Below, piece by piece: positions 1 to 64,000 of a DNA stretch of 64,000 bases (position 1 is its first letter; every line of letters begins with the position of its first letter). Under the pieces are notes generated by a model. That model made no database searches. It was not told the DNA's origin and was given only the letters and a program-made list of their open reading frames with translations. The stretch comes from an uncultured Cocleimonas sp. (GTDB lineage: Bacteria; Pseudomonadota; Gammaproteobacteria; Thiotrichales; Thiotrichaceae). The DNA is taken from NCBI RefSeq assembly GCF_947495625.1, contig NZ_CANLZW010000026.1, positions 1 to 64,000 on the forward strand, read 5' to 3'. Position numbers and translations under genes: made by a program.

Positions 1-70
1 AGGGCTAGTCTTCATACGCCCTTCTAGGGCGAACACAAAACCACGTTCTTAGAACGTGGATTTTTACTTT
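1..70 (+). mobile_element. Right end of an IS200/IS605-like element (cut by the window edge)
   Basis: Bases 1-70 match, almost base for base, the right end of the element at 24417-24828 (window base 1 corresponds to 24759). Both contain the palindrome CCACGTTCTTAGAACGTGG, here at 41-59, an end hairpin of the kind IS200/IS605 elements use for single-strand recognition. The rest of the element, including any transposase, lies outside the window. The exact outer boundary is uncertain by a few bases. Confidence 0.75.
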
Positions 71-122
71 ACGTTTTAAAAAAACAAAAACGTAATATCA
101 TTCAAAGTAGGGGGGTGTCATT
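71..122 (+). repeat. Intergenic G6 repeat, medium form, left part displaced by the IS200-like element
   Basis: Starts inside the hairpin ACGTTTT...AAAACGT of the medium repeat form and ends with AAAGTAGGGGGGTG. The usual left part (GTGCCTAGCTCTGCATAAATTC) is missing because the insertion element abuts here. Confidence 0.8.
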
Positions 123-130
123 AATAAAAA

Positions 131-1339
131 CTAAGAATAAATAGGGAGTTGTGGCAACGCCCGACGACTTAAATATTCAGCGCCGTTTTCTGTGATCACA
201 ATATTTTCTTCATGCACCATGAGTTTCCCTAGGGCAAATTCCATTCCCGGCTCGAGTGTCATCACCGTTCCTACTTCAAACACTTCATTATCCCAGGGAG
301 TATTCGAAGGTGGCTCAGTCAGTTGCAAACCTAAGCCATGTCCGTAGCGACCCACTGAATCTCCCAAAGCACCTGCTTTTTGCAGGACATTGTTCATTGC
401 GTGAAATAAATGGGCTGGCGTGTTGCCCGGTTTCGCTGCTAGGAAGCCTTGCTCTGTTGCTTCCCAGACTGCCTCATAGGCATCAAGCGCGCTTTTATCA
501 ACCTTGCCAAAACCATAGTTGCGGTCGAAATCACAGTAGTAGCCATCAAAAGTACAGCCGGTATCGAGAATTAAAACATCGCCATCTCGAAGAATGCGCG
601 CGCCAGCTGGTGAAATAATATCGCTATAGCCACCTTGATCAGCGCCGCCGACCAGATAAGCCACATCATCAACCCCCTCTGTTAGGCATTGAATTTTGAA
701 TGCGCGAAATATCTCGCTGTCACTCATTCCGGGGTGTACAAACTCAAACAGTCTTTCGAAAACTGAGGAAACGGTTTGTGCCACATAGCGCAGTTTCTCG
801 ATTTCTTTGGGCGATTTAACCATCCGCTGACGTCGCATGATGTGTGTCGCATCTACAAATTCGACCCGATTATCATGATTTTTCAAATTAGCCTTGATTT
901 GATCCAGATCACATAATGGCATGCGCATGTGCGACTCTTTGCCTGCACTAATACCGATGTGTTTAAAACCACTGTTTGATGCGGCACGCGTCACTGCTTC
1001 AACCAAAGCTTCCGTGAGTAGGCTAATGCCATCGTCTGTTGGGTGGGGAGATGACCAGTGTCGAATATCACTCATCCATCCCTTTGCCATACACTCCACG
1101 CCGATAGTTGGAATTACGGCTATAGGCAAACCTTCGCTGGGTAAAACCAAATACCAGGGACGCGTTGGGCTTTGCCAAAACTGTGTCAGGTAGCCCGTGT
1201 AATAATTAATATCGTGTTCGGTGGTAAGTAAAATCGCGGCTAATTGTTGCTCACGCATTTTGTTTTGAACAACCTCAAAGCGCTGTTCGAATTCTTCGTT
1301 CGCAAAACCACGTTCTGGCTGATGCAAAGTCTCTGTCAT
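131..1339 (-). CDS. M24 family metallopeptidase / amidohydrolase (Xaa-Pro dipeptidase-like)
   Basis: A 402-aa pita-bread fold protein with a creatinase-type N-terminal domain (about 15-165) and a C-terminal M24 domain (about 180-395). The five expected metal ligands are visible: D259 (LDTG), D270, H334 (GHGLG), E363 (LEPGM) and E378 (HEEN), so it should be an active di-metal hydrolase of a peptide, amide or C-N bond. It is the last gene of a minus-strand operon and overlaps the preceding racemase-like gene by 4 bp (ATGA). The partnership with an ammonia-lyase and a racemase-like enzyme suggests small-molecule catabolism rather than protein turnover. EutD/DoeA of ectoine breakdown belongs to the same family, but the rest of that pathway is not here, so the substrate is open. 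Confidence 0.85.
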   Translation of the reverse strand: MTETLHQPERGFANEEFEQRFEVVQNKMREQQLAAILLTTEHDINYYTGYLTQFWQSPTRPWYLVLPSEGLPIAVIPTIGVECMAKGWMSDIRHWSSPHPTDDGISLLTEALVEAVTRAASNSGFKHIGISAGKESHMRMPLCDLDQIKANLKNHDNRVEFVDATHIMRRQRMVKSPKEIEKLRYVAQTVSSVFERLFEFVHPGMSDSEIFRAFKIQCLTEGVDDVAYLVGGADQGGYSDIISPAGARILRDGDVLILDTGCTFDGYYCDFDRNYGFGKVDKSALDAYEAVWEATEQGFLAAKPGNTPAHLFHAMNNVLQKAGALGDSVGRYGHGLGLQLTEPPSNTPWDNEVFEVGTVMTLEPGMEFALGKLMVHEENIVITENGAEYLSRRALPQLPIYS

Positions 1340-2130
1340 TTGAACAGATTTCCTTTGTTTTTAGTTGTGTTTGCAGATGTGGTGTTGATAGATGTGCTGT
1401 TGTCAGATGAGTTACAGGTCAAATCCAGTCCTGCATGTCTGGCTAAATCCCATGCTAAAACCTGATTGCTCGATAAAGCCGTAATACCCGTTTGCGCTTC
1501 AATCTCAGCAATAATGTTCGCGCACTTTAAATTAGTGCAGGCCATAAAAACGGCATCAATGTCTGGGTTATCTTTCGCTAACATGATCGCATCACGTTGA
1601 ATGGTGGCAGGGGAAATTCGGCCAACAAAGCGGTCTTCTGCTTCATCATAGGTAGCAGATGCAATTACCTGAATACCATTGGATTCAAAGAATTGAATCA
1701 TTTCAGCACATACGCTTTCGCTATAGGGCGCGAGAAAAGCTATTTTTTTGGCGTTAATCGATTGTAAAGCGGAGAGGGTCGCCGTTAATGGATTCGTCAC
1801 CATTTTACAGGGGCGTTTTTCAGCAACTAATGCGGATATTCTATCTGCTCCAATATGCAAAGCGCCGGAGGTGCATGCGTAACCCAGTGCATCGAATTCA
1901 GCTTCAATCGGAAATTGCGACATGGTATCACCAAGATGATTCTCCATTTGCTGGAGTAACTCTTTAGTGACTTCATTCTCAAACGGAATACGATTCACAA
2001 ACAGGCTGATATTTTGATTCGCAAAGTAAAAACGAAATTCATCTTCAATAGTGACATCCGACTGCAATACGATTAAACCCAGCTGTTTAATAGTGTCTTT
2101 GGCTAATAAATCGTATTTCAAGGTATCCAT
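1336..2130 (-). CDS. Asp/Glu racemase / maleate isomerase superfamily protein
   Basis: A 264-aa protein of the Asp/Glu racemase superfamily (maleate cis-trans isomerase, arylmalonate decarboxylase, EutA). The two catalytic-type cysteines are present in the expected contexts: YACTSGA in the first half and MACTNLK in the second. The last 25 residues are Ser/Thr/Asn-rich (STSINTTSANTT) and look like a dispensable tail. It lies between the ammonia-lyase (9-bp gap) and the M24 hydrolase (4-bp overlap), so the three are very likely cotranscribed. Family members isomerise or racemise carboxylates through a Cys thiol; the substrate cannot be read from sequence. Confidence 0.8.
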   Translation of the reverse strand: MDTLKYDLLAKDTIKQLGLIVLQSDVTIEDEFRFYFANQNISLFVNRIPFENEVTKELLQQMENHLGDTMSQFPIEAEFDALGYACTSGALHIGADRISALVAEKRPCKMVTNPLTATLSALQSINAKKIAFLAPYSESVCAEMIQFFESNGIQVIASATYDEAEDRFVGRISPATIQRDAIMLAKDNPDIDAVFMACTNLKCANIIAEIEAQTGITALSSNQVLAWDLARHAGLDLTCNSSDNSTSINTTSANTTKNKGNLFK

Positions 2131-2139
2131 ATTAGAGCA

Positions 2140-3273
2140 TTAACCTACGATTTCCTTGTACAAATCTGGGTCTGTTGCACCTTCGGTACCCAGCATGAAA
2201 ATCACTGAATTTTCATCGATATGAATAGATTCTTTGAGCTCTGGATTATCCATGATGGTTTTCAAGGTAATCAAGCCCGATGCCGAACATTCACCGCCGA
2301 CAATATCGGGTCTATCACCTTCTGATTTTGCCAGATAACGCATCATGGGTTTTACGCCTTCATCGCCCACCGTGATTACGTGGCTTGCACCGTGTCGCAG
2401 TATGGGCCAGGCTAATTCGGAAACTTCACCGCAGGACAAGCCCGCCATCAGTGTTTCATCGACGATATCCACTAAATAGATTTGATCGCGTTGCATGCTT
2501 TCTAAAACACAATCAGACATGCGAGATTCCATGATGATGATTTCAGGTAAATCATCGCGCCAGTGCTTCCAGAAGTAAGCGATTAACGCGCCTGCCATGC
2601 CGCCGCAACCCGCTTGAAGAATAATATGTGTTAACGACTCTTTTTGCTGCTCTATTTGCTCGATGACTTCGGCGGCTAATACGGTATAGCCTGCCATCAC
2701 TTGTGTGGGGATTTCCCGATAACCTTCCCACGATGTGTCCGAAACAATTTGCCAGCCATTCGCATCAGCCATTTTGATACATTCGGCAATCGAATCATCG
2801 TAATTTCCCTCTACCCGATGCACCGTTGCGCCATATTCCGCTAAGCTTTTTGCGCGGGCTTCACTGACTCCCGCATGGATAAAGATATGACAAGGGATAT
2901 TTTTTTGCTGAGCTCCCCAGGATACTGATCGTCCATGATTACCATCGGTCGCTGTACATACTGTAAGTGCAGACGCATCTCCGGTTTTTTCTCGCGCTTC
3001 CAAAACAGTCTGCACGGCATAAGCGCCACCCAAGGCTTTGAAAGATCCTAAATTTAAACGCGTTGACTCATCTTTATACAGAACTTTTTTTACGCCCATT
3101 TGTTTAGCGAAATCATCTAATGCAATTAAGTCAGTTTGCTTGTAATCCGGCCATTGGGTAATTGATTGGTAAGCAGTTTCACAGATTCCGGTTGGAAACA
3201 AATCATCGGCCACTTCATGCATGGCATTGTTTTGTTTGGGATTCTGGTAATAGTTAGCGTATGTATATTTCAA
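2140..3273 (-). CDS. Diaminopropionate ammonia-lyase-like PLP enzyme
   Basis: A 377-aa fold-type II PLP enzyme. The PLP lysine is K79 in NLGSFKALGG. The motifs CTATDGNHGR (D110) and SDTSWEGY (D179) have the same 69-residue spacing as the two catalytic Asp of E. coli 2,3-diaminopropionate ammonia-lyase (D120 and D189, as known for that enzyme), and the phosphate-binding GCGGMAG loop is present. It is probably a beta-eliminating ammonia-lyase giving a 2-oxo acid. It is shorter than E. coli YgeX and has a different PLP-site context (DESTRLNLGSFK versus DESYRFGLNAFK), so the substrate may differ. It is the first gene of the operon that continues with the racemase-like and M24 genes. Confidence 0.8.
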   Translation of the reverse strand: MKYTYANYYQNPKQNNAMHEVADDLFPTGICETAYQSITQWPDYKQTDLIALDDFAKQMGVKKVLYKDESTRLNLGSFKALGGAYAVQTVLEAREKTGDASALTVCTATDGNHGRSVSWGAQQKNIPCHIFIHAGVSEARAKSLAEYGATVHRVEGNYDDSIAECIKMADANGWQIVSDTSWEGYREIPTQVMAGYTVLAAEVIEQIEQQKESLTHIILQAGCGGMAGALIAYFWKHWRDDLPEIIIMESRMSDCVLESMQRDQIYLVDIVDETLMAGLSCGEVSELAWPILRHGASHVITVGDEGVKPMMRYLAKSEGDRPDIVGGECSASGLITLKTIMDNPELKESIHIDENSVIFMLGTEGATDPDLYKEIVG

Positions 3274-3479
3274 ATGATGCTCCTATTTATAAAACATCTA
3301 GGTCAATTAAACACGTAGCTGTTTTAAGAAAACAGTAAAAACGGGAGAGATGCTTATACTGTGTCTTTATTACTGTTGCTAGTTATTACTGTAGCTAGGT
3401 TTCAGATATTTGTACTAAATAATATTAAACACATTAGCATTCACTTTTTTCTTTATTTAGCTATTACGAACAACGAAAT

Positions 3480-3562
3480 AAAAAAGCCTTTCAGCTCTGC
3501 ATAAATTCTATTTACGTTTTCAAAAAACAAAAACGTAATATCATTCAAGTAGGGGGGTGACC
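3480..3562 (+). repeat. Intergenic G6 repeat, medium form
   Basis: A complete medium form: A-rich end, CTCTGCATAAATTC, hairpin TTTACGTTTTC...AAAACGTAA, TATCATTC, then AAGTAGGGGGGTGACC. It occupies much of the 343-bp gap 3274-3616. The rest of the gap is AT-rich and presumably holds the promoter of the ammonia-lyase operon; I could not assign -35/-10 boxes. Confidence 0.85.
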
Positions 3563-3616
3563 AAGATCTTTTATAATTACAGCATCGTTAATTATGCTGA
3601 GTATATTTTATTAGAA

Positions 3617-5302
3617 TTAGAATGAATTCTCAGTGTTGACGCTCAGTTGCACATCATCGACATCACCTTCGCCATTCAGTGGAAATGCCAAATCAATATG
3701 AATTGCTTTTGTAATACTGCTACGGGTAGGAATCATGCGCAGTCCAACGCCAACATCGGCTAACACATCTGGGTCTTTGCCATCACCCCAGGCCGTGCCA
3801 ACATCGGCAAAAACTGCCGCACCGAATTTCGCCAAATGTAGCGGGTACCAGTCAAAGTGATAGCGTTTTTCTGCGGTGAAAACCAGTGACTTATCACCGT
3901 TTTCATAACCTTTGGGATAGGCGCGTAAACCGGTATCTCCGCCAATTAATATTTGTTCGTCTGGTTGTAAATTAGATTGGTATTTAAACGTCCCAGACAA
4001 GTAAATATCACTGCCGTGCTCATCAAAAGAATACCATTCAGCTCCTAAATTCAGGCTGTTTCCTTCTAACTCGCCAGAACCGATATAGGAGTTGGCATCC
4101 ATATTGATAAACGCCAGACTATTTTCAAATTCATAGCCTTTTTCAAAAGACGCATTCAGGTTCAGTTGATTATCAGTAGAACCAAATTCTTTTCGAAGAA
4201 GGCCAACGCCCAATGTGTAATTGGTGCCTAAGGTAATATCCTCAACTTCACCCATACTCTTAAAGTTGGTACGTGTGGTGTATCTTTCACTGTCGTGTTC
4301 GTATCTAAACCAGGGATAGGACTCAGTCAGAGAATAGAGATCTTTATATTCAGATTCTTTATATTTCCAGCCAACCTTATATCGTGTGACTTTGTTTTTT
4401 TCCGAATCATCGTTAGTTAAATTATCGTTCTCAAGACCATTAGACCAGCCCCAAAACGCAGATTGCTCAGATTTTTTTACAGCTATTTTACTGCTAACGT
4501 CACCTTTGTCATAAAGAGAGGTTTTTTCATTGATGCTTGAAGTGTTTAATCCCCACGCCTTACGACTATCGAGTTCGAAAAAAGGCAAGGACAAGTCTAC
4601 TTCATGGCCTTTGCCGTCAGAGTTATCTTGTATCGAGGTATACAGTTTTTGTCGTGTACCTAAAAAAAGTGAATTCGTATAGCTGATGAAGGTTTCATCG
4701 CGTTCTTCGTCACTTTTATAACCCAGTACAAGTCCTTTGCCCGACCCTAGTAGATTGTGTTCCTGTATTTCGAAACCGCTTTTGCTATTGCCCCCTGATT
4801 GGCTAAACGAAACACCCGGCGACAGCGTCCATTTATCCGTAGTATTTACGAGTATTTTGACGCGATTTCCGCATAACTCATAAGGCGTTACATCTACATC
4901 TTGAATATAGCGGTTGCTTCGGATTAAACGTTCCGATTCAGAAAGTTTACGTGGCAGAAATTTGTCGCCCTGCTTGAACAGTAATTGACGACGAATAACT
5001 TTGGGTTTGGTGCTTACATGAAGCTTATTGGCAACCCTGTGAATCGTCTTCGATTCTCTGGGATTGTTTAAATCAAACACGTCTTCAGCGTTAACGGTAA
5101 TGTCACCCACTACCAGATTACCATTATCTTTAAACGAATCTTTCCAGGGCTGGCAGCTTTCTGCTGCAGAAACAGAAGAAACTCCGACAACCATGCCGAC
5201 ACTAAAGCAACAGCAAATAAGTCCTTTTGTAGGGTTGTTAGCTGCTGTATCGATAGTATGTTTTAAGATGTTTTTTTGTATTTTTATAATATTAAAGCCC
5301 AT
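3617..5302 (-). CDS. Omp85 (BamA/TamA-like) outer membrane protein
   Basis: A 561-aa protein. A hydrophobic signal segment (about 25-45, ending VSAAES) is followed by about 100 residues with a POTRA-like pattern (VIRRQLLFKQGDKF...IRSNRYIQDVDV) and then a C-terminal surface-antigen (D15) beta-barrel. The barrel shows the Omp85 hallmark region GGDTGLRAYPKGYENG around 450-465 and ends NTENSF with a terminal aromatic, as outer membrane barrels do. Only one or two POTRA domains fit, so it is not canonical BamA (five) and is shorter than TamA. Its role may be insertion or secretion at the outer membrane; partner unknown. The eptA-like gene ends 3 bp upstream, so the two are probably cotranscribed. 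Confidence 0.8.
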   Translation of the reverse strand: MGFNIIKIQKNILKHTIDTAANNPTKGLICCCFSVGMVVGVSSVSAAESCQPWKDSFKDNGNLVVGDITVNAEDVFDLNNPRESKTIHRVANKLHVSTKPKVIRRQLLFKQGDKFLPRKLSESERLIRSNRYIQDVDVTPYELCGNRVKILVNTTDKWTLSPGVSFSQSGGNSKSGFEIQEHNLLGSGKGLVLGYKSDEERDETFISYTNSLFLGTRQKLYTSIQDNSDGKGHEVDLSLPFFELDSRKAWGLNTSSINEKTSLYDKGDVSSKIAVKKSEQSAFWGWSNGLENDNLTNDDSEKNKVTRYKVGWKYKESEYKDLYSLTESYPWFRYEHDSERYTTRTNFKSMGEVEDITLGTNYTLGVGLLRKEFGSTDNQLNLNASFEKGYEFENSLAFINMDANSYIGSGELEGNSLNLGAEWYSFDEHGSDIYLSGTFKYQSNLQPDEQILIGGDTGLRAYPKGYENGDKSLVFTAEKRYHFDWYPLHLAKFGAAVFADVGTAWGDGKDPDVLADVGVGLRMIPTRSSITKAIHIDLAFPLNGEGDVDDVQLSVNTENSF

Positions 5303-5305
5303 GCT

Positions 5306-7006
5306 CTATTTTTTGACTAATTGCGTACTTTTGCAAGATGAAAAGATATCTAATTGTTTGTCGTGAACCTTTGTTTCAATCGACAGCATCCCAAGCATCG
5401 AGCTGAATAAATTATCATGCGAAAGCGCTGTTGCAGTTTTACTCGCAACACAGTCCTTATTAATTCCGTGTGTTTTCTCATAGCCCTTAGACAACCAAAG
5501 CATAAATGGGACTTTCTTCTGGTAATCTGGCGCGATCATATAGGGTAATCCATGCAAGTACAGATTATTTTCACCCAAAGATTCGCCATGATCAGAGATA
5601 TAGACCATCGCTGTATCAAATTGTTCTGAATTTTCCTTTAAAAAGTTAATTGATTTATCCAGAATATAATCTGTGTAAAGTATCGCATTATCATAAGCGT
5701 TTATAATTTCTTCCTGAGTACATGAAACCAGTTGATTGGTTTTACACACCGGCGTGAATTTTTCAAATTCTGCTGGATAGCGCTTGCTGTATGTAGGGCC
5801 ATGATTGCCTTTTTTATGCAGAATAATGACACGATCACCTTGTGGGTTTTCAATCACCGCATTCACTTTAGTGAGTTGTTCATTGGGTGCAGTATCGGTG
5901 TTACTGGCATCCACAATATGTTGTAAATCATCAATTAATACTTCATCCACACAGTTTCCGGTTTCGCAAAATTTAGGATTAAGCTTATCCAGCATGTGCT
6001 CGTATGCAATGCGATCACAACTGTGTTGGCAGCCAGTATTATTATCTCTCCATAAAACTTTGTAACCCGCATGCGAGATCACATCGAATAAATTCTCGTA
6101 CTCTCTGCCCTTGTCAAAGTTAAATTCATCGCGGGTAAATTTAGAAAACATACACGGCACAGATACCGCTGTCGCAGTTCCGCAAGAGCTTACGTCACTA
6201 AAATTGATAATATCCTGTTTAGCTAATAGTGGGTTGGTGTCGCGTTCATAACCATTTAAAGAAAAATTCATCGCTCTGGCTGTTTCACCCAATACCAGAA
6301 TAACCAAAGAAGGTTTGCGCGGTATGCCACCCGTAGTATGAGACCCGTTAAGTACCAGTTGTGCATCATCTTCAATCGGCTTTAGTTCGTAATTTCTTTT
6401 TCTTAAATCCTTAGCAACAATCGTCTTGATTGAGCCAATGTAGTTAATCGGATTAATTAAATGACGCGCTTCACGGTTATTTCTACCAAAGAATGAAAGC
6501 TCTTTGTAATTGCTGTACAAAGTGCCACCCAATACAGCAGAACTTATAAGTATCGCGAAGCCTTTAAAAGCCAGACCTTTGAAGAAGGGTTGGTAGTTGA
6601 TCTCGGTCTTATATAGCAACCAGGCTGGAATCACGCCCAGTAACAGTAGCGTCATCACTAATTTATAACTAAATAAATCAGTCGCCTCATGCACATCAGT
6701 CGCAAAAATATTACGAATCATGCTTTTATCAATCATGATCGCATAATTATCCATAAAGTATGCAGCAGAAGCAGAGCACAACAGAATGGCGATAACGATC
6801 GGTTTAAAAATGGGTTTAAAGCTGAATAAAGTCAGTAAAATATTAAACACGGTGACTAATATCAAAAAGAAGGAAATCCCAATAACGGGTGATTCAGATA
6901 GTGGTTGCAGGTTTAGTATTTTTGACCAGAAAGAATAGTTAGTGAATAACGTTAAATATAAGGAAATCAATAAAGTGACTTTCCACAGTGATAATTTAAA
7001 TGTCAT
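5306..7006 (-). CDS. eptA: Phosphoethanolamine transferase, EptA family
   Basis: From the chosen start it is 566 aa, the usual EptA length: about five N-terminal membrane helices, then a periplasmic sulfatase-fold domain. Visible active-site features are LGETARAMNF, the nucleophile Thr in SSCGTATAVSVPCMFS, DNNTGCQHSCD with disulfide cysteines, and SDHGESLGENNLYLHG metal ligands. It would transfer phosphoethanolamine to lipid A phosphate, lowering surface charge and giving polymyxin tolerance. The open frame extends 48 residues further (to 7150), but that part is not hydrophobic or conserved-looking; the Met at 7006 starts MTFKLSLWKV, typical of the family. Neither start has a strong ribosome binding site. 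Confidence 0.9.
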   Translation of the reverse strand: MTFKLSLWKVTLLISLYLTLFTNYSFWSKILNLQPLSESPVIGISFFLILVTVFNILLTLFSFKPIFKPIVIAILLCSASAAYFMDNYAIMIDKSMIRNIFATDVHEATDLFSYKLVMTLLLLGVIPAWLLYKTEINYQPFFKGLAFKGFAILISSAVLGGTLYSNYKELSFFGRNNREARHLINPINYIGSIKTIVAKDLRKRNYELKPIEDDAQLVLNGSHTTGGIPRKPSLVILVLGETARAMNFSLNGYERDTNPLLAKQDIINFSDVSSCGTATAVSVPCMFSKFTRDEFNFDKGREYENLFDVISHAGYKVLWRDNNTGCQHSCDRIAYEHMLDKLNPKFCETGNCVDEVLIDDLQHIVDASNTDTAPNEQLTKVNAVIENPQGDRVIILHKKGNHGPTYSKRYPAEFEKFTPVCKTNQLVSCTQEEIINAYDNAILYTDYILDKSINFLKENSEQFDTAMVYISDHGESLGENNLYLHGLPYMIAPDYQKKVPFMLWLSKGYEKTHGINKDCVASKTATALSHDNLFSSMLGMLSIETKVHDKQLDIFSSCKSTQLVKK

Positions 7007-7182
7007 AGAAAAATGCTCTGGTTTGGAAATCTTGAGATGAGCGAAATAGGTGTCGTCAATCTCAAGAGTATTTGCCGAGCTTATTGAAACTATGAGCTGG
7101 AGATAATGGGCAAGTGCCCCATAAATCGGCAATTGGGTCGTATGACCCATGCCGTATTTTTTCTATTTTTAAGAGTATTTAG

Positions 7183-7710
7183 TTGTTAGAATGCGCGCAA
7201 TCTATGACATTTATACAAAAGTTAATACTTACCTTATTCTTTATACTTTTTACTCTCTATAGTGGCTATGAGGTCTTTGAGGAGCTTACTGATTTTTCAG
7301 ATGGAGAATCATTAGCTCAGGCCTGGGTAGAAATTGGCATTGTGATTATGTCACTCGCAGGTTTAATCTACTTCGCCTATATCATCGCCGTTCAAGCGAA
7401 AGAAAAGCTCAAACTGAATGATAATTTAGCCGAGGTGAGAAAGCAGTTAGAAAGCTCAAACGTGCGTTTGCAAGACGGCAAAAAAGAATACCAGAAAGTT
7501 ATCCAGTGGCAATTTAGCGAGTGGGGACTTTCGCCCAGCGAACAAGAAGTCGCCCTGCTAATGTTGAAGGGTTTGAGTATTAAAGAAATCTCTGCTTCCC
7601 GAAATACGCACGAAAAGACGGTGAGAAAACAAGCGTCAGCGATTTATGAAAAATCAGGCTTGGGCGGCCGACATGAATTATCGGCGTGGTTCTTTGAAGA
7701 CTTATTGTAA
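7183..7710 (+). CDS. Membrane-anchored LuxR-type HTH regulator
   Basis: A 175-aa protein with two transmembrane helices (about 10-30 and 50-72), a short coiled stretch (75-100) and a C-terminal LuxR/GerE helix-turn-helix (LSPSEQEVALLMLKGLSIKEI...HEKTVRKQASAIYEKSGL). There is no receiver domain, so signal input is probably through the membrane part. The start is TTG at 7183, with AAGAG seven bases upstream; ATG at 7204 (168 aa) has no comparable site. It is divergent from eptA, with which it shares a short upstream region, so regulating envelope modification is a reasonable guess. Confidence 0.7.
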   Translation: MLECAQSMTFIQKLILTLFFILFTLYSGYEVFEELTDFSDGESLAQAWVEIGIVIMSLAGLIYFAYIIAVQAKEKLKLNDNLAEVRKQLESSNVRLQDGKKEYQKVIQWQFSEWGLSPSEQEVALLMLKGLSIKEISASRNTHEKTVRKQASAIYEKSGLGGRHELSAWFFEDLL

Positions 7711-7721
7711 GTTGAAACGTT

Positions 7722-7799
7722 AAAACACACCCCCCCTACTTATAGGCACTTTTTGTGAATGATAATTAAAAAAGGCTTAAAAGTAGGGGGGTGTCAAAA
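7722..7799. repeat. Inverted pair of short-form G6 repeats
   Basis: Two short copies face each other in the convergent gap after the LuxR-type gene. The minus-strand copy is at 7722-7754 (CACACCCCCCCTACTTATAGGC on the plus strand, given here only as its key region) and the plus-strand copy at 7766-7799 with AAAAGTAGGGGGGTGTC. The pair could fold into a long hairpin in either transcript. Confidence 0.85.
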
Positions 7800-7826
7800 T
7801 TCTAATAACTTAGTTGATAATACTGA

Positions 7827-8360
7827 TTAATCAGCCATTTCCAAATCTTCAGCAATAGCGGCAATACCCGCTTTAGCACAAGCCTCATCAATATCACCAC
7901 CGGGTGCGCCACTCACGCCAACTGCACCATAAATCTTGCCACCGACATTAATCACAGCGCCACCGGCAGACATCAACACACCATCAAACATGCCGACTGC
8001 GGTATTAGCGCGTTCAGCCATGGCTGACGTATCTGCACTAAAGTTTACAGCGGTATAGGCTTTTGCTTTACTAATCGGAATAGAAACAGGCGGTGCCAAA
8101 GTATCGCGAACAACGGCCTGAACAATACCGTTTTTATCAACCACGGTTGCTGTTGCCTGATAGCCTTTCTTGCGGCAATCCAGCATTGCACCCTGTGCCA
8201 CAGCGGTTGCAGCTTCTGATGATAAACGTGCAATTTGCACAGTCATTGGTGCATCTTCTTCATCATCGGCAAATGCGGGTGTAGCAAATGAAGCGAATAA
8301 GATTGCGGTAATAGATGTGATTGCCAGCATTTTTTCAGACTTTAATCTTGGTTTTTTCAT
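7827..8360 (-). CDS. Secreted GlcG/HbpS-family (heme-binding-like) protein
   Basis: A 177-aa protein with an N-terminal signal peptide (MKKPRLKSEKM then a hydrophobic run ending ATPAFA) followed by a GlcG/HbpS (DUF336) domain, seen in SKAKAYTAVNF and the glycine-rich VLMSAGGAVINVGGKIYGAVGVSGAPGG split over about 120-150. Relatives bind heme or cobalamin or accompany glycolate use; no such partner is adjacent. Start chosen at the second Met because GGAGTG lies just upstream; the frame opens four codons earlier. Confidence 0.75.
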   Translation of the reverse strand: MKKPRLKSEKMLAITSITAILFASFATPAFADDEEDAPMTVQIARLSSEAATAVAQGAMLDCRKKGYQATATVVDKNGIVQAVVRDTLAPPVSIPISKAKAYTAVNFSADTSAMAERANTAVGMFDGVLMSAGGAVINVGGKIYGAVGVSGAPGGDIDEACAKAGIAAIAEDLEMAD

Positions 8361-8443
8361 TTTACACTCCATGTTTTAGATGATGCTATTTTCTATCAAA
8401 TCCGTAAAAAACGAAATGCGCGAAAACCCTAATCCTCACTAGT

Positions 8444-8463
8444 GAAAACCCTGTAGGGTTTTT
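8444..8463 (+). terminator. Short hairpin with T-run upstream of pepN
   Basis: AAAACCCTGTAGGGTTTTT is an 8-bp inverted repeat ending in a T-run, in the divergent gap between the GlcG-like gene and pepN. It is too short to be a convincing terminator; it could be an operator. Confidence 0.3.
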
Positions 8464-8568
8464 ACAAATAAGCTATCATTAGCAGCTTATAAACTCACAA
8501 AAATAGTTTTACAAAAATAGATAAACCAATAATCCTAACGAATCATCTAAACGAAGCCATAAAACATT

Positions 8569-11250
8569 ATGAAAAACGCTCAAGCACAGACTATTTACCT
8601 CAAAGATTATCAGCAACCTGCATTCTGGATTGATACTGTCGATCTGGCGTTTGATTTGTTTGATGACCACGCAATTGTTACCTCTAAAGTACAATACCTG
8701 CGAAACGCAGAAGCCACGGCAACCGAACTTGAATTGTTTGGCGCTGAATTAGAGCTGCAATCGATTACCTTAAATGGCTATGAATTGACGGATAAGGATT
8801 ATGCGCTAGAAGATGAAAGCCTGGTTCTGTCAAATCTGGCAGATGAATTCAGCCTGGAAATTGTCACCAAAATATACCCGCAAGATAATAAGTCTCTGGA
8901 AGGTTTATATCAGTCTAGCGGAAACTTCTGCACCCAGTGTGAAGCGCAAGGGTTCCGCAAAATCACCTACTTCCTCGATCGTCCTGATGTAATGGGCAAA
9001 TTCGTCACCACGATTCGAGCAGATAAAACAAAATACCCAGTCATGCTTTCAAACGGTAACCTGATTGATTCTGGCGATGTTCTTAATGAAGGGGATGCTG
9101 AAGCTCCTGAAGGAAGACATTTCGCAGTCTGGGAAGACCCGTTCAAAAAGCCTGCCTATCTATTCGCATTAGTAGCGGGTGATTTAGAGCACGTTACAGA
9201 CAGCTACACCACCACATCAGGCAAAGACGTAAAGTTAGAAATTTACACCGAAGCGCACAATATCGACAAATGCGATCATGCCATGCAATCGCTAAAACGC
9301 GCGATGAAATGGGACGAAGACCGTTTCGGCTTAGAATACGATTTAGACATCTACATGGTCGTCGCCGTTGATGATTTCAATATGGGCGCAATGGAAAATA
9401 AAGGCTTGAATGTCTTTAACTCCAAGTTGGTTTTCGCCAGTCCGGAAACTGCAACTGATAACGATTACACCAATATCGAAGCAGTTATCGGTCACGAATA
9501 CTTCCACAACTGGACAGGTAACCGCGTAACGTGTCGCGATTGGTTCCAGCTAAGTCTTAAAGAAGGACTCACCGTTTTCCGTGATCAGGAATTCACTGCC
9601 GATTTACACTCGCGTGCGGTTAAACGTATCGAAGATGTACGTAGTTTAAGAACCCTGCAATTCGCTGAAGATGCCAGCCCAATGGCGCATCCGATTCGTC
9701 CATCATCGTTTATGGAAATCAATAACTTCTACACCCTGACTGTGTATGAGAAGGGCGCTGAAATCGTTCGACTATACAACACATTGCTAGGTCAAGACGG
9801 CTTCCGTAAAGGCATGGATTTATACTTCGAACGTCACGATGGTCAAGCAGTCACCACCGAAGACTTCCTCGCGGCAATGGCCGATGCCAACGGCATGGAT
9901 TTAAGCCAAATGCAGAACTGGTACGATCAAGCCGGTACGCCAACGGTAGACGTAACCATGGATTACGATGAGGAAGAAAACACCTGCACCTTGAATTTCA
10001 CACAGGCTTACACCACCACGCCAGAAGCAAATGCAGAAGATAAAAAGCCGTACCTGATTCCAATCAAAATAGGGCTGATTGATGTCTCTAGCATCAAACC
10101 GGGCAAAGAGCTTTTAAGCGAAACCGTGCAGTTAACCAAGCAAACGCAAAGCGTGAGATTTAAAGGTATCACCTCAAAACCATTGCCTTCGTTACTCAGA
10201 GATTTTTCAGCGCCTGTAAAACTCAATTACGATTACAGCACCGAAGAAACTATCTTTCTGATGCAACACGATAGCGACGACTTTAATCGCTGGGAAGCAA
10301 GCCAACGTCTCGCTAAAACCCTGATGATGGAAATGCTCGAAGACAAAGCAATGGGCAAGCCGATTGGCGTTGAGCCGGTTGTCATCACAGCTTACCAACA
10401 AGTACTTATGGATGATGATCTGGATAATGCGCTGAAAGCAGAAGCACTAACGCTACCATCAGAAAATGATCTGGCAGAAGCGATGGCGTCGACAGAACAC
10501 AAAGCAGATCCAGAAGCGATTCATGAAGTACGCGAACTGATGCTCAAAACCATCGCATCGGGTTTACGTATTCCATTTGAAAACAAATACGGTCAATTAG
10601 TGAATCAGCTAGGTTCAGAAGAGTATTCACCAGATGCAGTAAGCATCGGCAAGCGTCGTTTAAAAAATACCTGCCTGTCTTATCTCAGCCAGCTCAACGA
10701 CCCAGCGGTAAGCTCATTGATCTACCATCAATTCTCGCAGTCGCTAAAAGAGGGTGGCAATATGACAGACACTTTGGCCGCGCTAAGTTGTTTATCAGAC
10801 ATGCAATGCCCAGAACGCGATCAAGCCTTTGCTGATTTCGAAGCGAAATGGGAACATGATACTTTGGTTATGGATAAATGGTTCGTGATGCAAGCCACAT
10901 CAAGTCTGCCAGACACCCTAGACAATGTTAAAGCATTGATGAATCACAAATTATTCGATATGAAAAACCCGAATAAAGTCCGTTCACTGGTAGGTGCATT
11001 CGCCAATGGCAATCCGGTAAACTTCCACAGTGCAGATGGATCAGGTTATGAATTCCACACCGATCGCGTTCTGGAATTAGACAAGTACAACCCACAAGTC
11101 GCCTCAAGAATGGCGCGTGCGCTAATGAACTGGAGACAGTATGAGCCTGGACGCTCTGAATTAATGCGTGCGCAGTTGGAGCGAATTAAGGCGGTTGATG
11201 GGTTGAGTGGGGATGTTTACGAGATTGTTACCAAGAGTTTGGATTCTTAG
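8569..11250 (+). CDS. pepN: Aminopeptidase N (M1 family)
   Basis: An 893-aa protein, full length for bacterial PepN. The substrate-binding GAMENKGLNVFN motif and the zinc site H309-E310-Y-F-H313 with E332 are intact. It is a cytoplasmic zinc exopeptidase that removes N-terminal residues in peptide recycling. It stands alone: the upstream gene is divergent and a short G6 repeat follows 3 bp after the stop. No strong ribosome binding site precedes the ATG. Confidence 0.97.
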   Translation: MKNAQAQTIYLKDYQQPAFWIDTVDLAFDLFDDHAIVTSKVQYLRNAEATATELELFGAELELQSITLNGYELTDKDYALEDESLVLSNLADEFSLEIVTKIYPQDNKSLEGLYQSSGNFCTQCEAQGFRKITYFLDRPDVMGKFVTTIRADKTKYPVMLSNGNLIDSGDVLNEGDAEAPEGRHFAVWEDPFKKPAYLFALVAGDLEHVTDSYTTTSGKDVKLEIYTEAHNIDKCDHAMQSLKRAMKWDEDRFGLEYDLDIYMVVAVDDFNMGAMENKGLNVFNSKLVFASPETATDNDYTNIEAVIGHEYFHNWTGNRVTCRDWFQLSLKEGLTVFRDQEFTADLHSRAVKRIEDVRSLRTLQFAEDASPMAHPIRPSSFMEINNFYTLTVYEKGAEIVRLYNTLLGQDGFRKGMDLYFERHDGQAVTTEDFLAAMADANGMDLSQMQNWYDQAGTPTVDVTMDYDEEENTCTLNFTQAYTTTPEANAEDKKPYLIPIKIGLIDVSSIKPGKELLSETVQLTKQTQSVRFKGITSKPLPSLLRDFSAPVKLNYDYSTEETIFLMQHDSDDFNRWEASQRLAKTLMMEMLEDKAMGKPIGVEPVVITAYQQVLMDDDLDNALKAEALTLPSENDLAEAMASTEHKADPEAIHEVRELMLKTIASGLRIPFENKYGQLVNQLGSEEYSPDAVSIGKRRLKNTCLSYLSQLNDPAVSSLIYHQFSQSLKEGGNMTDTLAALSCLSDMQCPERDQAFADFEAKWEHDTLVMDKWFVMQATSSLPDTLDNVKALMNHKLFDMKNPNKVRSLVGAFANGNPVNFHSADGSGYEFHTDRVLELDKYNPQVASRMARALMNWRQYEPGRSELMRAQLERIKAVDGLSGDVYEIVTKSLDS

Positions 11251-11253
11251 TTT

Positions 11254-11286
11254 AAAAAGTGCCTAAAAGTAGGGGGGTGATGTTTT
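11254..11286 (+). repeat. Intergenic G6 repeat, short form
   Basis: AAAAAGTGCC, then TAAAAGTAGGGGGGTGATG and TTTT. It begins immediately after the pepN stop codon, where it could act as a 3' hairpin. Confidence 0.85.
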
Positions 11287-11337
11287 CATTCTCCTGCCCC
11301 AAACTTTTTGTGGATGATGAATAAAAAGTGAAAATAT

Positions 11338-12273
11338 ATGATACCTAGCCAAAGTTATTACCGAATAATGTCAGGCGCTAAGAGTGCTTACTTTAATGAC
11401 TGTTATGAACATGGCTTTATTGGTGGAGACTGGGGTATTCATCAAGATCTTTCTAATGATCTGACTGAAGCTTGGCAGGACTTCAATAAGAAATTTATAC
11501 CTGTTTTTTTAGAAGCTCATCCTGAAAAATCAAAAATTGCTGCAGGGCTGGCTTGTGGAATGCTTCATACGATATGTAAAGGTATGAATGTGGGCGATAT
11601 TATTTTAACTCCAAATGGTAGCGGCCAATATTTTGTTGGTGAATTAATTTCGGAATATTATTATGAAGAAGGACAAATATTACCTCATCGTCGCAGAGTA
11701 AAATGGTACAAAAATAGTATCAGTAGAGAAGAAATGAGCGAGCAACTCAAAAATTCTGCAGGTTCTATTGGTACAGTAAGTAACTTATCAAAATATGTAG
11801 AAGAAATAGAAAGTCTGTTATCTGGGAAGAGACCTCCATCTCTAACTCATAGTGATGAAAACGTTGAAGACCCTACGGTTTTTGCCTTAGAGAAGCATCT
11901 CGAAGACTTTTTAATAGCCAACTGGCAATCAACAGAGCTTGGTTCGGAATATAATATCTTTAGTGATGAAGGTGTTTTAGTTGGTCAGCAATACCCTAGT
12001 GATACTGGTCCTATAGACATTTTAGCAATTAGTAAAGATGAAGCGACCTTACTAGTCGTTGAGTTAAAACGCGGTCGTGCGAGTGATGTGGTTGTTGGTC
12101 AAATTCAAAGATATATGGGGTATGTGAAGGATGTCTTAGCTGAGCCTCATCAACAAGTCAAAGGTGTGATTATTGCTCTAGAGGATGATTTAAAGCTTAA
12201 GCGTGCTTTAAGCATTGCTGTAGGAATTGAGTTTTACCGTTATCAGGTATCTTTTAAACTCTTAAAAACTTAA
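11338..12273 (+). CDS. Endonuclease NucS-like / PD-(D/E)XK protein, possible defence nuclease
   Basis: A 311-aa protein in two parts. The N-terminal half (about 1-160) includes VGDIILTPNGSGQYFVGEL and RRVKWYKNSISREEMS, resembling the DNA-reading part of restriction-type proteins. The C-terminal half carries a PD-(D/E)XK core: D227 (GPIDILA), E242-x-K244 (VVELKRG) and Q255, as in NucS/DUF91 nucleases. It is probably a cytoplasmic DNA-cleaving enzyme acting on modified or foreign DNA (inference). No methyltransferase is adjacent. It sits next to the RAYT/REP unit and the toxin-antitoxin pair, and is AT-rich, fitting an accessory island. Confidence 0.7.
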   Translation: MIPSQSYYRIMSGAKSAYFNDCYEHGFIGGDWGIHQDLSNDLTEAWQDFNKKFIPVFLEAHPEKSKIAAGLACGMLHTICKGMNVGDIILTPNGSGQYFVGELISEYYYEEGQILPHRRRVKWYKNSISREEMSEQLKNSAGSIGTVSNLSKYVEEIESLLSGKRPPSLTHSDENVEDPTVFALEKHLEDFLIANWQSTELGSEYNIFSDEGVLVGQQYPSDTGPIDILAISKDEATLLVVELKRGRASDVVVGQIQRYMGYVKDVLAEPHQQVKGVIIALEDDLKLKRALSIAVGIEFYRYQVSFKLLKT

Positions 12274-12292
12274 TTTGTTAAAACCTTTCATA

Positions 12293-12463
12293 TAAAAACA
12301 GCCTAAAAACACGGTAACCCGCATATTAAACACGTAGGTCGGATAAACGCGGTAACTCGCATATCAAATATTAAACTCGTAGGTCGGATAAGGTTCGCCA
12401 TCCGACATCTGTTTCTGATCACACATGGTCATGTCGGATGGCACTGCGTTTATCCGACCTACG
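12293..12463. repeat. REP cluster downstream of the RAYT gene
   Basis: Contains several copies of the REP core GTAGGTCGGATAA: about 12333-12346, 12379-12391, and an inverted copy TTATCCGACCTAC at about 12449-12461. The last two, with CATCCGACAT (12399-12408) and ATGTCGGATG (12431-12440), form a large imperfect palindrome (12379-12463). At 12293-12315 an A-rich GCCTAAAAA segment may be a decayed G6 repeat. The REP palindrome supplies the stop codon of the RAYT gene. Confidence 0.85.
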
Positions 12464-12995
12464 ATTCTGATCTCTCTCCGGCATTTAAATCTTGTACCGT
12501 TTCACCCCAATCTTCTAGGTAATAATCCTGTCTGACTAAATGATGGAATGTTGAATGGGGCCATTCTTTTACAGATTCCACTAAACCATGTTTGACTGGA
12601 TTGTAATGTATGTAATCCATATGTCGCTGGAAGTCATTTTCATCGCGAATGGTGTGTTCCCAAAATCTATGTTGCCAGATTCCACGTTCGTTTCTTTTTA
12701 TTCTTGTGGGTGATAAATATTCGTCTTTTTCTATTGATTTTGAGAAGGCTTTTTTGATTTCACGCCAACGTCCTGAATAATCGTTATCATTTTCTGGTAG
12801 CGTCCAAATAGTATGCATATGATCTGGAAGAATAACCCATGATTCAATCTTAAAAGGTTTGTTCTTTCGAGTGTTCTTTACGGCTGTTCGTAATTCATTG
12901 ATGTGATCTACGAGTAAGCTCTTTTTGCGTTCTAAAAGGTTGACCGTAAAAAAATAGCTTCCACCAGATACGTAATTGCGACGATAGTTTGGCAT
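12459..12995 (-). CDS. REP-associated tyrosine transposase (RAYT)
   Basis: A 178-aa Y1/HUH-family protein with the N-terminal signature YVSGGSYFFTVN, the metal-binding HUH motif in LPDHMHTIW, and the catalytic Tyr helix DYIHYNPVKHGLV. RAYTs bind and cut REP hairpins as single strands. REP elements flank this gene on both sides (12293-12463 and 13016-13047), the diagnostic arrangement. The last codons AGERSES and the stop codon TAG lie partly in the downstream REP, so the C-terminal end is encoded by REP-adjacent DNA. It appears intact. Confidence 0.93.
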   Translation of the reverse strand: MPNYRRNYVSGGSYFFTVNLLERKKSLLVDHINELRTAVKNTRKNKPFKIESWVILPDHMHTIWTLPENDNDYSGRWREIKKAFSKSIEKDEYLSPTRIKRNERGIWQHRFWEHTIRDENDFQRHMDYIHYNPVKHGLVESVKEWPHSTFHHLVRQDYYLEDWGETVQDLNAGERSES

Positions 12996-13015
12996 GAATT
13001 GAGTATATCGCTGTC

Positions 13016-13047
13016 GTCGGATAGCGCTGCGCTTATCCGACCTACGG
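13016..13047. repeat. REP palindrome upstream of the RAYT gene
   Basis: GTCGGATA, GCGCTGCGCT, TATCCGAC form an imperfect palindrome, followed by CTACGG. It has the same core as the REPs on the other side of the RAYT gene. Confidence 0.85.
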
Positions 13048-13063
13048 TTAGAGCAATATTATG

Positions 13064-13096
13064 AAAAAGCGCCTATAAGTAGGGGGGTGACATTTT
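13064..13096 (+). repeat. Intergenic G6 repeat, short form
   Basis: AAAAAGCGCC, TATAAGTAGGGGGGTGAC, ATTTT. Its right end is also the start of the long direct repeat that flanks higBA. Confidence 0.8.
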
Positions 13097-13200
13097 AGAA
13101 TAATTCCCTTGTTACAACCAACACTGCGCCATGCTTACGCATGACCCTGCGTACCCTTCTGGCTCCTGGTGAGCCTGGAAGGGCAAGTAGGGAGGTGTAT
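13083..13200. repeat. Long direct repeat A flanking higBA
   Basis: About 115 bp, starting GGGGGGTGACATTTTAGAAT and ending AAGTAGGGAGGTGTAT. It matches 14028-14149 over nearly its whole length (shared blocks include AACACTGCGCCATGCTT, GCGCATGACCCTG in the other copy, and GGTGAGCCTGGAA). It contains two hairpins: CATGC-TTAC-GCATG, and a longer one with CCCTTCTGGCTC against GAGCCTGGAAGGG. Both ends carry the G-rich motif of the dispersed repeat. Confidence 0.85.
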
Positions 13201-13616
13201 TAAACATCAAAAAACAATGCCGGACTAAGCCCAAAGCGTTTACTCAATGCTTCAATGTGATTTCGCGTTAAATTACGTTTGTGATTCAATATTTTGGAAA
13301 TGAGTGTTTTAGAGCCCACTTCGGGAAGATCGGCAATACCAAGTCCATGTTGCTCCATAATGAGTTTTAGTGTTGCAACATCATCCAGCTTGGAGATTCG
13401 CTGATTGAACTCGTTAAATTCTTCGGCGGTATTTTCCCAGCGTTCTATTGATGCTGATAGAAGCTCGATCAAAGGGCGTTGATTGTCATAATCTTCTATG
13501 AGTTCATCCATTAATGCCAAGGCTTGTTGGTATTCCTTATCGTTTTTAATTTCAATGATATAAGTCGCTTCTGAAAATAATTCATTAGCTTTTAGTTTGA
13601 TTTGTTCGAATCCCAT
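13200..13616 (-). CDS. higA: Antitoxin HigA-like, XRE-type HTH
   Basis: A 138-aa protein. The N-terminal 80 residues are helical; the C-terminal half is a HigA-type helix-turn-helix (LKLIMEQHGLGIADLPEV...SKILNHKRNLTRNHIEALSKRFGLSPALFF). It should neutralise the HigB toxin and repress its own operon through the two palindromes upstream. It is second in the operon, 3 bp after higB, the order typical of hig modules. The stop codon touches direct repeat A. Confidence 0.9.
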   Translation of the reverse strand: MGFEQIKLKANELFSEATYIIEIKNDKEYQQALALMDELIEDYDNQRPLIELLSASIERWENTAEEFNEFNQRISKLDDVATLKLIMEQHGLGIADLPEVGSKTLISKILNHKRNLTRNHIEALSKRFGLSPALFFDV

Positions 13617-13619
13617 AAA

Positions 13620-13934
13620 TCACCTCTTTGAATTTTTTGTATGCTGCTTGCATAACTTATCGTACTCGGCGTGAGATACGATATGTTTGATAAATAAACG
13701 TTGATCCCGGAATTCTATAAACGCAATCAAGCGTAGGTTATTACCGCCAATATCAATCACCCACCATTTATCTTTGTATTTAAAGTTATCAAGAGAAGGG
13801 AATACTTTGCGTAGATCGTCTGGTTGTTTGAATTCGCCTGACTTTAGTACTTTATAAATTCTATCCAATGTATCTGCCTGATTTGGATATTGTAACGCGG
13901 CATCCTTAAAAGGTTTTCTGGATATAACGTGCAA
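13620..13934 (-). CDS. higB: Toxin HigB-like mRNA interferase
   Basis: A 104-aa RelE/HigB-fold protein (MHVISRKPFKDAALQYPN...WWVIDIGGNNLRLIAFIEF...IKHIVSHAEYDKLC), matching the HigB toxin family in length and pattern. It would cleave ribosome-bound mRNA. It is the first gene of the higBA operon, directly behind a strong autoregulated promoter. The cassette lies between two long direct repeats, suggesting it was acquired or can be lost as a unit. Confidence 0.9.
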   Translation of the reverse strand: MHVISRKPFKDAALQYPNQADTLDRIYKVLKSGEFKQPDDLRKVFPSLDNFKYKDKWWVIDIGGNNLRLIAFIEFRDQRLFIKHIVSHAEYDKLCKQHTKNSKR

Positions 13935-13953
13935 TTGTTTCGCCTTCTTTTTA

Positions 13954-13996
13954 TTGACATATTGTCAACTATATTGTCTTGTTGACATATTGTCAA
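13954..13996 (-). promoter_or_regulatory. higBA promoter with paired HigA operators
   Basis: Two identical palindromes TTGACATATTGTCAA lie at 13954-13968 and 13982-13996, 28 bp apart. Read on the minus strand, TTGACA (13996-13991), 17 bp and TATAGT (13973-13968) form a near-ideal sigma-70 promoter whose boxes lie inside the palindromes. Repressor binding would occlude both boxes. Confidence 0.85.
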
Positions 13997-14027
13997 CTAC
14001 AGATAATGCAAAAAAACTGATATAAAG

Positions 14028-14149
14028 TTGGGTGTTACATTTAAGAATGATTCCCTTGCTTCAACAAACACTGCGCCATGCTTGCGCATGACCCTGTGTA
14101 CCCTTTTGGCTCTTGGTGAGCCTGGAATGGAATTAGGGTGCAACATTTA
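14028..14149. repeat. Long direct repeat B flanking higBA
   Basis: Same orientation as repeat A (13083-13200), about 80 percent identical by eye. It starts GTTGGGTGTTACATTTAAG and ends AATTAGGGTGCAAC, so its G-rich ends are more decayed than those of A. It lies upstream of the higBA promoter. Confidence 0.8.
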
Positions 14150-14268
14150 AACCTTTAGAATCAGAATACAAATCCGTTTATGCCTTTTGTGGTATAGGTT
14201 TCGTTTAACAGATCTACTAAAATGCTTGCTGTTACAGTCAATCCTCACTCCAAATCACAGGAAGTTGT

Positions 14269-15201
14269 ATGTCAGCAGAACACCCGATAATTGCGTTCGT
14301 TAGTTCAGCCGGAGCTGGTAGTGCTGCGGTCACTCAGGCTTTTGAGAATATCTTTTTTCGGGAGCGCGTCAAGGCTGTATATATTCAGGGCAATGCTTTT
14401 CATCGTTATGATCGTAAACAAATGCGTGAGGAAATTAAGAAAGCCAAGGAAGAGGGCAAAGTCTTAAGCCACTATAGTCCTGAAGGTAATCATCTGGATA
14501 AGCTGGAATCTTTGTTCTTTCAATACGCTGCTGTTGGCACGGGTATGTCTCGTTACTACTTGCATACGCAGAAGCTCGCAGATCGTTTCGAGCAGCAATC
14601 AGGTACGTTTACACCCTGGAAAGAATTGCCGAGAAAGAGTGATCTATTGTTATATCGTGGCCATCATGGGGCAGCTGTGTGGGGTGATATCAATCTCTCA
14701 CAATATCCTGATCTGTTGGTTGGTGTGGCACCAAATGTTAATCTGGAATGGATTCGCAAATTAAAGCGCGACAATACTTTGCGCGATTACACCCGTGAAG
14801 AAATTGAGGAAACCATCATTGCGCGGATGAAAGATTACGCCGAGCACATCACTCCCCAGTTTTCACGCACCCATATCAATCTGCAAATGATTCCGCTGGT
14901 GGATACATCAGATCCATTCTCTGCAAGAGATGAACCTACACTCGAAGAATGTTATCTAGTCATTAACTTTCAGAACGTTGAATATCCGGATTTTCCACGC
15001 TATTTAAAGCATATCCAGAATTCTTTTATGTCTGGCAGAAACACGATGGTTGTGCCGGGAAGCCAAATGCTTCATGCACTGGAAATTATCTTGATGCCTA
15101 TCATTCATGAATTGGTAAAGAAGAGTCGCAAGTTACGAAATATCAAAAAACCACCGAAGCAAAAGAAAAGTGGTTTGCTGGGTTTATTGTACGAATTGTA
15201 A
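14269..15201 (+). CDS. Phosphoribulokinase homologue lacking catalytic residues (pseudo-PRK)
   Basis: A 310-aa protein, colinear with proteobacterial class I phosphoribulokinase (about 290 aa) plus a basic C-terminal tail (KKPPKQKKSGLL). The N-terminal 49 residues align without gaps to Rhodobacter sphaeroides PRK (as I recall it): Walker A is changed (S12, A14, A19, A20 for G12, S14, S19, T20), the catalytic base D42 is N42 (GNAFHRY for GDAFHRF), and the Walker-B-region Glu of YEGLHG is Arg (YRGHHG). Retained are H45, R49 and the NLEWIRKL/KRD region with the second Asp. It therefore has the fold but probably not the kinase activity; a binding or regulatory role is inferred. The start has a good site (AGGAAG). 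No RuBisCO or other Calvin gene is nearby. Confidence 0.85.
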   Translation: MSAEHPIIAFVSSAGAGSAAVTQAFENIFFRERVKAVYIQGNAFHRYDRKQMREEIKKAKEEGKVLSHYSPEGNHLDKLESLFFQYAAVGTGMSRYYLHTQKLADRFEQQSGTFTPWKELPRKSDLLLYRGHHGAAVWGDINLSQYPDLLVGVAPNVNLEWIRKLKRDNTLRDYTREEIEETIIARMKDYAEHITPQFSRTHINLQMIPLVDTSDPFSARDEPTLEECYLVINFQNVEYPDFPRYLKHIQNSFMSGRNTMVVPGSQMLHALEIILMPIIHELVKKSRKLRNIKKPPKQKKSGLLGLLYEL

Positions 15202-15259
15202 TCAGACGCATTGTTAGTGGCACAGTTAGTAATATAGTGAGACTACCTAATGAAGCACA

Positions 15260-15295
15260 TAAAAAAGTGCATCAAAGTAGGGGGGTGAGCTTTTT
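15260..15295 (+). repeat. Intergenic G6 repeat, short form
   Basis: AAAAAAGTGC, ATCAAAGTAGGGGGGTGAGC, TTTTT, 58 bp after the pseudo-PRK gene. The rest of the gap to 15473 shows only short CTCTAAAACA tandem-like repeats (about 15380-15420). Confidence 0.85.
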
Positions 15296-15473
15296 CACTA
15301 AATACAGCTATTCTATTAAGCTCCCAATTGCATCTGTCTATTGATTTGATTCGTTTTAAGTCTTATCCAAACACTTTGCTGTTTAAAACACTGCTCTCTA
15401 AAACAGTGATCTCTAAAACATAGCATTATGCGTTTTTGGATATGAACACTTAACTTTCATTAGGGTACCAATC

Positions 15474-16013
15474 ATGCGCTCAGTTTCTCTTAAATTACCT
15501 TCTGTCTTCATCTCCCTATTATTTCTTGTTTCTTTGAATGTACATGCAGCGCCACCGCCTGAGAGCTTTGATAGTTTGAATAGTGCATTCCCTGATATGA
15601 CATTTGTTGATCCAGACGGAAAGCAAGCCAAGATATCAGATTACAAAGGTGAAGTAGTTTTGGTGAAATTATGGGCGACATGGTGTGGAGTCTGCCGTAA
15701 AAAATGGCCAGAGCATCAAGCGCTCTATAATGAAATTAAAGATGATAAAGGCGTTCGCGTAATCACACTTTCAGTCGCTGAAGACCCTAAAGATAGTCAG
15801 AAATGGGCGGATGAGCAAGGTTATACAGTACCTCTTTATGTGAACAATATTACCGATAGAGGAGCTGTTCAAGTGGCTGATGATAGAGATTCCCTCTACT
15901 TTATCAAAGGAACGCCAATGAAGTTTTTAATCGATAAAGACGGTATTTTAAGAAAGAAAGTGGTTGGTTTAAATGGCGAAGTAACCGCTGCAGATATTCG
16001 CCAATTACTATAA
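15474..16013 (+). CDS. Periplasmic TlpA-like thioredoxin-fold protein
   Basis: A 179-aa protein. An N-terminal signal peptide (ending NVHA-APP) is followed by a redoxin/TlpA domain with the active site WATWCGVCRKKW (CGVC) and the cis-Pro loop GTPMKFLID. It would reduce or exchange disulfides in the periplasm. It is a single gene between G6 repeats, with no cytochrome-maturation genes around it. A second TlpA-like protein with CPPC is at 59874. Confidence 0.85.
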   Translation: MRSVSLKLPSVFISLLFLVSLNVHAAPPPESFDSLNSAFPDMTFVDPDGKQAKISDYKGEVVLVKLWATWCGVCRKKWPEHQALYNEIKDDKGVRVITLSVAEDPKDSQKWADEQGYTVPLYVNNITDRGAVQVADDRDSLYFIKGTPMKFLIDKDGILRKKVVGLNGEVTAADIRQLL

Positions 16014-16050
16014 AGCGGAATCCTCATGAAAGTAGGAGGTGTCTTTTTTT
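16010..16050 (+). repeat. Intergenic G6 repeat, decayed short form
   Basis: GAAAGTAGGAGGTGTC followed by a T-run directly after the redoxin stop. The G-run is interrupted (GGAGG), and the left end is only loosely recognisable. Confidence 0.55.
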
Positions 16051-16160
16051 AAGTTCTATTGACCTGGATTTGGTTTTAATTTGTGATTTTGGTTTAGAGT
16101 AAACACGTATTAGCGCATCGACAACATCGATTTAAGGTAACTTATTTGGGGTAAACTGAT

Positions 16161-16832
16161 ATGTGTTTTTCTGCAACTGCCTGTTTCACCGCTGGTGCCA
16201 TTCTGGTACCGACGGGTGTTTATACTGTGGTGAAGGCATATCGGGGTGATAAACGTTATCTGGCACTCGCAGCTTTTCCTTTGCTTTTTGGTTTACAGCA
16301 AATCATTGAAGGATGGCTGTGGCTCGCGTTTGAACAACAAGTGGATTCAAGCATTGAAATAGCAGCGTTAGGCTTCCTGTTGTTCGCTTATTTTCTGTGG
16401 CCGTTTTTTGTGCCTTTGTCAGCACTACTGGTAGAAAAAAATGATGGCCGAAGGACGTTATTCAAGCTTTTTAGCTTTATAGGTTTTCTGTTTGGTGCAT
16501 CGCTCTATGTGCCGTTACTGATAAATCCAGATTGGTTATCAGTTACGATGGCTAAAGGTTCGATTTTGTATCAACCGGTATTGATTTATGATGGAATTGT
16601 GTCAAGGACAGTGGTTCGTGTTTTCTATGCAATTATTATCGCCGTACCTCTACTGTTTTCAACGGTTACAAGCCTAAGGTTTTTTGGAATCCTGATCTTT
16701 GTGTCGGTTGCAATAAGCGCTGTGTTTTTCGCCTATGCGTTTGTATCAATATGGTGCTTTTTTGCAGCAATACTCTCTGCCTATATTGTTTACATTATCC
16801 ACAAAGAAACTAGCACTAAACCACTCATTTAA
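16161..16832 (+). CDS. DUF6629-like integral membrane protein
   Basis: A 223-aa protein with about seven hydrophobic helices. It starts MCFSATACFTAGAIL, the characteristic opening of the DUF6629 family, and has the conserved FPLLFGLQQIIEGWLWL stretch at about 39-55. Function unknown. It stands alone, bracketed by G6 repeats. The start is supported by the family opening; no clear ribosome binding site. Confidence 0.75.
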   Translation: MCFSATACFTAGAILVPTGVYTVVKAYRGDKRYLALAAFPLLFGLQQIIEGWLWLAFEQQVDSSIEIAALGFLLFAYFLWPFFVPLSALLVEKNDGRRTLFKLFSFIGFLFGASLYVPLLINPDWLSVTMAKGSILYQPVLIYDGIVSRTVVRVFYAIIIAVPLLFSTVTSLRFFGILIFVSVAISAVFFAYAFVSIWCFFAAILSAYIVYIIHKETSTKPLI

Positions 16833-16849
16833 ACGATTGGATCGTTCAA

Positions 16850-16886
16850 ACAAAAAAGTGCCCAAAAGGTGGGGGGTGTCTTTTTT
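16850..16886 (+). repeat. Intergenic G6 repeat, short form
   Basis: AAAAAAGTGCCC, AAAAGGTGGGGGGTGTC, TTTTTT, 18 bp after the membrane protein gene. This copy has GGTGG where others have GTAGG. The remainder of the gap to 17088 holds short CACAGGCTTTC direct repeats near 16964-16990. Confidence 0.8.
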
Positions 16887-17088
16887 ATACGCTTACTCAA
16901 AATAAACCTCGCAAATAATGCATTTGTAGTTAAAAATCGACGGATTCATTCACACACAATCATTCACAGGCTTTCACAGGCTTTCGCAAGCTATCTTCAC
17001 ACGTTTCTATCTTCCTGTTGTGTTTAAGAACATAAAAATCTGACCGGATTTTTATCATCCCCAAGAGTTACCCCCGAGTAATAACAGC

Positions 17089-17823
17089 ATGGTTAATAAT
17101 AGCAGTAGTCACCTCGGTAATTATCAGAGTGGTTATAAAAGCGGTGATGCGAGTAATTTTGATTCGAGTAATCCCGGTCTTTTTGCGCGTATTGCGGAGG
17201 ATATTCATACCAAAGGTTACAGTATAAATCCCGGGGCTTTGCCGCTTAGTCTGGGGGATTGTTTGTTACAGCGAATAAATACCATGGGCGATGAGCAGTT
17301 TGTTCATGCGCGGGTGGGTCGTGAACAGTTGTTGATGAAAAATCAGTTTGTGCGTAAGAATGAAATTTGCTGGATTACGGGTGAGTCAGATGCAGGACGG
17401 GACTGGCTACAATGGACATCAGAGTTACAGCTTTTTTTGAATCGGCGTTTGTTGCTAGGTTTATTTTCGTTTGAGAGCCACTTTTCGCATTATGCAGTGG
17501 GTGACTTTTACAAGCGCCATGTGGATGCGCTTCGTTCAACTAAACTCAAAGACAGTAAAATTTCTAAAACTAACCGAGTGCTTTCGGTGGTGGTTTATTT
17601 AAACCCGGACTGGGTACCAGAGAACGCAGGTGAACTGATCTTATATAAGAATGAGTTAGATCAGGAGGGAATTAAGGTGATCCCTGGTTTTGGTACTGTG
17701 GTGGTCTTTTTAAGTGAAGATTTCCCGCATGAAGTGCTCGTGACCAATCGTGATAGATATTCAATTGCGGGCTGGTTCCGGGTGAATTCTTCAACCATTG
17801 ATCGTGTTGATCCTCCATTATAA
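17089..17823 (+). CDS. 2-oxoglutarate/Fe(II)-dependent oxygenase, prolyl 4-hydroxylase (SM-20) type
   Basis: A 244-aa protein. The Fe-binding HxD is in FYKRHVDAL, the distal His is in SEDFPHEVL, and the 2OG-binding Arg is probably in DRYSIAGWFRVN. VLSVVVYLNPDW...GELILY is the jelly-roll core typical of P4H/SM-20 proteins. It is cytoplasmic, with about 40 polar, Ser/Asn-rich residues before the domain. The substrate is unknown; bacterial members hydroxylate proteins such as EF-Tu or small molecules. Confidence 0.85.
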   Translation: MVNNSSSHLGNYQSGYKSGDASNFDSSNPGLFARIAEDIHTKGYSINPGALPLSLGDCLLQRINTMGDEQFVHARVGREQLLMKNQFVRKNEICWITGESDAGRDWLQWTSELQLFLNRRLLLGLFSFESHFSHYAVGDFYKRHVDALRSTKLKDSKISKTNRVLSVVVYLNPDWVPENAGELILYKNELDQEGIKVIPGFGTVVVFLSEDFPHEVLVTNRDRYSIAGWFRVNSSTIDRVDPPL

Positions 17824-17890
17824 AGAGATAAGTACTGTAGTATAAAAAATTACTCTTAATAATTTTGTTAGCTTTTGCTGAGCGCTTAAC

Positions 17891-17930
17891 CCGCGTATCT
17901 AAACGTAGTCTATAGATGCGGTCTTTATTT
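17891..17930 (+). terminator. Candidate terminator after the 2OG oxygenase gene
   Basis: CCGC-GT-ATCTA pairs with TAGATGCGG (two-base bulge), followed by TCTTTATTT. A moderate hairpin about 70 bp beyond the stop codon. Confidence 0.4.
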
Positions 17931-18090
17931 GCTCTAGATATTATTTACCTAATTAAAAAACACGAATCACTATCTATTGATAAGAATCAACTCGTCAACT
18001 AACCATTCATATACTATAACTAACATAGAATGATTACTTTAAAACGTTCTGTTCAAAGTATTCAACTTTTTCTTAATGGAGGTTTCAAAA

Positions 18091-18462
18091 ATGTATAACA
18101 CTATTATTGTTCCTACGGACTTTTCGAGTGAAGAGTCAACGATTGCTTCGCTTAAAAAAGCGACAACTTTATCTGATAAGCCTCACATTATTTTATTGCA
18201 TGTACTCGAACACGTTCCACATGATCTTTCAAAGACACGTGAAACATTAAATACATGGCTAGCTAATTCTGGTGTAGAAGCTGAAATAGAAATTCGCGAT
18301 GGTCGCTCTTCTTATCATGAGATTATTGAATTCGCGAAAGAAAAAAATGCTGATTTAATCTTAATCAATTCGCACAAACCTGGACTTGGGGATTATTTAC
18401 TAGGTTCTACGGCTTCCAAAGTAGTGCGTCATTCGCCTTGTTCTGTATTGGTTGTTAGATAA
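18091..18462 (+). CDS. Universal stress protein UspA family
   Basis: A 123-aa single Usp domain (MYNTIIVPTDFSSEE...ILLHVLEHVP...ADLILINSHKPG...GSTASKVVRHSPCSVLVVR). The G-2x-G-9x-G(S/T) nucleotide-binding pattern is roughly present in GLGDYLLGSTASKVV. Start placed at 18091 because GGAGG lies eight bases upstream; the frame opens five codons earlier. It is a single gene, probably stress-induced as in the family. Confidence 0.88.
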   Translation: MYNTIIVPTDFSSEESTIASLKKATTLSDKPHIILLHVLEHVPHDLSKTRETLNTWLANSGVEAEIEIRDGRSSYHEIIEFAKEKNADLILINSHKPGLGDYLLGSTASKVVRHSPCSVLVVR

Positions 18463-18551
18463 GGTATCAGCCATTGAAATAGCTTTGTCGGTATTGCCAG
18501 AATAAAGTAGTGCAAAGCTTAAAGTAAGGCAAGACAAGGCAATAAACGTTT

Positions 18552-18601
18552 CATCAATAGGTAATCCCAGTAATTAACAATGCCGGAATTACTTGTTGAT
18601 G
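18552..18601. repeat. Imperfect inverted repeat in the usp-GNAT gap
   Basis: CATCAATAGGTAAT and ATTACTTGTTGATG pair over 14 bp (two G-U in RNA) with a 22-nt loop. There is no T-run, so it is not a clear terminator. The remainder of 18463-18693 shows no gene. Confidence 0.5.
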
Positions 18602-18693
18602 GATAAAAACTTACGCATCTAGCGAGGCAACTCGCACATCAAAATTAATCACGTAAACTGCTAAGTAATTTTTAAGTTCTATGAATCTTAAAA

Positions 18694-18993
18694 CTACAAA
18701 GAAACAATCTCTCCCCATTTGTCATTTTTTTCAACAAAGTATTTAATAAACGAACAGTCAGCGATCATTTCATATTCTTTGTCGTAGCCTTCATCAACGA
18801 GCTTTTGCAGTGAATTTTCTACCAGTATTTTTCCGATGCCATTGCCGCCAAGTTCTTTGGGTACTTCTGTTTTAGTTAAATACATTTTATCGTCTTTAAT
18901 TTCGTATTCGACCAGTGCGCGTATGTTTTCTTCTCCTGCTTCCAGGTAGAGTTGATGGTTTTCTTTATCGTGAATGATTTCACTTGTTTTCAT
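18694..18993 (-). CDS. Small GNAT-fold N-acetyltransferase (YjdJ type)
   Basis: A 99-aa protein of the short GCN5-related acetyltransferase family (PF14542-like): LEAGEENIRALVEYEI, the acetyl-CoA loop region VPKELGGNGIGKIL, and the ending DCSFIKYFVEKNDKW. The substrate is unknown. It lies alone on the minus strand; a short G6 repeat is just upstream of its start. Confidence 0.88.
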   Translation of the reverse strand: MKTSEIIHDKENHQLYLEAGEENIRALVEYEIKDDKMYLTKTEVPKELGGNGIGKILVENSLQKLVDEGYDKEYEMIADCSFIKYFVEKNDKWGEIVSL

Positions 18994-19017
18994 TGTTGCT
19001 GGACTCGATAGGTCGTT

Positions 19018-19050
19018 TAAAAAAGTGCCCTAAAGTAGGGGGGTGTGTTT
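19018..19050 (+). repeat. Intergenic G6 repeat, short form
   Basis: AAAAAAGTGCCC, TAAAGTAGGGGGGTGTG, TTT. It lies upstream of a minus-strand gene, so here it cannot be that gene's terminator. Confidence 0.85.
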
Positions 19051-19198
19051 AGCTTAAGGAATAAGTTGTATATCAGCCTTGATTGCTAAAATATTATTCT
19101 AAACTACCTTAAACTTAATCTAAACGATAATGAAACATTAAGGATTTAGATTTATTCAGATTGTAATGAAGCAGATCGTGCTTCTCTTCATACCCCTA

Positions 19199-19945
19199 TT
19201 ACCCTTCATCTTCCTCGTAAGGTTCTACTTTGGCATTTTCGATTCGATAACCTGCGGCGCCAATACTGGTTCTTTCTTCTACTGCTTTTAACTGACCGGT
19301 AATCCAGACCGGTAATGAAGAGTCTTCTGATTTCACACCCTGACCTTTTTTAACTTTGATCATCACAGTTTGGTTAACCGGTGGTGCCGGTACATGAATA
19401 CATGCGCCAAAATATGGGACCAGTAAAAACTCGTTGATTACGCCGTTATCGTTTTCTAAAGGGGCAATGAATCCGGGCATTTTGATGGTTTTTCCGTCCA
19501 GTGACATATTCACAGGAGCATTATCCAGTTCAGCCTGAATTTTGCCATATAGTTCCATGGCCTTCGGATCTTCATCTCTTAGATTTTCTAATTGCTCGCT
19601 GTATTTATCAATGATTGTGCTTGGGTCATAATTTTCTGGAATTAGCTTATCCCAGCTGATTTCTTCAACCGTATCCTTACCTATATCTTTTGTTTTTTCT
19701 TCTACTTCTACTTTTGCTTTAACGTTATCGACGAGTGCAACTTCAGTATTTTCGGTTTTACTTGTAGCCACATTTGTAGCCGTATTTTTAGTCATATCAG
19801 TAGCCGCTTTTTCGTCAGTCGTTATTACAGGCACTTGAGATTTTTGTTGCGTATTGTCTGCTGCCTCTTCTTTACCACAAGCAGATAGTAGGAAGATTAA
19901 ACATAAAATCGGAAATTTAGTTAATAAATGATTCGTTTTAAACAT
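19199..19945 (-). CDS. DUF3299 lipoprotein of the zinc operon
   Basis: A 248-aa protein. A lipoprotein signal (LIFLLSACGKEE, lipobox Cys at about 23) is followed by a Thr/Lys/Glu-rich linker (25-95) and a DUF3299 domain (about 135-245: LDGKTIKMPGFIAPLEN...EFLLVPYFGACIHVPAPPVNQTV). It is the last gene of the operon ZrgA-like, ATPase, permease, DUF3299. Gene-neighbour logic puts it in zinc acquisition at the periplasmic face; biochemical function unknown. Confidence 0.85.
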   Translation of the reverse strand: MFKTNHLLTKFPILCLIFLLSACGKEEAADNTQQKSQVPVITTDEKAATDMTKNTATNVATSKTENTEVALVDNVKAKVEVEEKTKDIGKDTVEEISWDKLIPENYDPSTIIDKYSEQLENLRDEDPKAMELYGKIQAELDNAPVNMSLDGKTIKMPGFIAPLENDNGVINEFLLVPYFGACIHVPAPPVNQTVMIKVKKGQGVKSEDSSLPVWITGQLKAVEERTSIGAAGYRIENAKVEPYEEDEG

Positions 19946-19958
19946 GAGTTGTACTCCA

Positions 19959-21215
19959 TCAGACCTTTAGCGTTAAACCGTCTTGCAAGGAGCGACGGTA
20001 AGCGATGAGTCCTGGCAATAAACTGAAAAATAATCCCAACAGCAGGGCGCCAATAATAATAGCCCACTGTTCGGTGTCGGGAAACATAATGTGGATATGG
20101 ATGCCATATAATTTTACTAATATGGGTTGTGCGATTAATTGTACAAGGTAACTCGCGATAACACCGAGCACGCAGCCAGCAGAAACCACCATAAACGCTT
20201 CGAGTAAAAATAAAGAGATGATATGCCAGGCATGTGCACCTACCGTTCGCAGAATGGCCATTTCCCGGCGTCTTTCATTGAGTGTTGATAACAGCGTGGT
20301 CAGCATGCCGAGTAAGCCACTGAGTAATACCAGAAAGGCGATGGCGACCAGGATTTTTTCGAAGTTGCCCAGTGTATTCCACAAAATAGCCAAGGTTGAG
20401 CCGGGTAAAATAGCTAACAGTGGTTCGGCTCTGTATTCGTTGATTTTGCGCTGCATACGAAATGTTGCTGTGCGGTTTTTAAGTCCTAACATGAATGCCG
20501 TTATGGTTTTGGGTTCTAACTGCATATTACGCGCTTTATCTGCCGAAATTTTGATAGGTGAAGGTGTGCCTGATTGCCAATCGATATGTATCGCTTCTAT
20601 CGCTTGCAAGGACACATGCACGGTTTGATCAACTGGTGTGCCTGTTTGTTCTAAAATGCCTGCGACACGAAAGGGCTTATCACCGTGTTCGGAGAATTTG
20701 GTAGATTGCAAACCATGCGCCAGAGTGATTTTATCGCCCAGCTTATACTTCAGTTTTTTCGCAACCTGGCTACCCAATACCGCATCGTAAAGGTCGTCGA
20801 ATTGTTTTCCTTCTGCGAATGCGAGATTTTTTCCGCCTGCAAAACGGTAATATTTAAAATAGTCTGTATTGGTTCCCAGCACTCTAAAGCCTTTGTGAGA
20901 ATCACCTAATGACAAGGGTACGGTCCATTTCGTTTCCGCTAGCTCGGCTATGTCCTGATAAGACTTCCATGAGACATTATTGGTGGCATTTCCGATGCGA
21001 AACACACTGTACATCAATAAATTAAGCGGCCCACTGCGCGCACCCACGACTAAATCAGTTTGTGAAATAGTATTGATAAAGCTGCTTTTGCCTTGTTTGC
21101 GAATTGTATCGACAACCAGCAATAGCATGATGCTGAGTGCTATCGAGCAACTTGCGAGTATTAATCCCGTTTTTCTATTGGCGGCACTTTTGAAAGCGAT
21201 TTTAAGTAGCTTCAT
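19959..21215 (-). CDS. ABC transporter permease, FtsX/MacB-like (zinc operon)
   Basis: A 418-aa protein with an N-terminal helix (about 15-37), a large periplasmic domain (about 40-270) and three C-terminal helices, the FtsX/LolC/MacB layout. The motif RRREMAILRTVGA marks the coupling region. It overlaps the ATPase gene by 4 bp. Type VII ABC systems transduce force rather than import solute, so the role in zinc handling may be mechanical. It resembles the ZrgABCDE arrangement of Vibrio. Confidence 0.85.
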   Translation of the reverse strand: MKLLKIAFKSAANRKTGLILASCSIALSIMLLLVVDTIRKQGKSSFINTISQTDLVVGARSGPLNLLMYSVFRIGNATNNVSWKSYQDIAELAETKWTVPLSLGDSHKGFRVLGTNTDYFKYYRFAGGKNLAFAEGKQFDDLYDAVLGSQVAKKLKYKLGDKITLAHGLQSTKFSEHGDKPFRVAGILEQTGTPVDQTVHVSLQAIEAIHIDWQSGTPSPIKISADKARNMQLEPKTITAFMLGLKNRTATFRMQRKINEYRAEPLLAILPGSTLAILWNTLGNFEKILVAIAFLVLLSGLLGMLTTLLSTLNERRREMAILRTVGAHAWHIISLFLLEAFMVVSAGCVLGVIASYLVQLIAQPILVKLYGIHIHIMFPDTEQWAIIIGALLLGLFFSLLPGLIAYRRSLQDGLTLKV

Positions 21216-21922
21216 GGTTGTGCCTTGTTTGCTGGGTTGTTGATGTGGTTTTTCGCCTGATTAATCGCGGCTAGGCTAACCACTCTATCAAAACGTTTCT
21301 GGATTTGAGTATCATGGCTGACGAAGACCAAAGTGGAATCAAACTTATCCGCTTCTGAAAATAATAGATCCATAAAACGATCACGATTGTCTGTGTCTAA
21401 TGCGGAGGTTGGCTCATCGGCAATAATAATTTCCGGGTTACCAATTAAGGCTCTGGCGACAGCTACGCGTTGTTGCTGTCCCATACTTAAGTTTGAAATT
21501 TTGCTGTGTAACAGTTCTCCAGAAATTTCCATATCGAGCAGTAGTTGGGTCGCTGATTTAATGGGGTTTTCAGCTTGCTGACGGCGACTTTTGGAAAAAT
21601 CACAAGATAGCAATACATTGTCTAACACCGATAAATAGGGCAATAAATTGAATTGCTGAAAGATCACGCCTAAATGATCGGCTCTAAAACGATCTCTTTT
21701 TGATTCTGACAGCTGTGCAATATCAGAGCCCAGTATTTCCACCTGTCCTGATTGCGGTTTATTGATGCCTGTTAGCAGGTTGAGCAGGGTCGTTTTGCCA
21801 GTGCCACTTGGACCGTGCAAAAATAAATGTTCCCCTTTTTTAACCTCTAGTAAAGGAATGTTTAGCGTCGGCTGCTGCTGACCAGGCCAGCAGTAGCTAA
21901 CGTCTTTTAAACGTATGATCAT
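21212..21922 (-). CDS. ABC transporter ATP-binding protein, LolD/MacB type (zinc operon)
   Basis: A 236-aa ATPase: Walker A GPSGTGKTT, Q-loop FQQFNLLPYLSV, signature LSMGQQQRVAVARAL, Walker B IIIADEPTSALD, H-switch VSHD. It pairs with the FtsX-like permease downstream (4-bp overlap) and begins exactly where the ZrgA-like gene ends, so translation is coupled. It is under the Zur box at 22715 by position. Confidence 0.9.
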   Translation of the reverse strand: MIIRLKDVSYCWPGQQQPTLNIPLLEVKKGEHLFLHGPSGTGKTTLLNLLTGINKPQSGQVEILGSDIAQLSESKRDRFRADHLGVIFQQFNLLPYLSVLDNVLLSCDFSKSRRQQAENPIKSATQLLLDMEISGELLHSKISNLSMGQQQRVAVARALIGNPEIIIADEPTSALDTDNRDRFMDLLFSEADKFDSTLVFVSHDTQIQKRFDRVVSLAAINQAKNHINNPANKAQP

Positions 21923-22620
21923 TACTTTTTCAATATTAGCATGGTTTGATCTTTTGTTAACTCTGCTGCGTTCTGTTGTCCATTTGCAATTATTTGTGCA
22001 TCGATATCTTCAAATCCCGGGAAGCGTTTGAAGAAGGCGCTTAGGTCTAACTGAGTAAGTTTAGCGCCATTTTCACATTTGTAGGTAATTTCTACATCTA
22101 TATCTGAATGTGCTGATTCTTCGTGTTTTTCATGCTCTTCATGATCTTCGTGGTCATCATGTTCTTTCGCATGTCCCTCGTCATGTTTCTCATCGTGATC
22201 GTCTTTAGCTTTGTGTTCTGCTTTATGATCGTCATCATGGTCATGGTCATCTTTGGCTTCATGCTCATTATGCTCGCCATGAGCATCGAATGGTTGATCG
22301 ACATCGATTTTAGCGATTTTACACTCAGCACTGCTATCCGTTTTAATATAAGGTGAAATATTTTCCAGATCTTTGATAGCCAGTTCAACGACTTTCTTTT
22401 GCTCTACATTCTTGGGCTCATGTTCGAAACCAAAGACATTCATTGCAGGGGTTTCTAACATAACCATCAAATCATTGTTTTCTAGAATGACATTCAACTG
22501 CGCTTGCCCATGCTGATGCGCGCCATGTTCGCGGTGTTCGTTTTCAGAGGCGAAGACACTCGTTGCAAACGCACTACTTGAAATCATAAAAGCCAAAGTA
22601 AGAAGGGAGTTTTTTTTCAT
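21922..22620 (-). CDS. zrgA: ZrgA-family (DUF2796) histidine-rich periplasmic zinc-binding protein
   Basis: A 232-aa protein with a Sec signal peptide (ending SVFA-SE), the DUF2796 opening HREHGAHQHGQAQLNVILENNDLMVML (shown as HGAHQHGQAQLNV), then a central stretch (about 118-165) very rich in His, Asp, Glu and Lys (HEAKDDHDHDDDHKAEHK) that should bind zinc. It is the first gene of a four-gene operon, divergent from the Fur-family regulator with a Zur box between. Known relatives in Vibrio are Zur-repressed zinc uptake proteins. Confidence 0.88.
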   Translation of the reverse strand: MKKNSLLTLAFMISSSAFATSVFASENEHREHGAHQHGQAQLNVILENNDLMVMLETPAMNVFGFEHEPKNVEQKKVVELAIKDLENISPYIKTDSSAECKIAKIDVDQPFDAHGEHNEHEAKDDHDHDDDHKAEHKAKDDHDEKHDEGHAKEHDDHEDHEEHEKHEESAHSDIDVEITYKCENGAKLTQLDLSAFFKRFPGFEDIDAQIIANGQQNAAELTKDQTMLILKK

Positions 22621-22714
22621 CTTAAAATCCTGATTGATAAAGTAATCCTATAAAAGAGTGTGTTATTGATAGCAACTAACTGTGCTAATCTACCTGTCAA
22701 TAGTAAATATTTAA

Positions 22715-22737
22715 GATATGTTATATTATATCATTTA
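22715..22737. promoter_or_regulatory. Zur box in the zrgA-zur divergent region
   Basis: A near-perfect palindrome with arms GATATGTTATA and TATATCATTTA, closely resembling the E. coli Zur consensus (GAAATGTTATA / TATAACATTTC). It lies 38 bp before zur and about 95 bp before zrgA, so one site could control both. Confidence 0.82.
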
Positions 22738-22774
22738 AATTTACGACTACTATTTTAAACAGCTAAGGCACCTT

Positions 22775-23233
22775 ATGATTCATTGTGAAAAACATAATCA
22801 CTGCATATCGACGGCAATTAAACATGGCGAGGAGATATGCAATGAAAAGGGACTCAAGTTCACAGCCATAAGACGAAAAGTGCTGGAACTCGTTTGGGAG
22901 AGTCACAAACCCGCAAAAGCGTATGACATTCTGGAAAAACTGGCCAAAGAAGATGGCGCGCCAGTGCCACCAACGGTTTATCGTGCCTTGGATTTTCTGT
23001 TACAAAATGGTTTGGTGCATAGACTTAATAGCCTTAATGCCTTTGTAGGGTGTTCACATCCTGGTCTGCATAAACAATGTTATTTTTTAATTTGTACTCA
23101 CTGTGAAGAAGTGACTGAGTGTTGTACCAACCAGCTTGGTAAAGCCATTGGGGTTTCTGCTAAAGAAAATTCATTTACCACAGAATCAGTATCTTTAGAG
23201 ATTTTAGGTTCTTGTAAGACTTGTAGTGCTTAA
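22775..23233 (+). CDS. zur: Zinc uptake regulator, Fur family
   Basis: A 152-aa Fur-fold repressor: N-terminal winged helix (LKFTAIRRKVLELVWES...PPTVYRALDFLLQNGLVHRL) and a C-terminal dimerisation domain with structural-zinc cysteines CTHC and CKTC. It is called Zur rather than Fur from the divergent zrgA operon, the Zur box, and early Cys/His residues (HCEKHNHCIS). It would repress zinc uptake when zinc-loaded. Confidence 0.9.
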   Translation: MIHCEKHNHCISTAIKHGEEICNEKGLKFTAIRRKVLELVWESHKPAKAYDILEKLAKEDGAPVPPTVYRALDFLLQNGLVHRLNSLNAFVGCSHPGLHKQCYFLICTHCEEVTECCTNQLGKAIGVSAKENSFTTESVSLEILGSCKTCSA

Positions 23234-23264
23234 ATCTATATCGCCTCAAAACAATGACGCATAA

Positions 23265-23353
23265 ATAAAAACCGCCTACAGCCTTGTATAAATTCTATTT
23301 ACGCTTTCAAAAAACCAAAGCGTAATATCATTCAAGCAGGGTGTGTCATTTTT
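23265..23353 (+). repeat. Intergenic G6 repeat, medium form, G-run eroded
   Basis: AAAAACCGCC, TTGTATAAATTC, hairpin TTTACGCTTTC...CAAAGCGTAA, TATCATTCAAGCAGGGTGTGTC. The hairpin carries a compensatory G/C change (ACGCTTT with AAAGCGT), evidence that pairing is maintained. Confidence 0.8.
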
Positions 23354-23425
23354 AATTTTTTGTTTTTTTAATGCTATTTCAATAGATACATTTTGATTGG
23401 CTATATTTTAAGCAATAGTCTAAAC

Positions 23426-23444
23426 TAGACGGTCGGTCTATTAT
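23426..23444 (+). promoter_or_regulatory. TetR-type operator upstream of the first binding-protein gene
   Basis: TAGACGGTCGGTCTA is a 15-bp palindrome with arms TAGAC/GTCTA, overlapping a TATTAT -10 candidate. It differs by one base from the operator in front of dddL (24997-25011). It resembles operators of NemR/AcuR-type TetR regulators, which respond to electrophiles or acrylate. Confidence 0.7.
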
Positions 23445-23589
23445 ATTGCAGCTCTATGAGTGATGTTACATCATTCCATACGAAACAAGCGTTCCTGAGG
23501 GAAATACAATACCACACCAGTATAAATTATTGATATGCAAATTAACCTGTATTATATTTTTCCAGTATTTAATTTTTTAAAATAATCAA

Positions 23590-24378
23590 ATGAAACCATT
23601 TCTCTTTTTTCTTATCAGTCTATTTTGGATGACTGAGCTCATAGCGTCAGATAGACCCTTCATAATAGTAGGTGATTCTTACCCTCCATATTCCTATCTT
23701 GAAGATGGTGAATATAAAGGAACCGATGTTGATATTATTAAAGCCGCTTTTAATAAGTTAGATATCAAACCAGTCTTCAGGTTCAGGCCTTGGGCTAGAG
23801 CAATGGCTGAAGTTAGGAGCGGTGAATCTGATGCTATTTATTCTTTGTTTAAAACCAGTGAAAGAGAAGAATTTCTCGATTACCCATCGATACCCCTAAA
23901 TTACGAGAAAAATATTCTGGTGGTGAATGGCGAAAGCGATAAAACCGCTAAAAGCATCGAAGATATTAAAGGCTGGAGAATCGGTGTTGTTACTGAAAAC
24001 TCTTACGGTAAAGCGTTCGATGATTACAAAGATATCGAACGGATCGAAGCAAAAAGTAATGATCTTTTGGTACTTCAACTGAATGTAAAAAATAGATTTG
24101 ATGCGATTATTATCAATGATCTGGTATTCGATATGATCGTTAATAATTATGTTGCTGCTGGTAAAATTAAAAATCCGGATTTTAGAAAACTGGAATATGT
24201 TCCTAATAATGCACCTTTGTATATAGGCTTTTCAAAGATGAGTCATAGTAAACATGAGCTTATTGCTAAAGAGTTTAGCGAGGCTTTAAAGCTACTAAAG
24301 AAAGAAGGACTGGTTAATAAAATTCTTAGTCAATACAGGGATAGGACGGGTTTGAAAGAAACGCCTGTTTTTGAATAG
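23590..24378 (+). CDS. Periplasmic solute-binding protein, family 3 (paralogue 1)
   Basis: A 262-aa protein with a signal peptide (MKPFLFFLISLFWMTELIAS) and an SBP_bac_3 two-lobe domain (IIVGDSYPPYSYLEDGEYKGTDVDI, shown as its start YPPYSYLEDG; then WARAMAEVRSGESDAI, GWRIGVVTENSYGK). No ABC permease or ATPase is nearby, so it may act as a stand-alone binder or sensor input. It is closely similar along its whole length to the protein at 25896. A TetR-type operator precedes it and dddL lies between the two paralogues, which links it to DMSP/acrylate metabolism by context only. Confidence 0.82.
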   Translation: MKPFLFFLISLFWMTELIASDRPFIIVGDSYPPYSYLEDGEYKGTDVDIIKAAFNKLDIKPVFRFRPWARAMAEVRSGESDAIYSLFKTSEREEFLDYPSIPLNYEKNILVVNGESDKTAKSIEDIKGWRIGVVTENSYGKAFDDYKDIERIEAKSNDLLVLQLNVKNRFDAIIINDLVFDMIVNNYVAAGKIKNPDFRKLEYVPNNAPLYIGFSKMSHSKHELIAKEFSEALKLLKKEGLVNKILSQYRDRTGLKETPVFE

Positions 24379-24381
24379 TTG

Positions 24382-24416
24382 TAAAAAACTGCCCAGCTAT
24401 GCATAAATTCTATTAC
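24382..24416 (+). repeat. Left part of a medium G6 repeat split by the IS200-like element
   Basis: AAAAAACTGCCCAGC, TATGCATAAATTCTATT. The matching right part resumes at 24829, so the insertion interrupted a pre-existing repeat. Confidence 0.85.
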
Positions 24417-24828
24417 ACATAAGAACCACGTCCTTAGGACGTGGAAGAGGTTCAAGGCTCTAGCCTCAAGAACCTACTCAGGTGCATCCTAGAGTTGTTA
24501 TCGCCAAACAACCTCTCTAGGAGAAAACACATGAGTAGATTTAGTAAATTATCGCACGTTATCTGGCATTGCGAATATCATATTGTCTGGGTACCTAAAT
24601 ACCGTTATCGCATATTGAAGGGAAAGATTGCATTTGAGTTGACGCAGAGATGATACGTTTATATGTTAAGCATCAAGAGAAAGTAGAGAAAAACTTAGAA
24701 CTTAAATTTTAAAGAATCATTTAAAGCGAAGTGCGATAACTCTGACTAGCCTTCTAAGAGGGCTAGTCTTCATACGCCCTTCTAGGGCGAACACAAAACC
24801 ACGTTCTTAGAACGTGGATTTTTACTTT
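24417..24828 (+). mobile_element. IS200/IS605-like element, internally deleted
   Basis: About 410 bp. The left end has the hairpin CCACGTCCTTAGGACGTGG (24426-24444), and the right end has CCACGTTCTTAGAACGTGG (24799-24817) preceded by GACTAGCC...GGGCTAGTC (24744-24768). Between them is a transposase gene with its middle missing. There is no target duplication, as expected for this family. It cannot move by itself but could be mobilised by an intact relative; the right end at window position 1-70 shows another copy exists. Confidence 0.85.
24531..24712 (+). pseudogene. tnpA: Remnant of IS200-type Y1 transposase tnpA
   Basis: The first 34 or so codons read as an IS200 TnpA start (SHVIWHCEYHIVWVPKYRYR), with a good ribosome site (AGGAGAAAACAC-ATG). 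The frame then stops at 24651. The sequence from about 24653 in another frame encodes a typical TnpA C-terminus (IRLYVKHQEKVEKNLELKF, stop at 24712). Compared with the roughly 140-aa family, about 85-90 codons, including the HUH motif and catalytic Tyr, are deleted. Confidence 0.85.
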
Positions 24829-24886
24829 AGATTTTTTAAACAACAAAAGCGTAATATCATTCATAAGTAGGGGGGGCTTTCATTTT
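24829..24886 (+). repeat. Right part of the split medium G6 repeat
   Basis: GATTTTTTAAACAACAAAAGC, GTAATATCATTC, ATAAGTAGGGGGGG, CTTTC. With 24382-24416 it reconstitutes one medium-form copy. The 720-bp gap 24379-25098 is otherwise the insertion element plus the dddL promoter. Confidence 0.8.
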
Positions 24887-24986
24887 TGATTAAATGTCAT
24901 CTGACATTGCTTTCAATGTGAACCATTCTAATCGACCCATCGATTAAACCTCTTAGATTAAAATATGAATCAACTCTATCTTGTGA

Positions 24987-25015
24987 TTGATTAAACTAGA
25001 CGATCGGTCTAATAT
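24987..25015 (+). promoter_or_regulatory. dddL promoter with embedded TetR-type operator
   Basis: TTGATT (24987-24992), a 17-bp spacer, and TAATAT (25010-25015) make a good sigma-70 promoter. The palindrome TAGACGATCGGTCTA (24997-25011) fills the spacer, so a bound repressor would block RNA polymerase. AcuR, a TetR repressor released by acrylate, controls dddL in Rhodobacter; no such regulator gene is in this window. Confidence 0.75.
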
Positions 25016-25098
25016 TGTATTCGAGAGAACTTTGAATAAATATAATCTCCCATATCCAGCAACAGGTCGAGTGGATTCGAAAATAGAGCACATGAATT

Positions 25099-25782
25099 AT
25101 GAATAATAATCACTTGAATGATTGTCCTGATTGGCGTTATCTACTTATGGAGTGTTACGAACTCTATCGTCATCTTGATTCTGGTGGCAGCGATCTTATT
25201 CGATCACATCAGCGCAAAGTACGTGAGGCCATAAGCCGCACGATGAAGGCTAATCCGGAAATTACGATTGATAACATTGCGGATAAACCAGTCACCAAAC
25301 ACCTAAAACGCGCATTAGATGAGGGAAAGATCCACTCTCATTTTTCAGTCATTCGCTCGTTTGAATCAATTTCTGATAGATTGAACTGGCAATACGGTTA
25401 TGAAAAAATGCCGCGTGCATTAGAAAATAAATATGCCTATGCTGAAATCTGTGGGCCTCATGGTCCTGTTATTTCTGACGAGGTTATTTTAGGTGTGGTG
25501 TTATTTGCGCCTGGCTGTGTTTATCCGTCCCACGCGCACGATGGCATTACCGAGAGTTACATTTGCCTATCAGGCTCAGTCTCGGAAAATCATCAAGGTG
25601 TTTATTCTCCTGGCTCAATGATTTTTAATCCGCCTTCTCATACGCATCGCATTACTGTATCCAGACTAGAGCCGGCGTTGTTGTTATATGCATGGGTGGG
25701 AGAGCAGGATAATTTAAAAAAACAAGAGATGGTATTCAGCCGAAAAAAACAAGATAAGAAATTAAAACCATCAGATAAGTAA
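25099..25782 (+). CDS. dddL: DMSP lyase DddL (dimethylpropiothetin dethiomethylase)
   Basis: A 227-aa protein with a helical N-terminal part (ECYELYRHLDSGGSDLIRSH, residues 18-37) and a C-terminal cupin. The metal and catalytic residues expected for cupin DMSP lyases are visible: H145 and H147 (YPSHAHDG), E152, Y154 and H183 (SHTHRIT), with SENHQGVYSPGSMIFNPP between. It would cleave dimethylsulfoniopropionate to dimethyl sulfide and acrylate. Similarity to alphaproteobacterial DddL is high by motif memory (SGGSxxIRSH, YGYxKxPRxLxxKYAYxEIxGPxGP). Expression is probably induced via the operator in its promoter. An acrylate-processing acuI is not in the window. Confidence 0.9.
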   Translation: MNNNHLNDCPDWRYLLMECYELYRHLDSGGSDLIRSHQRKVREAISRTMKANPEITIDNIADKPVTKHLKRALDEGKIHSHFSVIRSFESISDRLNWQYGYEKMPRALENKYAYAEICGPHGPVISDEVILGVVLFAPGCVYPSHAHDGITESYICLSGSVSENHQGVYSPGSMIFNPPSHTHRITVSRLEPALLLYAWVGEQDNLKKQEMVFSRKKQDKKLKPSDK

Positions 25783-25895
25783 ATATTATGGTTAATAGCA
25801 GTACATACGGTCATTTTTTGGTAACAGACGGTATTGAAGGTATAAACTGGCTATAATAACATGATAGGACAGAATTTTAATTTAAAAATAAAAAT

Positions 25896-26666
25896 ATGAA
25901 ATTACTAATATTTTCTGTTATTTCGCTATTTGTGATAATGGGAGCCTTTGCGACAGAGAGAGAATTTACCATAGTAGGTAACTCATACCCCCCGTATTCC
26001 TATTTAAAAGATGGGAAATTTGAAGGCATGGATGTAGATACCATTAAAGCTGCTTTTAAAAAGTTAAATATCAAGCCAGTATTTAAAGTTAGGCCATGGG
26101 CAAGAGCAATGGCAGAAGTTAAAAGTGGCGAGTCTGATACAATATTTCCTCTTTTCAAAACGAAAGAAAGGGAAGCGTTTCTAGAATTTCCAGTTATCCC
26201 TTTGAGCTACGAAAAGAATATTTTAGTTGTTAATGGTGATAGCAATAAAACGGCTAAAAAAATTATAGATATTAAAGGCTGGAGTATTGGTGTAGCTGTA
26301 GAAAATTCTTATGGTAAAACGTTTGATGAGTATAAGGATATTGAGCGCATTGAAGCTATTAACAATGAACGTCTGGTACTTCAACTGAACGCTAAGAACA
26401 GGATGGATGCGATTATTATCAATGAATTAGTATTCGATAATCTTGTTAATGAATACATCTTAAGCGGAAAAATTAAAAGAGCGAATTTCAGAAAACTAGA
26501 ATATGTAGTGAATAAAGCTCCATTGTATATAGGCTTCTCAAAAAATAGCGGCATCAATTATAAACTTGTCGCAGAGAAATTTAGTGACGCCATGCTGCAA
26601 TTACATAAAGAAGGCGTAATCGAAGAAATCACTAATCGTCACATGCATCAGGTATCTCTACAATAA
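25896..26666 (+). CDS. Periplasmic solute-binding protein, family 3 (paralogue 2)
   Basis: A 256-aa protein with a signal peptide (to about GAFATE) and an SBP_bac_3 domain (YPPYSYLKDGKFEGMDVD, WARAMAEVKSGESDTIF, GWSIGVAVENSYGK). It is closely related to the protein at 23590 along the full length, so a tandem duplication now has dddL and an insertion element between the copies. It starts 113 bp after dddL and may be cotranscribed with it. No transporter membrane subunits are nearby. The ligand is unknown. Confidence 0.82.
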   Translation: MKLLIFSVISLFVIMGAFATEREFTIVGNSYPPYSYLKDGKFEGMDVDTIKAAFKKLNIKPVFKVRPWARAMAEVKSGESDTIFPLFKTKEREAFLEFPVIPLSYEKNILVVNGDSNKTAKKIIDIKGWSIGVAVENSYGKTFDEYKDIERIEAINNERLVLQLNAKNRMDAIIINELVFDNLVNEYILSGKIKRANFRKLEYVVNKAPLYIGFSKNSGINYKLVAEKFSDAMLQLHKEGVIEEITNRHMHQVSLQ

Positions 26667-26687
26667 ACGCCTGTCTCTGAATTCACC

Positions 26688-26720
26688 GAAAAAGTGCCTT
26701 AAAGTAGGGGGGTGACTAAA
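26688..26720 (+). repeat. Intergenic G6 repeat, short form
   Basis: AAAAAGTGCC, TTAAAGTAGGGGGGTGAC, TAAAA, 21 bp beyond the second binding-protein stop. The rest of the 256-bp gap to 26922 is AT-rich without a recognisable feature. Confidence 0.85.
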
Positions 26721-26922
26721 ATTAATAGCTATAATTTAACCATTTCTCGAGACTGTATTAAAAATAGTCGAAATCTTTCCACCAAAAAAATACCAATTAA
26801 ACCAAAACAATCATCACATACTCAAATTCCTTATTCATTTTATATTAAAGCATTGTGAAATATACTTGCGGATTAAAAAGATTTCTCATCCAACGAAACT
26901 TAATTAATCGCGTTAAATATAA

Positions 26923-27225
26923 ATGAACAAAACTAGTACTAAAAATAAAATAGACTTTACTATCTTACGCTGGGCCGCCTTATTCGAAGGTTCTTCTTTA
27001 TTGCTTCTATTATTTGTTGCAATGCCATTGAAATATTATGCGGGGATGGCTGAAGCGGTAAAAATAATAGGGCCGATTCATGGTGTTTTGTTCTTGGCTT
27101 TTGTTGTTTTACTTTTTTCACATGCAGCGAAAAGAGAATTGGGTCTTGTAAAAACACTGATTGGTTTCTTTGCTTCCTTTATTCCATTCGGTACGTTTAT
27201 CTTTAAGGCAAAAGCACTGGCTTAA
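26923..27225 (+). CDS. DUF3817 small membrane protein
   Basis: A 100-aa protein with three hydrophobic helices; LRWAALFEGSSLLLLLF, GPIHGVLFLAF and the ending FIPFGTFIFKAKAL are typical of DUF3817 (YdzA-like) proteins. Function unknown. Single gene. Confidence 0.85.
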   Translation: MNKTSTKNKIDFTILRWAALFEGSSLLLLLFVAMPLKYYAGMAEAVKIIGPIHGVLFLAFVVLLFSHAAKRELGLVKTLIGFFASFIPFGTFIFKAKALA

Positions 27226-27389
27226 GAATAAAAAATTTGTTTGAAGTTCGTTACTTTCTAGTGATGTTTTAATTCGTAATTTTTGTCATTCTAATCAAAA
27301 TATATTGTTTTGATTTTTTCTTCTGTGGTTGTATAAATTACTTAAGCAGGCAAAAGATTTAGCCTGTCATAACAACTGTTAAACACATT

Positions 27390-27629
27390 ATGCCGGAGAA
27401 AATTAAAGTGGCAAAAGTTAGACAAGATGATTATTACACTAATGATGAGGGGTCTGATTCCTACAGTATGTGGGATATGGATGACGAAATCGGTTTTGAG
27501 AAATTATCTTCGAAAAAACACCAGAAAATTAAATATGACAGGAATGCACGTAGACGTGTTGAAGACTATTTTGAACAAAAAGCGCTTAAACAAAAGACTT
27601 CGGATCTATATGACGAGGTCTATCATTAA
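27390..27629 (+). CDS. Small acidic PA3496-family-like protein
   Basis: A 79-aa soluble, charged protein; the C-terminal RNARRRVEDYFEQKALKQ resembles the RRxIEDYLExKxLR segment of the PA3496 family. A GTG at 27408 (73 aa) is an alternative start and has GGAG upstream; the ATG at 27390 lacks one. A strong terminator follows 45 bp after the stop. Function unknown. Confidence 0.65.
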   Translation: MPEKIKVAKVRQDDYYTNDEGSDSYSMWDMDDEIGFEKLSSKKHQKIKYDRNARRRVEDYFEQKALKQKTSDLYDEVYH

Positions 27630-27673
27630 TCTAGTTCACAATTAGTCCAAATTATCCGCAATGGGTAAATGAA

Positions 27674-27718
27674 GCATCTACTAAAAGAGAATCGACTCTT
27701 GTGGTAGATGCTTTTTTT
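27674..27718 (+). terminator. Rho-independent terminator
   Basis: GCATCTAC ... GTAGATGC with an inner AAGAG/CTCTT stem, followed by seven T. It closes the transcript of the small PA3496-like gene. Confidence 0.85.
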
Positions 27719-27836
27719 ATTCTTCAGTTATTTATAAAATCCAGATTAGAATAAAAATAAAATTATTAAGCCACTGTAAATACCTTAAGGCCTATTATCT
27801 CCTTTCAAGACACAACTTAAATTATGGGGAATGCTG

Positions 27837-28181
27837 ATGGTTATTGAGAATGGTAACAAAGTACATGTAATTTACAGAGCGCTTTACGATAGCTCAACGC
27901 GGAGACATTTTTTAGGTGAAGTGGTTGCTGCCGATGGTGCTTTATGCCGTCTTGAGGGCTATGTTTTTGTGCTTGATCCTGAGTCAGATTTGTATAAGAA
28001 AAAGCCTGAAAAAAGAATCACAATTATAGATTTAGCCGAAAGTGGTTACATCGTTAATGTTCTTGATAAAAATGTAGTTTTGGCGGATGTCACTTATAAA
28101 TATTTAGAGAATATTGGAAGGGTTGCAACAGACGGTAAAGATTTTATTCTGGATATCAATGAGTTCGGTCCTAAAAGCTGA
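27837..28181 (+). CDS. Hypothetical small protein
   Basis: A 114-aa soluble protein of mostly beta pattern (NKVHVIYRALYDSSTRRHF, residues 5-23; GEVVAADGALCRLEGYVFVLD). No family recognised with confidence. GGGGA lies six bases before the ATG at 27837, better spaced than for the ATG at 27831, so the second start is preferred. It is followed by the longest G6 repeat. Confidence 0.65.
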   Translation: MVIENGNKVHVIYRALYDSSTRRHFLGEVVAADGALCRLEGYVFVLDPESDLYKKKPEKRITIIDLAESGYIVNVLDKNVVLADVTYKYLENIGRVATDGKDFILDINEFGPKS

Positions 28182-28228
28182 TAGTTTTTTTATGTAGATC
28201 CTTACTTAAATAACATTAAAACAAAGTT

Positions 28229-28440
28229 AAAAAAAGGCCTAGCTCTGCATAAATTCTATTTACGTTTTTAAACAAGAAAAACGTAATTTCATTCCGCAAA
28301 GCATAAGTTCCTTTAGTCATTTCAAACTACAAAATGAGCCGAGATTTATCGAGACAAAAGCATTGCTGTTTAATGCTTACCCAAAGGGAAGGGGCAGCCG
28401 CATAAAAGTCACTTAAAAGTAGGGGGGTGACTTTAGTTTT
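28229..28440 (+). repeat. Intergenic G6 repeat, longest form
   Basis: About 212 bp: A-rich GGCCTAGCTCTGCATAAATT, hairpin TTTACGTTTTT...AAAAACGTAA, TTTCATTCCGCAAAGCATAAG, TTCCTTTAGTCATTTC, a unique insert (28331-28400, AGCCGAGATTTATCGAG...), then AAAAGTCACTTAAAAGTAGG and GGGGTGACTTT. The terminal AAAAGTCAC/GTGACTTT arms are perfectly complementary. It shares its inner part with 47493-47635. Confidence 0.85.
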
Positions 28441-28455
28441 AAGTACTTTTTTAGA

Positions 28456-30627
28456 TTAGTGAATCTCAAGCCTTTCAGGTTTGTTTAGATGATATCCCTG
28501 AGCAAAATCTACGCCAATTTCTGATATCTTGTTTAAGATTTCTGCATCCTCTACAAATTCCGCAACCGTTTGAATAGACATGGCTTTTGCGGCATCTGTA
28601 ATCGACCTGACAACGATCTGATCAATTTCATTGTTACAAATATCGCGGATAAAAGAGCCATCTATCTTCAAGTATTTTACAGGCAGGTTTTTTAGATAAC
28701 CGAACGATGATACGCCTGTTCCGAAATCATCTAATGCGAAACTCACACCATATTGTGAAGCATTATTCATAAAGCGTATGCATTTGGTTAGATTGGTAAT
28801 CGCCACTGTTTCGGTTATTTCCAGACACAGACTTTTGGCTTCTTCCGGATGCGCTGAGATCATTTCGTAGAGTTGTTTTCTGGCGCCATCATCACTGAGT
28901 GTTATTCCAGAGAGATTTACATTCACATCTATATTTTTGCAGTGTTTTATATATTCTAATGAGTTTTTGAGCACCCACAAATCGATCGCTGCGATTTTTC
29001 CGTAACGTTCAGCAGCAGGAAGAAATGCATTTGGCATAATGATTTTGTTGTTATGCTCCATACGCAATAGGATTTCTATGTGGTCTTTTTCATTCTCTGA
29101 TATGGCTTTAATCTGTTGTTGAAACAGAACAAACTTGTATGTGTTGTCGAAAACAGAGAGTGATTTATTGACATAATTTATGTAGTTAATTTGCCGTGTT
29201 GGATCAATTTTCGAGGCGTTTTCTGGAACTTCCTGAGCCAGAGTTACCTGATTGCGTCCGTTGTTTTTTGAAAGCATACAGGCGTCATCTGCTCTAAAAA
29301 ATACAAGGTCTGCATCTTTGTCTTTGGGTTTAATTGAAGCGACGCCGAGGCTGATACCAATGGTAAATATATTTTCTTCCCACTGGAATCGTAAACGCTC
29401 TACTTTTTCTCGAATTCTTTCAGCTAATTCCATGGCGTATTTGGTTTCACAGCGTCTGGTGATAATACAAAATTCATCTCCACCCACTCTAGCTAAATGA
29501 TCTGATTCGCGTATTTCTTGCTGCATCATGCCTGAAATTTGTTTTAGCAGGGCATCACCCGCTAAATGTCCACCGAGGTCATTGACGTACTTGAAACGAT
29601 CTAAATCCATATAGATTAAGGCATGGTTGTTAGATTTGTTTTTTATAACAATGTGGTCAAGTATCTTTTCAAAGCCGCTTCGGTTTAAGCACTGGGTCAG
29701 GTGATCATGTGTAGCTTGCCAAGCTAGCGTTTGTTCCATCTCATACGTTTCAGTAATATCGTGGAAAGTAATGACAAAATAGAAATCACCTCCAATTTGA
29801 CTTTGCCTTCTGTCTTTGATTTTTTGTACATTAATTTCACAAACGCTGGTTTTGCCACTTTCCGTTTTAAATACAATAGGTTCTTTAGGCGACCAGGTTG
29901 TACTTTTCATTGCGTAATTTTCTAATTTACGGGTGATATCTTCGCTCAGATCGATATTAAAAAGTCGAAAATATTCATAGTACTTTTTATCAAATTTCGC
30001 ATTGTTTTCAACATCCATATAGACATAGGCTGAATCATTGGCAAAAAAGATTTTTTTATTGATGTTAATGGCGATTACACCGTCTTTTATTGCGCCTAAA
30101 ATTGTCTCAAACTTTTGCTTATCAAGTCGTAATGCGCTTGATATTTCGTGGATTTTATTTCGTTGTTTAGTGTTTAATTCAAACTGTTTACGACTGAGGT
30201 AGGCAATACAAAAACGAAGTATAGGCGGAATTAAAGCCTGTATTAGGCTTTGATCGAAAGCCTTTAATCGTCTCTCTAATAAAATATAGCCAAAATTTTT
30301 GATGCCGAAACTATAGAAGAAACTGCCGTTGTGTTCGATCTCTTCGATATAGCCATTTTCTGTAGGTAAATGATTAACGCAATAGCGTTCAAGTTTTGGG
30401 TTTTCAGCAATAATATCTTTTGCAGATAATGGAATACAAAATGTCTTTTTGCGAATACCTACATGTTTATTACTTTTCTGAAAGAAGTGAATTCGCTTCA
30501 AATTAAGCGTCTTGATTGCTTTAAACGAAAATTCTTTTAGCAACGCTTCAGGGCTGGTATGAGTCCCGATTGACATCAACAACTCATGTTGTAGAGAGAT
30601 CAGATTTTCCGGTTCGCAGAGAATCAT
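28456..30627 (-). CDS. Cyclic-di-GMP signalling protein: PAS-GGDEF-EAL
   Basis: A 723-aa protein. An N-terminal sensor-like region (1-165), a PAS domain (about 170-300: FETILGAIKDGVIAIN), a GGDEF domain (about 310-460, ARVGGDEFCII with intact GGDEF) and an EAL domain (about 480-715; EILLRM in place of EALLRW, with ENITETVAI-type EITETVAI and the DDFGTGVSSFGYL loop intact). It may therefore make and/or degrade c-di-GMP. There are no membrane helices. It overlaps the upstream FIST gene by 4 bp (ATGA), the typical pairing of a FIST ligand sensor with a c-di-GMP output protein. Confidence 0.9.
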   Translation of the reverse strand: MILCEPENLISLQHELLMSIGTHTSPEALLKEFSFKAIKTLNLKRIHFFQKSNKHVGIRKKTFCIPLSAKDIIAENPKLERYCVNHLPTENGYIEEIEHNGSFFYSFGIKNFGYILLERRLKAFDQSLIQALIPPILRFCIAYLSRKQFELNTKQRNKIHEISSALRLDKQKFETILGAIKDGVIAININKKIFFANDSAYVYMDVENNAKFDKKYYEYFRLFNIDLSEDITRKLENYAMKSTTWSPKEPIVFKTESGKTSVCEINVQKIKDRRQSQIGGDFYFVITFHDITETYEMEQTLAWQATHDHLTQCLNRSGFEKILDHIVIKNKSNNHALIYMDLDRFKYVNDLGGHLAGDALLKQISGMMQQEIRESDHLARVGGDEFCIITRRCETKYAMELAERIREKVERLRFQWEENIFTIGISLGVASIKPKDKDADLVFFRADDACMLSKNNGRNQVTLAQEVPENASKIDPTRQINYINYVNKSLSVFDNTYKFVLFQQQIKAISENEKDHIEILLRMEHNNKIIMPNAFLPAAERYGKIAAIDLWVLKNSLEYIKHCKNIDVNVNLSGITLSDDGARKQLYEMISAHPEEAKSLCLEITETVAITNLTKCIRFMNNASQYGVSFALDDFGTGVSSFGYLKNLPVKYLKIDGSFIRDICNNEIDQIVVRSITDAAKAMSIQTVAEFVEDAEILNKISEIGVDFAQGYHLNKPERLEIH

Positions 30628-31757
30628 TTATAAAACCTCGTGACTACCAGCGACATATTGTGCAAGCGCAATAAACCTGCCTCGTTGGTTACTAGCTCTC
30701 CCAGAGAAGCGGTCCCAATAATTGCTTGTGTGGGTTTTAAAGCCTTTGAAACTCGAGATAGCTCAATGTCGCTGACAGATCCCATGTGTGAGCGTCTACC
30801 AACACAGCTAAAAATAAGTGACAGATTGCTGTTTGTTTTAGTTTCAATGATTGATTTATTAAGGTTCTGATCAACATAATCAAGTAAAGATTCTGGCTCA
30901 CCGGATAGAATGTATATATTGGAAAATTCTGGTATATCGCCCATAAATTCAATGGCATCGTCATGATAACGATAAGGGTCACGTACGATGACTTCTTCGC
31001 CGTAATGTTTTATTCCAATTGGATATTGAGATAATAATTCTTCTATGGGTTTATCTGAAATATCCTCGCTTACCTTGTCTTGAATAAATTTTCGATACTG
31101 TTCTTTTATCGGAAGATAATCTAATGCTATTAAGCGGTTTCCAGAGGCTTGAGTGGCGATGTGCGGTCCAGATAAAGGGGTCCAGCCATGGCAAAGTTGG
31201 TTATCCTGATTTAACGGTAAACTAATCGTTTGTAAGGCATCCTCTACAATTCCATCGTTGGTAAAAATGCAGGGTTCTTTATTATCCTTCAAGTAGCCAG
31301 CGCCACCGCCTGCGTATTTGTAATCAAATTCATTGCGGTAGTAGAGTGCATCTAATGCATCTTCTAAGCATTTAGCCTTTGCATCAACAAAGATAAGACA
31401 AGCTTCAATGTCAGGCGGATTTATGTCTGAATTTGATTCGGTATATAACTCTGATTTTTTATTGCTGATATCCAGAAAAGTTCTAACTTGAATTGGGTAG
31501 TATGTCGCAATCACTAATGCCGCATCACTGTAATAGCTGTCGTCATAGATTATTTCTGGAAAAATAGCGCCAGATACTGATATATCTAGTGTTTTTAAGT
31601 AATCACTTAATGTATTCATCTCAGGCATATAGCCCGCACTTATGACAAGTGTAACGCCTTTTGCTCCTGATTCTTTTGCATTGTTTATCAAAAAAGAAAT
31701 GTGTTCAGTGGTTCTTATCTGATTATCAAAACTCACTGAAAATTTTTTGTTGTACAT
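30624..31757 (-). CDS. FIST-domain sensory protein
   Basis: A 377-aa protein from MYNKKFSVSF, with a FIST_N domain (AKGVTLVISAGYMPEMNTLS..., about 20-200, including YAGGGAGYLKDN) and a FIST_C domain (about 210-370, LSLIFSCVGRRSHMGSV and IIGTASLGELVTNEAGLLRLHN). FIST proteins are predicted to bind small ligands such as amino acids and to feed two-component or c-di-GMP output proteins. The open frame runs 70 codons further (to 31967) but that part translates a 10-bp tandem repeat (NHNQSQSITINHNQSQ) and is unlikely to be coding. It is translationally coupled to the GGDEF/EAL gene. Confidence 0.85.
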   Translation of the reverse strand: MYNKKFSVSFDNQIRTTEHISFLINNAKESGAKGVTLVISAGYMPEMNTLSDYLKTLDISVSGAIFPEIIYDDSYYSDAALVIATYYPIQVRTFLDISNKKSELYTESNSDINPPDIEACLIFVDAKAKCLEDALDALYYRNEFDYKYAGGGAGYLKDNKEPCIFTNDGIVEDALQTISLPLNQDNQLCHGWTPLSGPHIATQASGNRLIALDYLPIKEQYRKFIQDKVSEDISDKPIEELLSQYPIGIKHYGEEVIVRDPYRYHDDAIEFMGDIPEFSNIYILSGEPESLLDYVDQNLNKSIIETKTNSNLSLIFSCVGRRSHMGSVSDIELSRVSKALKPTQAIIGTASLGELVTNEAGLLRLHNMSLVVTRFYK

Positions 31758-31780
31758 AAAATGAATAACTTTTTTTATTA

Positions 31781-31850
31781 TATTGTGATTAATTGTGATT
31801 AATTGTGATTGATTGTGATTGATTGTGATTGATTGTGATTGATTGTGATT
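31781..31850. repeat. Seven tandem 10-bp units upstream of the FIST gene
   Basis: Unit GATTGTGATT (first three units TATTGTGATT/AATTGTGATT), seven perfect-length copies ending about 24 bp before the FIST start. The 10-bp period is close to one helical turn. Copy-number change would alter promoter or leader spacing. Confidence 0.9.
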
Positions 31851-32040
31851 GATGGTTAGTTGTATACCGCGTGATAAATCCAAAAAACCTGAATTACTGT
31901 AGCTTGCATAATAGCTAAAATTGGGATTGCCAGTAATAACTTCAGATAGAAGGTTTGTATAAAACATTCTTTGCTATGCAATCCACTTAGCATATAGCGA
32001 TAAATTTATGATTTATTTCTGATTATCTCTGTAGAAATGA

Positions 32041-32076
32041 TAAAAACTACATAAAAGTAGGGGGGTGTACTTTTAT
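32041..32076 (+). repeat. Intergenic G6 repeat, short form
   Basis: AAAAACTACATAAAAGTAGG, GGGGTGTAC, TTTTA; the ends AAAA-x-TAC/GTACTTTT are complementary. It lies between the divergent FIST and 32114 genes, a promoter rather than a 3' position. Confidence 0.85.
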
Positions 32077-32113
32077 CTATCCTATACTCTAATTTTCATC
32101 TTGAGTGTTACTA

Positions 32114-32587
32114 ATGAAGTTACGGATTTCGACGCTATCCCGCATGTTTTCAACACTGTTTATTTTTTCAATGCTCACCGCATTTTCACTATTTGTAACA
32201 ATAGACGTTGCTCATGCTAAAGAACTAAAAAATCAAATTGATACCAAAGCATTAGCCGATAAAATGGTAAACCACTTTATTAAAAAAGAGTTTACCGAGG
32301 GTATGGCACTCGCAAAACCACATTGGCCTTTACCTGAGGTTGAGCTGGATAATCTTATTAAAAAAATAGAAATGCAGTGGCCTGTTGTTGATAGGCGATT
32401 TGGACCGTCCGTGGGACAGGAGATGGTAGATAAACAAAAAATAGGAGATTCTTTTTTGCGTTATTACTATCTACATAAATTCAAAAATCACGCTATCTAC
32501 TGGAAGATTACTTTTTACAAACCTGAAAAAACCTGGGTTGTGAACGGCGTTAGCTTTAAAGACAATTTAGATATTCTGTACAAATAA
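32114..32587 (+). CDS. Secreted hypothetical protein upstream of a TRAP permease
   Basis: A 157-aa protein with a signal peptide (MKLRISTLSRMFSTLFIF... ending VAHA-KE) and a small mixed alpha/beta domain (GMALAKPHWPLPEVELDNL, WPVVDRRFGPSVGQEM, YWKITFYKPEKTWVVNGVSF). No family recognised. The frame opens at GTG 32105, but the ATG at 32114 starts a cleaner signal peptide. It is 25 bp before the fused TRAP permease, so the two are probably cotranscribed; it is far too small to be the usual TAXI-type binding protein. Confidence 0.65.
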   Translation: MKLRISTLSRMFSTLFIFSMLTAFSLFVTIDVAHAKELKNQIDTKALADKMVNHFIKKEFTEGMALAKPHWPLPEVELDNLIKKIEMQWPVVDRRFGPSVGQEMVDKQKIGDSFLRYYYLHKFKNHAIYWKITFYKPEKTWVVNGVSFKDNLDILYK

Positions 32588-32612
32588 ACAATAAAGAACC
32601 GATAAAGAAACG

Positions 32613-34853
32613 ATGACTAATAAAACACAAAATACAGAAACAACCGAGCTGGCTTCTGATCTTGATATTCTTGCTACACAGAATCTTCGTGATGAATGGT
32701 TAATGGTAGAAGACCTTAAACGAGGAGAATCTAAAACACCGCTAGAATGGTTTATTGCAGCTTTTGCTGTGGCCTTTGGTGTGTGGCACATACTCACAAA
32801 TATTTTTCTTAATGAGCCGGGACTTTGGCAAAATGCGATACATTTTGCAGGCTTTGCCTTTTTAGCTTCAACTATTTATAGCGCTTTTGGCCGTAGTAAA
32901 AACAAACCGTGGGCGATTAAGCTTGATCTCTTTTATGGCTTACTCGTTGCAGCATCTGCGCTCTGGGTGGCCGCATCAGAATCGCGAATTTATGATGATA
33001 CCTTAGCGGTTACTGGTCAGTCATGGCAGTTTAGCCCTGTGGATTGGTTAGCAGGCGGAATACTGCTATTTGCTGCGCTGGATTTATCACGAAGAGTATC
33101 AGGCTGGGTGATTCCAATACTAATCCTGTTGTCGCTGTCTTATATTATGTTTTTAGGCGAACAGTTACCGGGTGTTTTTCGTTCGGCTAGTTTGCCCCTT
33201 AATGACATCATGTTCCGCTCTTTGTTTAATGACGAAGGCATGTTTGGAATTTTGGCGAGCATCTCGTCCACTAATATTACCTTGTTTATGATTTTTGGTG
33301 GTTTCCTGGTGGTCTCTGGTGCCAGTGATTTTGTTATCGAAAGTTCTAAATTAGTTGCAGGTCGTATCCGTGGTGGTGCTGCATTTGTTGCGGTTCTTTC
33401 ATCTGCCTTAACAGGCACGATTAGTGGTTCCGCGATAGCTAATACAGCGTCTACCGGCGTTATTACGATTCCATTGATGAAGTCTAATGGTTTTCGTGGC
33501 AGGTTCGCAGGCGGCGTTGAAGCAGCCGCATCTACCGGTGGGCAGTTAATGCCACCGATAATGGGTGCTGGTGCCTTTGTTATGGCGAGTTACACGTCTA
33601 TTCCGTATTCCACCATTGTGGCGGTTTCGGTTGTTCCTGCGATTCTATATTTCCTTTCTGTTGCATTTATCGTACGTATCGAAGCGGTTAAATACAAAGT
33701 TGGTGATGATCAGGACTTGGTTATTGATAAAGGTAAAATCATCTCTGGTGGCTTAACCTTCATCCTTCCTTTAACGGTGATGATCTGGTTGCTAATGACC
33801 GGCGTAACACCAAGTTATGCAGCGTCATGGGCGATTGCAGCATTGGTGTTGGTATCCTGGGCAACGTTAGTGATTGGCAAAATATTAAACCGCGATGATT
33901 TTAAACCTACGGTGATGGGCCCCTCGCGCATTGCGGAAGCCTTTATGTTTGGTATTCGAGCTTCGATTCTGACGGGTGTTTTGTTAGTGGCAATCGGTAT
34001 TATGAATAATGCAATTGTTACCAGTGGTATCGGCAATAGCTTCTCGTTGATGATCGCTCAATGGTCTCAGGGGTCGATGGTAGTTGCCATCATACTCATA
34101 GGATTAGCATCATTGGTCTTGGGAATGGGGCTACCGGTTACTGCCGCTTATATTATTCTCGCTATTTTAAGTGCTCCTGCATTGGCAGGGATTTTAGCGG
34201 ATGGGGTAATCGTTGATCAATTGGTTCAAGGGATTGCTGATCCAGGTAAGTCGGCTATGTTTATGTTAGTCGATAGTCCACATGTGGCATCAATAGCCAC
34301 AGGGATGACTCGACCCGAAGCGCTAGAGTTAATGTCTGCTATTCCGTTTGAAGTGGCTATTACGCTTCGTCCAGTATTGGTCGATGCAGAACAATTAACC
34401 ATGTACTTACTGATTGCGCATTTAATCGTGTTCTGGCTGAGTCAGGACAGTAATGTTACTCCACCTGTGTGTTTAGCCGCATTTACCGCTGCAGGTATTG
34501 CAAAATCACCGCCTATGGCGACCGGATTTCAAGCATGGAAAATCGCAAAAGGTTTATATATTGTGCCTTTGATGTTTGCTTATACACCTCTGATTAGTGG
34601 CAGCTGGATGGAAATTATTCAGATTGGTTTCTTTGGGCTGTTTGGTATTTATGCACTGAATTGTTTGGTACAGAATTACGCTGAAGGACCCTTGAAAATC
34701 TGGCATTACCCTCTATTAATCTTAGGCATTATTGGTGCTTTCCTACCTTTAAATATTATGGCAAATATAGTGGGTGCGGCGTTGATTACCCTTGTCGTAG
34801 TGTTGACACATAAAGGTTTATTGAAAGAAAGCCTCGCAGAAAGCGCGGCATAA
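32613..34853 (+). CDS. TRAP transporter permease, DctQ-DctM fusion (TAXI class)
   Basis: A 746-aa protein with about 16-18 hydrophobic helices: an N-terminal four-helix DctQ-like part (about 45-180), then the DctM part with LTGTISGSAIANTASTGVITIPLMK-type segment (residues about 268-292), GGQLMPPIMGAGAFVMASYT and VLGMGLPVTAAYIILA. This is the 4TM/12TM fusion that normally works with a periplasmic TAXI protein and a sodium gradient. No TAXI protein gene is adjacent; only the small secreted protein precedes it. The substrate is unknown. Confidence 0.9.
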   Translation: MTNKTQNTETTELASDLDILATQNLRDEWLMVEDLKRGESKTPLEWFIAAFAVAFGVWHILTNIFLNEPGLWQNAIHFAGFAFLASTIYSAFGRSKNKPWAIKLDLFYGLLVAASALWVAASESRIYDDTLAVTGQSWQFSPVDWLAGGILLFAALDLSRRVSGWVIPILILLSLSYIMFLGEQLPGVFRSASLPLNDIMFRSLFNDEGMFGILASISSTNITLFMIFGGFLVVSGASDFVIESSKLVAGRIRGGAAFVAVLSSALTGTISGSAIANTASTGVITIPLMKSNGFRGRFAGGVEAAASTGGQLMPPIMGAGAFVMASYTSIPYSTIVAVSVVPAILYFLSVAFIVRIEAVKYKVGDDQDLVIDKGKIISGGLTFILPLTVMIWLLMTGVTPSYAASWAIAALVLVSWATLVIGKILNRDDFKPTVMGPSRIAEAFMFGIRASILTGVLLVAIGIMNNAIVTSGIGNSFSLMIAQWSQGSMVVAIILIGLASLVLGMGLPVTAAYIILAILSAPALAGILADGVIVDQLVQGIADPGKSAMFMLVDSPHVASIATGMTRPEALELMSAIPFEVAITLRPVLVDAEQLTMYLLIAHLIVFWLSQDSNVTPPVCLAAFTAAGIAKSPPMATGFQAWKIAKGLYIVPLMFAYTPLISGSWMEIIQIGFFGLFGIYALNCLVQNYAEGPLKIWHYPLLILGIIGAFLPLNIMANIVGAALITLVVVLTHKGLLKESLAESAA

Positions 34854-34931
34854 ATTAACGAGACAATCGTTTTTATGCGCGTTTTTATACGCATTGTATA
34901 GATTAAACAAACACCAAGTTGATACAGGATT

Positions 34932-35684
34932 ATGTTAGATCAAACAAATAATAAAGTGATAGAGACGATGCTGAGTCATCGTTCGATTCGGAAATTTCAA
35001 GATAAATCCATAGATACCGAAACACTGCAAACAATCATTGAATGTGGGCAGGCAGCGGCATCATCCAGTTTTATTCAGGCTTACTCAGTGATTCGTGTTA
35101 CCAATAGTGATACGCGACGTCAAATTGCAGAAGCCGCAGGTGGGCAAACCTGGGTAGAAGATGCCCCTGAGTTTTTAGTGTTTTGTGCAGATTTAAAACG
35201 TATCGAAGTAGCCTGCATCGAACAGGGTGCAGGTAAGCTAGAGGGAAACACCGAGCACTTTTTGGCAGCCAGTGTCGATGTGGCTTTAATGGCTCAGAAT
35301 GTCCTGCTGGCCGCTGAATCGATGGGTATGGGCGGAGTGTTTATCGGCGGGATTCGCAATAATCCGCTATTGGTGTCTGATTTACTCGAATTACCCGATC
35401 AGGTTTATCCGGTATTTGGCATGTGTTTAGGTTGGCCTTCGATAGACCCTGATGTTAAACCTCGCTTTCCAGTAACAACTATTTTGCATCAAGACCATTA
35501 CGCAGCTGAAAAAGTGGAATCTCAAATTGAGTCTTATGACGCACAGATGGAAGCTTATTACCAATCTCGCTCAGGTAAAACACGTGTTTCTAATTGGTCA
35601 GAGCAAACAGCGAAAGCCGTTCAGGATAAAAAGCGCGAGCATATGCGACCTTTTTTAAACAATCGCGGATTACTGATTAAATAA
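34932..35684 (+). CDS. nfsA: Oxygen-insensitive NADPH nitroreductase (NfsA type)
   Basis: A 250-aa FMN flavoprotein: LSHRSIRKFQDKSI at the start, QAASSSFIQAYSVIRV, the AAESMGMGGVFIGGIRNNP loop and FGMCLGWP, all characteristic of NfsA/Frp. It catalyses two-electron reduction of nitroaromatics, quinones or flavins with NADPH. Single gene 78 bp after the TRAP permease, followed by a hairpin at 35700. Confidence 0.9.
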   Translation: MLDQTNNKVIETMLSHRSIRKFQDKSIDTETLQTIIECGQAAASSSFIQAYSVIRVTNSDTRRQIAEAAGGQTWVEDAPEFLVFCADLKRIEVACIEQGAGKLEGNTEHFLAASVDVALMAQNVLLAAESMGMGGVFIGGIRNNPLLVSDLLELPDQVYPVFGMCLGWPSIDPDVKPRFPVTTILHQDHYAAEKVESQIESYDAQMEAYYQSRSGKTRVSNWSEQTAKAVQDKKREHMRPFLNNRGLLIK

Positions 35685-35699
35685 TTTCACATCCTTTGT

Positions 35700-35726
35700 C
35701 ATGCTCCTTTTATCTAAAGGAGTATG
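35700..35726 (+). terminator. Hairpin after nfsA
   Basis: CATGCTCCTTT pairs with AAAGGAGTATG (one G-U) with a five-base loop, followed by ATATTTATTT. A weak T-tract; probably the nfsA terminator. Confidence 0.6.
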
Positions 35727-36059
35727 ATATTTATTTCTAAATATCAAATAAAAACAATCTCTTGGTGACTCTCGAATTAAGTCCATCAACAAGGCCGAGA
35801 TTGATTTAAGTCAACTATTTTAATAGTGTGCAAATAAAATACTTTACTAACAAGATAATTGCGAGTAAATTTAAACCTACGTTAAGTAAGTTAATAATAA
35901 TTAAAAGCACAAAACGCTTAAGAGAGGGAAAACAACACGTATTCTGATTAATTCATATTTATATAACTGAAGAATAAAGCGAAAGAATAGTTATTCTTAG
36001 ATTGTCAGTAATAATTATCAGAAATCCGAAAAAATTAACTTACAACAAGTCATTTTGAA

Positions 36060-36277
36060 AAGCGTTTTTTATAACGTTTTCGATCAAGAATTGAGTCTTA
36101 AGGAAGAGAACTTAAGTATTTGGGCTCAATGTGAGGGTATAAGAGAATAATCGTTAGTGGTTTTATTTCATTGTCTACTATCGATTAGTTGGTTATTAAT
36201 CTCATTATGGTTTGGTGAGACGATCAATTAAATCTTAAATCCATTATATAAAGCGGACTCCGGTCCGCTTTTTTTTA
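36060..36277 (+). ncRNA. Candidate small RNA with its own terminator
   Basis: Within a 745-bp gene-free gap (35685-36429) there is a strong Rho-independent terminator at 36250-36277 (AAGCGGAC-TCCG-GTCCGCTT then eight T) with no coding frame in front. Upstream are nested complementary segments: ATTGAG/CTCAAT enclosing CTTAAG-GAAGAGAA-CTTAAG (36089-36129), and CTCATTATGGTTTGGTGAG (36201-36219). The 5' end is a guess; AT-rich promoter-like DNA lies around 36000-36070. No known RNA family was recognised. The rest of the gap (35730-36050) is featureless AT-rich DNA. Confidence 0.35.
36250..36277 (+). terminator. Strong Rho-independent terminator without an upstream gene
   Basis: Stem AAGCGGAC/GTCCGCTT, loop TCCG, followed by a run of eight T. 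The nearest upstream coding region ends 566 bp away and already has its own hairpin. Confidence 0.88.
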
Positions 36278-36429
36278 TCTCATATTTATCTATAAATTAG
36301 AAAGTTCATCTAAGCCATTGAGTTATAGGGCTTAAATACATTGTTATTAAATAGACTATAATTAGCTAAGCTGCTGAGCAATAATTCTCAGGTTTTAGTA
36401 GATTATCAGCGTTTGGTATAAGGAGCTTA

Positions 36430-37278
36430 GTGACTTATAGTAAATCTTCCACAATATTTTTCACCAGTAGAACGACTATTATTGTCATTCTAAGTATTCT
36501 TTTGGCATTTATTGCGATGAATACCGAGCGTATAGATCATCCCCAAAGTAGCATATCAACCAGGAAAAACACCGAATCAGCAAACGAACAAAGTTTCTTC
36601 TCTCAGCTTTTTCATGCAATACAGAAATTAAATAAGCAGGTCGATACTAACAAGCTTTCTATTATTCTTGCAGACTTGAAACCTTCTATTCCTTTTTCAG
36701 ATTTAAATTTCAGGCTACATGGCGTTGTTTACAAAGGCGATAATAGCAGTTATGCATTGATCTCTCAGCATGGTGGGGTACAGGAGGTTTATCAAATAAA
36801 ATCAATGATCTACCAAAGAGCTATTGTCGAGGAAATCACTAGGAATCAGGTTGTGGTCAACTATTATGGCGAAAAGCATGTGTTAGAAATGGGGGGCTAT
36901 GGAAGTCAAACTAAGGTGCAATATTTGAATGAGATTTTTAATGATGTGAAGGGCGCTGATGAAGATATTTTTCAGCAACGAGTTATGCTGGAACAGGATA
37001 AACGTAGAAACCCAATTCGCTTATTAATGATCAGGCGGCCTTATGCCGTTTATGAACAGGGACAGTTTCTTGGGTATAAAATTATGCCAGGTGGAAATGC
37101 AGATCAATTTATTCGACTAGGCTTTCAAAGCGGTGATATTTTAACCAGTCTCAATGGTCAAACTTTTGAAGGACCGGGCATGCAACAATTTATCATCAAT
37201 GAATTAACTCATTCCCGTAACATTGATTTGGTGGTCGTTCGTGATCAGGACACCTTAAGTATTATCTATGGGTTTTAA
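36430..37278 (+). CDS. gspC: Type II secretion protein GspC-like (orphan)
   Basis: A 282-aa protein with one N-terminal membrane helix (about 15-32), an HR domain (about 90-155: FRLHGVVYKGDNSSYALI ... VYQIKSMIYQRAIVEEI), a helical linker and a C-terminal PDZ domain (about 205-282: YKIMPGGNADQFIRLGFQ, GDILTSLNGQ, NIDLVVVRDQD). That is the GspC layout; GspC links the inner-membrane platform to the GspD secretin. The start is GTG at 36430 with AGGAG four bases upstream. No other gsp genes are next to it, unusual because gspC normally heads or precedes the gsp operon. Confidence 0.8.
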   Translation: MTYSKSSTIFFTSRTTIIVILSILLAFIAMNTERIDHPQSSISTRKNTESANEQSFFSQLFHAIQKLNKQVDTNKLSIILADLKPSIPFSDLNFRLHGVVYKGDNSSYALISQHGGVQEVYQIKSMIYQRAIVEEITRNQVVVNYYGEKHVLEMGGYGSQTKVQYLNEIFNDVKGADEDIFQQRVMLEQDKRRNPIRLLMIRRPYAVYEQGQFLGYKIMPGGNADQFIRLGFQSGDILTSLNGQTFEGPGMQQFIINELTHSRNIDLVVVRDQDTLSIIYGF

Positions 37279-37538
37279 AGAGTAACTTTTTTATCGGGTG
37301 GATTAATTTTAAAAATTGCTCGACCAATTAAGAATCTTGTATAATCAATTAATTGTGCACAACCTAAATAAATGATATTTATCAATATATATTAAATGTT
37401 AGATGCGATAAAGTTGTCTGCAATTAGCGTTTATTGACGGTTGCATAGTTAAAATAAGAGGCAAATAACAGATATGTGGCTAGTGGAATTCAAGTTGCTT
37501 TGGGGGAGACTTTTTAATAACTTGAAAAGCTCAATGCA

Positions 37539-38426
37539 ATGATGAAAAAATTATTACTTATATCAATACTATTTGCTCAATTGTCGGCAACGGTATTTGC
37601 AAATACATTAAAACTCGACTTTGGTGTCTATGGTTCCGAACGGCGTAACTGGGTGGATGATCAAAATGAACCCATACTTCGTCATCTAGAAAAAAGTCTA
37701 AAAGCTCAATTAAATAAAAACGTTGAAATAAACATTGTATTCTTTCCAGCCTACAAAGATGCCTTGGACGCGCTGGTAGATAAAAAAATTGATTTTGCCA
37801 GATTAGGCGGCGCCTCATACGTGGCAGTCAAACGCAGAAGCCCAAATGTTTCCATTTTAGCTTCAGAGTCGAGTAAAGGCCGACCCTATTATGAAGGTGT
37901 CATTGGTGTCTTGAAAGATAGCCCAATCAAAAAAGTAGAAGATTTAAAGGGAAGAAGTTTCGCCTTTGGAAATAAATCATCCACCATTGGTAGGTATCTA
38001 TCGCAAAAGTTTCTGGTTGATAATGGTATTACCGCGGGTGATTTAGCTGGTTATAACTATCTAGGTAGGCATGATAATGTTGCGATCGCGGTTATTCGTG
38101 ATGTATATGATGCGGGTGCATTTAAGATTGATATTCTGAAGAATAAGAATTTTAGTAAAAGAATCCGAACCATCGCAAGTTTTAGAGCTCCAACTCAGTC
38201 CTGGGTTGCTCGTGATGGCCTTGATCCCCTATATACATCGAGCTTGAAGAAAGGTTTGTTAAATACACCTAAAGAAGCATTTATCATCAAAAATAGAGAT
38301 GGTTTCATCGAAGGTGACGATAGCAATTTTGAGAGCTTAAGAAATTCGATTGAACATAATTCCTTATTTTTTATGCACAAAAGAACAGAGAACACTGAGC
38401 AAACATCCAGTTATAGTGATTGTTAG
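37539..38426 (+). CDS. PhnD/SsuA/transferrin-like periplasmic binding protein
   Basis: A 295-aa protein with a signal peptide (MMKKLLLISILFAQLSATVFA), then a two-lobe PhnD-type domain: FPAYKDALDALVDKKIDFARLGGASYVAVKR (start of the motif YKDALDALVDKKIDF), LKGRSFAFGNKSSTIGRYL, HDNVAIAVIRDVYDAGAF. Relatives bind phosphonate, phosphite or other small anions, or act as sensor inputs. No ABC partners adjoin. The 260-bp gap before it is AT-rich without recognisable features. Confidence 0.85.
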   Translation: MMKKLLLISILFAQLSATVFANTLKLDFGVYGSERRNWVDDQNEPILRHLEKSLKAQLNKNVEINIVFFPAYKDALDALVDKKIDFARLGGASYVAVKRRSPNVSILASESSKGRPYYEGVIGVLKDSPIKKVEDLKGRSFAFGNKSSTIGRYLSQKFLVDNGITAGDLAGYNYLGRHDNVAIAVIRDVYDAGAFKIDILKNKNFSKRIRTIASFRAPTQSWVARDGLDPLYTSSLKKGLLNTPKEAFIIKNRDGFIEGDDSNFESLRNSIEHNSLFFMHKRTENTEQTSSYSDC

Positions 38427-38470
38427 ATTAATCCCGATAGCTTGATGCGTCATCTTCAGCAAAGGCGATT

Positions 38471-38507
38471 CTGCATAAATATGGCTAAAAGTAGGGGGGT
38501 GATACTC
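38471..38507 (+). repeat. Intergenic G6 repeat, partial-deletion form
   Basis: CTGCATAAATATGGC, TAAAAGTAGGGGGGTGATAC. It keeps the TCTGCATAAAT segment of the medium form next to the short-form core, so it looks like an intermediate. It touches the stop codon of the convergent CbiX-like gene. Confidence 0.75.
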
Positions 38508-39351
38508 AGCTTTTAAGGCTATTCTCTAATCGCTTATTTAAGATAGAAATTAATTTAGGGTGTTCACTGATTAAAGGGCTAATCGATATTTTAAATTTGG
38601 GATATTTGTCCATGACTGCATCACAGATTTCTACAATATCTCCGCCTTCACCTGCATGACTGCCGGGTAGGAAAAACATCAAAATAACCGAAGCTTGCGT
38701 TTCACCTGCTTGAGCTTTTTCAGTCAGCCACTTTTCTAATAAATCACCGTTAAAATCATATTCTTTGCCTTCCCGACGCTCCATCACCGCTTCTTCTAAA
38801 ACCTTTGGGTCGACCTGATGGATTACCAACTTTTCTCTAACACTATCAGCAAGATGTTGCCTTACAGCCGTGACTCTGGGAACAGGTGAGCCATGGTCAA
38901 CGAGTACTACATTTTGTATGTTAGAGCCACCGTCAGCTACCTTTAATGAAGTAGCGATAACATGATCATAAATAATATCGCTTAGATCAGGCTCTCCTTG
39001 GGGGAGTGGATAGATAGTGTCAGCAATTTTTACCTCAAATTTCCCAAACTCTTCTTCTAAAATGACGACTTCATCGGGAATGAATGACGTTAATGCTCTG
39101 CTATTGCCAAAGAAAAGGGGCAATAAAATAAACTCTCTTTCTCCAGCAGAAAGTTGCTGTTTCATAAAATCACCGAAAGTATTCGCCGGTATTCCATTAA
39201 TATCTTCCGCAGGAATACGATTCGAATGTTTGCAAGAAACAGGGTGAATTTTATGACCTGATTCAATGGATAATTTTTCTGCCAGCTTACGTAATTGCAG
39301 GGTAGCATTCGCGCGCAGCGAACCATTATCAATAAGCAGGATGCAGGGCAT
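38506..39351 (-). CDS. CbiX/sirohydrochlorin-chelatase-like protein
   Basis: A 281-aa protein of the CbiX superfamily with two domain halves: ILLIDNGSLRANATLQLRKLA (start) and NVVLVDHGSPVPRVTAVRQHLA (about 147-168), plus FFLPGSHAGEGGDI with the second His-type motif. The metal-binding His of the first half (usually HGS) is Asn (DNGS), while the second half keeps DHGS. It could insert Co/Fe/Ni into sirohydrochlorin or be a relative with another role. No tetrapyrrole genes adjoin. Confidence 0.75.
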   Translation of the reverse strand: MPCILLIDNGSLRANATLQLRKLAEKLSIESGHKIHPVSCKHSNRIPAEDINGIPANTFGDFMKQQLSAGEREFILLPLFFGNSRALTSFIPDEVVILEEEFGKFEVKIADTIYPLPQGEPDLSDIIYDHVIATSLKVADGGSNIQNVVLVDHGSPVPRVTAVRQHLADSVREKLVIHQVDPKVLEEAVMERREGKEYDFNGDLLEKWLTEKAQAGETQASVILMFFLPGSHAGEGGDIVEICDAVMDKYPKFKISISPLISEHPKLISILNKRLENSLKS

Positions 39352-39456
39352 TTATAGTTTTCCTCTATTTCAAAAAAATTAAAGAATGGATAGTAATGAA
39401 ATTAATAATTCTGTGTCTATCTACCGTATATTTATTGTGGTGAAAAGTACCTAAAT

Positions 39457-39541
39457 AAAAAAGTGCCTAGCTCTGCATAAATTCTATTTACGTTTTTAAA
39501 AACAAAAACGTAATATCATTCAAAGTACGGGGGGGACTTTA
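39457..39541 (+). repeat. Intergenic G6 repeat, medium form (best-preserved)
   Basis: AAAAAAGTGCCTAGCTCTGC, ATAAATTCTATTTACG, TTTTTAAAAACAAAAACG, TAATATCATTCAAAGTACGG, GGGGACTTT. All segments of the medium form are present; the G-run is seven long and TAG is TAC. Confidence 0.85.
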
Positions 39542-39556
39542 TCTTTTTAGCAATGA

Positions 39557-40579
39557 TCAGATTTGTGGAGCTGGCCCAGTAGTCTCTCTGACGATTAATT
39601 CTGCTTCCAGTTCGATACGTTCTACATTATTGGTTTTATCTTTTATTTGCTGCAAGATGTAGTCGGCAGCTTTTTCTCCCATGCGTCTCGATGGCGAGTT
39701 TATTGTGGTTATTGAGGGCTTTAAGAACGGTAGAATTTCAATATTATCAAAGCCTGTAATGGATAAGTCTTCAGGTACTTTTAAACCTCTTTCCTGGGCG
39801 CCATGTATGGCACCTATTGCAAGAATATCGTTACCACAGATTATCGCGGTTATATCTGGATTTTTATCGAGTAGCGTGTGTACTGATTTACTGCCATTTT
39901 CGACGGTATAGTGACACTCTACGATATGATCTTCATCCAGTGTGAATCCCGCATTTTCTATTTGTTGTTCAAGTCCTCTAAATCTCTCATCGGCGCGATC
40001 ATTGTTTTCACGAATACCAGAGATAACGCCAAAATTCTTATGTCCTAAATCTATCAAATGTTTGGCGATTTGATTACCGGCTTTTATGTGATCAAAACCG
40101 ATACAGCTGTATTCAGATTCTGGATCATAAATCCACAGGTTAACAACGGGGATTTGATAGCGCTTTATAGCTTTGTAAATTTCGGGATGATGTTTGGCAC
40201 CGACCATCACCAGACCATCAATGCCTCTGGATAGTAATGATTGTACTTCCCGTAATTCCACTTCCTGAGAAAAATCATTGTTTGCTAAAAGGAGGGTGTA
40301 ATTGGCTTTGGTTATCCCATTTTGTAAGTATTGCAGGGCTTTCGAGAAAATGCTGTTATCGATAGTGGGGACTATCACCCCTAACGTTTGGGTGCGACGT
40401 GAAGCAAGCGCTCTGGCGGCACCATCGGGTACATAACCCAAGTTTTCAATGGCTCGATTGATTTTTTCCTGAACCTCTACACGCACCATATCTGGATTAT
40501 TTAGACAACGGGAAACCGTAGCCGTTGATACCTTAGCTTGAGTGGCGACATCCTGAAGTGTTGGTTTTTTTTTCTGCAT
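39557..40579 (-). CDS. LacI-family transcriptional repressor of the sulfonate cluster
   Basis: A 340-aa protein with an N-terminal LacI helix-turn-helix (TLQDVATQAKVSTATVSRCL) and hinge (VPDGAARALASRRTQTLGV), then a periplasmic-binding-like effector domain. It is divergent from hpsN, with the palindrome TGTAAGCGCTTACA at the hpsN start site, the type of site LacI/PurR/CcpA proteins recognise. The same site recurs at 51236, so it probably controls the sulfonate enzymes, the TRAP transporter and the GMC oxidoreductase. The effector is unknown (perhaps DHPS or sulfolactate). Confidence 0.9.
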   Translation of the reverse strand: MQKKKPTLQDVATQAKVSTATVSRCLNNPDMVRVEVQEKINRAIENLGYVPDGAARALASRRTQTLGVIVPTIDNSIFSKALQYLQNGITKANYTLLLANNDFSQEVELREVQSLLSRGIDGLVMVGAKHHPEIYKAIKRYQIPVVNLWIYDPESEYSCIGFDHIKAGNQIAKHLIDLGHKNFGVISGIRENNDRADERFRGLEQQIENAGFTLDEDHIVECHYTVENGSKSVHTLLDKNPDITAIICGNDILAIGAIHGAQERGLKVPEDLSITGFDNIEILPFLKPSITTINSPSRRMGEKAADYILQQIKDKTNNVERIELEAELIVRETTGPAPQI

Positions 40580-40696
40580 AGAGGGCTAAAGTTTAGCAGA
40601 AAGTATAAAAATTAACTGTTTTCAGTAGTTTAAGTTTTATCCATGATTTTGCTCAGATTTATTTCTTAAAATAAGGCATTTATTTCAGCTATTGGT

Positions 40697-42829
<2,133 letters not shown>

Positions 42830-42875
42830 ATCGCTTTTAATGGTTAGTTCTAAATAACCTTCTAAAATAAGTCTT

Positions 42876-42910
42876 TTAAAAAACAGGCTAAAAGTAGGGG
42901 GGTGACTATT
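42876..42910 (+). repeat. Intergenic G6 repeat, short form, inside the sulfonate gene cluster
   Basis: TTAAAAAACAGGC, TAAAAGTAGGGGGGTGAC, TATTT, between the SDR and Zn-dehydrogenase genes, both on the plus strand. Confidence 0.85.
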
Positions 42911-42961
42911 TGAATATATTTAAAACCTGTTTCTTCTCTAGCAGGGTAATAGGAGGATAAG

Positions 42962-43969
42962 ATGAAAGCACTGGTTTACACAGACACTCAAGAAATAACT
43001 TATCGAGATGAGCCGCAACCAAGCCCAAGAGTGGGTGATGTTGTGATGGACGTATCAGCCGCGGCTATCTGTGGTTCTGATATGCATGCGTATCATGGGC
43101 ACGATGAACGTCGCGTTCCACCATTGATTTTAGGTCATGAAGTCTGTGGCACAGTTATTGATGGTAAACACGCAGGTAAGCGCATGGTGATCAATCCATT
43201 AATGACTTGTGGTGTTTGTCACGATTGTTTAAGTGGTCGCAGTAATCTATGTACCAAACGTGAATTGATCGGCATGTATCTTCAAGGTGCGTTTGCTGAT
43301 CAAGTAGCGATTGAAGAGCGCAACTTATTGGAAATCCCTGATGATATGAATCCAATTAGTGCCTCTATCACCGAGCCCACAGCTACGGCACTGCATGCAA
43401 TTGCATTAGTTGAAAGAATTGCCTATCGACCGCTATCAGAAATGAGATGTCTGGTTTTAGGCGGCGGCGCTATCGGTTTATTAGCGGCACTAGTGCTAAA
43501 AGCAAAAGGCGCGTCACAAATAGACCTTGGCGAAACCAATGCATTAAGACGCGCGAGCATCGACGAGCAACATTGCGCGACAACGTATGACCCGATCAAA
43601 GATCAACCACCGCACCTAGGTGACTACGATGTTGTTTTAGACTGCGTAGGTTCAGGCATCACGCGTAAAGTGTCATGCGAAGCCGTAAGACCAGGTGGCA
43701 TCATTTCACACGTCGGATTACAAGACAGTGAAGGTGGATTCGATAGCCGCAAAATCACACTTCAAGAAGTCACGGTGCTAGGTAATTACTGTTACACAAC
43801 GGCTGATATGAAAGCGTCAATCGACATGCTTTATCAAGAAAGACTAGGAAATTTAAACTGGATAGATGTGCGTCCGATGTCTGCAGGCGGACAAGCATTT
43901 GATGATTTACATAACGGGCGAGTCGCTGCAGCCAAAATCGTACTGCAACCTGACCATCTCATTAATTAG
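42962..43969 (+). CDS. Zinc-dependent medium-chain alcohol dehydrogenase (sulfonate cluster)
   Basis: A 335-aa MDR protein: catalytic zinc residues C (AAICGSDMH) and HE (LGHEVCGT), structural zinc cysteines CGVCHDCLSGRSNLC, and the nucleotide-binding loop VLGGGAIGLLAAL. Close in type to sorbitol/threonine dehydrogenases. A strong ribosome site (AGGAGGATAAG) precedes the ATG. By position it is a second DHPS-oxidising enzyme candidate (HpsP-like role), not shown. Confidence 0.88.
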   Translation: MKALVYTDTQEITYRDEPQPSPRVGDVVMDVSAAAICGSDMHAYHGHDERRVPPLILGHEVCGTVIDGKHAGKRMVINPLMTCGVCHDCLSGRSNLCTKRELIGMYLQGAFADQVAIEERNLLEIPDDMNPISASITEPTATALHAIALVERIAYRPLSEMRCLVLGGGAIGLLAALVLKAKGASQIDLGETNALRRASIDEQHCATTYDPIKDQPPHLGDYDVVLDCVGSGITRKVSCEAVRPGGIISHVGLQDSEGGFDSRKITLQEVTVLGNYCYTTADMKASIDMLYQERLGNLNWIDVRPMSAGGQAFDDLHNGRVAAAKIVLQPDHLIN

Positions 43970-44038
43970 TGATCGGATACATTAAGATCGCGAAATTAGA
44001 ACTACCTTGTTTAAGAAGAAAATGATTAAGGATTTACT

Positions 44039-45157
44039 ATGAATAACCCTCAAAAAATATGGGCAGCTTTATCTCATAACTCTGTTGATACCGTTGCTTA
44101 TTTACCGTGTAATAAATTAAATAATGTTATGAAGTACAAGCCGGATGAGTTTGATATTTGGGATATCACCAAAGAATCAGCGGGTTTGGGGTTATGTTTT
44201 GGGCGAAGCTTGGCGGATAAGCGAACAGCAATGATGATCCAAAATACCGGTTTAGGTAATTTAGTTACTGACCTATATACCATGCAAAAGCTTTATCAAA
44301 CGGCTTTACCAATTTTCGTCTCATGGCGTGGTCATTATAAAGAGCCTATCGAAGCACAGATTATCTTTGGTGATAAAGTAGAAGACTTACTCACTGCAAT
44401 CGATGTTGAATACAAAATCATCGCAACTGCAGATGATCTTGTCGGGTTAGAAGATGATGTTGCTGCGTGTTTTACTGAGAAAAAGGTAAAAGTATATTTA
44501 CTGTCTCCTGAGCTTTGGGAAGAAAACTTGCCGGATTATCACCAGTTTGGTGAGCCGAAAATCAATGTAATTAAAGCAGAAGCACCAGGGTATGACGGAT
44601 CACCTTCGGTAAACCGTATTGGTGCGATAGAGCAAATCATGGAAGTCGTTGATGACAATGATATCGTTTTGTCTCAAATCGGTTTCCCTTCAAAAGAGGT
44701 TTACAACACCAAGGATAGAGACACAAATTTCTATATGTTGGGTGCTTTAGGTTCTGCTACAGAAGTAGGTATCGGTCTAGCAAAATCAATCGAAGGTCGC
44801 CATGTGTATGTGATTGATGGTGATGGTTCGTTCTTCTTTAATCCGAATCAACTATTTGATTTAGTGGCATATAATCCTTCTAATCTAACTGTTATCTGTT
44901 TGGATAATGGTAGCTGGGGATCAACCGGAAACCAGCCTACATTGAGTTCGCAAGGTTATAACTTATCCGCAGTGGTTCGATCGATGGGTATTGAATCAAG
45001 CGTGATGACGGATAATGCAGATGAACTTGCAGAAGCAATGAAACAGAAAACACGTTTCCTTCATTACATGATCAATGCAGGTAATGATAAAGTAGGCGGA
45101 GAAATTCCAATGAGAGCCGTTGAAATAAAAGATCGCTTTATGAAATCTATTCGTTAA
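44039..45157 (+). CDS. comDE: Sulfopyruvate decarboxylase, fused alpha-beta (ComDE)
   Basis: A 372-aa ThDP enzyme combining both halves of ComD and ComE. The N-terminal Pyr domain has the ThDP-activating Glu (TKESAGLGLCFG, E46); the C-terminal PP domain has GDG (261-263) followed 25 residues later by DNGSWGSTGNQPT, the cofactor motif. It would convert 3-sulfopyruvate to sulfoacetaldehyde and CO2. Phosphonopyruvate decarboxylase is the closest alternative, but the HpsN context favours sulfopyruvate. The next enzyme, Xsc, is not in the window. Confidence 0.85.
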   Translation: MNNPQKIWAALSHNSVDTVAYLPCNKLNNVMKYKPDEFDIWDITKESAGLGLCFGRSLADKRTAMMIQNTGLGNLVTDLYTMQKLYQTALPIFVSWRGHYKEPIEAQIIFGDKVEDLLTAIDVEYKIIATADDLVGLEDDVAACFTEKKVKVYLLSPELWEENLPDYHQFGEPKINVIKAEAPGYDGSPSVNRIGAIEQIMEVVDDNDIVLSQIGFPSKEVYNTKDRDTNFYMLGALGSATEVGIGLAKSIEGRHVYVIDGDGSFFFNPNQLFDLVAYNPSNLTVICLDNGSWGSTGNQPTLSSQGYNLSAVVRSMGIESSVMTDNADELAEAMKQKTRFLHYMINAGNDKVGGEIPMRAVEIKDRFMKSIR

Positions 45158-45180
45158 TAGGAAACCCCAGAAAGGTTAAA

Positions 45181-45213
45181 TAAAAAACCTCATAAAAGTA
45201 GGGGGGTGACTAT
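45181..45213 (+). repeat. Intergenic G6 repeat, short form
   Basis: AAAAAACCTCATAAAAGTAG, GGGGGTGAC, TATT, between comDE and the FMN dehydrogenase gene. Confidence 0.85.
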
Positions 45214-45324
45214 TATATTATCTAGGGCATAACAATTTAGTACTTAGCATTTTTGATGCTGAGTACTTTTGATGCTAAATACTTAAGATTAGTAAAGTAA
45301 GCAAAGAGGTTTACCGCAAACAAA

Positions 45325-46470
45325 ATGGCACAAGCATTAATTAGAAAATCAGCCTGTATTGCCGATCTTAAAAAAAGAGCGAAGCGCCGGATTCCAAAGT
45401 TTGCCTTTGATTATATCGAAGGTGGTTGCAACAGTGAGTTAGCCTTAAAAAATAACAGAACAGCATTAGATGATATTTTTCTAAGGCCAGAGTACTTACA
45501 GAAATACCAAACACCAGAATTAAGCACGACCTTATTTGGCAAAAAATATTCTGCACCTTTTGGCATAGCGCCTTTAGGTTTGTCAGGTTTAGTCTGGCCA
45601 GATGCGTCCGCGATGCACGCTCGTGCAGCGCTAAAATCTAATATTCCTTTCGTACTCAGTACGGTTTCTACTATTTCTATTGAAGATGCCGCCAAGAACG
45701 CGGAAGATAATTTCTGGTTTCAATTATACCCACCAGCAGATGAAGAAATACTCGATGATATGCTGGACAGATTACGTAAAGTGGGCTGCCAAAATTTAAT
45801 GGTAACCGTTGATGTGCCCACACCTAGTCGACGAATCAGTGCGATAAAAAGTGGTTTAGCAGTACCGCCCAAAATTACAATAAAAAGTGTTTTTGAAAGT
45901 ACCATACGTCCTTTTTGGTCATTAGCTACAGTACGTGCGGGTTTGCCTCAGTTCGCCACGCTTCGCCCTTATATTAAAGACGCCACAAACATTGAAGATA
46001 TTGCTACTTTTATCCGCGTAACACTTCGAGATGTTGTTGATGAAAACACCTTGAAAATACTCAGAGAAAAGTGGCAGGGCAATTTAATAGTCAAAGGCAT
46101 CAGTCATGTCGATGATGCAATAACCGTTAAAGAAATTGGCGCAGATGGCATTATCGTATCGAACCACGGCGGACGTCAACTCGATGCATCTTTACCACCC
46201 GCAGAAACATTAGAAGAAATCATTGATGCCGTCGGAGCAGACCTAACCGTAATGGCAGACAGCGGTGTAGAAACAGGCGTAGATATCGCCAGATATTTGG
46301 CGTTAGGTGCTGAAACGGTATTCGCTGGTAGAGCTTTCTTGTACGGTGTTGCAGCACATGGAGAGCAGGGCGCAGGCCACACGATTGATCTACTTAAAGA
46401 TGAATTAGAACAAGTCATGTCGCAAGTGCATTGTGCCAAGCCAGCGTTAATGCATCAGTATTTAGAGTGA
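45325..46470 (+). CDS. FMN-dependent 2-hydroxyacid dehydrogenase (lactate dehydrogenase-like; sulfolactate candidate)
   Basis: A 381-aa protein of the LldD/glycolate oxidase family: FDYIEGGCNSE (Y30), PLGLSGLVWP, WFQLY, VTVDVPTPSRR, and the active-site motif SNHGGRQLD with H281, R284 and D287; the FMN-binding K257 is in LIVKGI. It would oxidise an alpha-hydroxyacid to a 2-oxoacid, passing electrons to quinone or oxygen. Being between comDE and the end of the hps cluster, it is well placed to turn sulfolactate into sulfopyruvate, the step otherwise done by SlcD or SlcC/ComC. Plain L-lactate or mandelate remain possible substrates. Confidence 0.85.
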   Translation: MAQALIRKSACIADLKKRAKRRIPKFAFDYIEGGCNSELALKNNRTALDDIFLRPEYLQKYQTPELSTTLFGKKYSAPFGIAPLGLSGLVWPDASAMHARAALKSNIPFVLSTVSTISIEDAAKNAEDNFWFQLYPPADEEILDDMLDRLRKVGCQNLMVTVDVPTPSRRISAIKSGLAVPPKITIKSVFESTIRPFWSLATVRAGLPQFATLRPYIKDATNIEDIATFIRVTLRDVVDENTLKILREKWQGNLIVKGISHVDDAITVKEIGADGIIVSNHGGRQLDASLPPAETLEEIIDAVGADLTVMADSGVETGVDIARYLALGAETVFAGRAFLYGVAAHGEQGAGHTIDLLKDELEQVMSQVHCAKPALMHQYLE

Positions 46471-46501
46471 ATTACCCCGTTTACTGATTTAATTTTAGTT
46501 T

Positions 46502-46535
46502 AAAGACACCCCCGTACTTTAAGGCACTTTTTTAA
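46502..46535 (-). repeat. Intergenic G6 repeat, short form, reverse orientation
   Basis: Plus strand reads AAAGACACCCCCGTACTTTA, AGGCACTTTTTT; the minus strand gives AAAAAAGTGCC, TTAAAGTACGGGGGTGTC. Confidence 0.85.
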
Positions 46536-46554
46536 TCATGGTATCCTCACCTCA

Positions 46555-47454
46555 ATGAAGATATCGATTAATACATTACACTTTTTAGAAATAACTCAGC
46601 AACTCAGCTTAACCCTTGATAAAGATCTCTGCTTTAAAACTTCAGAATCCGTGGGAGGAGGTTGCATTAACCAGATTTCCAAACTCACTGATCAAGAAGG
46701 AAATCACTGGATACTCAAAGAAAATCACCCTCAATATCTAGAGATGTTTATTGCTGAAGCGGAAGGTCTCCAAGAAATAAAATCTAGTCAATCGATTAGG
46801 GTTCCCGATGTTTATTGCTATGGGGAAACTCAACAAAGTGCTTATTTGTTGATGGAATATATTCCTTTATCTTCAGGAAGTGCCGATGCTAAAACGGGTC
46901 AGCAGCTTGCGCAAATGCATCAATACCAGGCAGAAAAATTTGGCTGGCATAGAGGGAATTACATCGGCACAACACCTCAAAGTAATAAGCTGCATTCATC
47001 CTGGATAGAGTTCTGGAAAAGCCAGCGTCTTTTGCCACAATTAGTGCTGGCTAAGAACAAAGGCTATCCAAATAATGCTTATGATGATGGGCTGAAATTA
47101 GCTGATAATTTGTCAACGTTCTTCACAACTTATCAACCTATAGCATCGCTATTGCATGGTGATTTATGGGGAGGCAATCAAGCGCATGATGAGAGTGGCA
47201 ATCCGATAATCTTCGACCCTGCCGTTTATTATGGAGACCGCGAATCAGACATCGCCATGACTGAATTGTTTGGTGGTTTTAGTGCGCAGTTTTATTCTGC
47301 ATATAATGACTGCTATCCATTAGATAAAGATTACTCAACGCGTAAGAATTTGTACAATCTCTACCATGTGTTAAACCATTACAATTTATTTGGCGGGAGT
47401 TACGCTTCTCAGGCTGCGAATATGACAAAAAGTTTGTTAGCAGAGATTGGCTGA
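46555..47454 (+). CDS. Fructosamine kinase family protein
   Basis: A 299-aa protein kinase-like fold: SVGGGCINQISKL, WILKENHP, HGDLWGGNQAHD (catalytic HGDLWGGN, about residues 202-209) and IIFDPAVYYGDRESDIAMTELF (the metal-binding DPAxYYGDRE). This is the FN3K/YniA family, which phosphorylates fructosamines or ribulosamines for deglycation repair. Single gene. Confidence 0.92.
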   Translation: MKISINTLHFLEITQQLSLTLDKDLCFKTSESVGGGCINQISKLTDQEGNHWILKENHPQYLEMFIAEAEGLQEIKSSQSIRVPDVYCYGETQQSAYLLMEYIPLSSGSADAKTGQQLAQMHQYQAEKFGWHRGNYIGTTPQSNKLHSSWIEFWKSQRLLPQLVLAKNKGYPNNAYDDGLKLADNLSTFFTTYQPIASLLHGDLWGGNQAHDESGNPIIFDPAVYYGDRESDIAMTELFGGFSAQFYSAYNDCYPLDKDYSTRKNLYNLYHVLNHYNLFGGSYASQAANMTKSLLAEIG

Positions 47455-47492
47455 GTAATAACAAACGCTTTATTTTGATGTTTTTGATTGTT

Positions 47493-47635
47493 TAAAAAAA
47501 TAGGCTAGCTCTGCATAAATTCTATTTACGTTTTTAAAAAACAAAAACGTAATATCATTCCGCAAAGCATAAGTTCCTTTAGTCATTTCAAACTACGAAA
47601 TGAAAAGTCACTTAAAGTAGGGGGGTGACCTAAAA
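47493..47635 (+). repeat. Intergenic G6 repeat, long form
   Basis: About 143 bp: AAAAAAATAGGC, TAGCTCTGCATAAATTC, hairpin TTTACGTTTTT...AAAAACGTAA, TATCATTCCGCAAAGCATAA, GTTCCTTTAGTCATTTC, AAACTACGAAATG, AAAAGTCACTTAAAGTAGG, GGGGTGACC. It is the same as 28229-28440 minus the unique insert. Confidence 0.88.
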
Positions 47636-47669
47636 ATAACTTTAAAATCAGGTTTTAATAATCAAAAGA

Positions 47670-47700
47670 AAAGCGGTCGAGAAAATTATACGACCGCTTT
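47670..47700 (-). terminator. Terminator of the TRAP operon
   Basis: AAAGCGGTCG / CGACCGCTTT stem with an 11-nt loop; on the minus strand the stem is followed by TCTTTTG. It lies 50 bp beyond the dctM stop. Confidence 0.75.
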
Positions 47701-47749
47701 AAGTGGAGAGACTGACCAGTATTTCTCAGCTGATGCTGATGAAATATAT

Positions 47750-49039
47750 TTAATTTAAGCCGCCAAACTGTAATAAAAATAATGAAAGTGGCGACCAGAA
47801 TGCAATAATTATCCATACAATGGTTAGAGCGAGTAGATATGGAAGCACATGCTTTACAATTGAGAAGTAAGGTATGCCGGTGATACCACTCGCAACATAA
47901 AGATTTAAACCATACGGCGGTGTAATAAAGCCTATCGCATCACCCACCAGGAAGATAACCGCGAAGTGTATTGGATCTACGCCAGCGGTGTAGGCAATGG
48001 GTGCTAAAATAGGTGCAAGAATGATGGTATTCGGTAAACTTTCTAAAACTGTTCCAGCCGCTAATACCAGAAACATACAAGCAAGAAGTATGATAGTAGG
48101 ATCGCCTAAACCTGTGATAAGAGTACCGATCCACTCTCCCGCGCCTATCAAAGAAAGAATTTGTTGCATAACCACTGATACTGCAATGAGTGGCGCCAAC
48201 ATACCTGTGATATGACCTGACCTCATCAATATGGAGGGTAAATTCTTGAATTTGATTTCTCGTGTAATAAATAGCCCCGCTATGACACTAAAACCGACGG
48301 TTACACTCGCTGCTTCTGTCGGTGAGAATAGTCCAGAATAAATACCATAGACAACAATGAAGATCGCAACAAAACCAAGATAGGCTCTCAACCCCGTTCT
48401 CATTATGCGTTTTGGTTCCCACTTAATTATATGGCCCCAACCGTTCTTGCGACTGATCAGGTAACAGGTAAACATCATCGCGACGACCATAGCCAGCCCA
48501 GGCAACATGCCAGCGATAAACAATTCACTAATCGGTAAATTAAGTAAAAATCCGTAAACAATAAATATGATGCTTGGCGGGATGATGATTCCAACCGTAC
48601 CACCCGCTGCAATGGTTGCAGCAGCAAAGGTTTTGTCATAGCCACCTTTGGTCATCTCGGGGTGCATGATACTGCCGATAGTTGCTGTAGTTCCTGAGTT
48701 TGAGCCAGAGATTGCAGCGAACATACCACAGGCACTGATAGCAGCCATTCCCAGGCCACCTCGAATAAATCCCAGGCACGAATAGGCAAAATCAGAAAGC
48801 CGCTTTGCGATACCTGCGGCATTAATCAGGTCCCCCGTCATAATAAATAGGGGTAGCGCGAGTAGCCCAAAGAAACTTAAGCCCTCAAATAAGGTTACGC
48901 CTACGTTTGCTAAGGTGAAGTCGATAACCAAACTCACACCAACGACCCAAAAACCAATCACTAAAAATATCGGCACACCGATAATAAAGAAAAAAGTAAC
49001 TCCTAAGGAGATAAGTGTTATTAACATTCCATCTGTCAT
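47750..49039 (-). CDS. dctM: TRAP transporter large permease, DctM family
   Basis: A 429-aa membrane protein of about 12 helices with MFAAISGSNSGTTATIGSIMHPEM, GGTVGIIIPPSIIFIVYG and GFITPPYGLNLYVA, the DctM signatures. With DctQ and DctP it forms a sodium-driven uptake system. It is last in the operon dctP-dctQ-dctM. The LacI operator in the dctP upstream region ties it to the sulfonate cluster; in Cupriavidus a TRAP system (HpsKLM) serves DHPS. Confidence 0.92.
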   Translation of the reverse strand: MTDGMLITLISLGVTFFFIIGVPIFLVIGFWVVGVSLVIDFTLANVGVTLFEGLSFFGLLALPLFIMTGDLINAAGIAKRLSDFAYSCLGFIRGGLGMAAISACGMFAAISGSNSGTTATIGSIMHPEMTKGGYDKTFAAATIAAGGTVGIIIPPSIIFIVYGFLLNLPISELFIAGMLPGLAMVVAMMFTCYLISRKNGWGHIIKWEPKRIMRTGLRAYLGFVAIFIVVYGIYSGLFSPTEAASVTVGFSVIAGLFITREIKFKNLPSILMRSGHITGMLAPLIAVSVVMQQILSLIGAGEWIGTLITGLGDPTIILLACMFLVLAAGTVLESLPNTIILAPILAPIAYTAGVDPIHFAVIFLVGDAIGFITPPYGLNLYVASGITGIPYFSIVKHVLPYLLALTIVWIIIAFWSPLSLFLLQFGGLN

Positions 49040-49052
49040 TTTATATCTCCTA

Positions 49053-49580
49053 TTACTCGTTTAAGAGGCCTTGTAACACAAAAGGCTCACCCGTTTTATA
49101 GACTCTAAGGTCTTCCAAGAATCGCTGTATGACACGGAAGATAATCAACGTCCATGAAAGCGGTGTAGCAAGATAGAACCACCATTGCATAACATCGTTA
49201 GTACCCCCGACAATCGCAAAGTTATCGTAAGAACTATGCACTTGAAGAATGGTGTAATAGATGACCACACCTGCAAAAACGATCCACAGAATTCCGTCTA
49301 ATGCCAAGGCGGCAAATTGCAATTTATAAGGCAACCGAGCGCGAACCTCTGTTAATGCCAAATGTGTGCGTTTCTTGATGTTGTAAGAACAGCCAAACCA
49401 TGTCAGCCATAAGAATAAAAGAATGGGTACGGTAGTACTCCATGGAGCTTGTAAATTAAAAAAGAATCTACGAATAACTTCGACAAAAATAATCCCTGCC
49501 ATCGCTGTATATGAAATGATAATGACGACTTTTTCTATATTTTCATCTAGCCAATTAAAAAGTGAACGGAGTATTCCCAT
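49053..49580 (-). CDS. dctQ: TRAP transporter small permease, DctQ family
   Basis: A 175-aa protein with four membrane helices (about 18-40, 50-70, 90-115, 135-155) and the pattern IFVEVIRRFFFNLQAPWS, FLWLTWFGCSYNIKKRTHL typical of DctQ. It is 13 bp before dctM. The dctP gene upstream is separated by a strong hairpin that may keep permease expression below binding-protein expression. Confidence 0.9.
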   Translation of the reverse strand: MGILRSLFNWLDENIEKVVIIISYTAMAGIIFVEVIRRFFFNLQAPWSTTVPILLFLWLTWFGCSYNIKKRTHLALTEVRARLPYKLQFAALALDGILWIVFAGVVIYYTILQVHSSYDNFAIVGGTNDVMQWWFYLATPLSWTLIIFRVIQRFLEDLRVYKTGEPFVLQGLLNE

Positions 49581-49644
49581 GTATATAACCCTGTATTTTG
49601 ATGGATAATCAGATGATTTAATTTAAAAGTAACTGAATGAAAAC

Positions 49645-49677
49645 ACTAGGAGCACCTTAGAAAAAGGTGCTCCTAGT
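49645..49677 (-). terminator. Intercistronic hairpin between dctP and dctQ
   Basis: ACTAGGAGCACCTT and AAGGTGCTCCTAGT form a perfect 14-bp stem with a five-base loop, 28 bp after dctP. On the minus strand it is followed by GTTTTCATTC, not a full T-run, so it is likely a processing or partial-termination element rather than an operon end. Confidence 0.8.
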
Positions 49678-49704
49678 CATTTGCAATGATAAAAAACTAA
49701 GAGA

Positions 49705-50928
49705 TTAAGCTCTCCACCATCTGTTAGGCTTGACGTTAACAGCGTGTGTATCTTTTGGAATTTCACGAGCGATATCATAAATTTCTTTATAGGTATCATG
49801 TCCGCCAGACCACTTATTCAAGCGCTCACGCCACTGCTCCCAAGGCTCAGGCACATATTCAGGTGAACACATTTTTTCAGCTTTCAATAATTCTTCATCA
49901 GATAAAGTAATTACACGAGTCTTGTTTTTAGCAAACAGACTATTTGGGTTTTGCGGGTTAGTCGCACCAGTGATTTCATACATGCCTGCTTCATTCATAC
50001 CTTGCGTAAAGATTTGAGCAGTATATGCAGATTCCATCACATCATCTTGTAAGTCAGATCCCAACTTATCAAATACAGGTACTGTTATTCCGGTAAACTC
50101 TGTTCCACAGAAGAACTTAAGATCTACTGATTGCGAAACTACTGGTGACATACCCGCGTAAGCAACTGCAGATGCCCAGGTTTCAGCACCATCAATAAGA
50201 CCCGTTTTTAATGCATCTAAGGTTTCAGACCAGGCAACTGGTACTGGATTAAGTTTCATTAAGTCCATGGCAATACGACCTAATTGAGTACCCGTTACAC
50301 GATTTTTAGTACCTGCCAATTCATCAATACTGGTAATGTCTGGCTTATCAGCGTATTTCAGCCCCATTTGTAGGCCGCGTAACTCACAGTGTGTGAATAA
50401 GAAATGCAGTTTATGCTTGTCTCTTAATGGTTGGCGGAATAATTTTTCACTTTTATTACTGTAGAAAAAGTGGAATTGCGCAGCTCTTGAAGGGAACATA
50501 TAGGCATAATCAAGAACATTAAGATAGGGGGCTGCACCTGCTGAGTTTTGTGTTGAAGCAGAAACCATATCAACGATGCCTTGTTGTGACTTCTTAACAC
50601 AACTAGTTTGACCACAAATTGCATTGTTGCCGATAAACTCTACTCTGATTGCGCCATTTGTGCGTTCTTCGAGGTCACGAGCGAAGAATAATTGTCCAGA
50701 CTTTTGAATGTCTAATGCTGCCTCACTAAAACCTGAAGCACCAAACTTTAATTTAAACTTAGGCTCAACGGCGTAACGTTTTTTATCCGTTTCTTCAGCA
50801 GCATGGGCTAACTGGCTAAGTGAAGCGGTTGCTGCAATTCCTCCTGCTGCCATTAATGTTGAACTCATTCCATAACGACTAGCAACTTTCATAAAGTCGC
50901 GGCGAGATACTCCTTTTTTACTATCCAT
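49705..50928 (-). CDS. dctP: TRAP substrate-binding protein, DctP family, Tat-exported
   Basis: A 407-aa protein. The twin-arginine signal SRRDFMK is followed by a hydrophobic stretch ending SQLAHA; the rest is a DctP-type domain (FGASGFSEAALDIQKSGQLF, GLIDGAETWASAVAY). Start set at the Met before DSKKGVSRRD because AGGAAAGG lies close upstream; the frame opens 11 codons earlier. A folded, Tat-exported binder is unusual but known for TRAP proteins. DHPS or another sulfonate is the expected ligand by regulon logic (inference). Confidence 0.88.
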   Translation of the reverse strand: MDSKKGVSRRDFMKVASRYGMSSTLMAAGGIAATASLSQLAHAAEETDKKRYAVEPKFKLKFGASGFSEAALDIQKSGQLFFARDLEERTNGAIRVEFIGNNAICGQTSCVKKSQQGIVDMVSASTQNSAGAAPYLNVLDYAYMFPSRAAQFHFFYSNKSEKLFRQPLRDKHKLHFLFTHCELRGLQMGLKYADKPDITSIDELAGTKNRVTGTQLGRIAMDLMKLNPVPVAWSETLDALKTGLIDGAETWASAVAYAGMSPVVSQSVDLKFFCGTEFTGITVPVFDKLGSDLQDDVMESAYTAQIFTQGMNEAGMYEITGATNPQNPNSLFAKNKTRVITLSDEELLKAEKMCSPEYVPEPWEQWRERLNKWSGGHDTYKEIYDIAREIPKDTHAVNVKPNRWWRA

Positions 50929-51040
50929 ATTACCTTTCCTCCGGTTTTGATTTTTCAGCATTGCTTTTTGAATGTTTGGTCAATTCCTAATGAAAAGTGG
51001 ATTAGTAGAAAATGGACAAACCTAAAAAGTTACTTATTAT

Positions 51041-51106
51041 TTAATGAAATTTTCATTAGTATATTTGCTTTCACCTATATAAATGCCCCCCATTAGCGAA
51101 AGCAAA
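51041..51106. other. Palindromes in the dctP-GMC divergent gap
   Basis: TTAATGAAATTTTCATTAG (51041-51059) is an almost perfect palindrome, and TTTGCTTTC/GAAAGCAAA (51064-51072, 51098-51106) is an inverted repeat. They lie 110-180 bp upstream of dctP. They could be operator or leader structures; nothing further can be said. The 579-bp gap 50929-51507 otherwise holds the LacI operator and AT-rich DNA. Confidence 0.4.
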
Positions 51107-51235
51107 ATTAATGTGGGGTTAGACATGACAGTAGTTACACATAACCGTGTCAAATTTTATTAAGTATTAAAGAAAAGTTTTTATAAACACTTTTTCTAAT
51201 AAACACTAAAAATCTATATTAATAACAGAGTCTTC

Positions 51236-51249
51236 TGTAAGCGCTTACA
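51236..51249. promoter_or_regulatory. Second LacI-type operator (TRAP/GMC divergent region)
   Basis: TGTAAGCGCTTACA, identical over 14 bp to the operator at the hpsN promoter (40725-40738). It lies between the divergent dctP (308 bp away) and GMC oxidoreductase (258 bp away) genes, so the LacI protein at 39557 probably controls both. Confidence 0.88.
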
Positions 51250-51507
51250 TCCAGTAATTATTAGTCTAGTATAAAATAAAATAATTGCTTGATTTATTGC
51301 ATCTACATTTAGTTGTATTTCTCATTAATCATGCTAGTTTTACTTTTCATAAAAACACAAAATTTGATAAATATCAAAATATAATTCAAATTATATTACA
51401 TTGATCTTTATTCATGGAACTGTTAGTTTCATTATTTACAATATTGCACGTGTTTCGATACGAAAACATGATTTATAGAAATTTAGGTTTATAGGTGGAT
51501 TTCAACC

Positions 51508-53124
51508 ATGGTAGAAGCTTCAACTGAAACAAAAAATCAATATGATTACATCGTAATAGGTGCAGGATCATCCGGTTGCGTCATGGCGAATCGATTATCA
51601 GCCGATCCTAAAAACAAAGTGTTAGTTTTAGAAGCCGGCGGTGCTGATATTAATCCGTGGATACATGTTCCCGTTGGTTATTTTAAAACCATGCATAATC
51701 CCAGTACCGACTGGTGCTATATGACGGAACCAGACAAAGGCATCAATAATCGCCGTTTACAATGGCCCAGAGGAAAAGTACTGGGCGGTTCGAGCTCTTT
51801 GAATGGTTTGCTCTATGTAAGAGGGCAAGCAGAAGATTACGATCGGTGGGAAGCACTCGGAAATAAAGGCTGGTCATACAAAGACGTACTTCCTTATTTC
51901 AAGAAATCAGAAGATCAGGAGCGTGGTGCAGATGAGTACCATGGTGTCGGTGGTCCCTTAAAAGTATCTGATTTACGTTTGCGTCGCCCCATTGCAGATT
52001 TCTTTATCAAAGCGGCTGAACAGATTGGAATTGAATTTAATCAGGATTACAACGGCGCAAATCAGGAAGGGGTAGGTTATTTTCAGCAAACTGCACATAA
52101 AGGTTTTCGCTGGAGTACCGCACGTGGATTCTTAAGACCTGCGATGAAGCGAAATAACGTCACCGTTAAAACACGCTGTCATACAAACCGTATTTTATTC
52201 AATGGTGATCAAGCCGTTGGTGTTGAGTATCAGAAGAAAGGTAAGACTTATCAGGCTTATGCCAATAAAGAAGTGATTCTTTCTGCCGGAGCGATAGGTT
52301 CTCCTCAGATTCTTCAATTATCAGGAATAGGGGAGAAATCGCTACTTGATCGATTAAAAATCCCAGTCGTAAAAGATTTGCCAGGTGTAGGTAAAAACCT
52401 TCAAGATCATTTACAAATCAGGCTGGTATTTAAAACCAGTCAGCGCACCTTGAATGATGAAGTAAATAACTATTTCAAGCAATTCAAAGCAGGGTTGGAG
52501 TACTTTTTTAAACGTACAGGACCATTGACTTTAGCTGCGAGCCAGATTGTCATATTTACTAAATCGACCCCCGAAGCTGAACGTCCTGATATTCAATTTC
52601 ACATGCAGCCGTTAAGTGCAGATAAGCCGGGTGATGGCGTTCATGATTTTTCTGCCTTCACCTCATCAGTGTGTCAATTACGACCATATAGTCGTGGTTA
52701 TATCGATATCGTATCGACAGATCCGTTGAAATATCCTGAAATACATCCCAATTATTTGTCTGATGATCGTGACGTTCAGATCGCTATTGATAGTGTAAAA
52801 GTGGCACGAAAAATTGCAGAGGCACCTGCCTTAAAAGACCATATTATTGATGAGTATGTGCCGGGTCGCGAGTTCCAGACTGACGAGGAACTATTAGATG
52901 CCGCACGTAAATTCAGCCAGACCATCTACCATCCAACCAGCACTTGTAAAATGGGTCATGATGAAATGGCGGTTGTCGATGATCGCTTAAAAGTGCACGA
53001 CATTTCAAGATTACGTGTTGTTGATGCATCAATCATGCCCGAAATTGTATCCGGCAATACCAATGCTCCTGCAATTATGATTGCGGAAAAAGCTGCTGAT
53101 ATGGTTCTGGAAGATAATGCTTAA
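51508..53124 (+). CDS. GMC-family FAD oxidoreductase (choline dehydrogenase-like)
   Basis: A 538-aa flavoprotein: FAD motif IVIGAGSSGCVMANRL (17-32), GMC signatures WPRGKVLGGSSSLNGLLYVRG and SAGAIGSPQILQLSGIG, and C-terminal catalytic IYHPTSTCKMG with N(A)P-type SGNTNAPAIMIAE. Such enzymes oxidise alcohols to aldehydes and feed electrons to the respiratory chain. It is close to BetA-type choline dehydrogenases, but no betaine genes are nearby, and a LacI operator shared with the TRAP operon and hpsN suggests a sulfonate-pathway alcohol as substrate (inference). Confidence 0.88.
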   Translation: MVEASTETKNQYDYIVIGAGSSGCVMANRLSADPKNKVLVLEAGGADINPWIHVPVGYFKTMHNPSTDWCYMTEPDKGINNRRLQWPRGKVLGGSSSLNGLLYVRGQAEDYDRWEALGNKGWSYKDVLPYFKKSEDQERGADEYHGVGGPLKVSDLRLRRPIADFFIKAAEQIGIEFNQDYNGANQEGVGYFQQTAHKGFRWSTARGFLRPAMKRNNVTVKTRCHTNRILFNGDQAVGVEYQKKGKTYQAYANKEVILSAGAIGSPQILQLSGIGEKSLLDRLKIPVVKDLPGVGKNLQDHLQIRLVFKTSQRTLNDEVNNYFKQFKAGLEYFFKRTGPLTLAASQIVIFTKSTPEAERPDIQFHMQPLSADKPGDGVHDFSAFTSSVCQLRPYSRGYIDIVSTDPLKYPEIHPNYLSDDRDVQIAIDSVKVARKIAEAPALKDHIIDEYVPGREFQTDEELLDAARKFSQTIYHPTSTCKMGHDEMAVVDDRLKVHDISRLRVVDASIMPEIVSGNTNAPAIMIAEKAADMVLEDNA

Positions 53125-53234
53125 TTGACTTTATCGTTATCTGATCCTTATCTAGTCGATGTTTTATTGCTGTATTCAGCGTTATTTTCGTTTTTCTACA
53201 TCTTTTTTCATTTTTATTAAGGCTAATTTCGTCT

Positions 53235-53267
53235 AACTACACCCCCCAACTTACGAGTAGTTTTTAA
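53235..53267 (-). repeat. Intergenic G6 repeat, short form, reverse orientation
   Basis: Plus strand AACTACACCCCCCAACTTAC, GAGTAGTTTTTAAG; minus strand AAAAACTACTCGTAAGTTGG, GGGGTGTAG. The ends AAAAACTAC/GTAG stay complementary although the sequence differs from GTGCC/GTGAC, a compensatory pair. Confidence 0.8.
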
Positions 53268-53428
53268 GTGATAACAAAAAGTTAAAACTACTATGTAATT
53301 TATTAGTGAATTTTAGGCGTTAAATACCCATAAGTATTATTATTATAGGTATAAACTAAATCGTGATTTTGTGGTCTAACTTCGTTACCCGAGATTATTC
53401 TATCTCGGTTCAATGTGAGGGATACACT

Positions 53429-55450
53429 ATGAAGATACGTTCAAGATTTAAGTTTTCTGTTCTCTTTTTATACTCCTTGTTATTCTCAGCTTTACTCTCC
53501 GCCCCCCTTGTTTACGCCGAACTCCCTGAAGCCGTTACCACTAAAAAAGAAATGGTGGTTACCACAAACCCGCTAGCAACAGCTGCAGGTGAAAAAATTC
53601 TTAGGAATGGAGGAACGGCAGCCGATGCTATGGTCGCTGTGCAGAGCGTACTTGGCTTAGTTGAACCACAATCGAGTGGTTTGGGCGGCGGAGCTTTTGT
53701 GGTTTATTACGATGCCCGAAAAGGTAAGTTAACCACCTTCGATGCCAGAGAAAAAGCACCAGCATCAGCCACTGGCGATCGTTTTTCTGAGTTAGGTTTT
53801 GTTGAAGCCTGGCAAAGTGGTTTGTCCGTAGGTGTGCCAGGTACACCCAGAATGATGGAGTACGTACATGATAAATATGGTCGTTTACCGTGGCGAAAAC
53901 TCTTTAAACCAGCGATAAAACTGGCACAAAAAGGTTACCCATTGACGGGACGAACCAGTGAACAGGTTCAAGATCTGCTAAGCCGAAACGCTGCGTGTGA
54001 TGATCGACTCTATTTCCGTGATCCCACCGCTTTCGAATATTTTGCAAATGCTGACTGTACGGCAAAAGCTGAAGGAACCATGATGTTCAATCAACCTTAC
54101 GCCGATACGCTCAAAAAATTGCGTAAAAAAGGCGCAGATGGATTCTATTCTGGCGATATCGCTGAAGCCATTGCGGCAGCGACACAAGGTGATTTATCCA
54201 TTGCAGGTGATATGACGGTTGAAGATCTTGCTAACTACAATGTGGTTGAGCGCGAGCCAGTCTGCCTCGATTATCGTGGTCATAATGTGTGTGGCATGGG
54301 CCCACCTTCTTCAGGTGCGCTTGCTGTTGGACAAATCCTCGGTATTTTAGAGAACTTCGATATCTCTGGAGATCCATTGGCCGTTGAAAACGTCCATCTG
54401 TTTACGCAGGCAGGCAGATTAGCCTTTGCCGATCGTGGAAAATATGTGGCTGACAGCGATTTCGTCGAAGTCCCTGTGGATGGCATGTTAAATAAAGATT
54501 ACCTGGCAACACGCGCAGCGCTGATTGATCCTGAGATGGATATGGGCACGGCATCTCCGGGTGTCCCTCCCGGGGTTATCGAATTAGCAGCCGCTGATGT
54601 GACCGCAAAAAATAGCGGTACCAGTCATGTTTCCATTGTGGATCAATGGGGCAATGCCTTATCAATGACGACCACTATCGAGAGTTCCTTTGGTAATGGC
54701 GTGATGGTGCATGGATTCTTATTAAATAATGAGTTAACAGACTTCTCATTTTCCGCAGAAGATAGCGAAGGTGTTCCGATAGCTAATCGCGTCGAAGCGA
54801 ATAAACGTCCTCGTAGTTCCATGTCACCTACCATCGTGTTTGATGAAGATGGTCGATTAGAAATCGTGACTGGATCACCTGGTGGATCAAGAATTATTGG
54901 TTATACCGCACAATCAATCATGAATATCATTGATTTTGGGCTAGATCCTCAGGAAGCGATTAACGTTCCGCACTATATGAATCGTAATGGTCGAACGGAT
55001 GTAGAAATACCTATTGTTGATGTAACGCTGGATTATGATGCCGAGGCACTTGCCCTATCACTGAAAGAATTAGGGCATAGTGATCCAAGTGTGCCTCTGG
55101 AAGATCGTTCGGTGGGTGTCATTACCCAAACCAGTGGACTATCGATCATTCAGGTCGTAAGAAAGTCTAGAGGTCACGGACATCATCACAATAACTATGG
55201 TGATGAAGAGGAAGAGGACGTTAACGATGAGGTGATCGAGGAAGTAGAAGAAGCAGATGAACTGGTAGAAATAGAAGAGTTGCCAGAAGATACGTTGACA
55301 GATAATGTTTCAGCCAAAGTGTCAGCTAAAGGTGCTTCTAAAAATCGTGGAAGACACGGTTACTACAAAAGACACTGGAGAAATCATTATCGTACTACTT
55401 TAGTCGGTGGTGGTGATTACCGTAGAGATGGAACGGTAGGCGGAAGATAG
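53429..55450 (+). CDS. ggt: Gamma-glutamyltranspeptidase with a long charged C-terminal tail
   Basis: A 673-aa protein. A signal peptide (to about PLVYA) is followed by the large subunit and then the autoprocessing site NSGTSHVSIVD, whose Thr becomes the N-terminal nucleophile of the small subunit. LVEPQSSGLGGGAFVVYYD and GSPGGSRIIGYTAQ are family motifs. It would hydrolyse or transfer the gamma-glutamyl group of glutathione in the periplasm. The roughly 95 residues after the GGT domain are unusual: HGHHHNN, an acidic run (DEEEEDVNDEVIEEVEE) and a basic His/Arg end. Start chosen at the Met after GAGGG; the frame opens 22 codons earlier. Confidence 0.93.
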   Translation: MKIRSRFKFSVLFLYSLLFSALLSAPLVYAELPEAVTTKKEMVVTTNPLATAAGEKILRNGGTAADAMVAVQSVLGLVEPQSSGLGGGAFVVYYDARKGKLTTFDAREKAPASATGDRFSELGFVEAWQSGLSVGVPGTPRMMEYVHDKYGRLPWRKLFKPAIKLAQKGYPLTGRTSEQVQDLLSRNAACDDRLYFRDPTAFEYFANADCTAKAEGTMMFNQPYADTLKKLRKKGADGFYSGDIAEAIAAATQGDLSIAGDMTVEDLANYNVVEREPVCLDYRGHNVCGMGPPSSGALAVGQILGILENFDISGDPLAVENVHLFTQAGRLAFADRGKYVADSDFVEVPVDGMLNKDYLATRAALIDPEMDMGTASPGVPPGVIELAAADVTAKNSGTSHVSIVDQWGNALSMTTTIESSFGNGVMVHGFLLNNELTDFSFSAEDSEGVPIANRVEANKRPRSSMSPTIVFDEDGRLEIVTGSPGGSRIIGYTAQSIMNIIDFGLDPQEAINVPHYMNRNGRTDVEIPIVDVTLDYDAEALALSLKELGHSDPSVPLEDRSVGVITQTSGLSIIQVVRKSRGHGHHHNNYGDEEEEDVNDEVIEEVEEADELVEIEELPEDTLTDNVSAKVSAKGASKNRGRHGYYKRHWRNHYRTTLVGGGDYRRDGTVGGR

Positions 55451-55523
55451 TTTTAGCTTATTGTTAAAATCTCAGGTGAGGGCGCTTCAGGGCGTCCTCA
55501 TTTAAGAGCGTCCTCATTTTATA

Positions 55524-55560
55524 TTAAAGGCACCCCCTAACTTATAGGCCATTTTTTAAG
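55524..55560 (-). repeat. Intergenic G6 repeat, short form, reverse orientation
   Basis: Minus strand: AAAAAATGGCC, TATAAGTTAGGGGGTGCC, TTT. The G-run has five G. It lies between the convergent ggt and 55564 genes. Confidence 0.8.
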
Positions 55561-55563
55561 CAT

Positions 55564-55989
55564 CTAATCAAGTTGTTTCATATTCGCTAATACGGTCGTT
55601 CGTAATTTATGCAGAGCGCCATCTATTTCAGCAACACTGAATTCATTATCTTTACCTAGTTTTTGCCAGTTTTCTCCCCAGATAGTGACTAATTTTTCTG
55701 ATTTTTCTAAAGTGATGTCAGACATTAAATGACTCAAATCTTTAATCAGTAATACTTCTGTCCAGCCGCCTCTAGCGCTCCCTTGATAATTATCTTTTTC
55801 GAAGTGCGATAAATAGGCTATTTTCTGCAATTCACCTACGTGCATGATTATCTCAAAACCTGCGGTACGGATGTTTCTATTAGACTCACTTTTCTCATTT
55901 CTCCAGGTGTTGTATCCCAACGCAGAAAAAGCGACCAACAGGCTAATGATAGCGAGTGAGTTTTGTTTTATTTGTTCCGAAATTTTCAT
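55564..55989 (-). CDS. Hypothetical membrane-anchored protein
   Basis: A 141-aa protein with one N-terminal membrane helix (about 10-27, SLAIISLLVAFSALGY) followed by a helical soluble part (NEKSESNRNIRTAGFEIIMHV ..., from residue 31). No family recognised with confidence. Single gene. Confidence 0.65.
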   Translation of the reverse strand: MKISEQIKQNSLAIISLLVAFSALGYNTWRNEKSESNRNIRTAGFEIIMHVGELQKIAYLSHFEKDNYQGSARGGWTEVLLIKDLSHLMSDITLEKSEKLVTIWGENWQKLGKDNEFSVAEIDGALHKLRTTVLANMKQLD

Positions 55990-56187
55990 TGTTTACCTAC
56001 TTTTTCGTTGATTGTAGATTGTTAAAAAAATCGTAGAAATCACCTAAGTTACTGATAAATAAGTGTATAAAATTCTCTTGAAAAGTATTTAAAGAACCAC
56101 ACTATTGTAAGTGTAAGACATAAGTCGCTAGCCGATTATGACTTATAACTTTATTAATTAATTTATTGCTTCTTAGGAGAATAAAAA

Positions 56188-56781
56188 ATGAATACTATAG
56201 ATTTAACCCCATTTTACCGCAGTAGTGTAGGTTTCGACCGTTTAGGGTCTTTGATTGATTCTGCAATGCGTTCAGAACAATCAGCTGGTTATCCACCTTA
56301 CAACATCGAGGTCGTTGGAGAGAGTCAATATGCAATCACACTTGCCCTAGCAGGCTTTGATGATTCGGAAATTGACATCCAGACTGAGAAGGGGGTATTG
56401 ACCGTAAAAGGTAAAAAAGAAACCAAAAATGAAAAGGCTAATTACCTACATCAAGGTATTGCTAACCGTTCATTCGAGCGTAAGTTTAACCTTGCTGATT
56501 ATGTAGAAGTCAGTGGCGCATCACTCGATAAAGGGTTGTTGACGATTCATCTGTTACGTGAAATTCCAGAGGCTATGAAGCCAAAGAAGATTGCTATTAA
56601 CAGTAACGCTGGCGATACCCTTTCGGTTGAAGATAAGGTCGCTAATCAAAACAACAGTACTCTCGAAAACAAGGTTGTTGAGAATAAAGTTGTTGAGAAC
56701 AGTGCACCAGCTAATAGTAACCCTGCCAATAATGCTTCTGAAAGTTACCTCAACGAAGCATCTAAAGGGCAAGCTGCTTAA
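56188..56781 (+). CDS. Small heat-shock protein, Hsp20/IbpA family
   Basis: A 197-aa protein with an IbpA-like start (LTPFYRSSVGFDRLGSLIDS), an alpha-crystallin domain (about 35-125: YNIEVVGESQYAITLALAGF, KGVLTVKGKKE, IANRSFERKFNLADYVEV) and the IPEAMKPKKIAI end. It holds unfolded proteins for refolding. About 55 extra C-terminal residues are Asn/Val/Glu-rich with short repeats (NKVVENKVVEN, PANSNPANN), longer than in IbpA (about 140 aa). GGAGA lies upstream of the ATG; a strong terminator follows. Confidence 0.92.
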   Translation: MNTIDLTPFYRSSVGFDRLGSLIDSAMRSEQSAGYPPYNIEVVGESQYAITLALAGFDDSEIDIQTEKGVLTVKGKKETKNEKANYLHQGIANRSFERKFNLADYVEVSGASLDKGLLTIHLLREIPEAMKPKKIAINSNAGDTLSVEDKVANQNNSTLENKVVENKVVENSAPANSNPANNASESYLNEASKGQAA

Positions 56782-56878
56782 TTAGCAACATTGAGTTTAA
56801 CTTTTGTTTTTACTGACGTTTTAATTCAGGTTTAACTTAAATTTAACAGAAGTTTAACTCAATTCACTAAAGACGGTG

Positions 56879-56910
56879 AAAAAGGCAGTCGTAATGACTG
56901 CCTTTTTTTG
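56879..56910 (+). terminator. Rho-independent terminator after the Hsp20 gene
   Basis: AAAAAGGCAGTC, GTAAT, GACTGCCTTTTTTT: a 10-12-bp stem with a T-run. Confidence 0.92.
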
Positions 56911-57014
56911 TGTGAAAATTTCATGCATTGGCTGCTTATCGTTTACAATTCTCTGCACTTAACGATCAAAAAGAACTTAACGATCAAAACAGATAACTTA
57001 AATAGACAATTCAA

Positions 57015-57437
57015 ATGGCAAACTATGGTGAAGGTGCTGCAACCTATAATGCAGTTGGTGGCGAGAAGGGTTTAACGGCTCTGGTTTACGATTTTTATAA
57101 AATCATGCATGAGTCTCCAGATTATAAAAAAATCCGTGATATGCACCCGAAAGATTTAGATCTAACCACCGATAAGTTGTTGGTGTTTTTAACTGGCTGG
57201 ATGGGCGGCAAGAGTGAGTACTCGAAAAAATACGGTCCAATGAGTATTCCTGGTGCGCATAGTCATTTAGCCATCGACGAGCTGGAACGTGATATGTGGT
57301 TAAGCTGTATGACAGAAGCGTTAGTCAAACAAAATTACCCTGAAGATTTAATTGAGTACTTAATTATTCAACTAGGCAGACCCGCTGAGAGAATAAGAGA
57401 AGTTAGCGTGATGATGCGCGAGAAGAAACAGAAATAA
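57015..57437 (+). CDS. Group II truncated hemoglobin
   Basis: A 140-aa globin of the 2/2 fold: YNAVGGEKGLTALVYDFY (residues 11-28), FLTGWMGGKSEYSKKYGP, GAHSHLAIDELERDMWLSCM. The GGxxG...LxxFYxxM opening, the W in DMWLSCM and the His in HSHLAI are typical of the trHb2 group. It probably binds oxygen or NO for stress protection. Single gene. Confidence 0.88.
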   Translation: MANYGEGAATYNAVGGEKGLTALVYDFYKIMHESPDYKKIRDMHPKDLDLTTDKLLVFLTGWMGGKSEYSKKYGPMSIPGAHSHLAIDELERDMWLSCMTEALVKQNYPEDLIEYLIIQLGRPAERIREVSVMMREKKQK

Positions 57438-57486
57438 ATCACGACTAAACCGTAATTAAAACCTAAGCAACCTCCAGTTTAATTAC

Positions 57487-57552
57487 AAAAGCCACCCCCT
57501 TACTTATAGGCACTTTTTTTAAAAAAGATCGCTAAAGTAGGGAGGTGGCTTA
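57487..57552. repeat. Inverted pair of short-form G6 repeats forming a near-perfect palindrome
   Basis: The minus copy is at 57487-57520 (GCCACCCCCTTACTTATAGG on the plus strand) and the plus copy follows directly at 57521-57552 (AAAAAAGATCGC, TAAAGTAGGGAGGTGGC). The outer GCCACC/GGTGGC ends pair, so the two copies could form one 60-nt hairpin between convergent genes. Confidence 0.85.
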
Positions 57553-57571
57553 CTATAATCGCACTAAATTT

Positions 57572-58399
57572 TTAAACCACCGTTAACACATCGCAAGGTG
57601 CATGGTGAATTACACCATTGGTAGATGAGCCAACCAGACGCGCTAAACCTCGGCGACCGTGAGATCCCATCACAATTAAATCAACTTTGTTTTTACTGGC
57701 GTATTCTACGATTTCATCAACACGATGTCCGGATAAAACATGCAGATCAATATTTTCATTGGAAAAACCTAGTTTTTCGATGTGTTCTTCCAACTGCTTT
57801 TTTATACGCGCTAAATGTTTTTCTTCCTGCTCTGGGTTATTAATTAGAACAGGTACGGCTAATTCACCAATACTAGGGTAAAGCTCGGCAGACAAGGTTT
57901 CAGCGGCATGAACCAAAGAAACTTTTGCAGAAAAAGGCTTAGCCAGTTCAAGTGCTTTCTTAAGTGCCAAATCGGCATATTTCGAGAAATCAGTCGCGAC
58001 TAAAATGTGTCGATAGCCAACGTACTCATTTTCTTCGGCTTTATTATCGACTTCTTTGAGCCAGTTGATGGCTTCTGAATCATCCTGAAAAAAGTGAACT
58101 TCGGCTTGAATAAACAAACTGCCCAGTTCGATCATTACTTTTTCCCAGAGGCTTTCGCCGACAAAGGCGATACGAAGGAAATCTTCACCGTGATCCATTC
58201 CGATCTTTAAATCTTCCCACGCTGCTTTGGCAGACCAGCCATCAAAATCTTCAACTTTTATCAGTAAAGATAAAGGACTCTCTTTTTTAAGAATGCGATC
58301 TAGTTTTGGGCGGAAAACGGCATAATCTTCTTCAACCAGTTTTCCACTTATTTGAAAAGCATAGATATGGGGTTCGTTAAGTGGGATTTCTTTAATCAT
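57572..58399 (-). CDS. SpoIIAA-like (STAS-type) domain fused to a universal stress protein
   Basis: A 275-aa protein. The N-terminal 125 residues match the SpoIIAA-like family (IYAFQISGKLVEEDYAVF..., LLIKVEDFDGWSAKAAWEDLK, FHRIAFVG-type LRIAFVGESLWEKV). Residues 130-275 are a complete Usp domain (HILVATDFSKYADLALKKAL ... DLIVMGSHGRRGLARLVGSSTNGVIHHAPCDVLTV with the GSHGRRG-9x-GS motif). It probably binds ATP in a stress response. It overlaps the upstream coiled-coil gene by 4 bp, so they act together. Confidence 0.88.
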   Translation of the reverse strand: MIKEIPLNEPHIYAFQISGKLVEEDYAVFRPKLDRILKKESPLSLLIKVEDFDGWSAKAAWEDLKIGMDHGEDFLRIAFVGESLWEKVMIELGSLFIQAEVHFFQDDSEAINWLKEVDNKAEENEYVGYRHILVATDFSKYADLALKKALELAKPFSAKVSLVHAAETLSAELYPSIGELAVPVLINNPEQEEKHLARIKKQLEEHIEKLGFSNENIDLHVLSGHRVDEIVEYASKNKVDLIVMGSHGRRGLARLVGSSTNGVIHHAPCDVLTVV

Positions 58400-59025
58400 G
58401 ACTTATCTCCAATTAGTTTCTGATATAACTCATCCACTGAAGAGGTGATTTCCTGATTCATTTGAGCAAGTAAATCATGCTCTTCCTGATTGCTTTGTTC
58501 TTTACTCACATTTTTACTGTAACGATTTGTCTTCGTAATTTGTTTACGTACGCCCGCTCTTAACTCATCCAGTTGTTTTAACGCTTTTTCGTAATCGCCT
58601 TGCCACTGCATGGCATCGTTAAACCAGATTTGTTGTTGCTCAGAATATTGGCTAGCATCAGTCACCATGTGCTTTTGTAAGTCTACCGTAAATTCATTGA
58701 AGTCTACGATGGTTTTATCCGCAACTTTTGATAATGAATTCCAGATATTCTCAACAAGATAAGCTTTATCGAACGCAAAGGTTTCCTTTAAACTTTCGTT
58801 TAAACGATTAGATGCATCACCCCATTCACTGAGATTGTTTTTTAATTCGTCACTAACTTTATCCACTTCTTCGCGGCTTAATTCGCGCCATTCACTGATT
58901 TTTTCTTCAGCTTCTTCGAAGGCTTCCTTTAATGGTTTTTTTTCTTTTTCAACCAACTCTTCAACATGCTCAAGCATGCTCTTATAAGCTTTTTGAAGCT
59001 TATCTTGTAGTTCTATGCTGTCCAT
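58396..59025 (-). CDS. Helical coiled-coil protein, DUF1451-like N-terminus
   Basis: A 209-aa soluble, charged and almost wholly helical protein. Residues 15-75 (MLEHVEELVEKEKKPLKEAF..., SREEVDKVSDELKNNLSEW) resemble the helical part of DUF1451 proteins, but the zinc-ribbon cysteines typical of those are absent. Coupled by a 4-bp overlap to the SpoIIAA-Usp fusion, which suggests a stress-related partnership. Function unknown. Confidence 0.65.
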   Translation of the reverse strand: MDSIELQDKLQKAYKSMLEHVEELVEKEKKPLKEAFEEAEEKISEWRELSREEVDKVSDELKNNLSEWGDASNRLNESLKETFAFDKAYLVENIWNSLSKVADKTIVDFNEFTVDLQKHMVTDASQYSEQQQIWFNDAMQWQGDYEKALKQLDELRAGVRKQITKTNRYSKNVSKEQSNQEEHDLLAQMNQEITSSVDELYQKLIGDKS

Positions 59026-59353
59026 AATTTAATCCTCCAACAAACTTAATAATGACTCAATAGTTATATTCTTTGACTTAAATATAGTTTTAACGTTCAA
59101 AAATGTATAAGACTTATGTCAACAATGAGGTGTTTTGTTTTTTCAGAATATCTTAATATGACAAGTTAAACAAAGATGTTGTTCCAGAAGACCCATATAT
59201 CGCTTTTAGTGTATTCATAAGCGAATTTCAGTGTTGTAGACTGGGTTGTAATTCTCGCTATCAATATGACCCATCTATGCTTTTTAGGAAGCCACAAATT
59301 TCTTTGCCCCCATTGTTTTCGCATTTATTGTCATATCAATAATCACATCTTTA

Positions 59354-59884
59354 GTGAGTTTAAACGCTTATGCAGATGTTAAGCAAAGTGTGTCAAAAAA
59401 CTCAGACAGTGGAAGTAAAAGCTGGGAAATATCTGCAAATGGCGCAAACTTGCTTATGCGCCAAATTCCTCTCGATCAACTTAAGGCTTTTTATATCAGT
59501 CGTGGGTTTAGTCTGGATCAAATCGAACCTTATACCTCATCCTGTGTCTTTATGACTGTGCTGCGTAATGATACTGTTTCTTCAGGCCTGCATTTTAAGC
59601 GCAAAAATTTAACCGTATCTCAAGGGGGTAAATCACACCCTTTAGTCTCAGTTGAAGATTGGTTGGAGCGATTATCTAAGGTTACTGATAAGAACTCAGC
59701 ATTGATTGCATTTCGCTGGGCACAGTTTCCCATTGATCAGGTTTTCGAACCTGGAGGTGATTGGAATCAGGGTATGATATCGGTGGGTTTACCTCCAGAG
59801 AGTCAATTTGATGCTGAAGTGAAATGGGATACCGAAGGCAAAACAGCCACAATAAAATTACAGGGAGTTGAGTGTGTTAAATAG
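59354..59884 (+). CDS. Exported hypothetical protein whose signal peptide is out of frame
   Basis: The intact frame (GTG start, 176 aa) begins inside a hydrophobic segment (SLNAYA-DVKQ). In the next frame, an ATG at 59277 encodes MLFRKPQISLP up to a run of five C (59307-59311). One extra C would join them into MLFRKPQISLPPIVFAFIVI ..., a textbook signal peptide with an AYA cleavage site. So the gene is either broken by a one-base loss, phase-variable, or affected by a sequence error. The mature part (about 165 aa, one SSCVF Cys) matches no family I know. It is 10 bp overlapping with the TlpA-like gene, so they are probably one operon. Confidence 0.6.
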   Translation: MSLNAYADVKQSVSKNSDSGSKSWEISANGANLLMRQIPLDQLKAFYISRGFSLDQIEPYTSSCVFMTVLRNDTVSSGLHFKRKNLTVSQGGKSHPLVSVEDWLERLSKVTDKNSALIAFRWAQFPIDQVFEPGGDWNQGMISVGLPPESQFDAEVKWDTEGKTATIKLQGVECVK

Positions 59885-60431
59885 TCGAGTAGTAAAAGTT
59901 GTATCAGGATTATCCATTATCTTGTCGATGACTGTCGCGGTTATTGCCGCAGAACAACCACCCTTAACCCACAAACTAACACCGGTCAAACAATCCATAA
60001 TGGCACCCGCCCTTAAGTTACAGGATATGGATGAGGAAACCACCGATTTAAAAGATCTTAAAGGTAAAACCGTGGTTGTCAATTTCTGGGCAACCTGGTG
60101 TCCGCCTTGCCGAAGAGAAATGGGATCGCTAGAACGATTGCATCAAGCTACTAAAGATAAAAATGTAGAAGTATTAGCCGTAGATATTGGTGAAGACGAA
60201 GACGCAGTATTCGCCTTTTTAGGAGAGCTAGACCCATCGCCAGAATTCACCGTGCTTTTCAATAAAGATGGTTCACTTATGCAAAGCTGGCAGGTTAGGG
60301 GATTACCGACCACTTTTATCATCAACCCTAAAGGTGAAATTTCCTATCGTGCAGTGGGTGGCAGAGAGTTTGATCACCCTGACATTATCAAGGCGATTAC
60401 AGACTTGAATACACCTGAAGACAAAAGTTGA
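59874..60431 (+). CDS. Periplasmic TlpA-like thioredoxin
   Basis: A 185-aa protein with a signal peptide (VVSGLSIILSMTVAVIAA) and a TlpA/ResA-type redoxin domain: FWATWCPPCRREM (CPPC active site) and cis-Pro loop GLPTTFIINPKG. Periplasmic disulfide reductase, as in cytochrome or copper-site maturation. Start placed at GTG 59874, six bases after GGGAG; TTG 59868 is the alternative. It overlaps the preceding exported protein gene, which may be its partner. Confidence 0.85.
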   Translation: MLNSRVVKVVSGLSIILSMTVAVIAAEQPPLTHKLTPVKQSIMAPALKLQDMDEETTDLKDLKGKTVVVNFWATWCPPCRREMGSLERLHQATKDKNVEVLAVDIGEDEDAVFAFLGELDPSPEFTVLFNKDGSLMQSWQVRGLPTTFIINPKGEISYRAVGGREFDHPDIIKAITDLNTPEDKS

Positions 60432-60528
60432 GTAGCAACATTAATAATCAGTCATAGCTTTTATTTGAACATTGCTTTTATTTAAATATGGCTACGAATT
60501 AGACATAACTACGCATTAGACTTAATAA

Positions 60529-62715
60529 CTACATTAAGGCTTTAGTTGCGCGAGCCTGATGAAGTTTCTTGTAACTTTCAATTAACTTCAGGTGTCTATC
60601 TAAACCTTCGAGCTGCATATTGGTTTTAGTGAGTCCGTAGAACGTTATTTCACCAGTAATGGAGCCTACAACATTGTTCATTGTCTCTTCGCCGAACATT
60701 TTTCTCAGGTTGACAATAAAATCATCAAGTTCCATTTCGTCGTCTAAGGAAATCTCAAGCGCAGCGTGAATTGCCTGATAGAATAAACCACGTTCTACGG
60801 TATTGTCGTTGAATTGCAGGAAGTCACCGACCAGTTCGATAGCTTCTTCAAGGTCGCTTATTGCAAGACAAATAAGGATCTTCAGTTCAAGAATTGTCAA
60901 TTGTCCCCAGACTGTGTTTTCATCAAACTCGATACCTATCAGTGTTTTTATATCGGTATAGTTATCGAGCTGACTGTCTTCTAGACGTTCTTTAAGCGTG
61001 ATTAGTGCATCCTCACTCAAGGTATGAATGTTCAGGATATCTTCACGATAATCTAATGCTTTATTGGTGTTATCCCAGATTAAATCTTCGACCGGATAAA
61101 CCTCGGAATAGTCTGGTACTAAAATACGGCAGGCTGTTGCACCTAGCTCATCAAACACTGCGATATATGATTCTTTACCGATGCTCTCTAAAATACCAAA
61201 CAAGCTGTCGCATTCTTCCTGATTACTGCCAGAAAAATCCCATTCGCAGAATTCATAATCATGTTTCGCACTAAAGAAACGCCACGAAATAACACCGGTT
61301 GAATCGATAAAGTGTTCAACAAAATTTTCAGATTCTTGCACAGCAAGGCTGTTAAAGGTGGGGGGTGGTAAATCATTTAAGCCTTCGAAACTGCGACCTT
61401 GTAGTAATTCGGTAAGGCTGCGTTCTAGCGCGACTTCAAAACTAGGATGCGCACCGAAAGAGGCAAATACGCCGCCGGTTCTTGGGTTCATCAAGGTGAC
61501 GCACATCACAGGGAATTGTCCCCCTAAGGATGCATCTTTAACAACGACAGGAAAGCCTTGTGCTTCCAGTGCTTGAATCCCTTCAACAATACTGGGGTAT
61601 TTGTTTAAGACCTGCTCGGGAACATCCGGCAAGGCGATTTCTTCTTCAATGATTTGTTTTTTAACAGCACGCTCAAAAATTTCTGATAAACATTGTACTT
61701 GCGCCTCGGGCAGATTATTGCCCGCACTCATGCCATTACTTAAGTACAAGTTCTCAATCAGGTTTGAAGGGAAATACACTGTTTCACCATCAGAATGCCG
61801 CGTGTATGGAATAGAGCAAATACCGCGTTCAGCATTGCCAGAATTGGTGTCGATCAGATTGGAGCCACTTAGCTCTCCATCAGGATTAAAAATCTCTAAG
61901 CAATACTCATCCAGAATGTCTGTAGGTAATTCGTCGTTTGGTCCCGGTTTAAACCATTTCTCATTAGGGTAATGGACGAAATCGCTGTTCGCTATTTCAT
62001 CTCCGAAATATTGATCGTTGTAAAAGAAATTACAGTTCAAACGCTCGATAAACTCACCCAATGCAGAACAAAGTGCACTCTCTTTGGTAGCACCTTTGCC
62101 ATTGGTGAAGCACATAGGGGAGGCTGCGTCGCGAATATGTAATGACCAAACATGCGGTACGATATTACGCCAGGAGGCGATCTCAATTTTCATTCCTAGA
62201 TCAGCCAGAATGGCCGTCATATTGGAGATGGTTTGTTCAAGCGGTAAGTCTTTACCTAAAATAAAAGTATTCGCGTCACCTTCAGGCTGTGCCATCAACA
62301 TCGCCTGCGCATCTTCAGCAAGGTTCTCGACCGATTCAATCTCAAACCCCGGGTTATTCTGTATTACCCGTTTAACCGAACAGCGTTCAATTGATCTCAA
62401 AATACCCTGACGATCCTTATCAGAAATATCTTCGGGTAATTCCACCTGAATCTTAAAAATCTGGTTATAGCGGTTTTCAGGATCAACAATATTGTTCTGC
62501 GATAGCTTGATGTTTTCCGTTGATATATCGCGAGTCTCACAATACAACTTCACAAAATATGCCGCACATAGCGCAGAAGAAACCAGAAAATAGTCAAAAG
62601 GACCCGGAGCAGAACCATCACCTTTATAGCGAATAGGCTGATCTGCAATCACAGTAAAATCATCAAACTTAGCTTCAAGTCTGAGGTTATCGAGAAAGTT
62701 AACGTTGATTTCCAT
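60529..62715 (-). CDS. ycaO: OsmC-YcaO fusion protein
   Basis: A 728-aa protein with an N-terminal OsmC-like domain (about 1-130, with Cys in SSALCAAY and RCSVKR) followed by a YcaO domain (about 150-580: KGATKESALCSALGEFIERL, the ATP-binding pattern, and AQVQCLSEIFERAVKKQI) and a helical C-terminal region. YcaO enzymes use ATP to activate amide bonds; E. coli-type YcaO acts on ribosomal protein S12 modification through RimO, and others make azolines or thioamides. No precursor peptide, dehydrogenase or TfuA is nearby, so a housekeeping role is favoured. The OsmC fusion may deliver sulfur or redox chemistry (inference). Confidence 0.9.
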   Translation of the reverse strand: MEINVNFLDNLRLEAKFDDFTVIADQPIRYKGDGSAPGPFDYFLVSSALCAAYFVKLYCETRDISTENIKLSQNNIVDPENRYNQIFKIQVELPEDISDKDRQGILRSIERCSVKRVIQNNPGFEIESVENLAEDAQAMLMAQPEGDANTFILGKDLPLEQTISNMTAILADLGMKIEIASWRNIVPHVWSLHIRDAASPMCFTNGKGATKESALCSALGEFIERLNCNFFYNDQYFGDEIANSDFVHYPNEKWFKPGPNDELPTDILDEYCLEIFNPDGELSGSNLIDTNSGNAERGICSIPYTRHSDGETVYFPSNLIENLYLSNGMSAGNNLPEAQVQCLSEIFERAVKKQIIEEEIALPDVPEQVLNKYPSIVEGIQALEAQGFPVVVKDASLGGQFPVMCVTLMNPRTGGVFASFGAHPSFEVALERSLTELLQGRSFEGLNDLPPPTFNSLAVQESENFVEHFIDSTGVISWRFFSAKHDYEFCEWDFSGSNQEECDSLFGILESIGKESYIAVFDELGATACRILVPDYSEVYPVEDLIWDNTNKALDYREDILNIHTLSEDALITLKERLEDSQLDNYTDIKTLIGIEFDENTVWGQLTILELKILICLAISDLEEAIELVGDFLQFNDNTVERGLFYQAIHAALEISLDDEMELDDFIVNLRKMFGEETMNNVVGSITGEITFYGLTKTNMQLEGLDRHLKLIESYKKLHQARATKALM

Positions 62716-62882
62716 TAAAGGGTTTCCGAAGTCGAGGTTTTATTGGGGCCGCTTAAAGCTTTTGACAATTAAGGTGGTTAGTAATTGCCAATGAGTAAAT
62801 TGACAATGATTATAGCCATTTCACATCAGGTAACCTAGATTTTACCGCTTAAATAAAACGGTTTTAAACTCATAGAATAGAT

Positions 62883-62999
62883 ATGCCTGAGAAAAGAAGA
62901 GATTCCATGAGTAAAGATGAGTATTTTAGGATTATATGGATTGCTATTTCTAAGACGCACTTTACAAAAGATAAAACAAGTTTTGATAACCTAGACTAA
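62883..62999 (+). CDS. Possible 38-residue small protein
   Basis: A short frame MPEKRRDSMSKDEYFRIIWI... (38 aa) ending in TAA, overlapping the convergent YkgJ-like stop by 9 bp. There is no good ribosome binding site and no recognised family. Low confidence. The rest of the 275-bp gap 62716-62990 shows nothing. Confidence 0.2.
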   Translation: MPEKRRDSMSKDEYFRIIWIAISKTHFTKDKTSFDNLD

Positions 63000-63344
63000 T
63001 ACCTGCCGTGTGTTAGCGATGTAGTGATGAACCAGACTTTCAATTTCAGGGTCAACCATATCTTCAGGGCGACGACCATTAGGGCAAGGCATATTTTGTG
63101 TTGTGCCAAACAATCGGCAGATTAAAGGTCGCTCCTCATAAACCTCACAACCATTAGGCCCCAGATGTACGCAATTATAATTATCTAATGCAACTTCATG
63201 TTCAGCATCAGTTTTAACCGGCAGACGTGACATTTCCTCCGAAGAAGTAGTTACCGGACCGCAACAATCGTGACAACCTGGCACACATTCGAATGTCGGA
63301 ATGCGCTCACGTAGTCGTAAAATGATTTCTTGGTTATCGTTCAT
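62991..63344 (-). CDS. YkgJ-family cysteine cluster protein
   Basis: A 117-aa protein with the cysteine pattern of the zinc/iron-chelating YkgJ family: FECVPGCHDCCGPV, CVHLGPNGCEVYEERPLICRLFG, MPCPNG. It likely binds a metal or Fe-S cluster; function unknown. Single gene. Confidence 0.88.
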   Translation of the reverse strand: MNDNQEIILRLRERIPTFECVPGCHDCCGPVTTSSEEMSRLPVKTDAEHEVALDNYNCVHLGPNGCEVYEERPLICRLFGTTQNMPCPNGRRPEDMVDPEIESLVHHYIANTRQVLV

Positions 63345-63429
63345 TTATATCTTATTTATGTATGCAATTAGCTAACAACGTTAATCTAAATCTATGTTCA
63401 ATTTCAACGAAACAAATAAAAGGAATTAG

Positions 63430-63482
63430 AAAAGTACTTAGCTCTGCATAAATTTTATTTACGTTTTTAAGAACAAAAAAAC
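63430..63482 (+). repeat. Intergenic G6 repeat, truncated medium form
   Basis: AAAAGTACTTAGCTCTGCAT, AAATTTTATTTACG, TTTTTAAGAACAAAAAA, then unrelated sequence; the GGGGGG end is missing. An inverted repeat TTACAAG/CTTGTAA at about 63483-63532 follows. Confidence 0.75.
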
Positions 63483-63538
63483 TTACAAGCGTGAGCGAGT
63501 GGTTTTTCCGATGTATCTACTTGTAATATGTAATTTCA

Positions 63539-63895
63539 CTATTTAGCTGCAAAGTAAACACCACCTAAAATTAAACAAATAACTAAGATTGAATAAGCTA
63601 TAAAATTATTAAAAGTACTAAACGTAGCACTTTTGGATTGCTCTTTTAAAGTTGTAATTTCTTCAGGCGATAAAGCCGATGTAACTATATGTTTTTTATC
63701 TTTTAATAATGAGACAGCATCAGAATATTGATTATTCAATACGATCCATAAGCCGACCGTGAGTGTACCACCTAAACGCATTGGTTGATGTAGAGATCTT
63801 TTAGAAGAGATGAAAGTTAAAATACCTTTATTCTCTAACTTATTAGCAATTTCTTCTGCTTCTGATAAATCGTAGAATTCTTCTAAGAGTTTCAT
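63539..63895 (-). CDS. DUF2007-like protein with a C-terminal membrane helix
   Basis: A 118-aa protein. The N-terminal 70 residues (LLEEFYDLSEAEEIANKLENKG, with LTVGLWIVLNNQYSDAVSLL) resemble the DUF2007 signal-transducing-type domain, which usually reads as FxxxxEAxxxxxxLxxxGI. The last 25 residues are one hydrophobic helix (FIAYSILVICLILGGVYFAA). Small membrane proteins of this kind are common in integron cassettes, and an attC-like hairpin lies 14 bp upstream of its start. Confidence 0.65.
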   Translation of the reverse strand: MKLLEEFYDLSEAEEIANKLENKGILTFISSKRSLHQPMRLGGTLTVGLWIVLNNQYSDAVSLLKDKKHIVTSALSPEEITTLKEQSKSATFSTFNNFIAYSILVICLILGGVYFAAK

Positions 63896-63909
63896 ATTTT
63901 AGAACGTCT

Positions 63910-63970
63910 TATAACGCCCGCATAAAAGGACGCCCGCTTTTGGCGTTCCTTTTTTAATGCGCTTGTTATA
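63910..63970. repeat. attC-like imperfect hairpin (possible integron recombination site)
   Basis: A 61-bp imperfect palindrome: outer TATAAC/GTTATA, then CGCAT/ATGCG, AAAAGGA/TCCTTTT and an inner CGCC/GGCG around loop CGCTTTT, with unpaired bases between the boxes. The paired R-box-like ends and interrupted stem match integron attC organisation. A second site would be needed to be sure. Confidence 0.5.
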
Positions 63971-64000
63971 CATTTATTTATTTCAGTTCTTCAGTAGGCA

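Follow-up and report, generated by a model that had tools for sequence, protein, structure and literature searches.

The window, by which we mean the whole 64 000 nucleotide stretch of Cocleimonas DNA that was analysed, includes a gene for a 310 amino acid paralogue of phosphoribulokinase (PRK; 14269..15201, + strand) that, judging from its residues, very probably lacks PRK kinase activity. Its classification as a pseudoenzyme is well supported, because Asp42 and Glu131 have been lost throughout its clade, selection on the gene is purifying and all 24 genomes that carry it also have a canonical PRK. The first-pass annotation had proposed a pseudoenzyme that might sense ribulose 5-phosphate, AMP or NADH. 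The pseudoenzyme part of that proposal stood on the grounds just listed, but sensing of AMP or NADH was weakened, as the window protein has lost three of the five allosteric arginines. The retained sugar-phosphate site fits the sensing of ribulose 5-phosphate, with which it would be compatible.

The PRK paralogue in the window

The open reading frame starts with ATG and is preceded by a ribosome-binding site, AGGAAG (14259..14264, +), that has the same letters in Cocleimonas flava. The protein matches PF00485 in Pfam (154 bits) and NF011997 in NCBIfam (386 bits, where the cut-off is 362). The only close solved structure by sequence, 1A7J, is the class I PRK of R. sphaeroides, which matches residues 1–287 with 254 bits and 42% identity. 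Earlier descriptions of the frame as intact with a good start, and of the protein as colinear with class I PRK, were thus borne out over the whole length. An AlphaFold2 model (mean pLDDT 83.8, pTM 0.83) matches 1A7J with an rmsd of 2.0 and a TM-score of 0.94 (normalised by target), and the PRK fold is therefore predicted to be intact. The PRK/uridine kinase domain spans the whole chain, placing the protein in this family by sequence and by predicted fold. A C-terminal tail past the PRK fold (15133..15198, +), similar in length in most of the clade, was modelled with low confidence (pLDDT <50 from residue 295). No Rfam match was found in the region of the paralogue.

Residues are numbered here as in R. 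sphaeroides PRK, with window residue 130 equivalent to position 131. All four substitutions claimed previously, G12S, S19A, D42N and E131R (window residues 12, 19, 42 and 130), proved to be real. The P-loop at residues 12–19 (14302..14325, +) is SSAGAGSA in place of GSSGAGT[ST], the catalytic base Asp42 is replaced by Asn (14392..14394, +), and YEGLHG is replaced by YRGHHG (14653..14670, +), which puts Arg130 in the position of Glu131, presumably a metal ligand of PRK according to the work of Miziorko and colleagues. The same group is said to have found that replacing D42 in the R. sphaeroides enzyme removes almost all of its activity. Further changes visible in the alignment include E40Q, T18S and Q164R.

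Residues retained in the window protein are H45, R49, R96, Y98, H100, K165, R168, D169, R173 and R187. They include the His45–Arg49 part of the sugar-phosphate site (14401..14415, +) and Arg95, Tyr97 and His99 (14551..14565, +), the equivalents of the sugar-phosphate or dyad residues R96, Y98 and H100. The lid segment, NLEWIRKLKRDNTLR (14740..14784, +), has K165, R168, D169 and R173 along with the Q164R change. The allosteric arginines of PRK are reportedly R30, R31, R221, R234 and R257 (work attributed to Kung et al., 1999); R31 and R221 are retained here, but R30F, R234N and R257G are changed, and position 30 is variable among canonical PRKs also. The claim that allosteric and substrate Arg and His residues are kept therefore holds for H45 and R49 but only in part for the allosteric arginines. 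In the PRK of M. hungatei, Arg59, Tyr98 and His100 bind a sulphate that stands in for the sugar phosphate (PMC5241800), and we take them to correspond to residues of the set R49, R96, Y98 and H100. Plant PRK has an Asp–His dyad whose Asp serves as the base (PMC9978339).

Distribution, conserved residues and selection

Of 63 Thiotrichaceae genomes, 24 have the paralogue, with its frame intact in every case; an order-level search gave the same 63 genomes as the family-level one. Searches of 369 class-level and 398 phylum-level genomes (partly overlapping draws) detected no paralogue outside the Thiotrichaceae; nothing outside the family scored above 417 bits, and the 18 best outside matches examined were all canonical. 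By comparison, a profile built from 20 paralogues scored its own kind at 519–582 bits and the canonical PRKs of the family at no more than 358 bits. Carriage on plasmids was considered and rejected, as plasmid matches reached only the canonical level. Within the family, the paralogue is patchy in Cocleimonas itself (2 of 12 genomes) and present in all 16 genomes of a Thiothrix-like genus, a name that, like that of the Thiolinea-like genus below, is inferred.

The phylogeny called for in the first-pass annotation placed the homologues with these substitutions in one supported clade. In a maximum likelihood tree of 77 sequences, all 24 paralogues lie on one side of a branch with 100/100 support, and Cocleimonas, a Thiolinea-like genus and the Thiothrix-like genus form separate branches among them. 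The paralogues are not nested in the canonical clade of the Thiotrichaceae, and an origin as a recent copy of the resident PRK was discarded.

Comparison of the 24 paralogues with 54 canonical PRKs (78 aligned sequences) revealed that position 131 is Arg in every paralogue and Glu in every canonical sequence. This Arg is encoded by three codons, CGT, CGG and CGC, and what is conserved is therefore the amino acid itself. Position 42, Asp in 54/54 canonical sequences, is Ser in 21 paralogues, Asn in two and Gly in one. GSSGAGT[ST] is almost unchanged in the canonical set, and the paralogue P-loop varies by lineage (GAMESGSVS, GASDHSSTS, SSAGAGSA), with GSSGAGSS still present in some members. Gly15 of the P-loop is Glu in 11 paralogues and Asp in five, either of which is expected to oppose ATP binding. 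R49, R96, Y98 and H100 do not vary in either group, R49 thus being common to all 78 sequences, while His45 is kept in half of the paralogues and is otherwise Arg (11) or Leu (one). At 48 of the 79 positions that never vary in canonical PRKs, at least 90% of paralogues have the same residue; positions kept in fewer than 20% include T18, E40, D42, E131, Q164 and R208. What an active enzyme needs at the P-loop, Asp42 and Glu131 is missing, and what it needs at R49, R96, Y98 and H100 is there. No colinear replacement for the base was seen in the alignment, which counts against its being supplied by another residue. Apart from Arg131, the 24 paralogues showed no polar residue that is both new and invariant at the known active site. 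At position 229 (window residue 228), 22 of the 24 paralogues have Cys where every canonical PRK has Ser, and a redox role for this Cys is conceivable.

The suggestion in the first-pass annotation that the gene is maintained was confirmed by 24 intact frames and by dN/dS values of 0.015–0.12, compared with 0.024–0.086 for the canonical PRKs of those genomes. These ratios rule out a pseudogene. The two Cocleimonas paralogues gave a dN/dS of about 0.016, a rough figure as dS is near 2 and close to saturation, and nine other pairs gave 0.035–0.12, roughly level with the canonical copies or somewhat higher. Despite the nearly saturated synonymous sites in the coding sequence, approximately 90 bp before the start codon, a 5′ leader or promoter region (14177..14268, +), is conserved between the window and C. 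flava; sequence farther upstream is much less so.

Canonical PRK, RuBisCO and gene context

The genome that contains the window (4.6 Mb) belongs to the genus Cocleimonas, and its closest relative, C. flava DSM 24830, is 93% identical. A search of this 4.6 Mb genome for a true prk and for RuBisCO, another check proposed at the outset, found both: a second PRK (G000:C3:41232-42173) in which GSSGAGTT, EGD and YEGLHG are intact, and two RuBisCO large subunits. The canonical partner copies in all 24 paralogue-bearing genomes likewise have all canonical residues. Tandem PRK genes were seen in a different gammaproteobacterial family (L113 and L114), and as both copies are canonical in each genome, duplication alone does not bring decay.

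Among genomes that carry the paralogue, 22 of 24 have RuBisCO above the family cut-off; among those that do not, 23 of 39 have it, and these counts are not corrected for kinship. Several relatives thus have RuBisCO but no paralogue, so the paralogue is not needed for the Calvin cycle. RuBisCO was not detected in two paralogue-bearing genomes (G045 and G046), one of which is 96% complete. The paralogues in these two (L030, L023) have changes, R31Q and H134N, at otherwise conserved positions, a weak hint of erosion where RuBisCO is missing.

When neighbourhoods were compared, no conserved operon, no link to cbb genes and no neighbour common to the clade was found. The paralogue lies 7–23 bp before an acyltransferase gene in some Thiothrix-like genomes, precedes an iron alcohol dehydrogenase gene in two genomes, and adjoins isocitrate lyase and mqo in two Thiolinea-like genomes. 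As neighbourhoods differ between genera, operon context was dropped as a clue to function. Just upstream of the paralogue, the window contains a gene for a HigB-like toxin (PF09907) and, after it, a short gene for a probable antitoxin (13200-13934, –). Other genes on that side are a lone transposase gene of IS200-like (Y1) type, probably REP-associated (12459-12995, –), and, after an aminopeptidase N gene, a gene for an orphan protein that has a PDDEXK nuclease domain resembling NucS_C (11338-12273, +).

Possible roles of the paralogue

The combination found here, of catalytic residues lost under purifying selection and an active paralogue in the same genome, is what would be expected of a regulatory pseudoenzyme. 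The distribution of the changes suggests that the earliest losses, those of the base and the metal ligand, fell on the stem of the clade, with Glu replaced by an Arg that would have been held since, and that ATP-binding features went later; the P-loop would then have decayed separately in Cocleimonas, the Thiolinea-like genus and one Thiothrix-like subclade. The pocket for the phosphate of ribulose 5-phosphate would have been retained and transfer of phosphate from ATP lost. The ligand may be a pentose phosphate, for which we put the chances at about even, and could be ribulose 5-phosphate, or ribulose 1,5-bisphosphate (RuBP) with Arg130 replacing the metal.

The best explanation, which we hold tentatively and at slightly under even odds, is a PRK-folded pseudoenzyme with a pentose-phosphate pocket that regulates carbon fixation through the true PRK. 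It could do so by joining the PRK octamer or by competing for a common ligand; that it acts on the true PRK at all is possible but rather less than an even bet. The PRK of R. sphaeroides is an octamer (PMC9978339). The fuller version, in which a regulatory pseudo-PRK would read ribulose 5-phosphate or RuBP in a metal-free pocket in sulfur-oxidising autotrophs across the family and set Calvin flux via co-assembly with PRK, is doubtful. Against regulation through PRK we count the missing operon or cbb link, the two genomes of 24 without RuBisCO, the relatives that have RuBisCO but no paralogue and the inconstancy of His45. A precedent is the trypanosome AdoMetDC prozyme, also a dead copy kept beside an active enzyme, which activates its partner (PMC5201418). 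However, the prozyme belongs to an unrelated enzyme family, and its binding to a partner is proven, whereas for the PRK paralogue such binding is a proposal.

The protein could instead be a free-standing sensor that binds ribulose 5-phosphate or RuBP and acts on some other partner, such as a transcription regulator or another Calvin cycle enzyme, without joining PRK. We consider this unlikely, as gene context points to no partner, but the invariant sugar-phosphate residues, the lone gene with its own conserved leader in Cocleimonas and the differing neighbourhoods between genera all suit it, and repression of cbb genes in R. sphaeroides involves a signal to which NADH-activated PRK belongs as an intermediate (PMC4806589). 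Arg131, invariant while most other catalytic positions drift, and the near-invariant Cys229 could alternatively belong with the altered base to a new enzyme for another reaction on a phosphorylated sugar. This is improbable: Arg131 is the only new invariant polar residue seen at the known active site, and the P-loop and position 42 differ from lineage to lineage, which would not be expected if a new active site had been conserved. A weakly active PRK with its base supplied by another residue would be in keeping with GSSGAGSS in some members and with most lid residues being kept, but is very unlikely when base and metal ligand are gone from 24/24 members, no colinear replacement is seen and a canonical PRK always accompanies the gene. 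Finally, a decaying gene that has merely not been lost yet is scarcely credible. The faster change relative to the canonical copy in most genome pairs and the patchiness in the window's genus speak for it, but it is already contradicted by the dN/dS values, the intact frames, the conserved leader and an Arg131 that is invariant across large synonymous distances.

The pseudoenzyme reading, which we prefer, also bears on a gene already in the literature. Two prk copies, the second divergent, are reported for every Thiothrix, and the second is absent from Thiofilum flexile, which lacks RuBisCO, in PMC9455678 and PMC10532065. The presence of the paralogue in all 16 Thiothrix-like genomes, given their inferred genus assignment, fits this report. 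Very probably the paralogue is the same gene as this 'prk2' of Thiothrix, 'Ca. Thiocaldithrix' and Thiolinea, and it is thus known as the second prk of these genera, where it was taken for a PRK; as far as the available parts of the two papers go, it is named phosphoribulokinase, the lost residues are unmentioned and Cocleimonas is not among the rows of the prk table. No report of a dead PRK paralogue or PRK pseudoenzyme was found in the open-access literature, most subscription papers being outside the search. In comparison with class I PRK (1A7J, NF011997), the paralogue is alike in its colinearity, fold and sugar-phosphate residues, and differs in its base, metal-ligand Glu, P-loop, some allosteric arginines and extra C-terminal tail. 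NF011997, an equivalog model named phosphoribulokinase, matches all 20 members scanned, and because the window protein scores above its cut-off, automatic annotation names the paralogue an active PRK, probably wrongly. In both the genome papers and this model it is taken for a second working PRK, and metabolic reconstructions are misled as a result. The Calvin cycle is defined by two enzymes, of which PRK is one. If the paralogue does regulate, it would be a control point of CO2 fixation in sulfur-oxidising bacteria.
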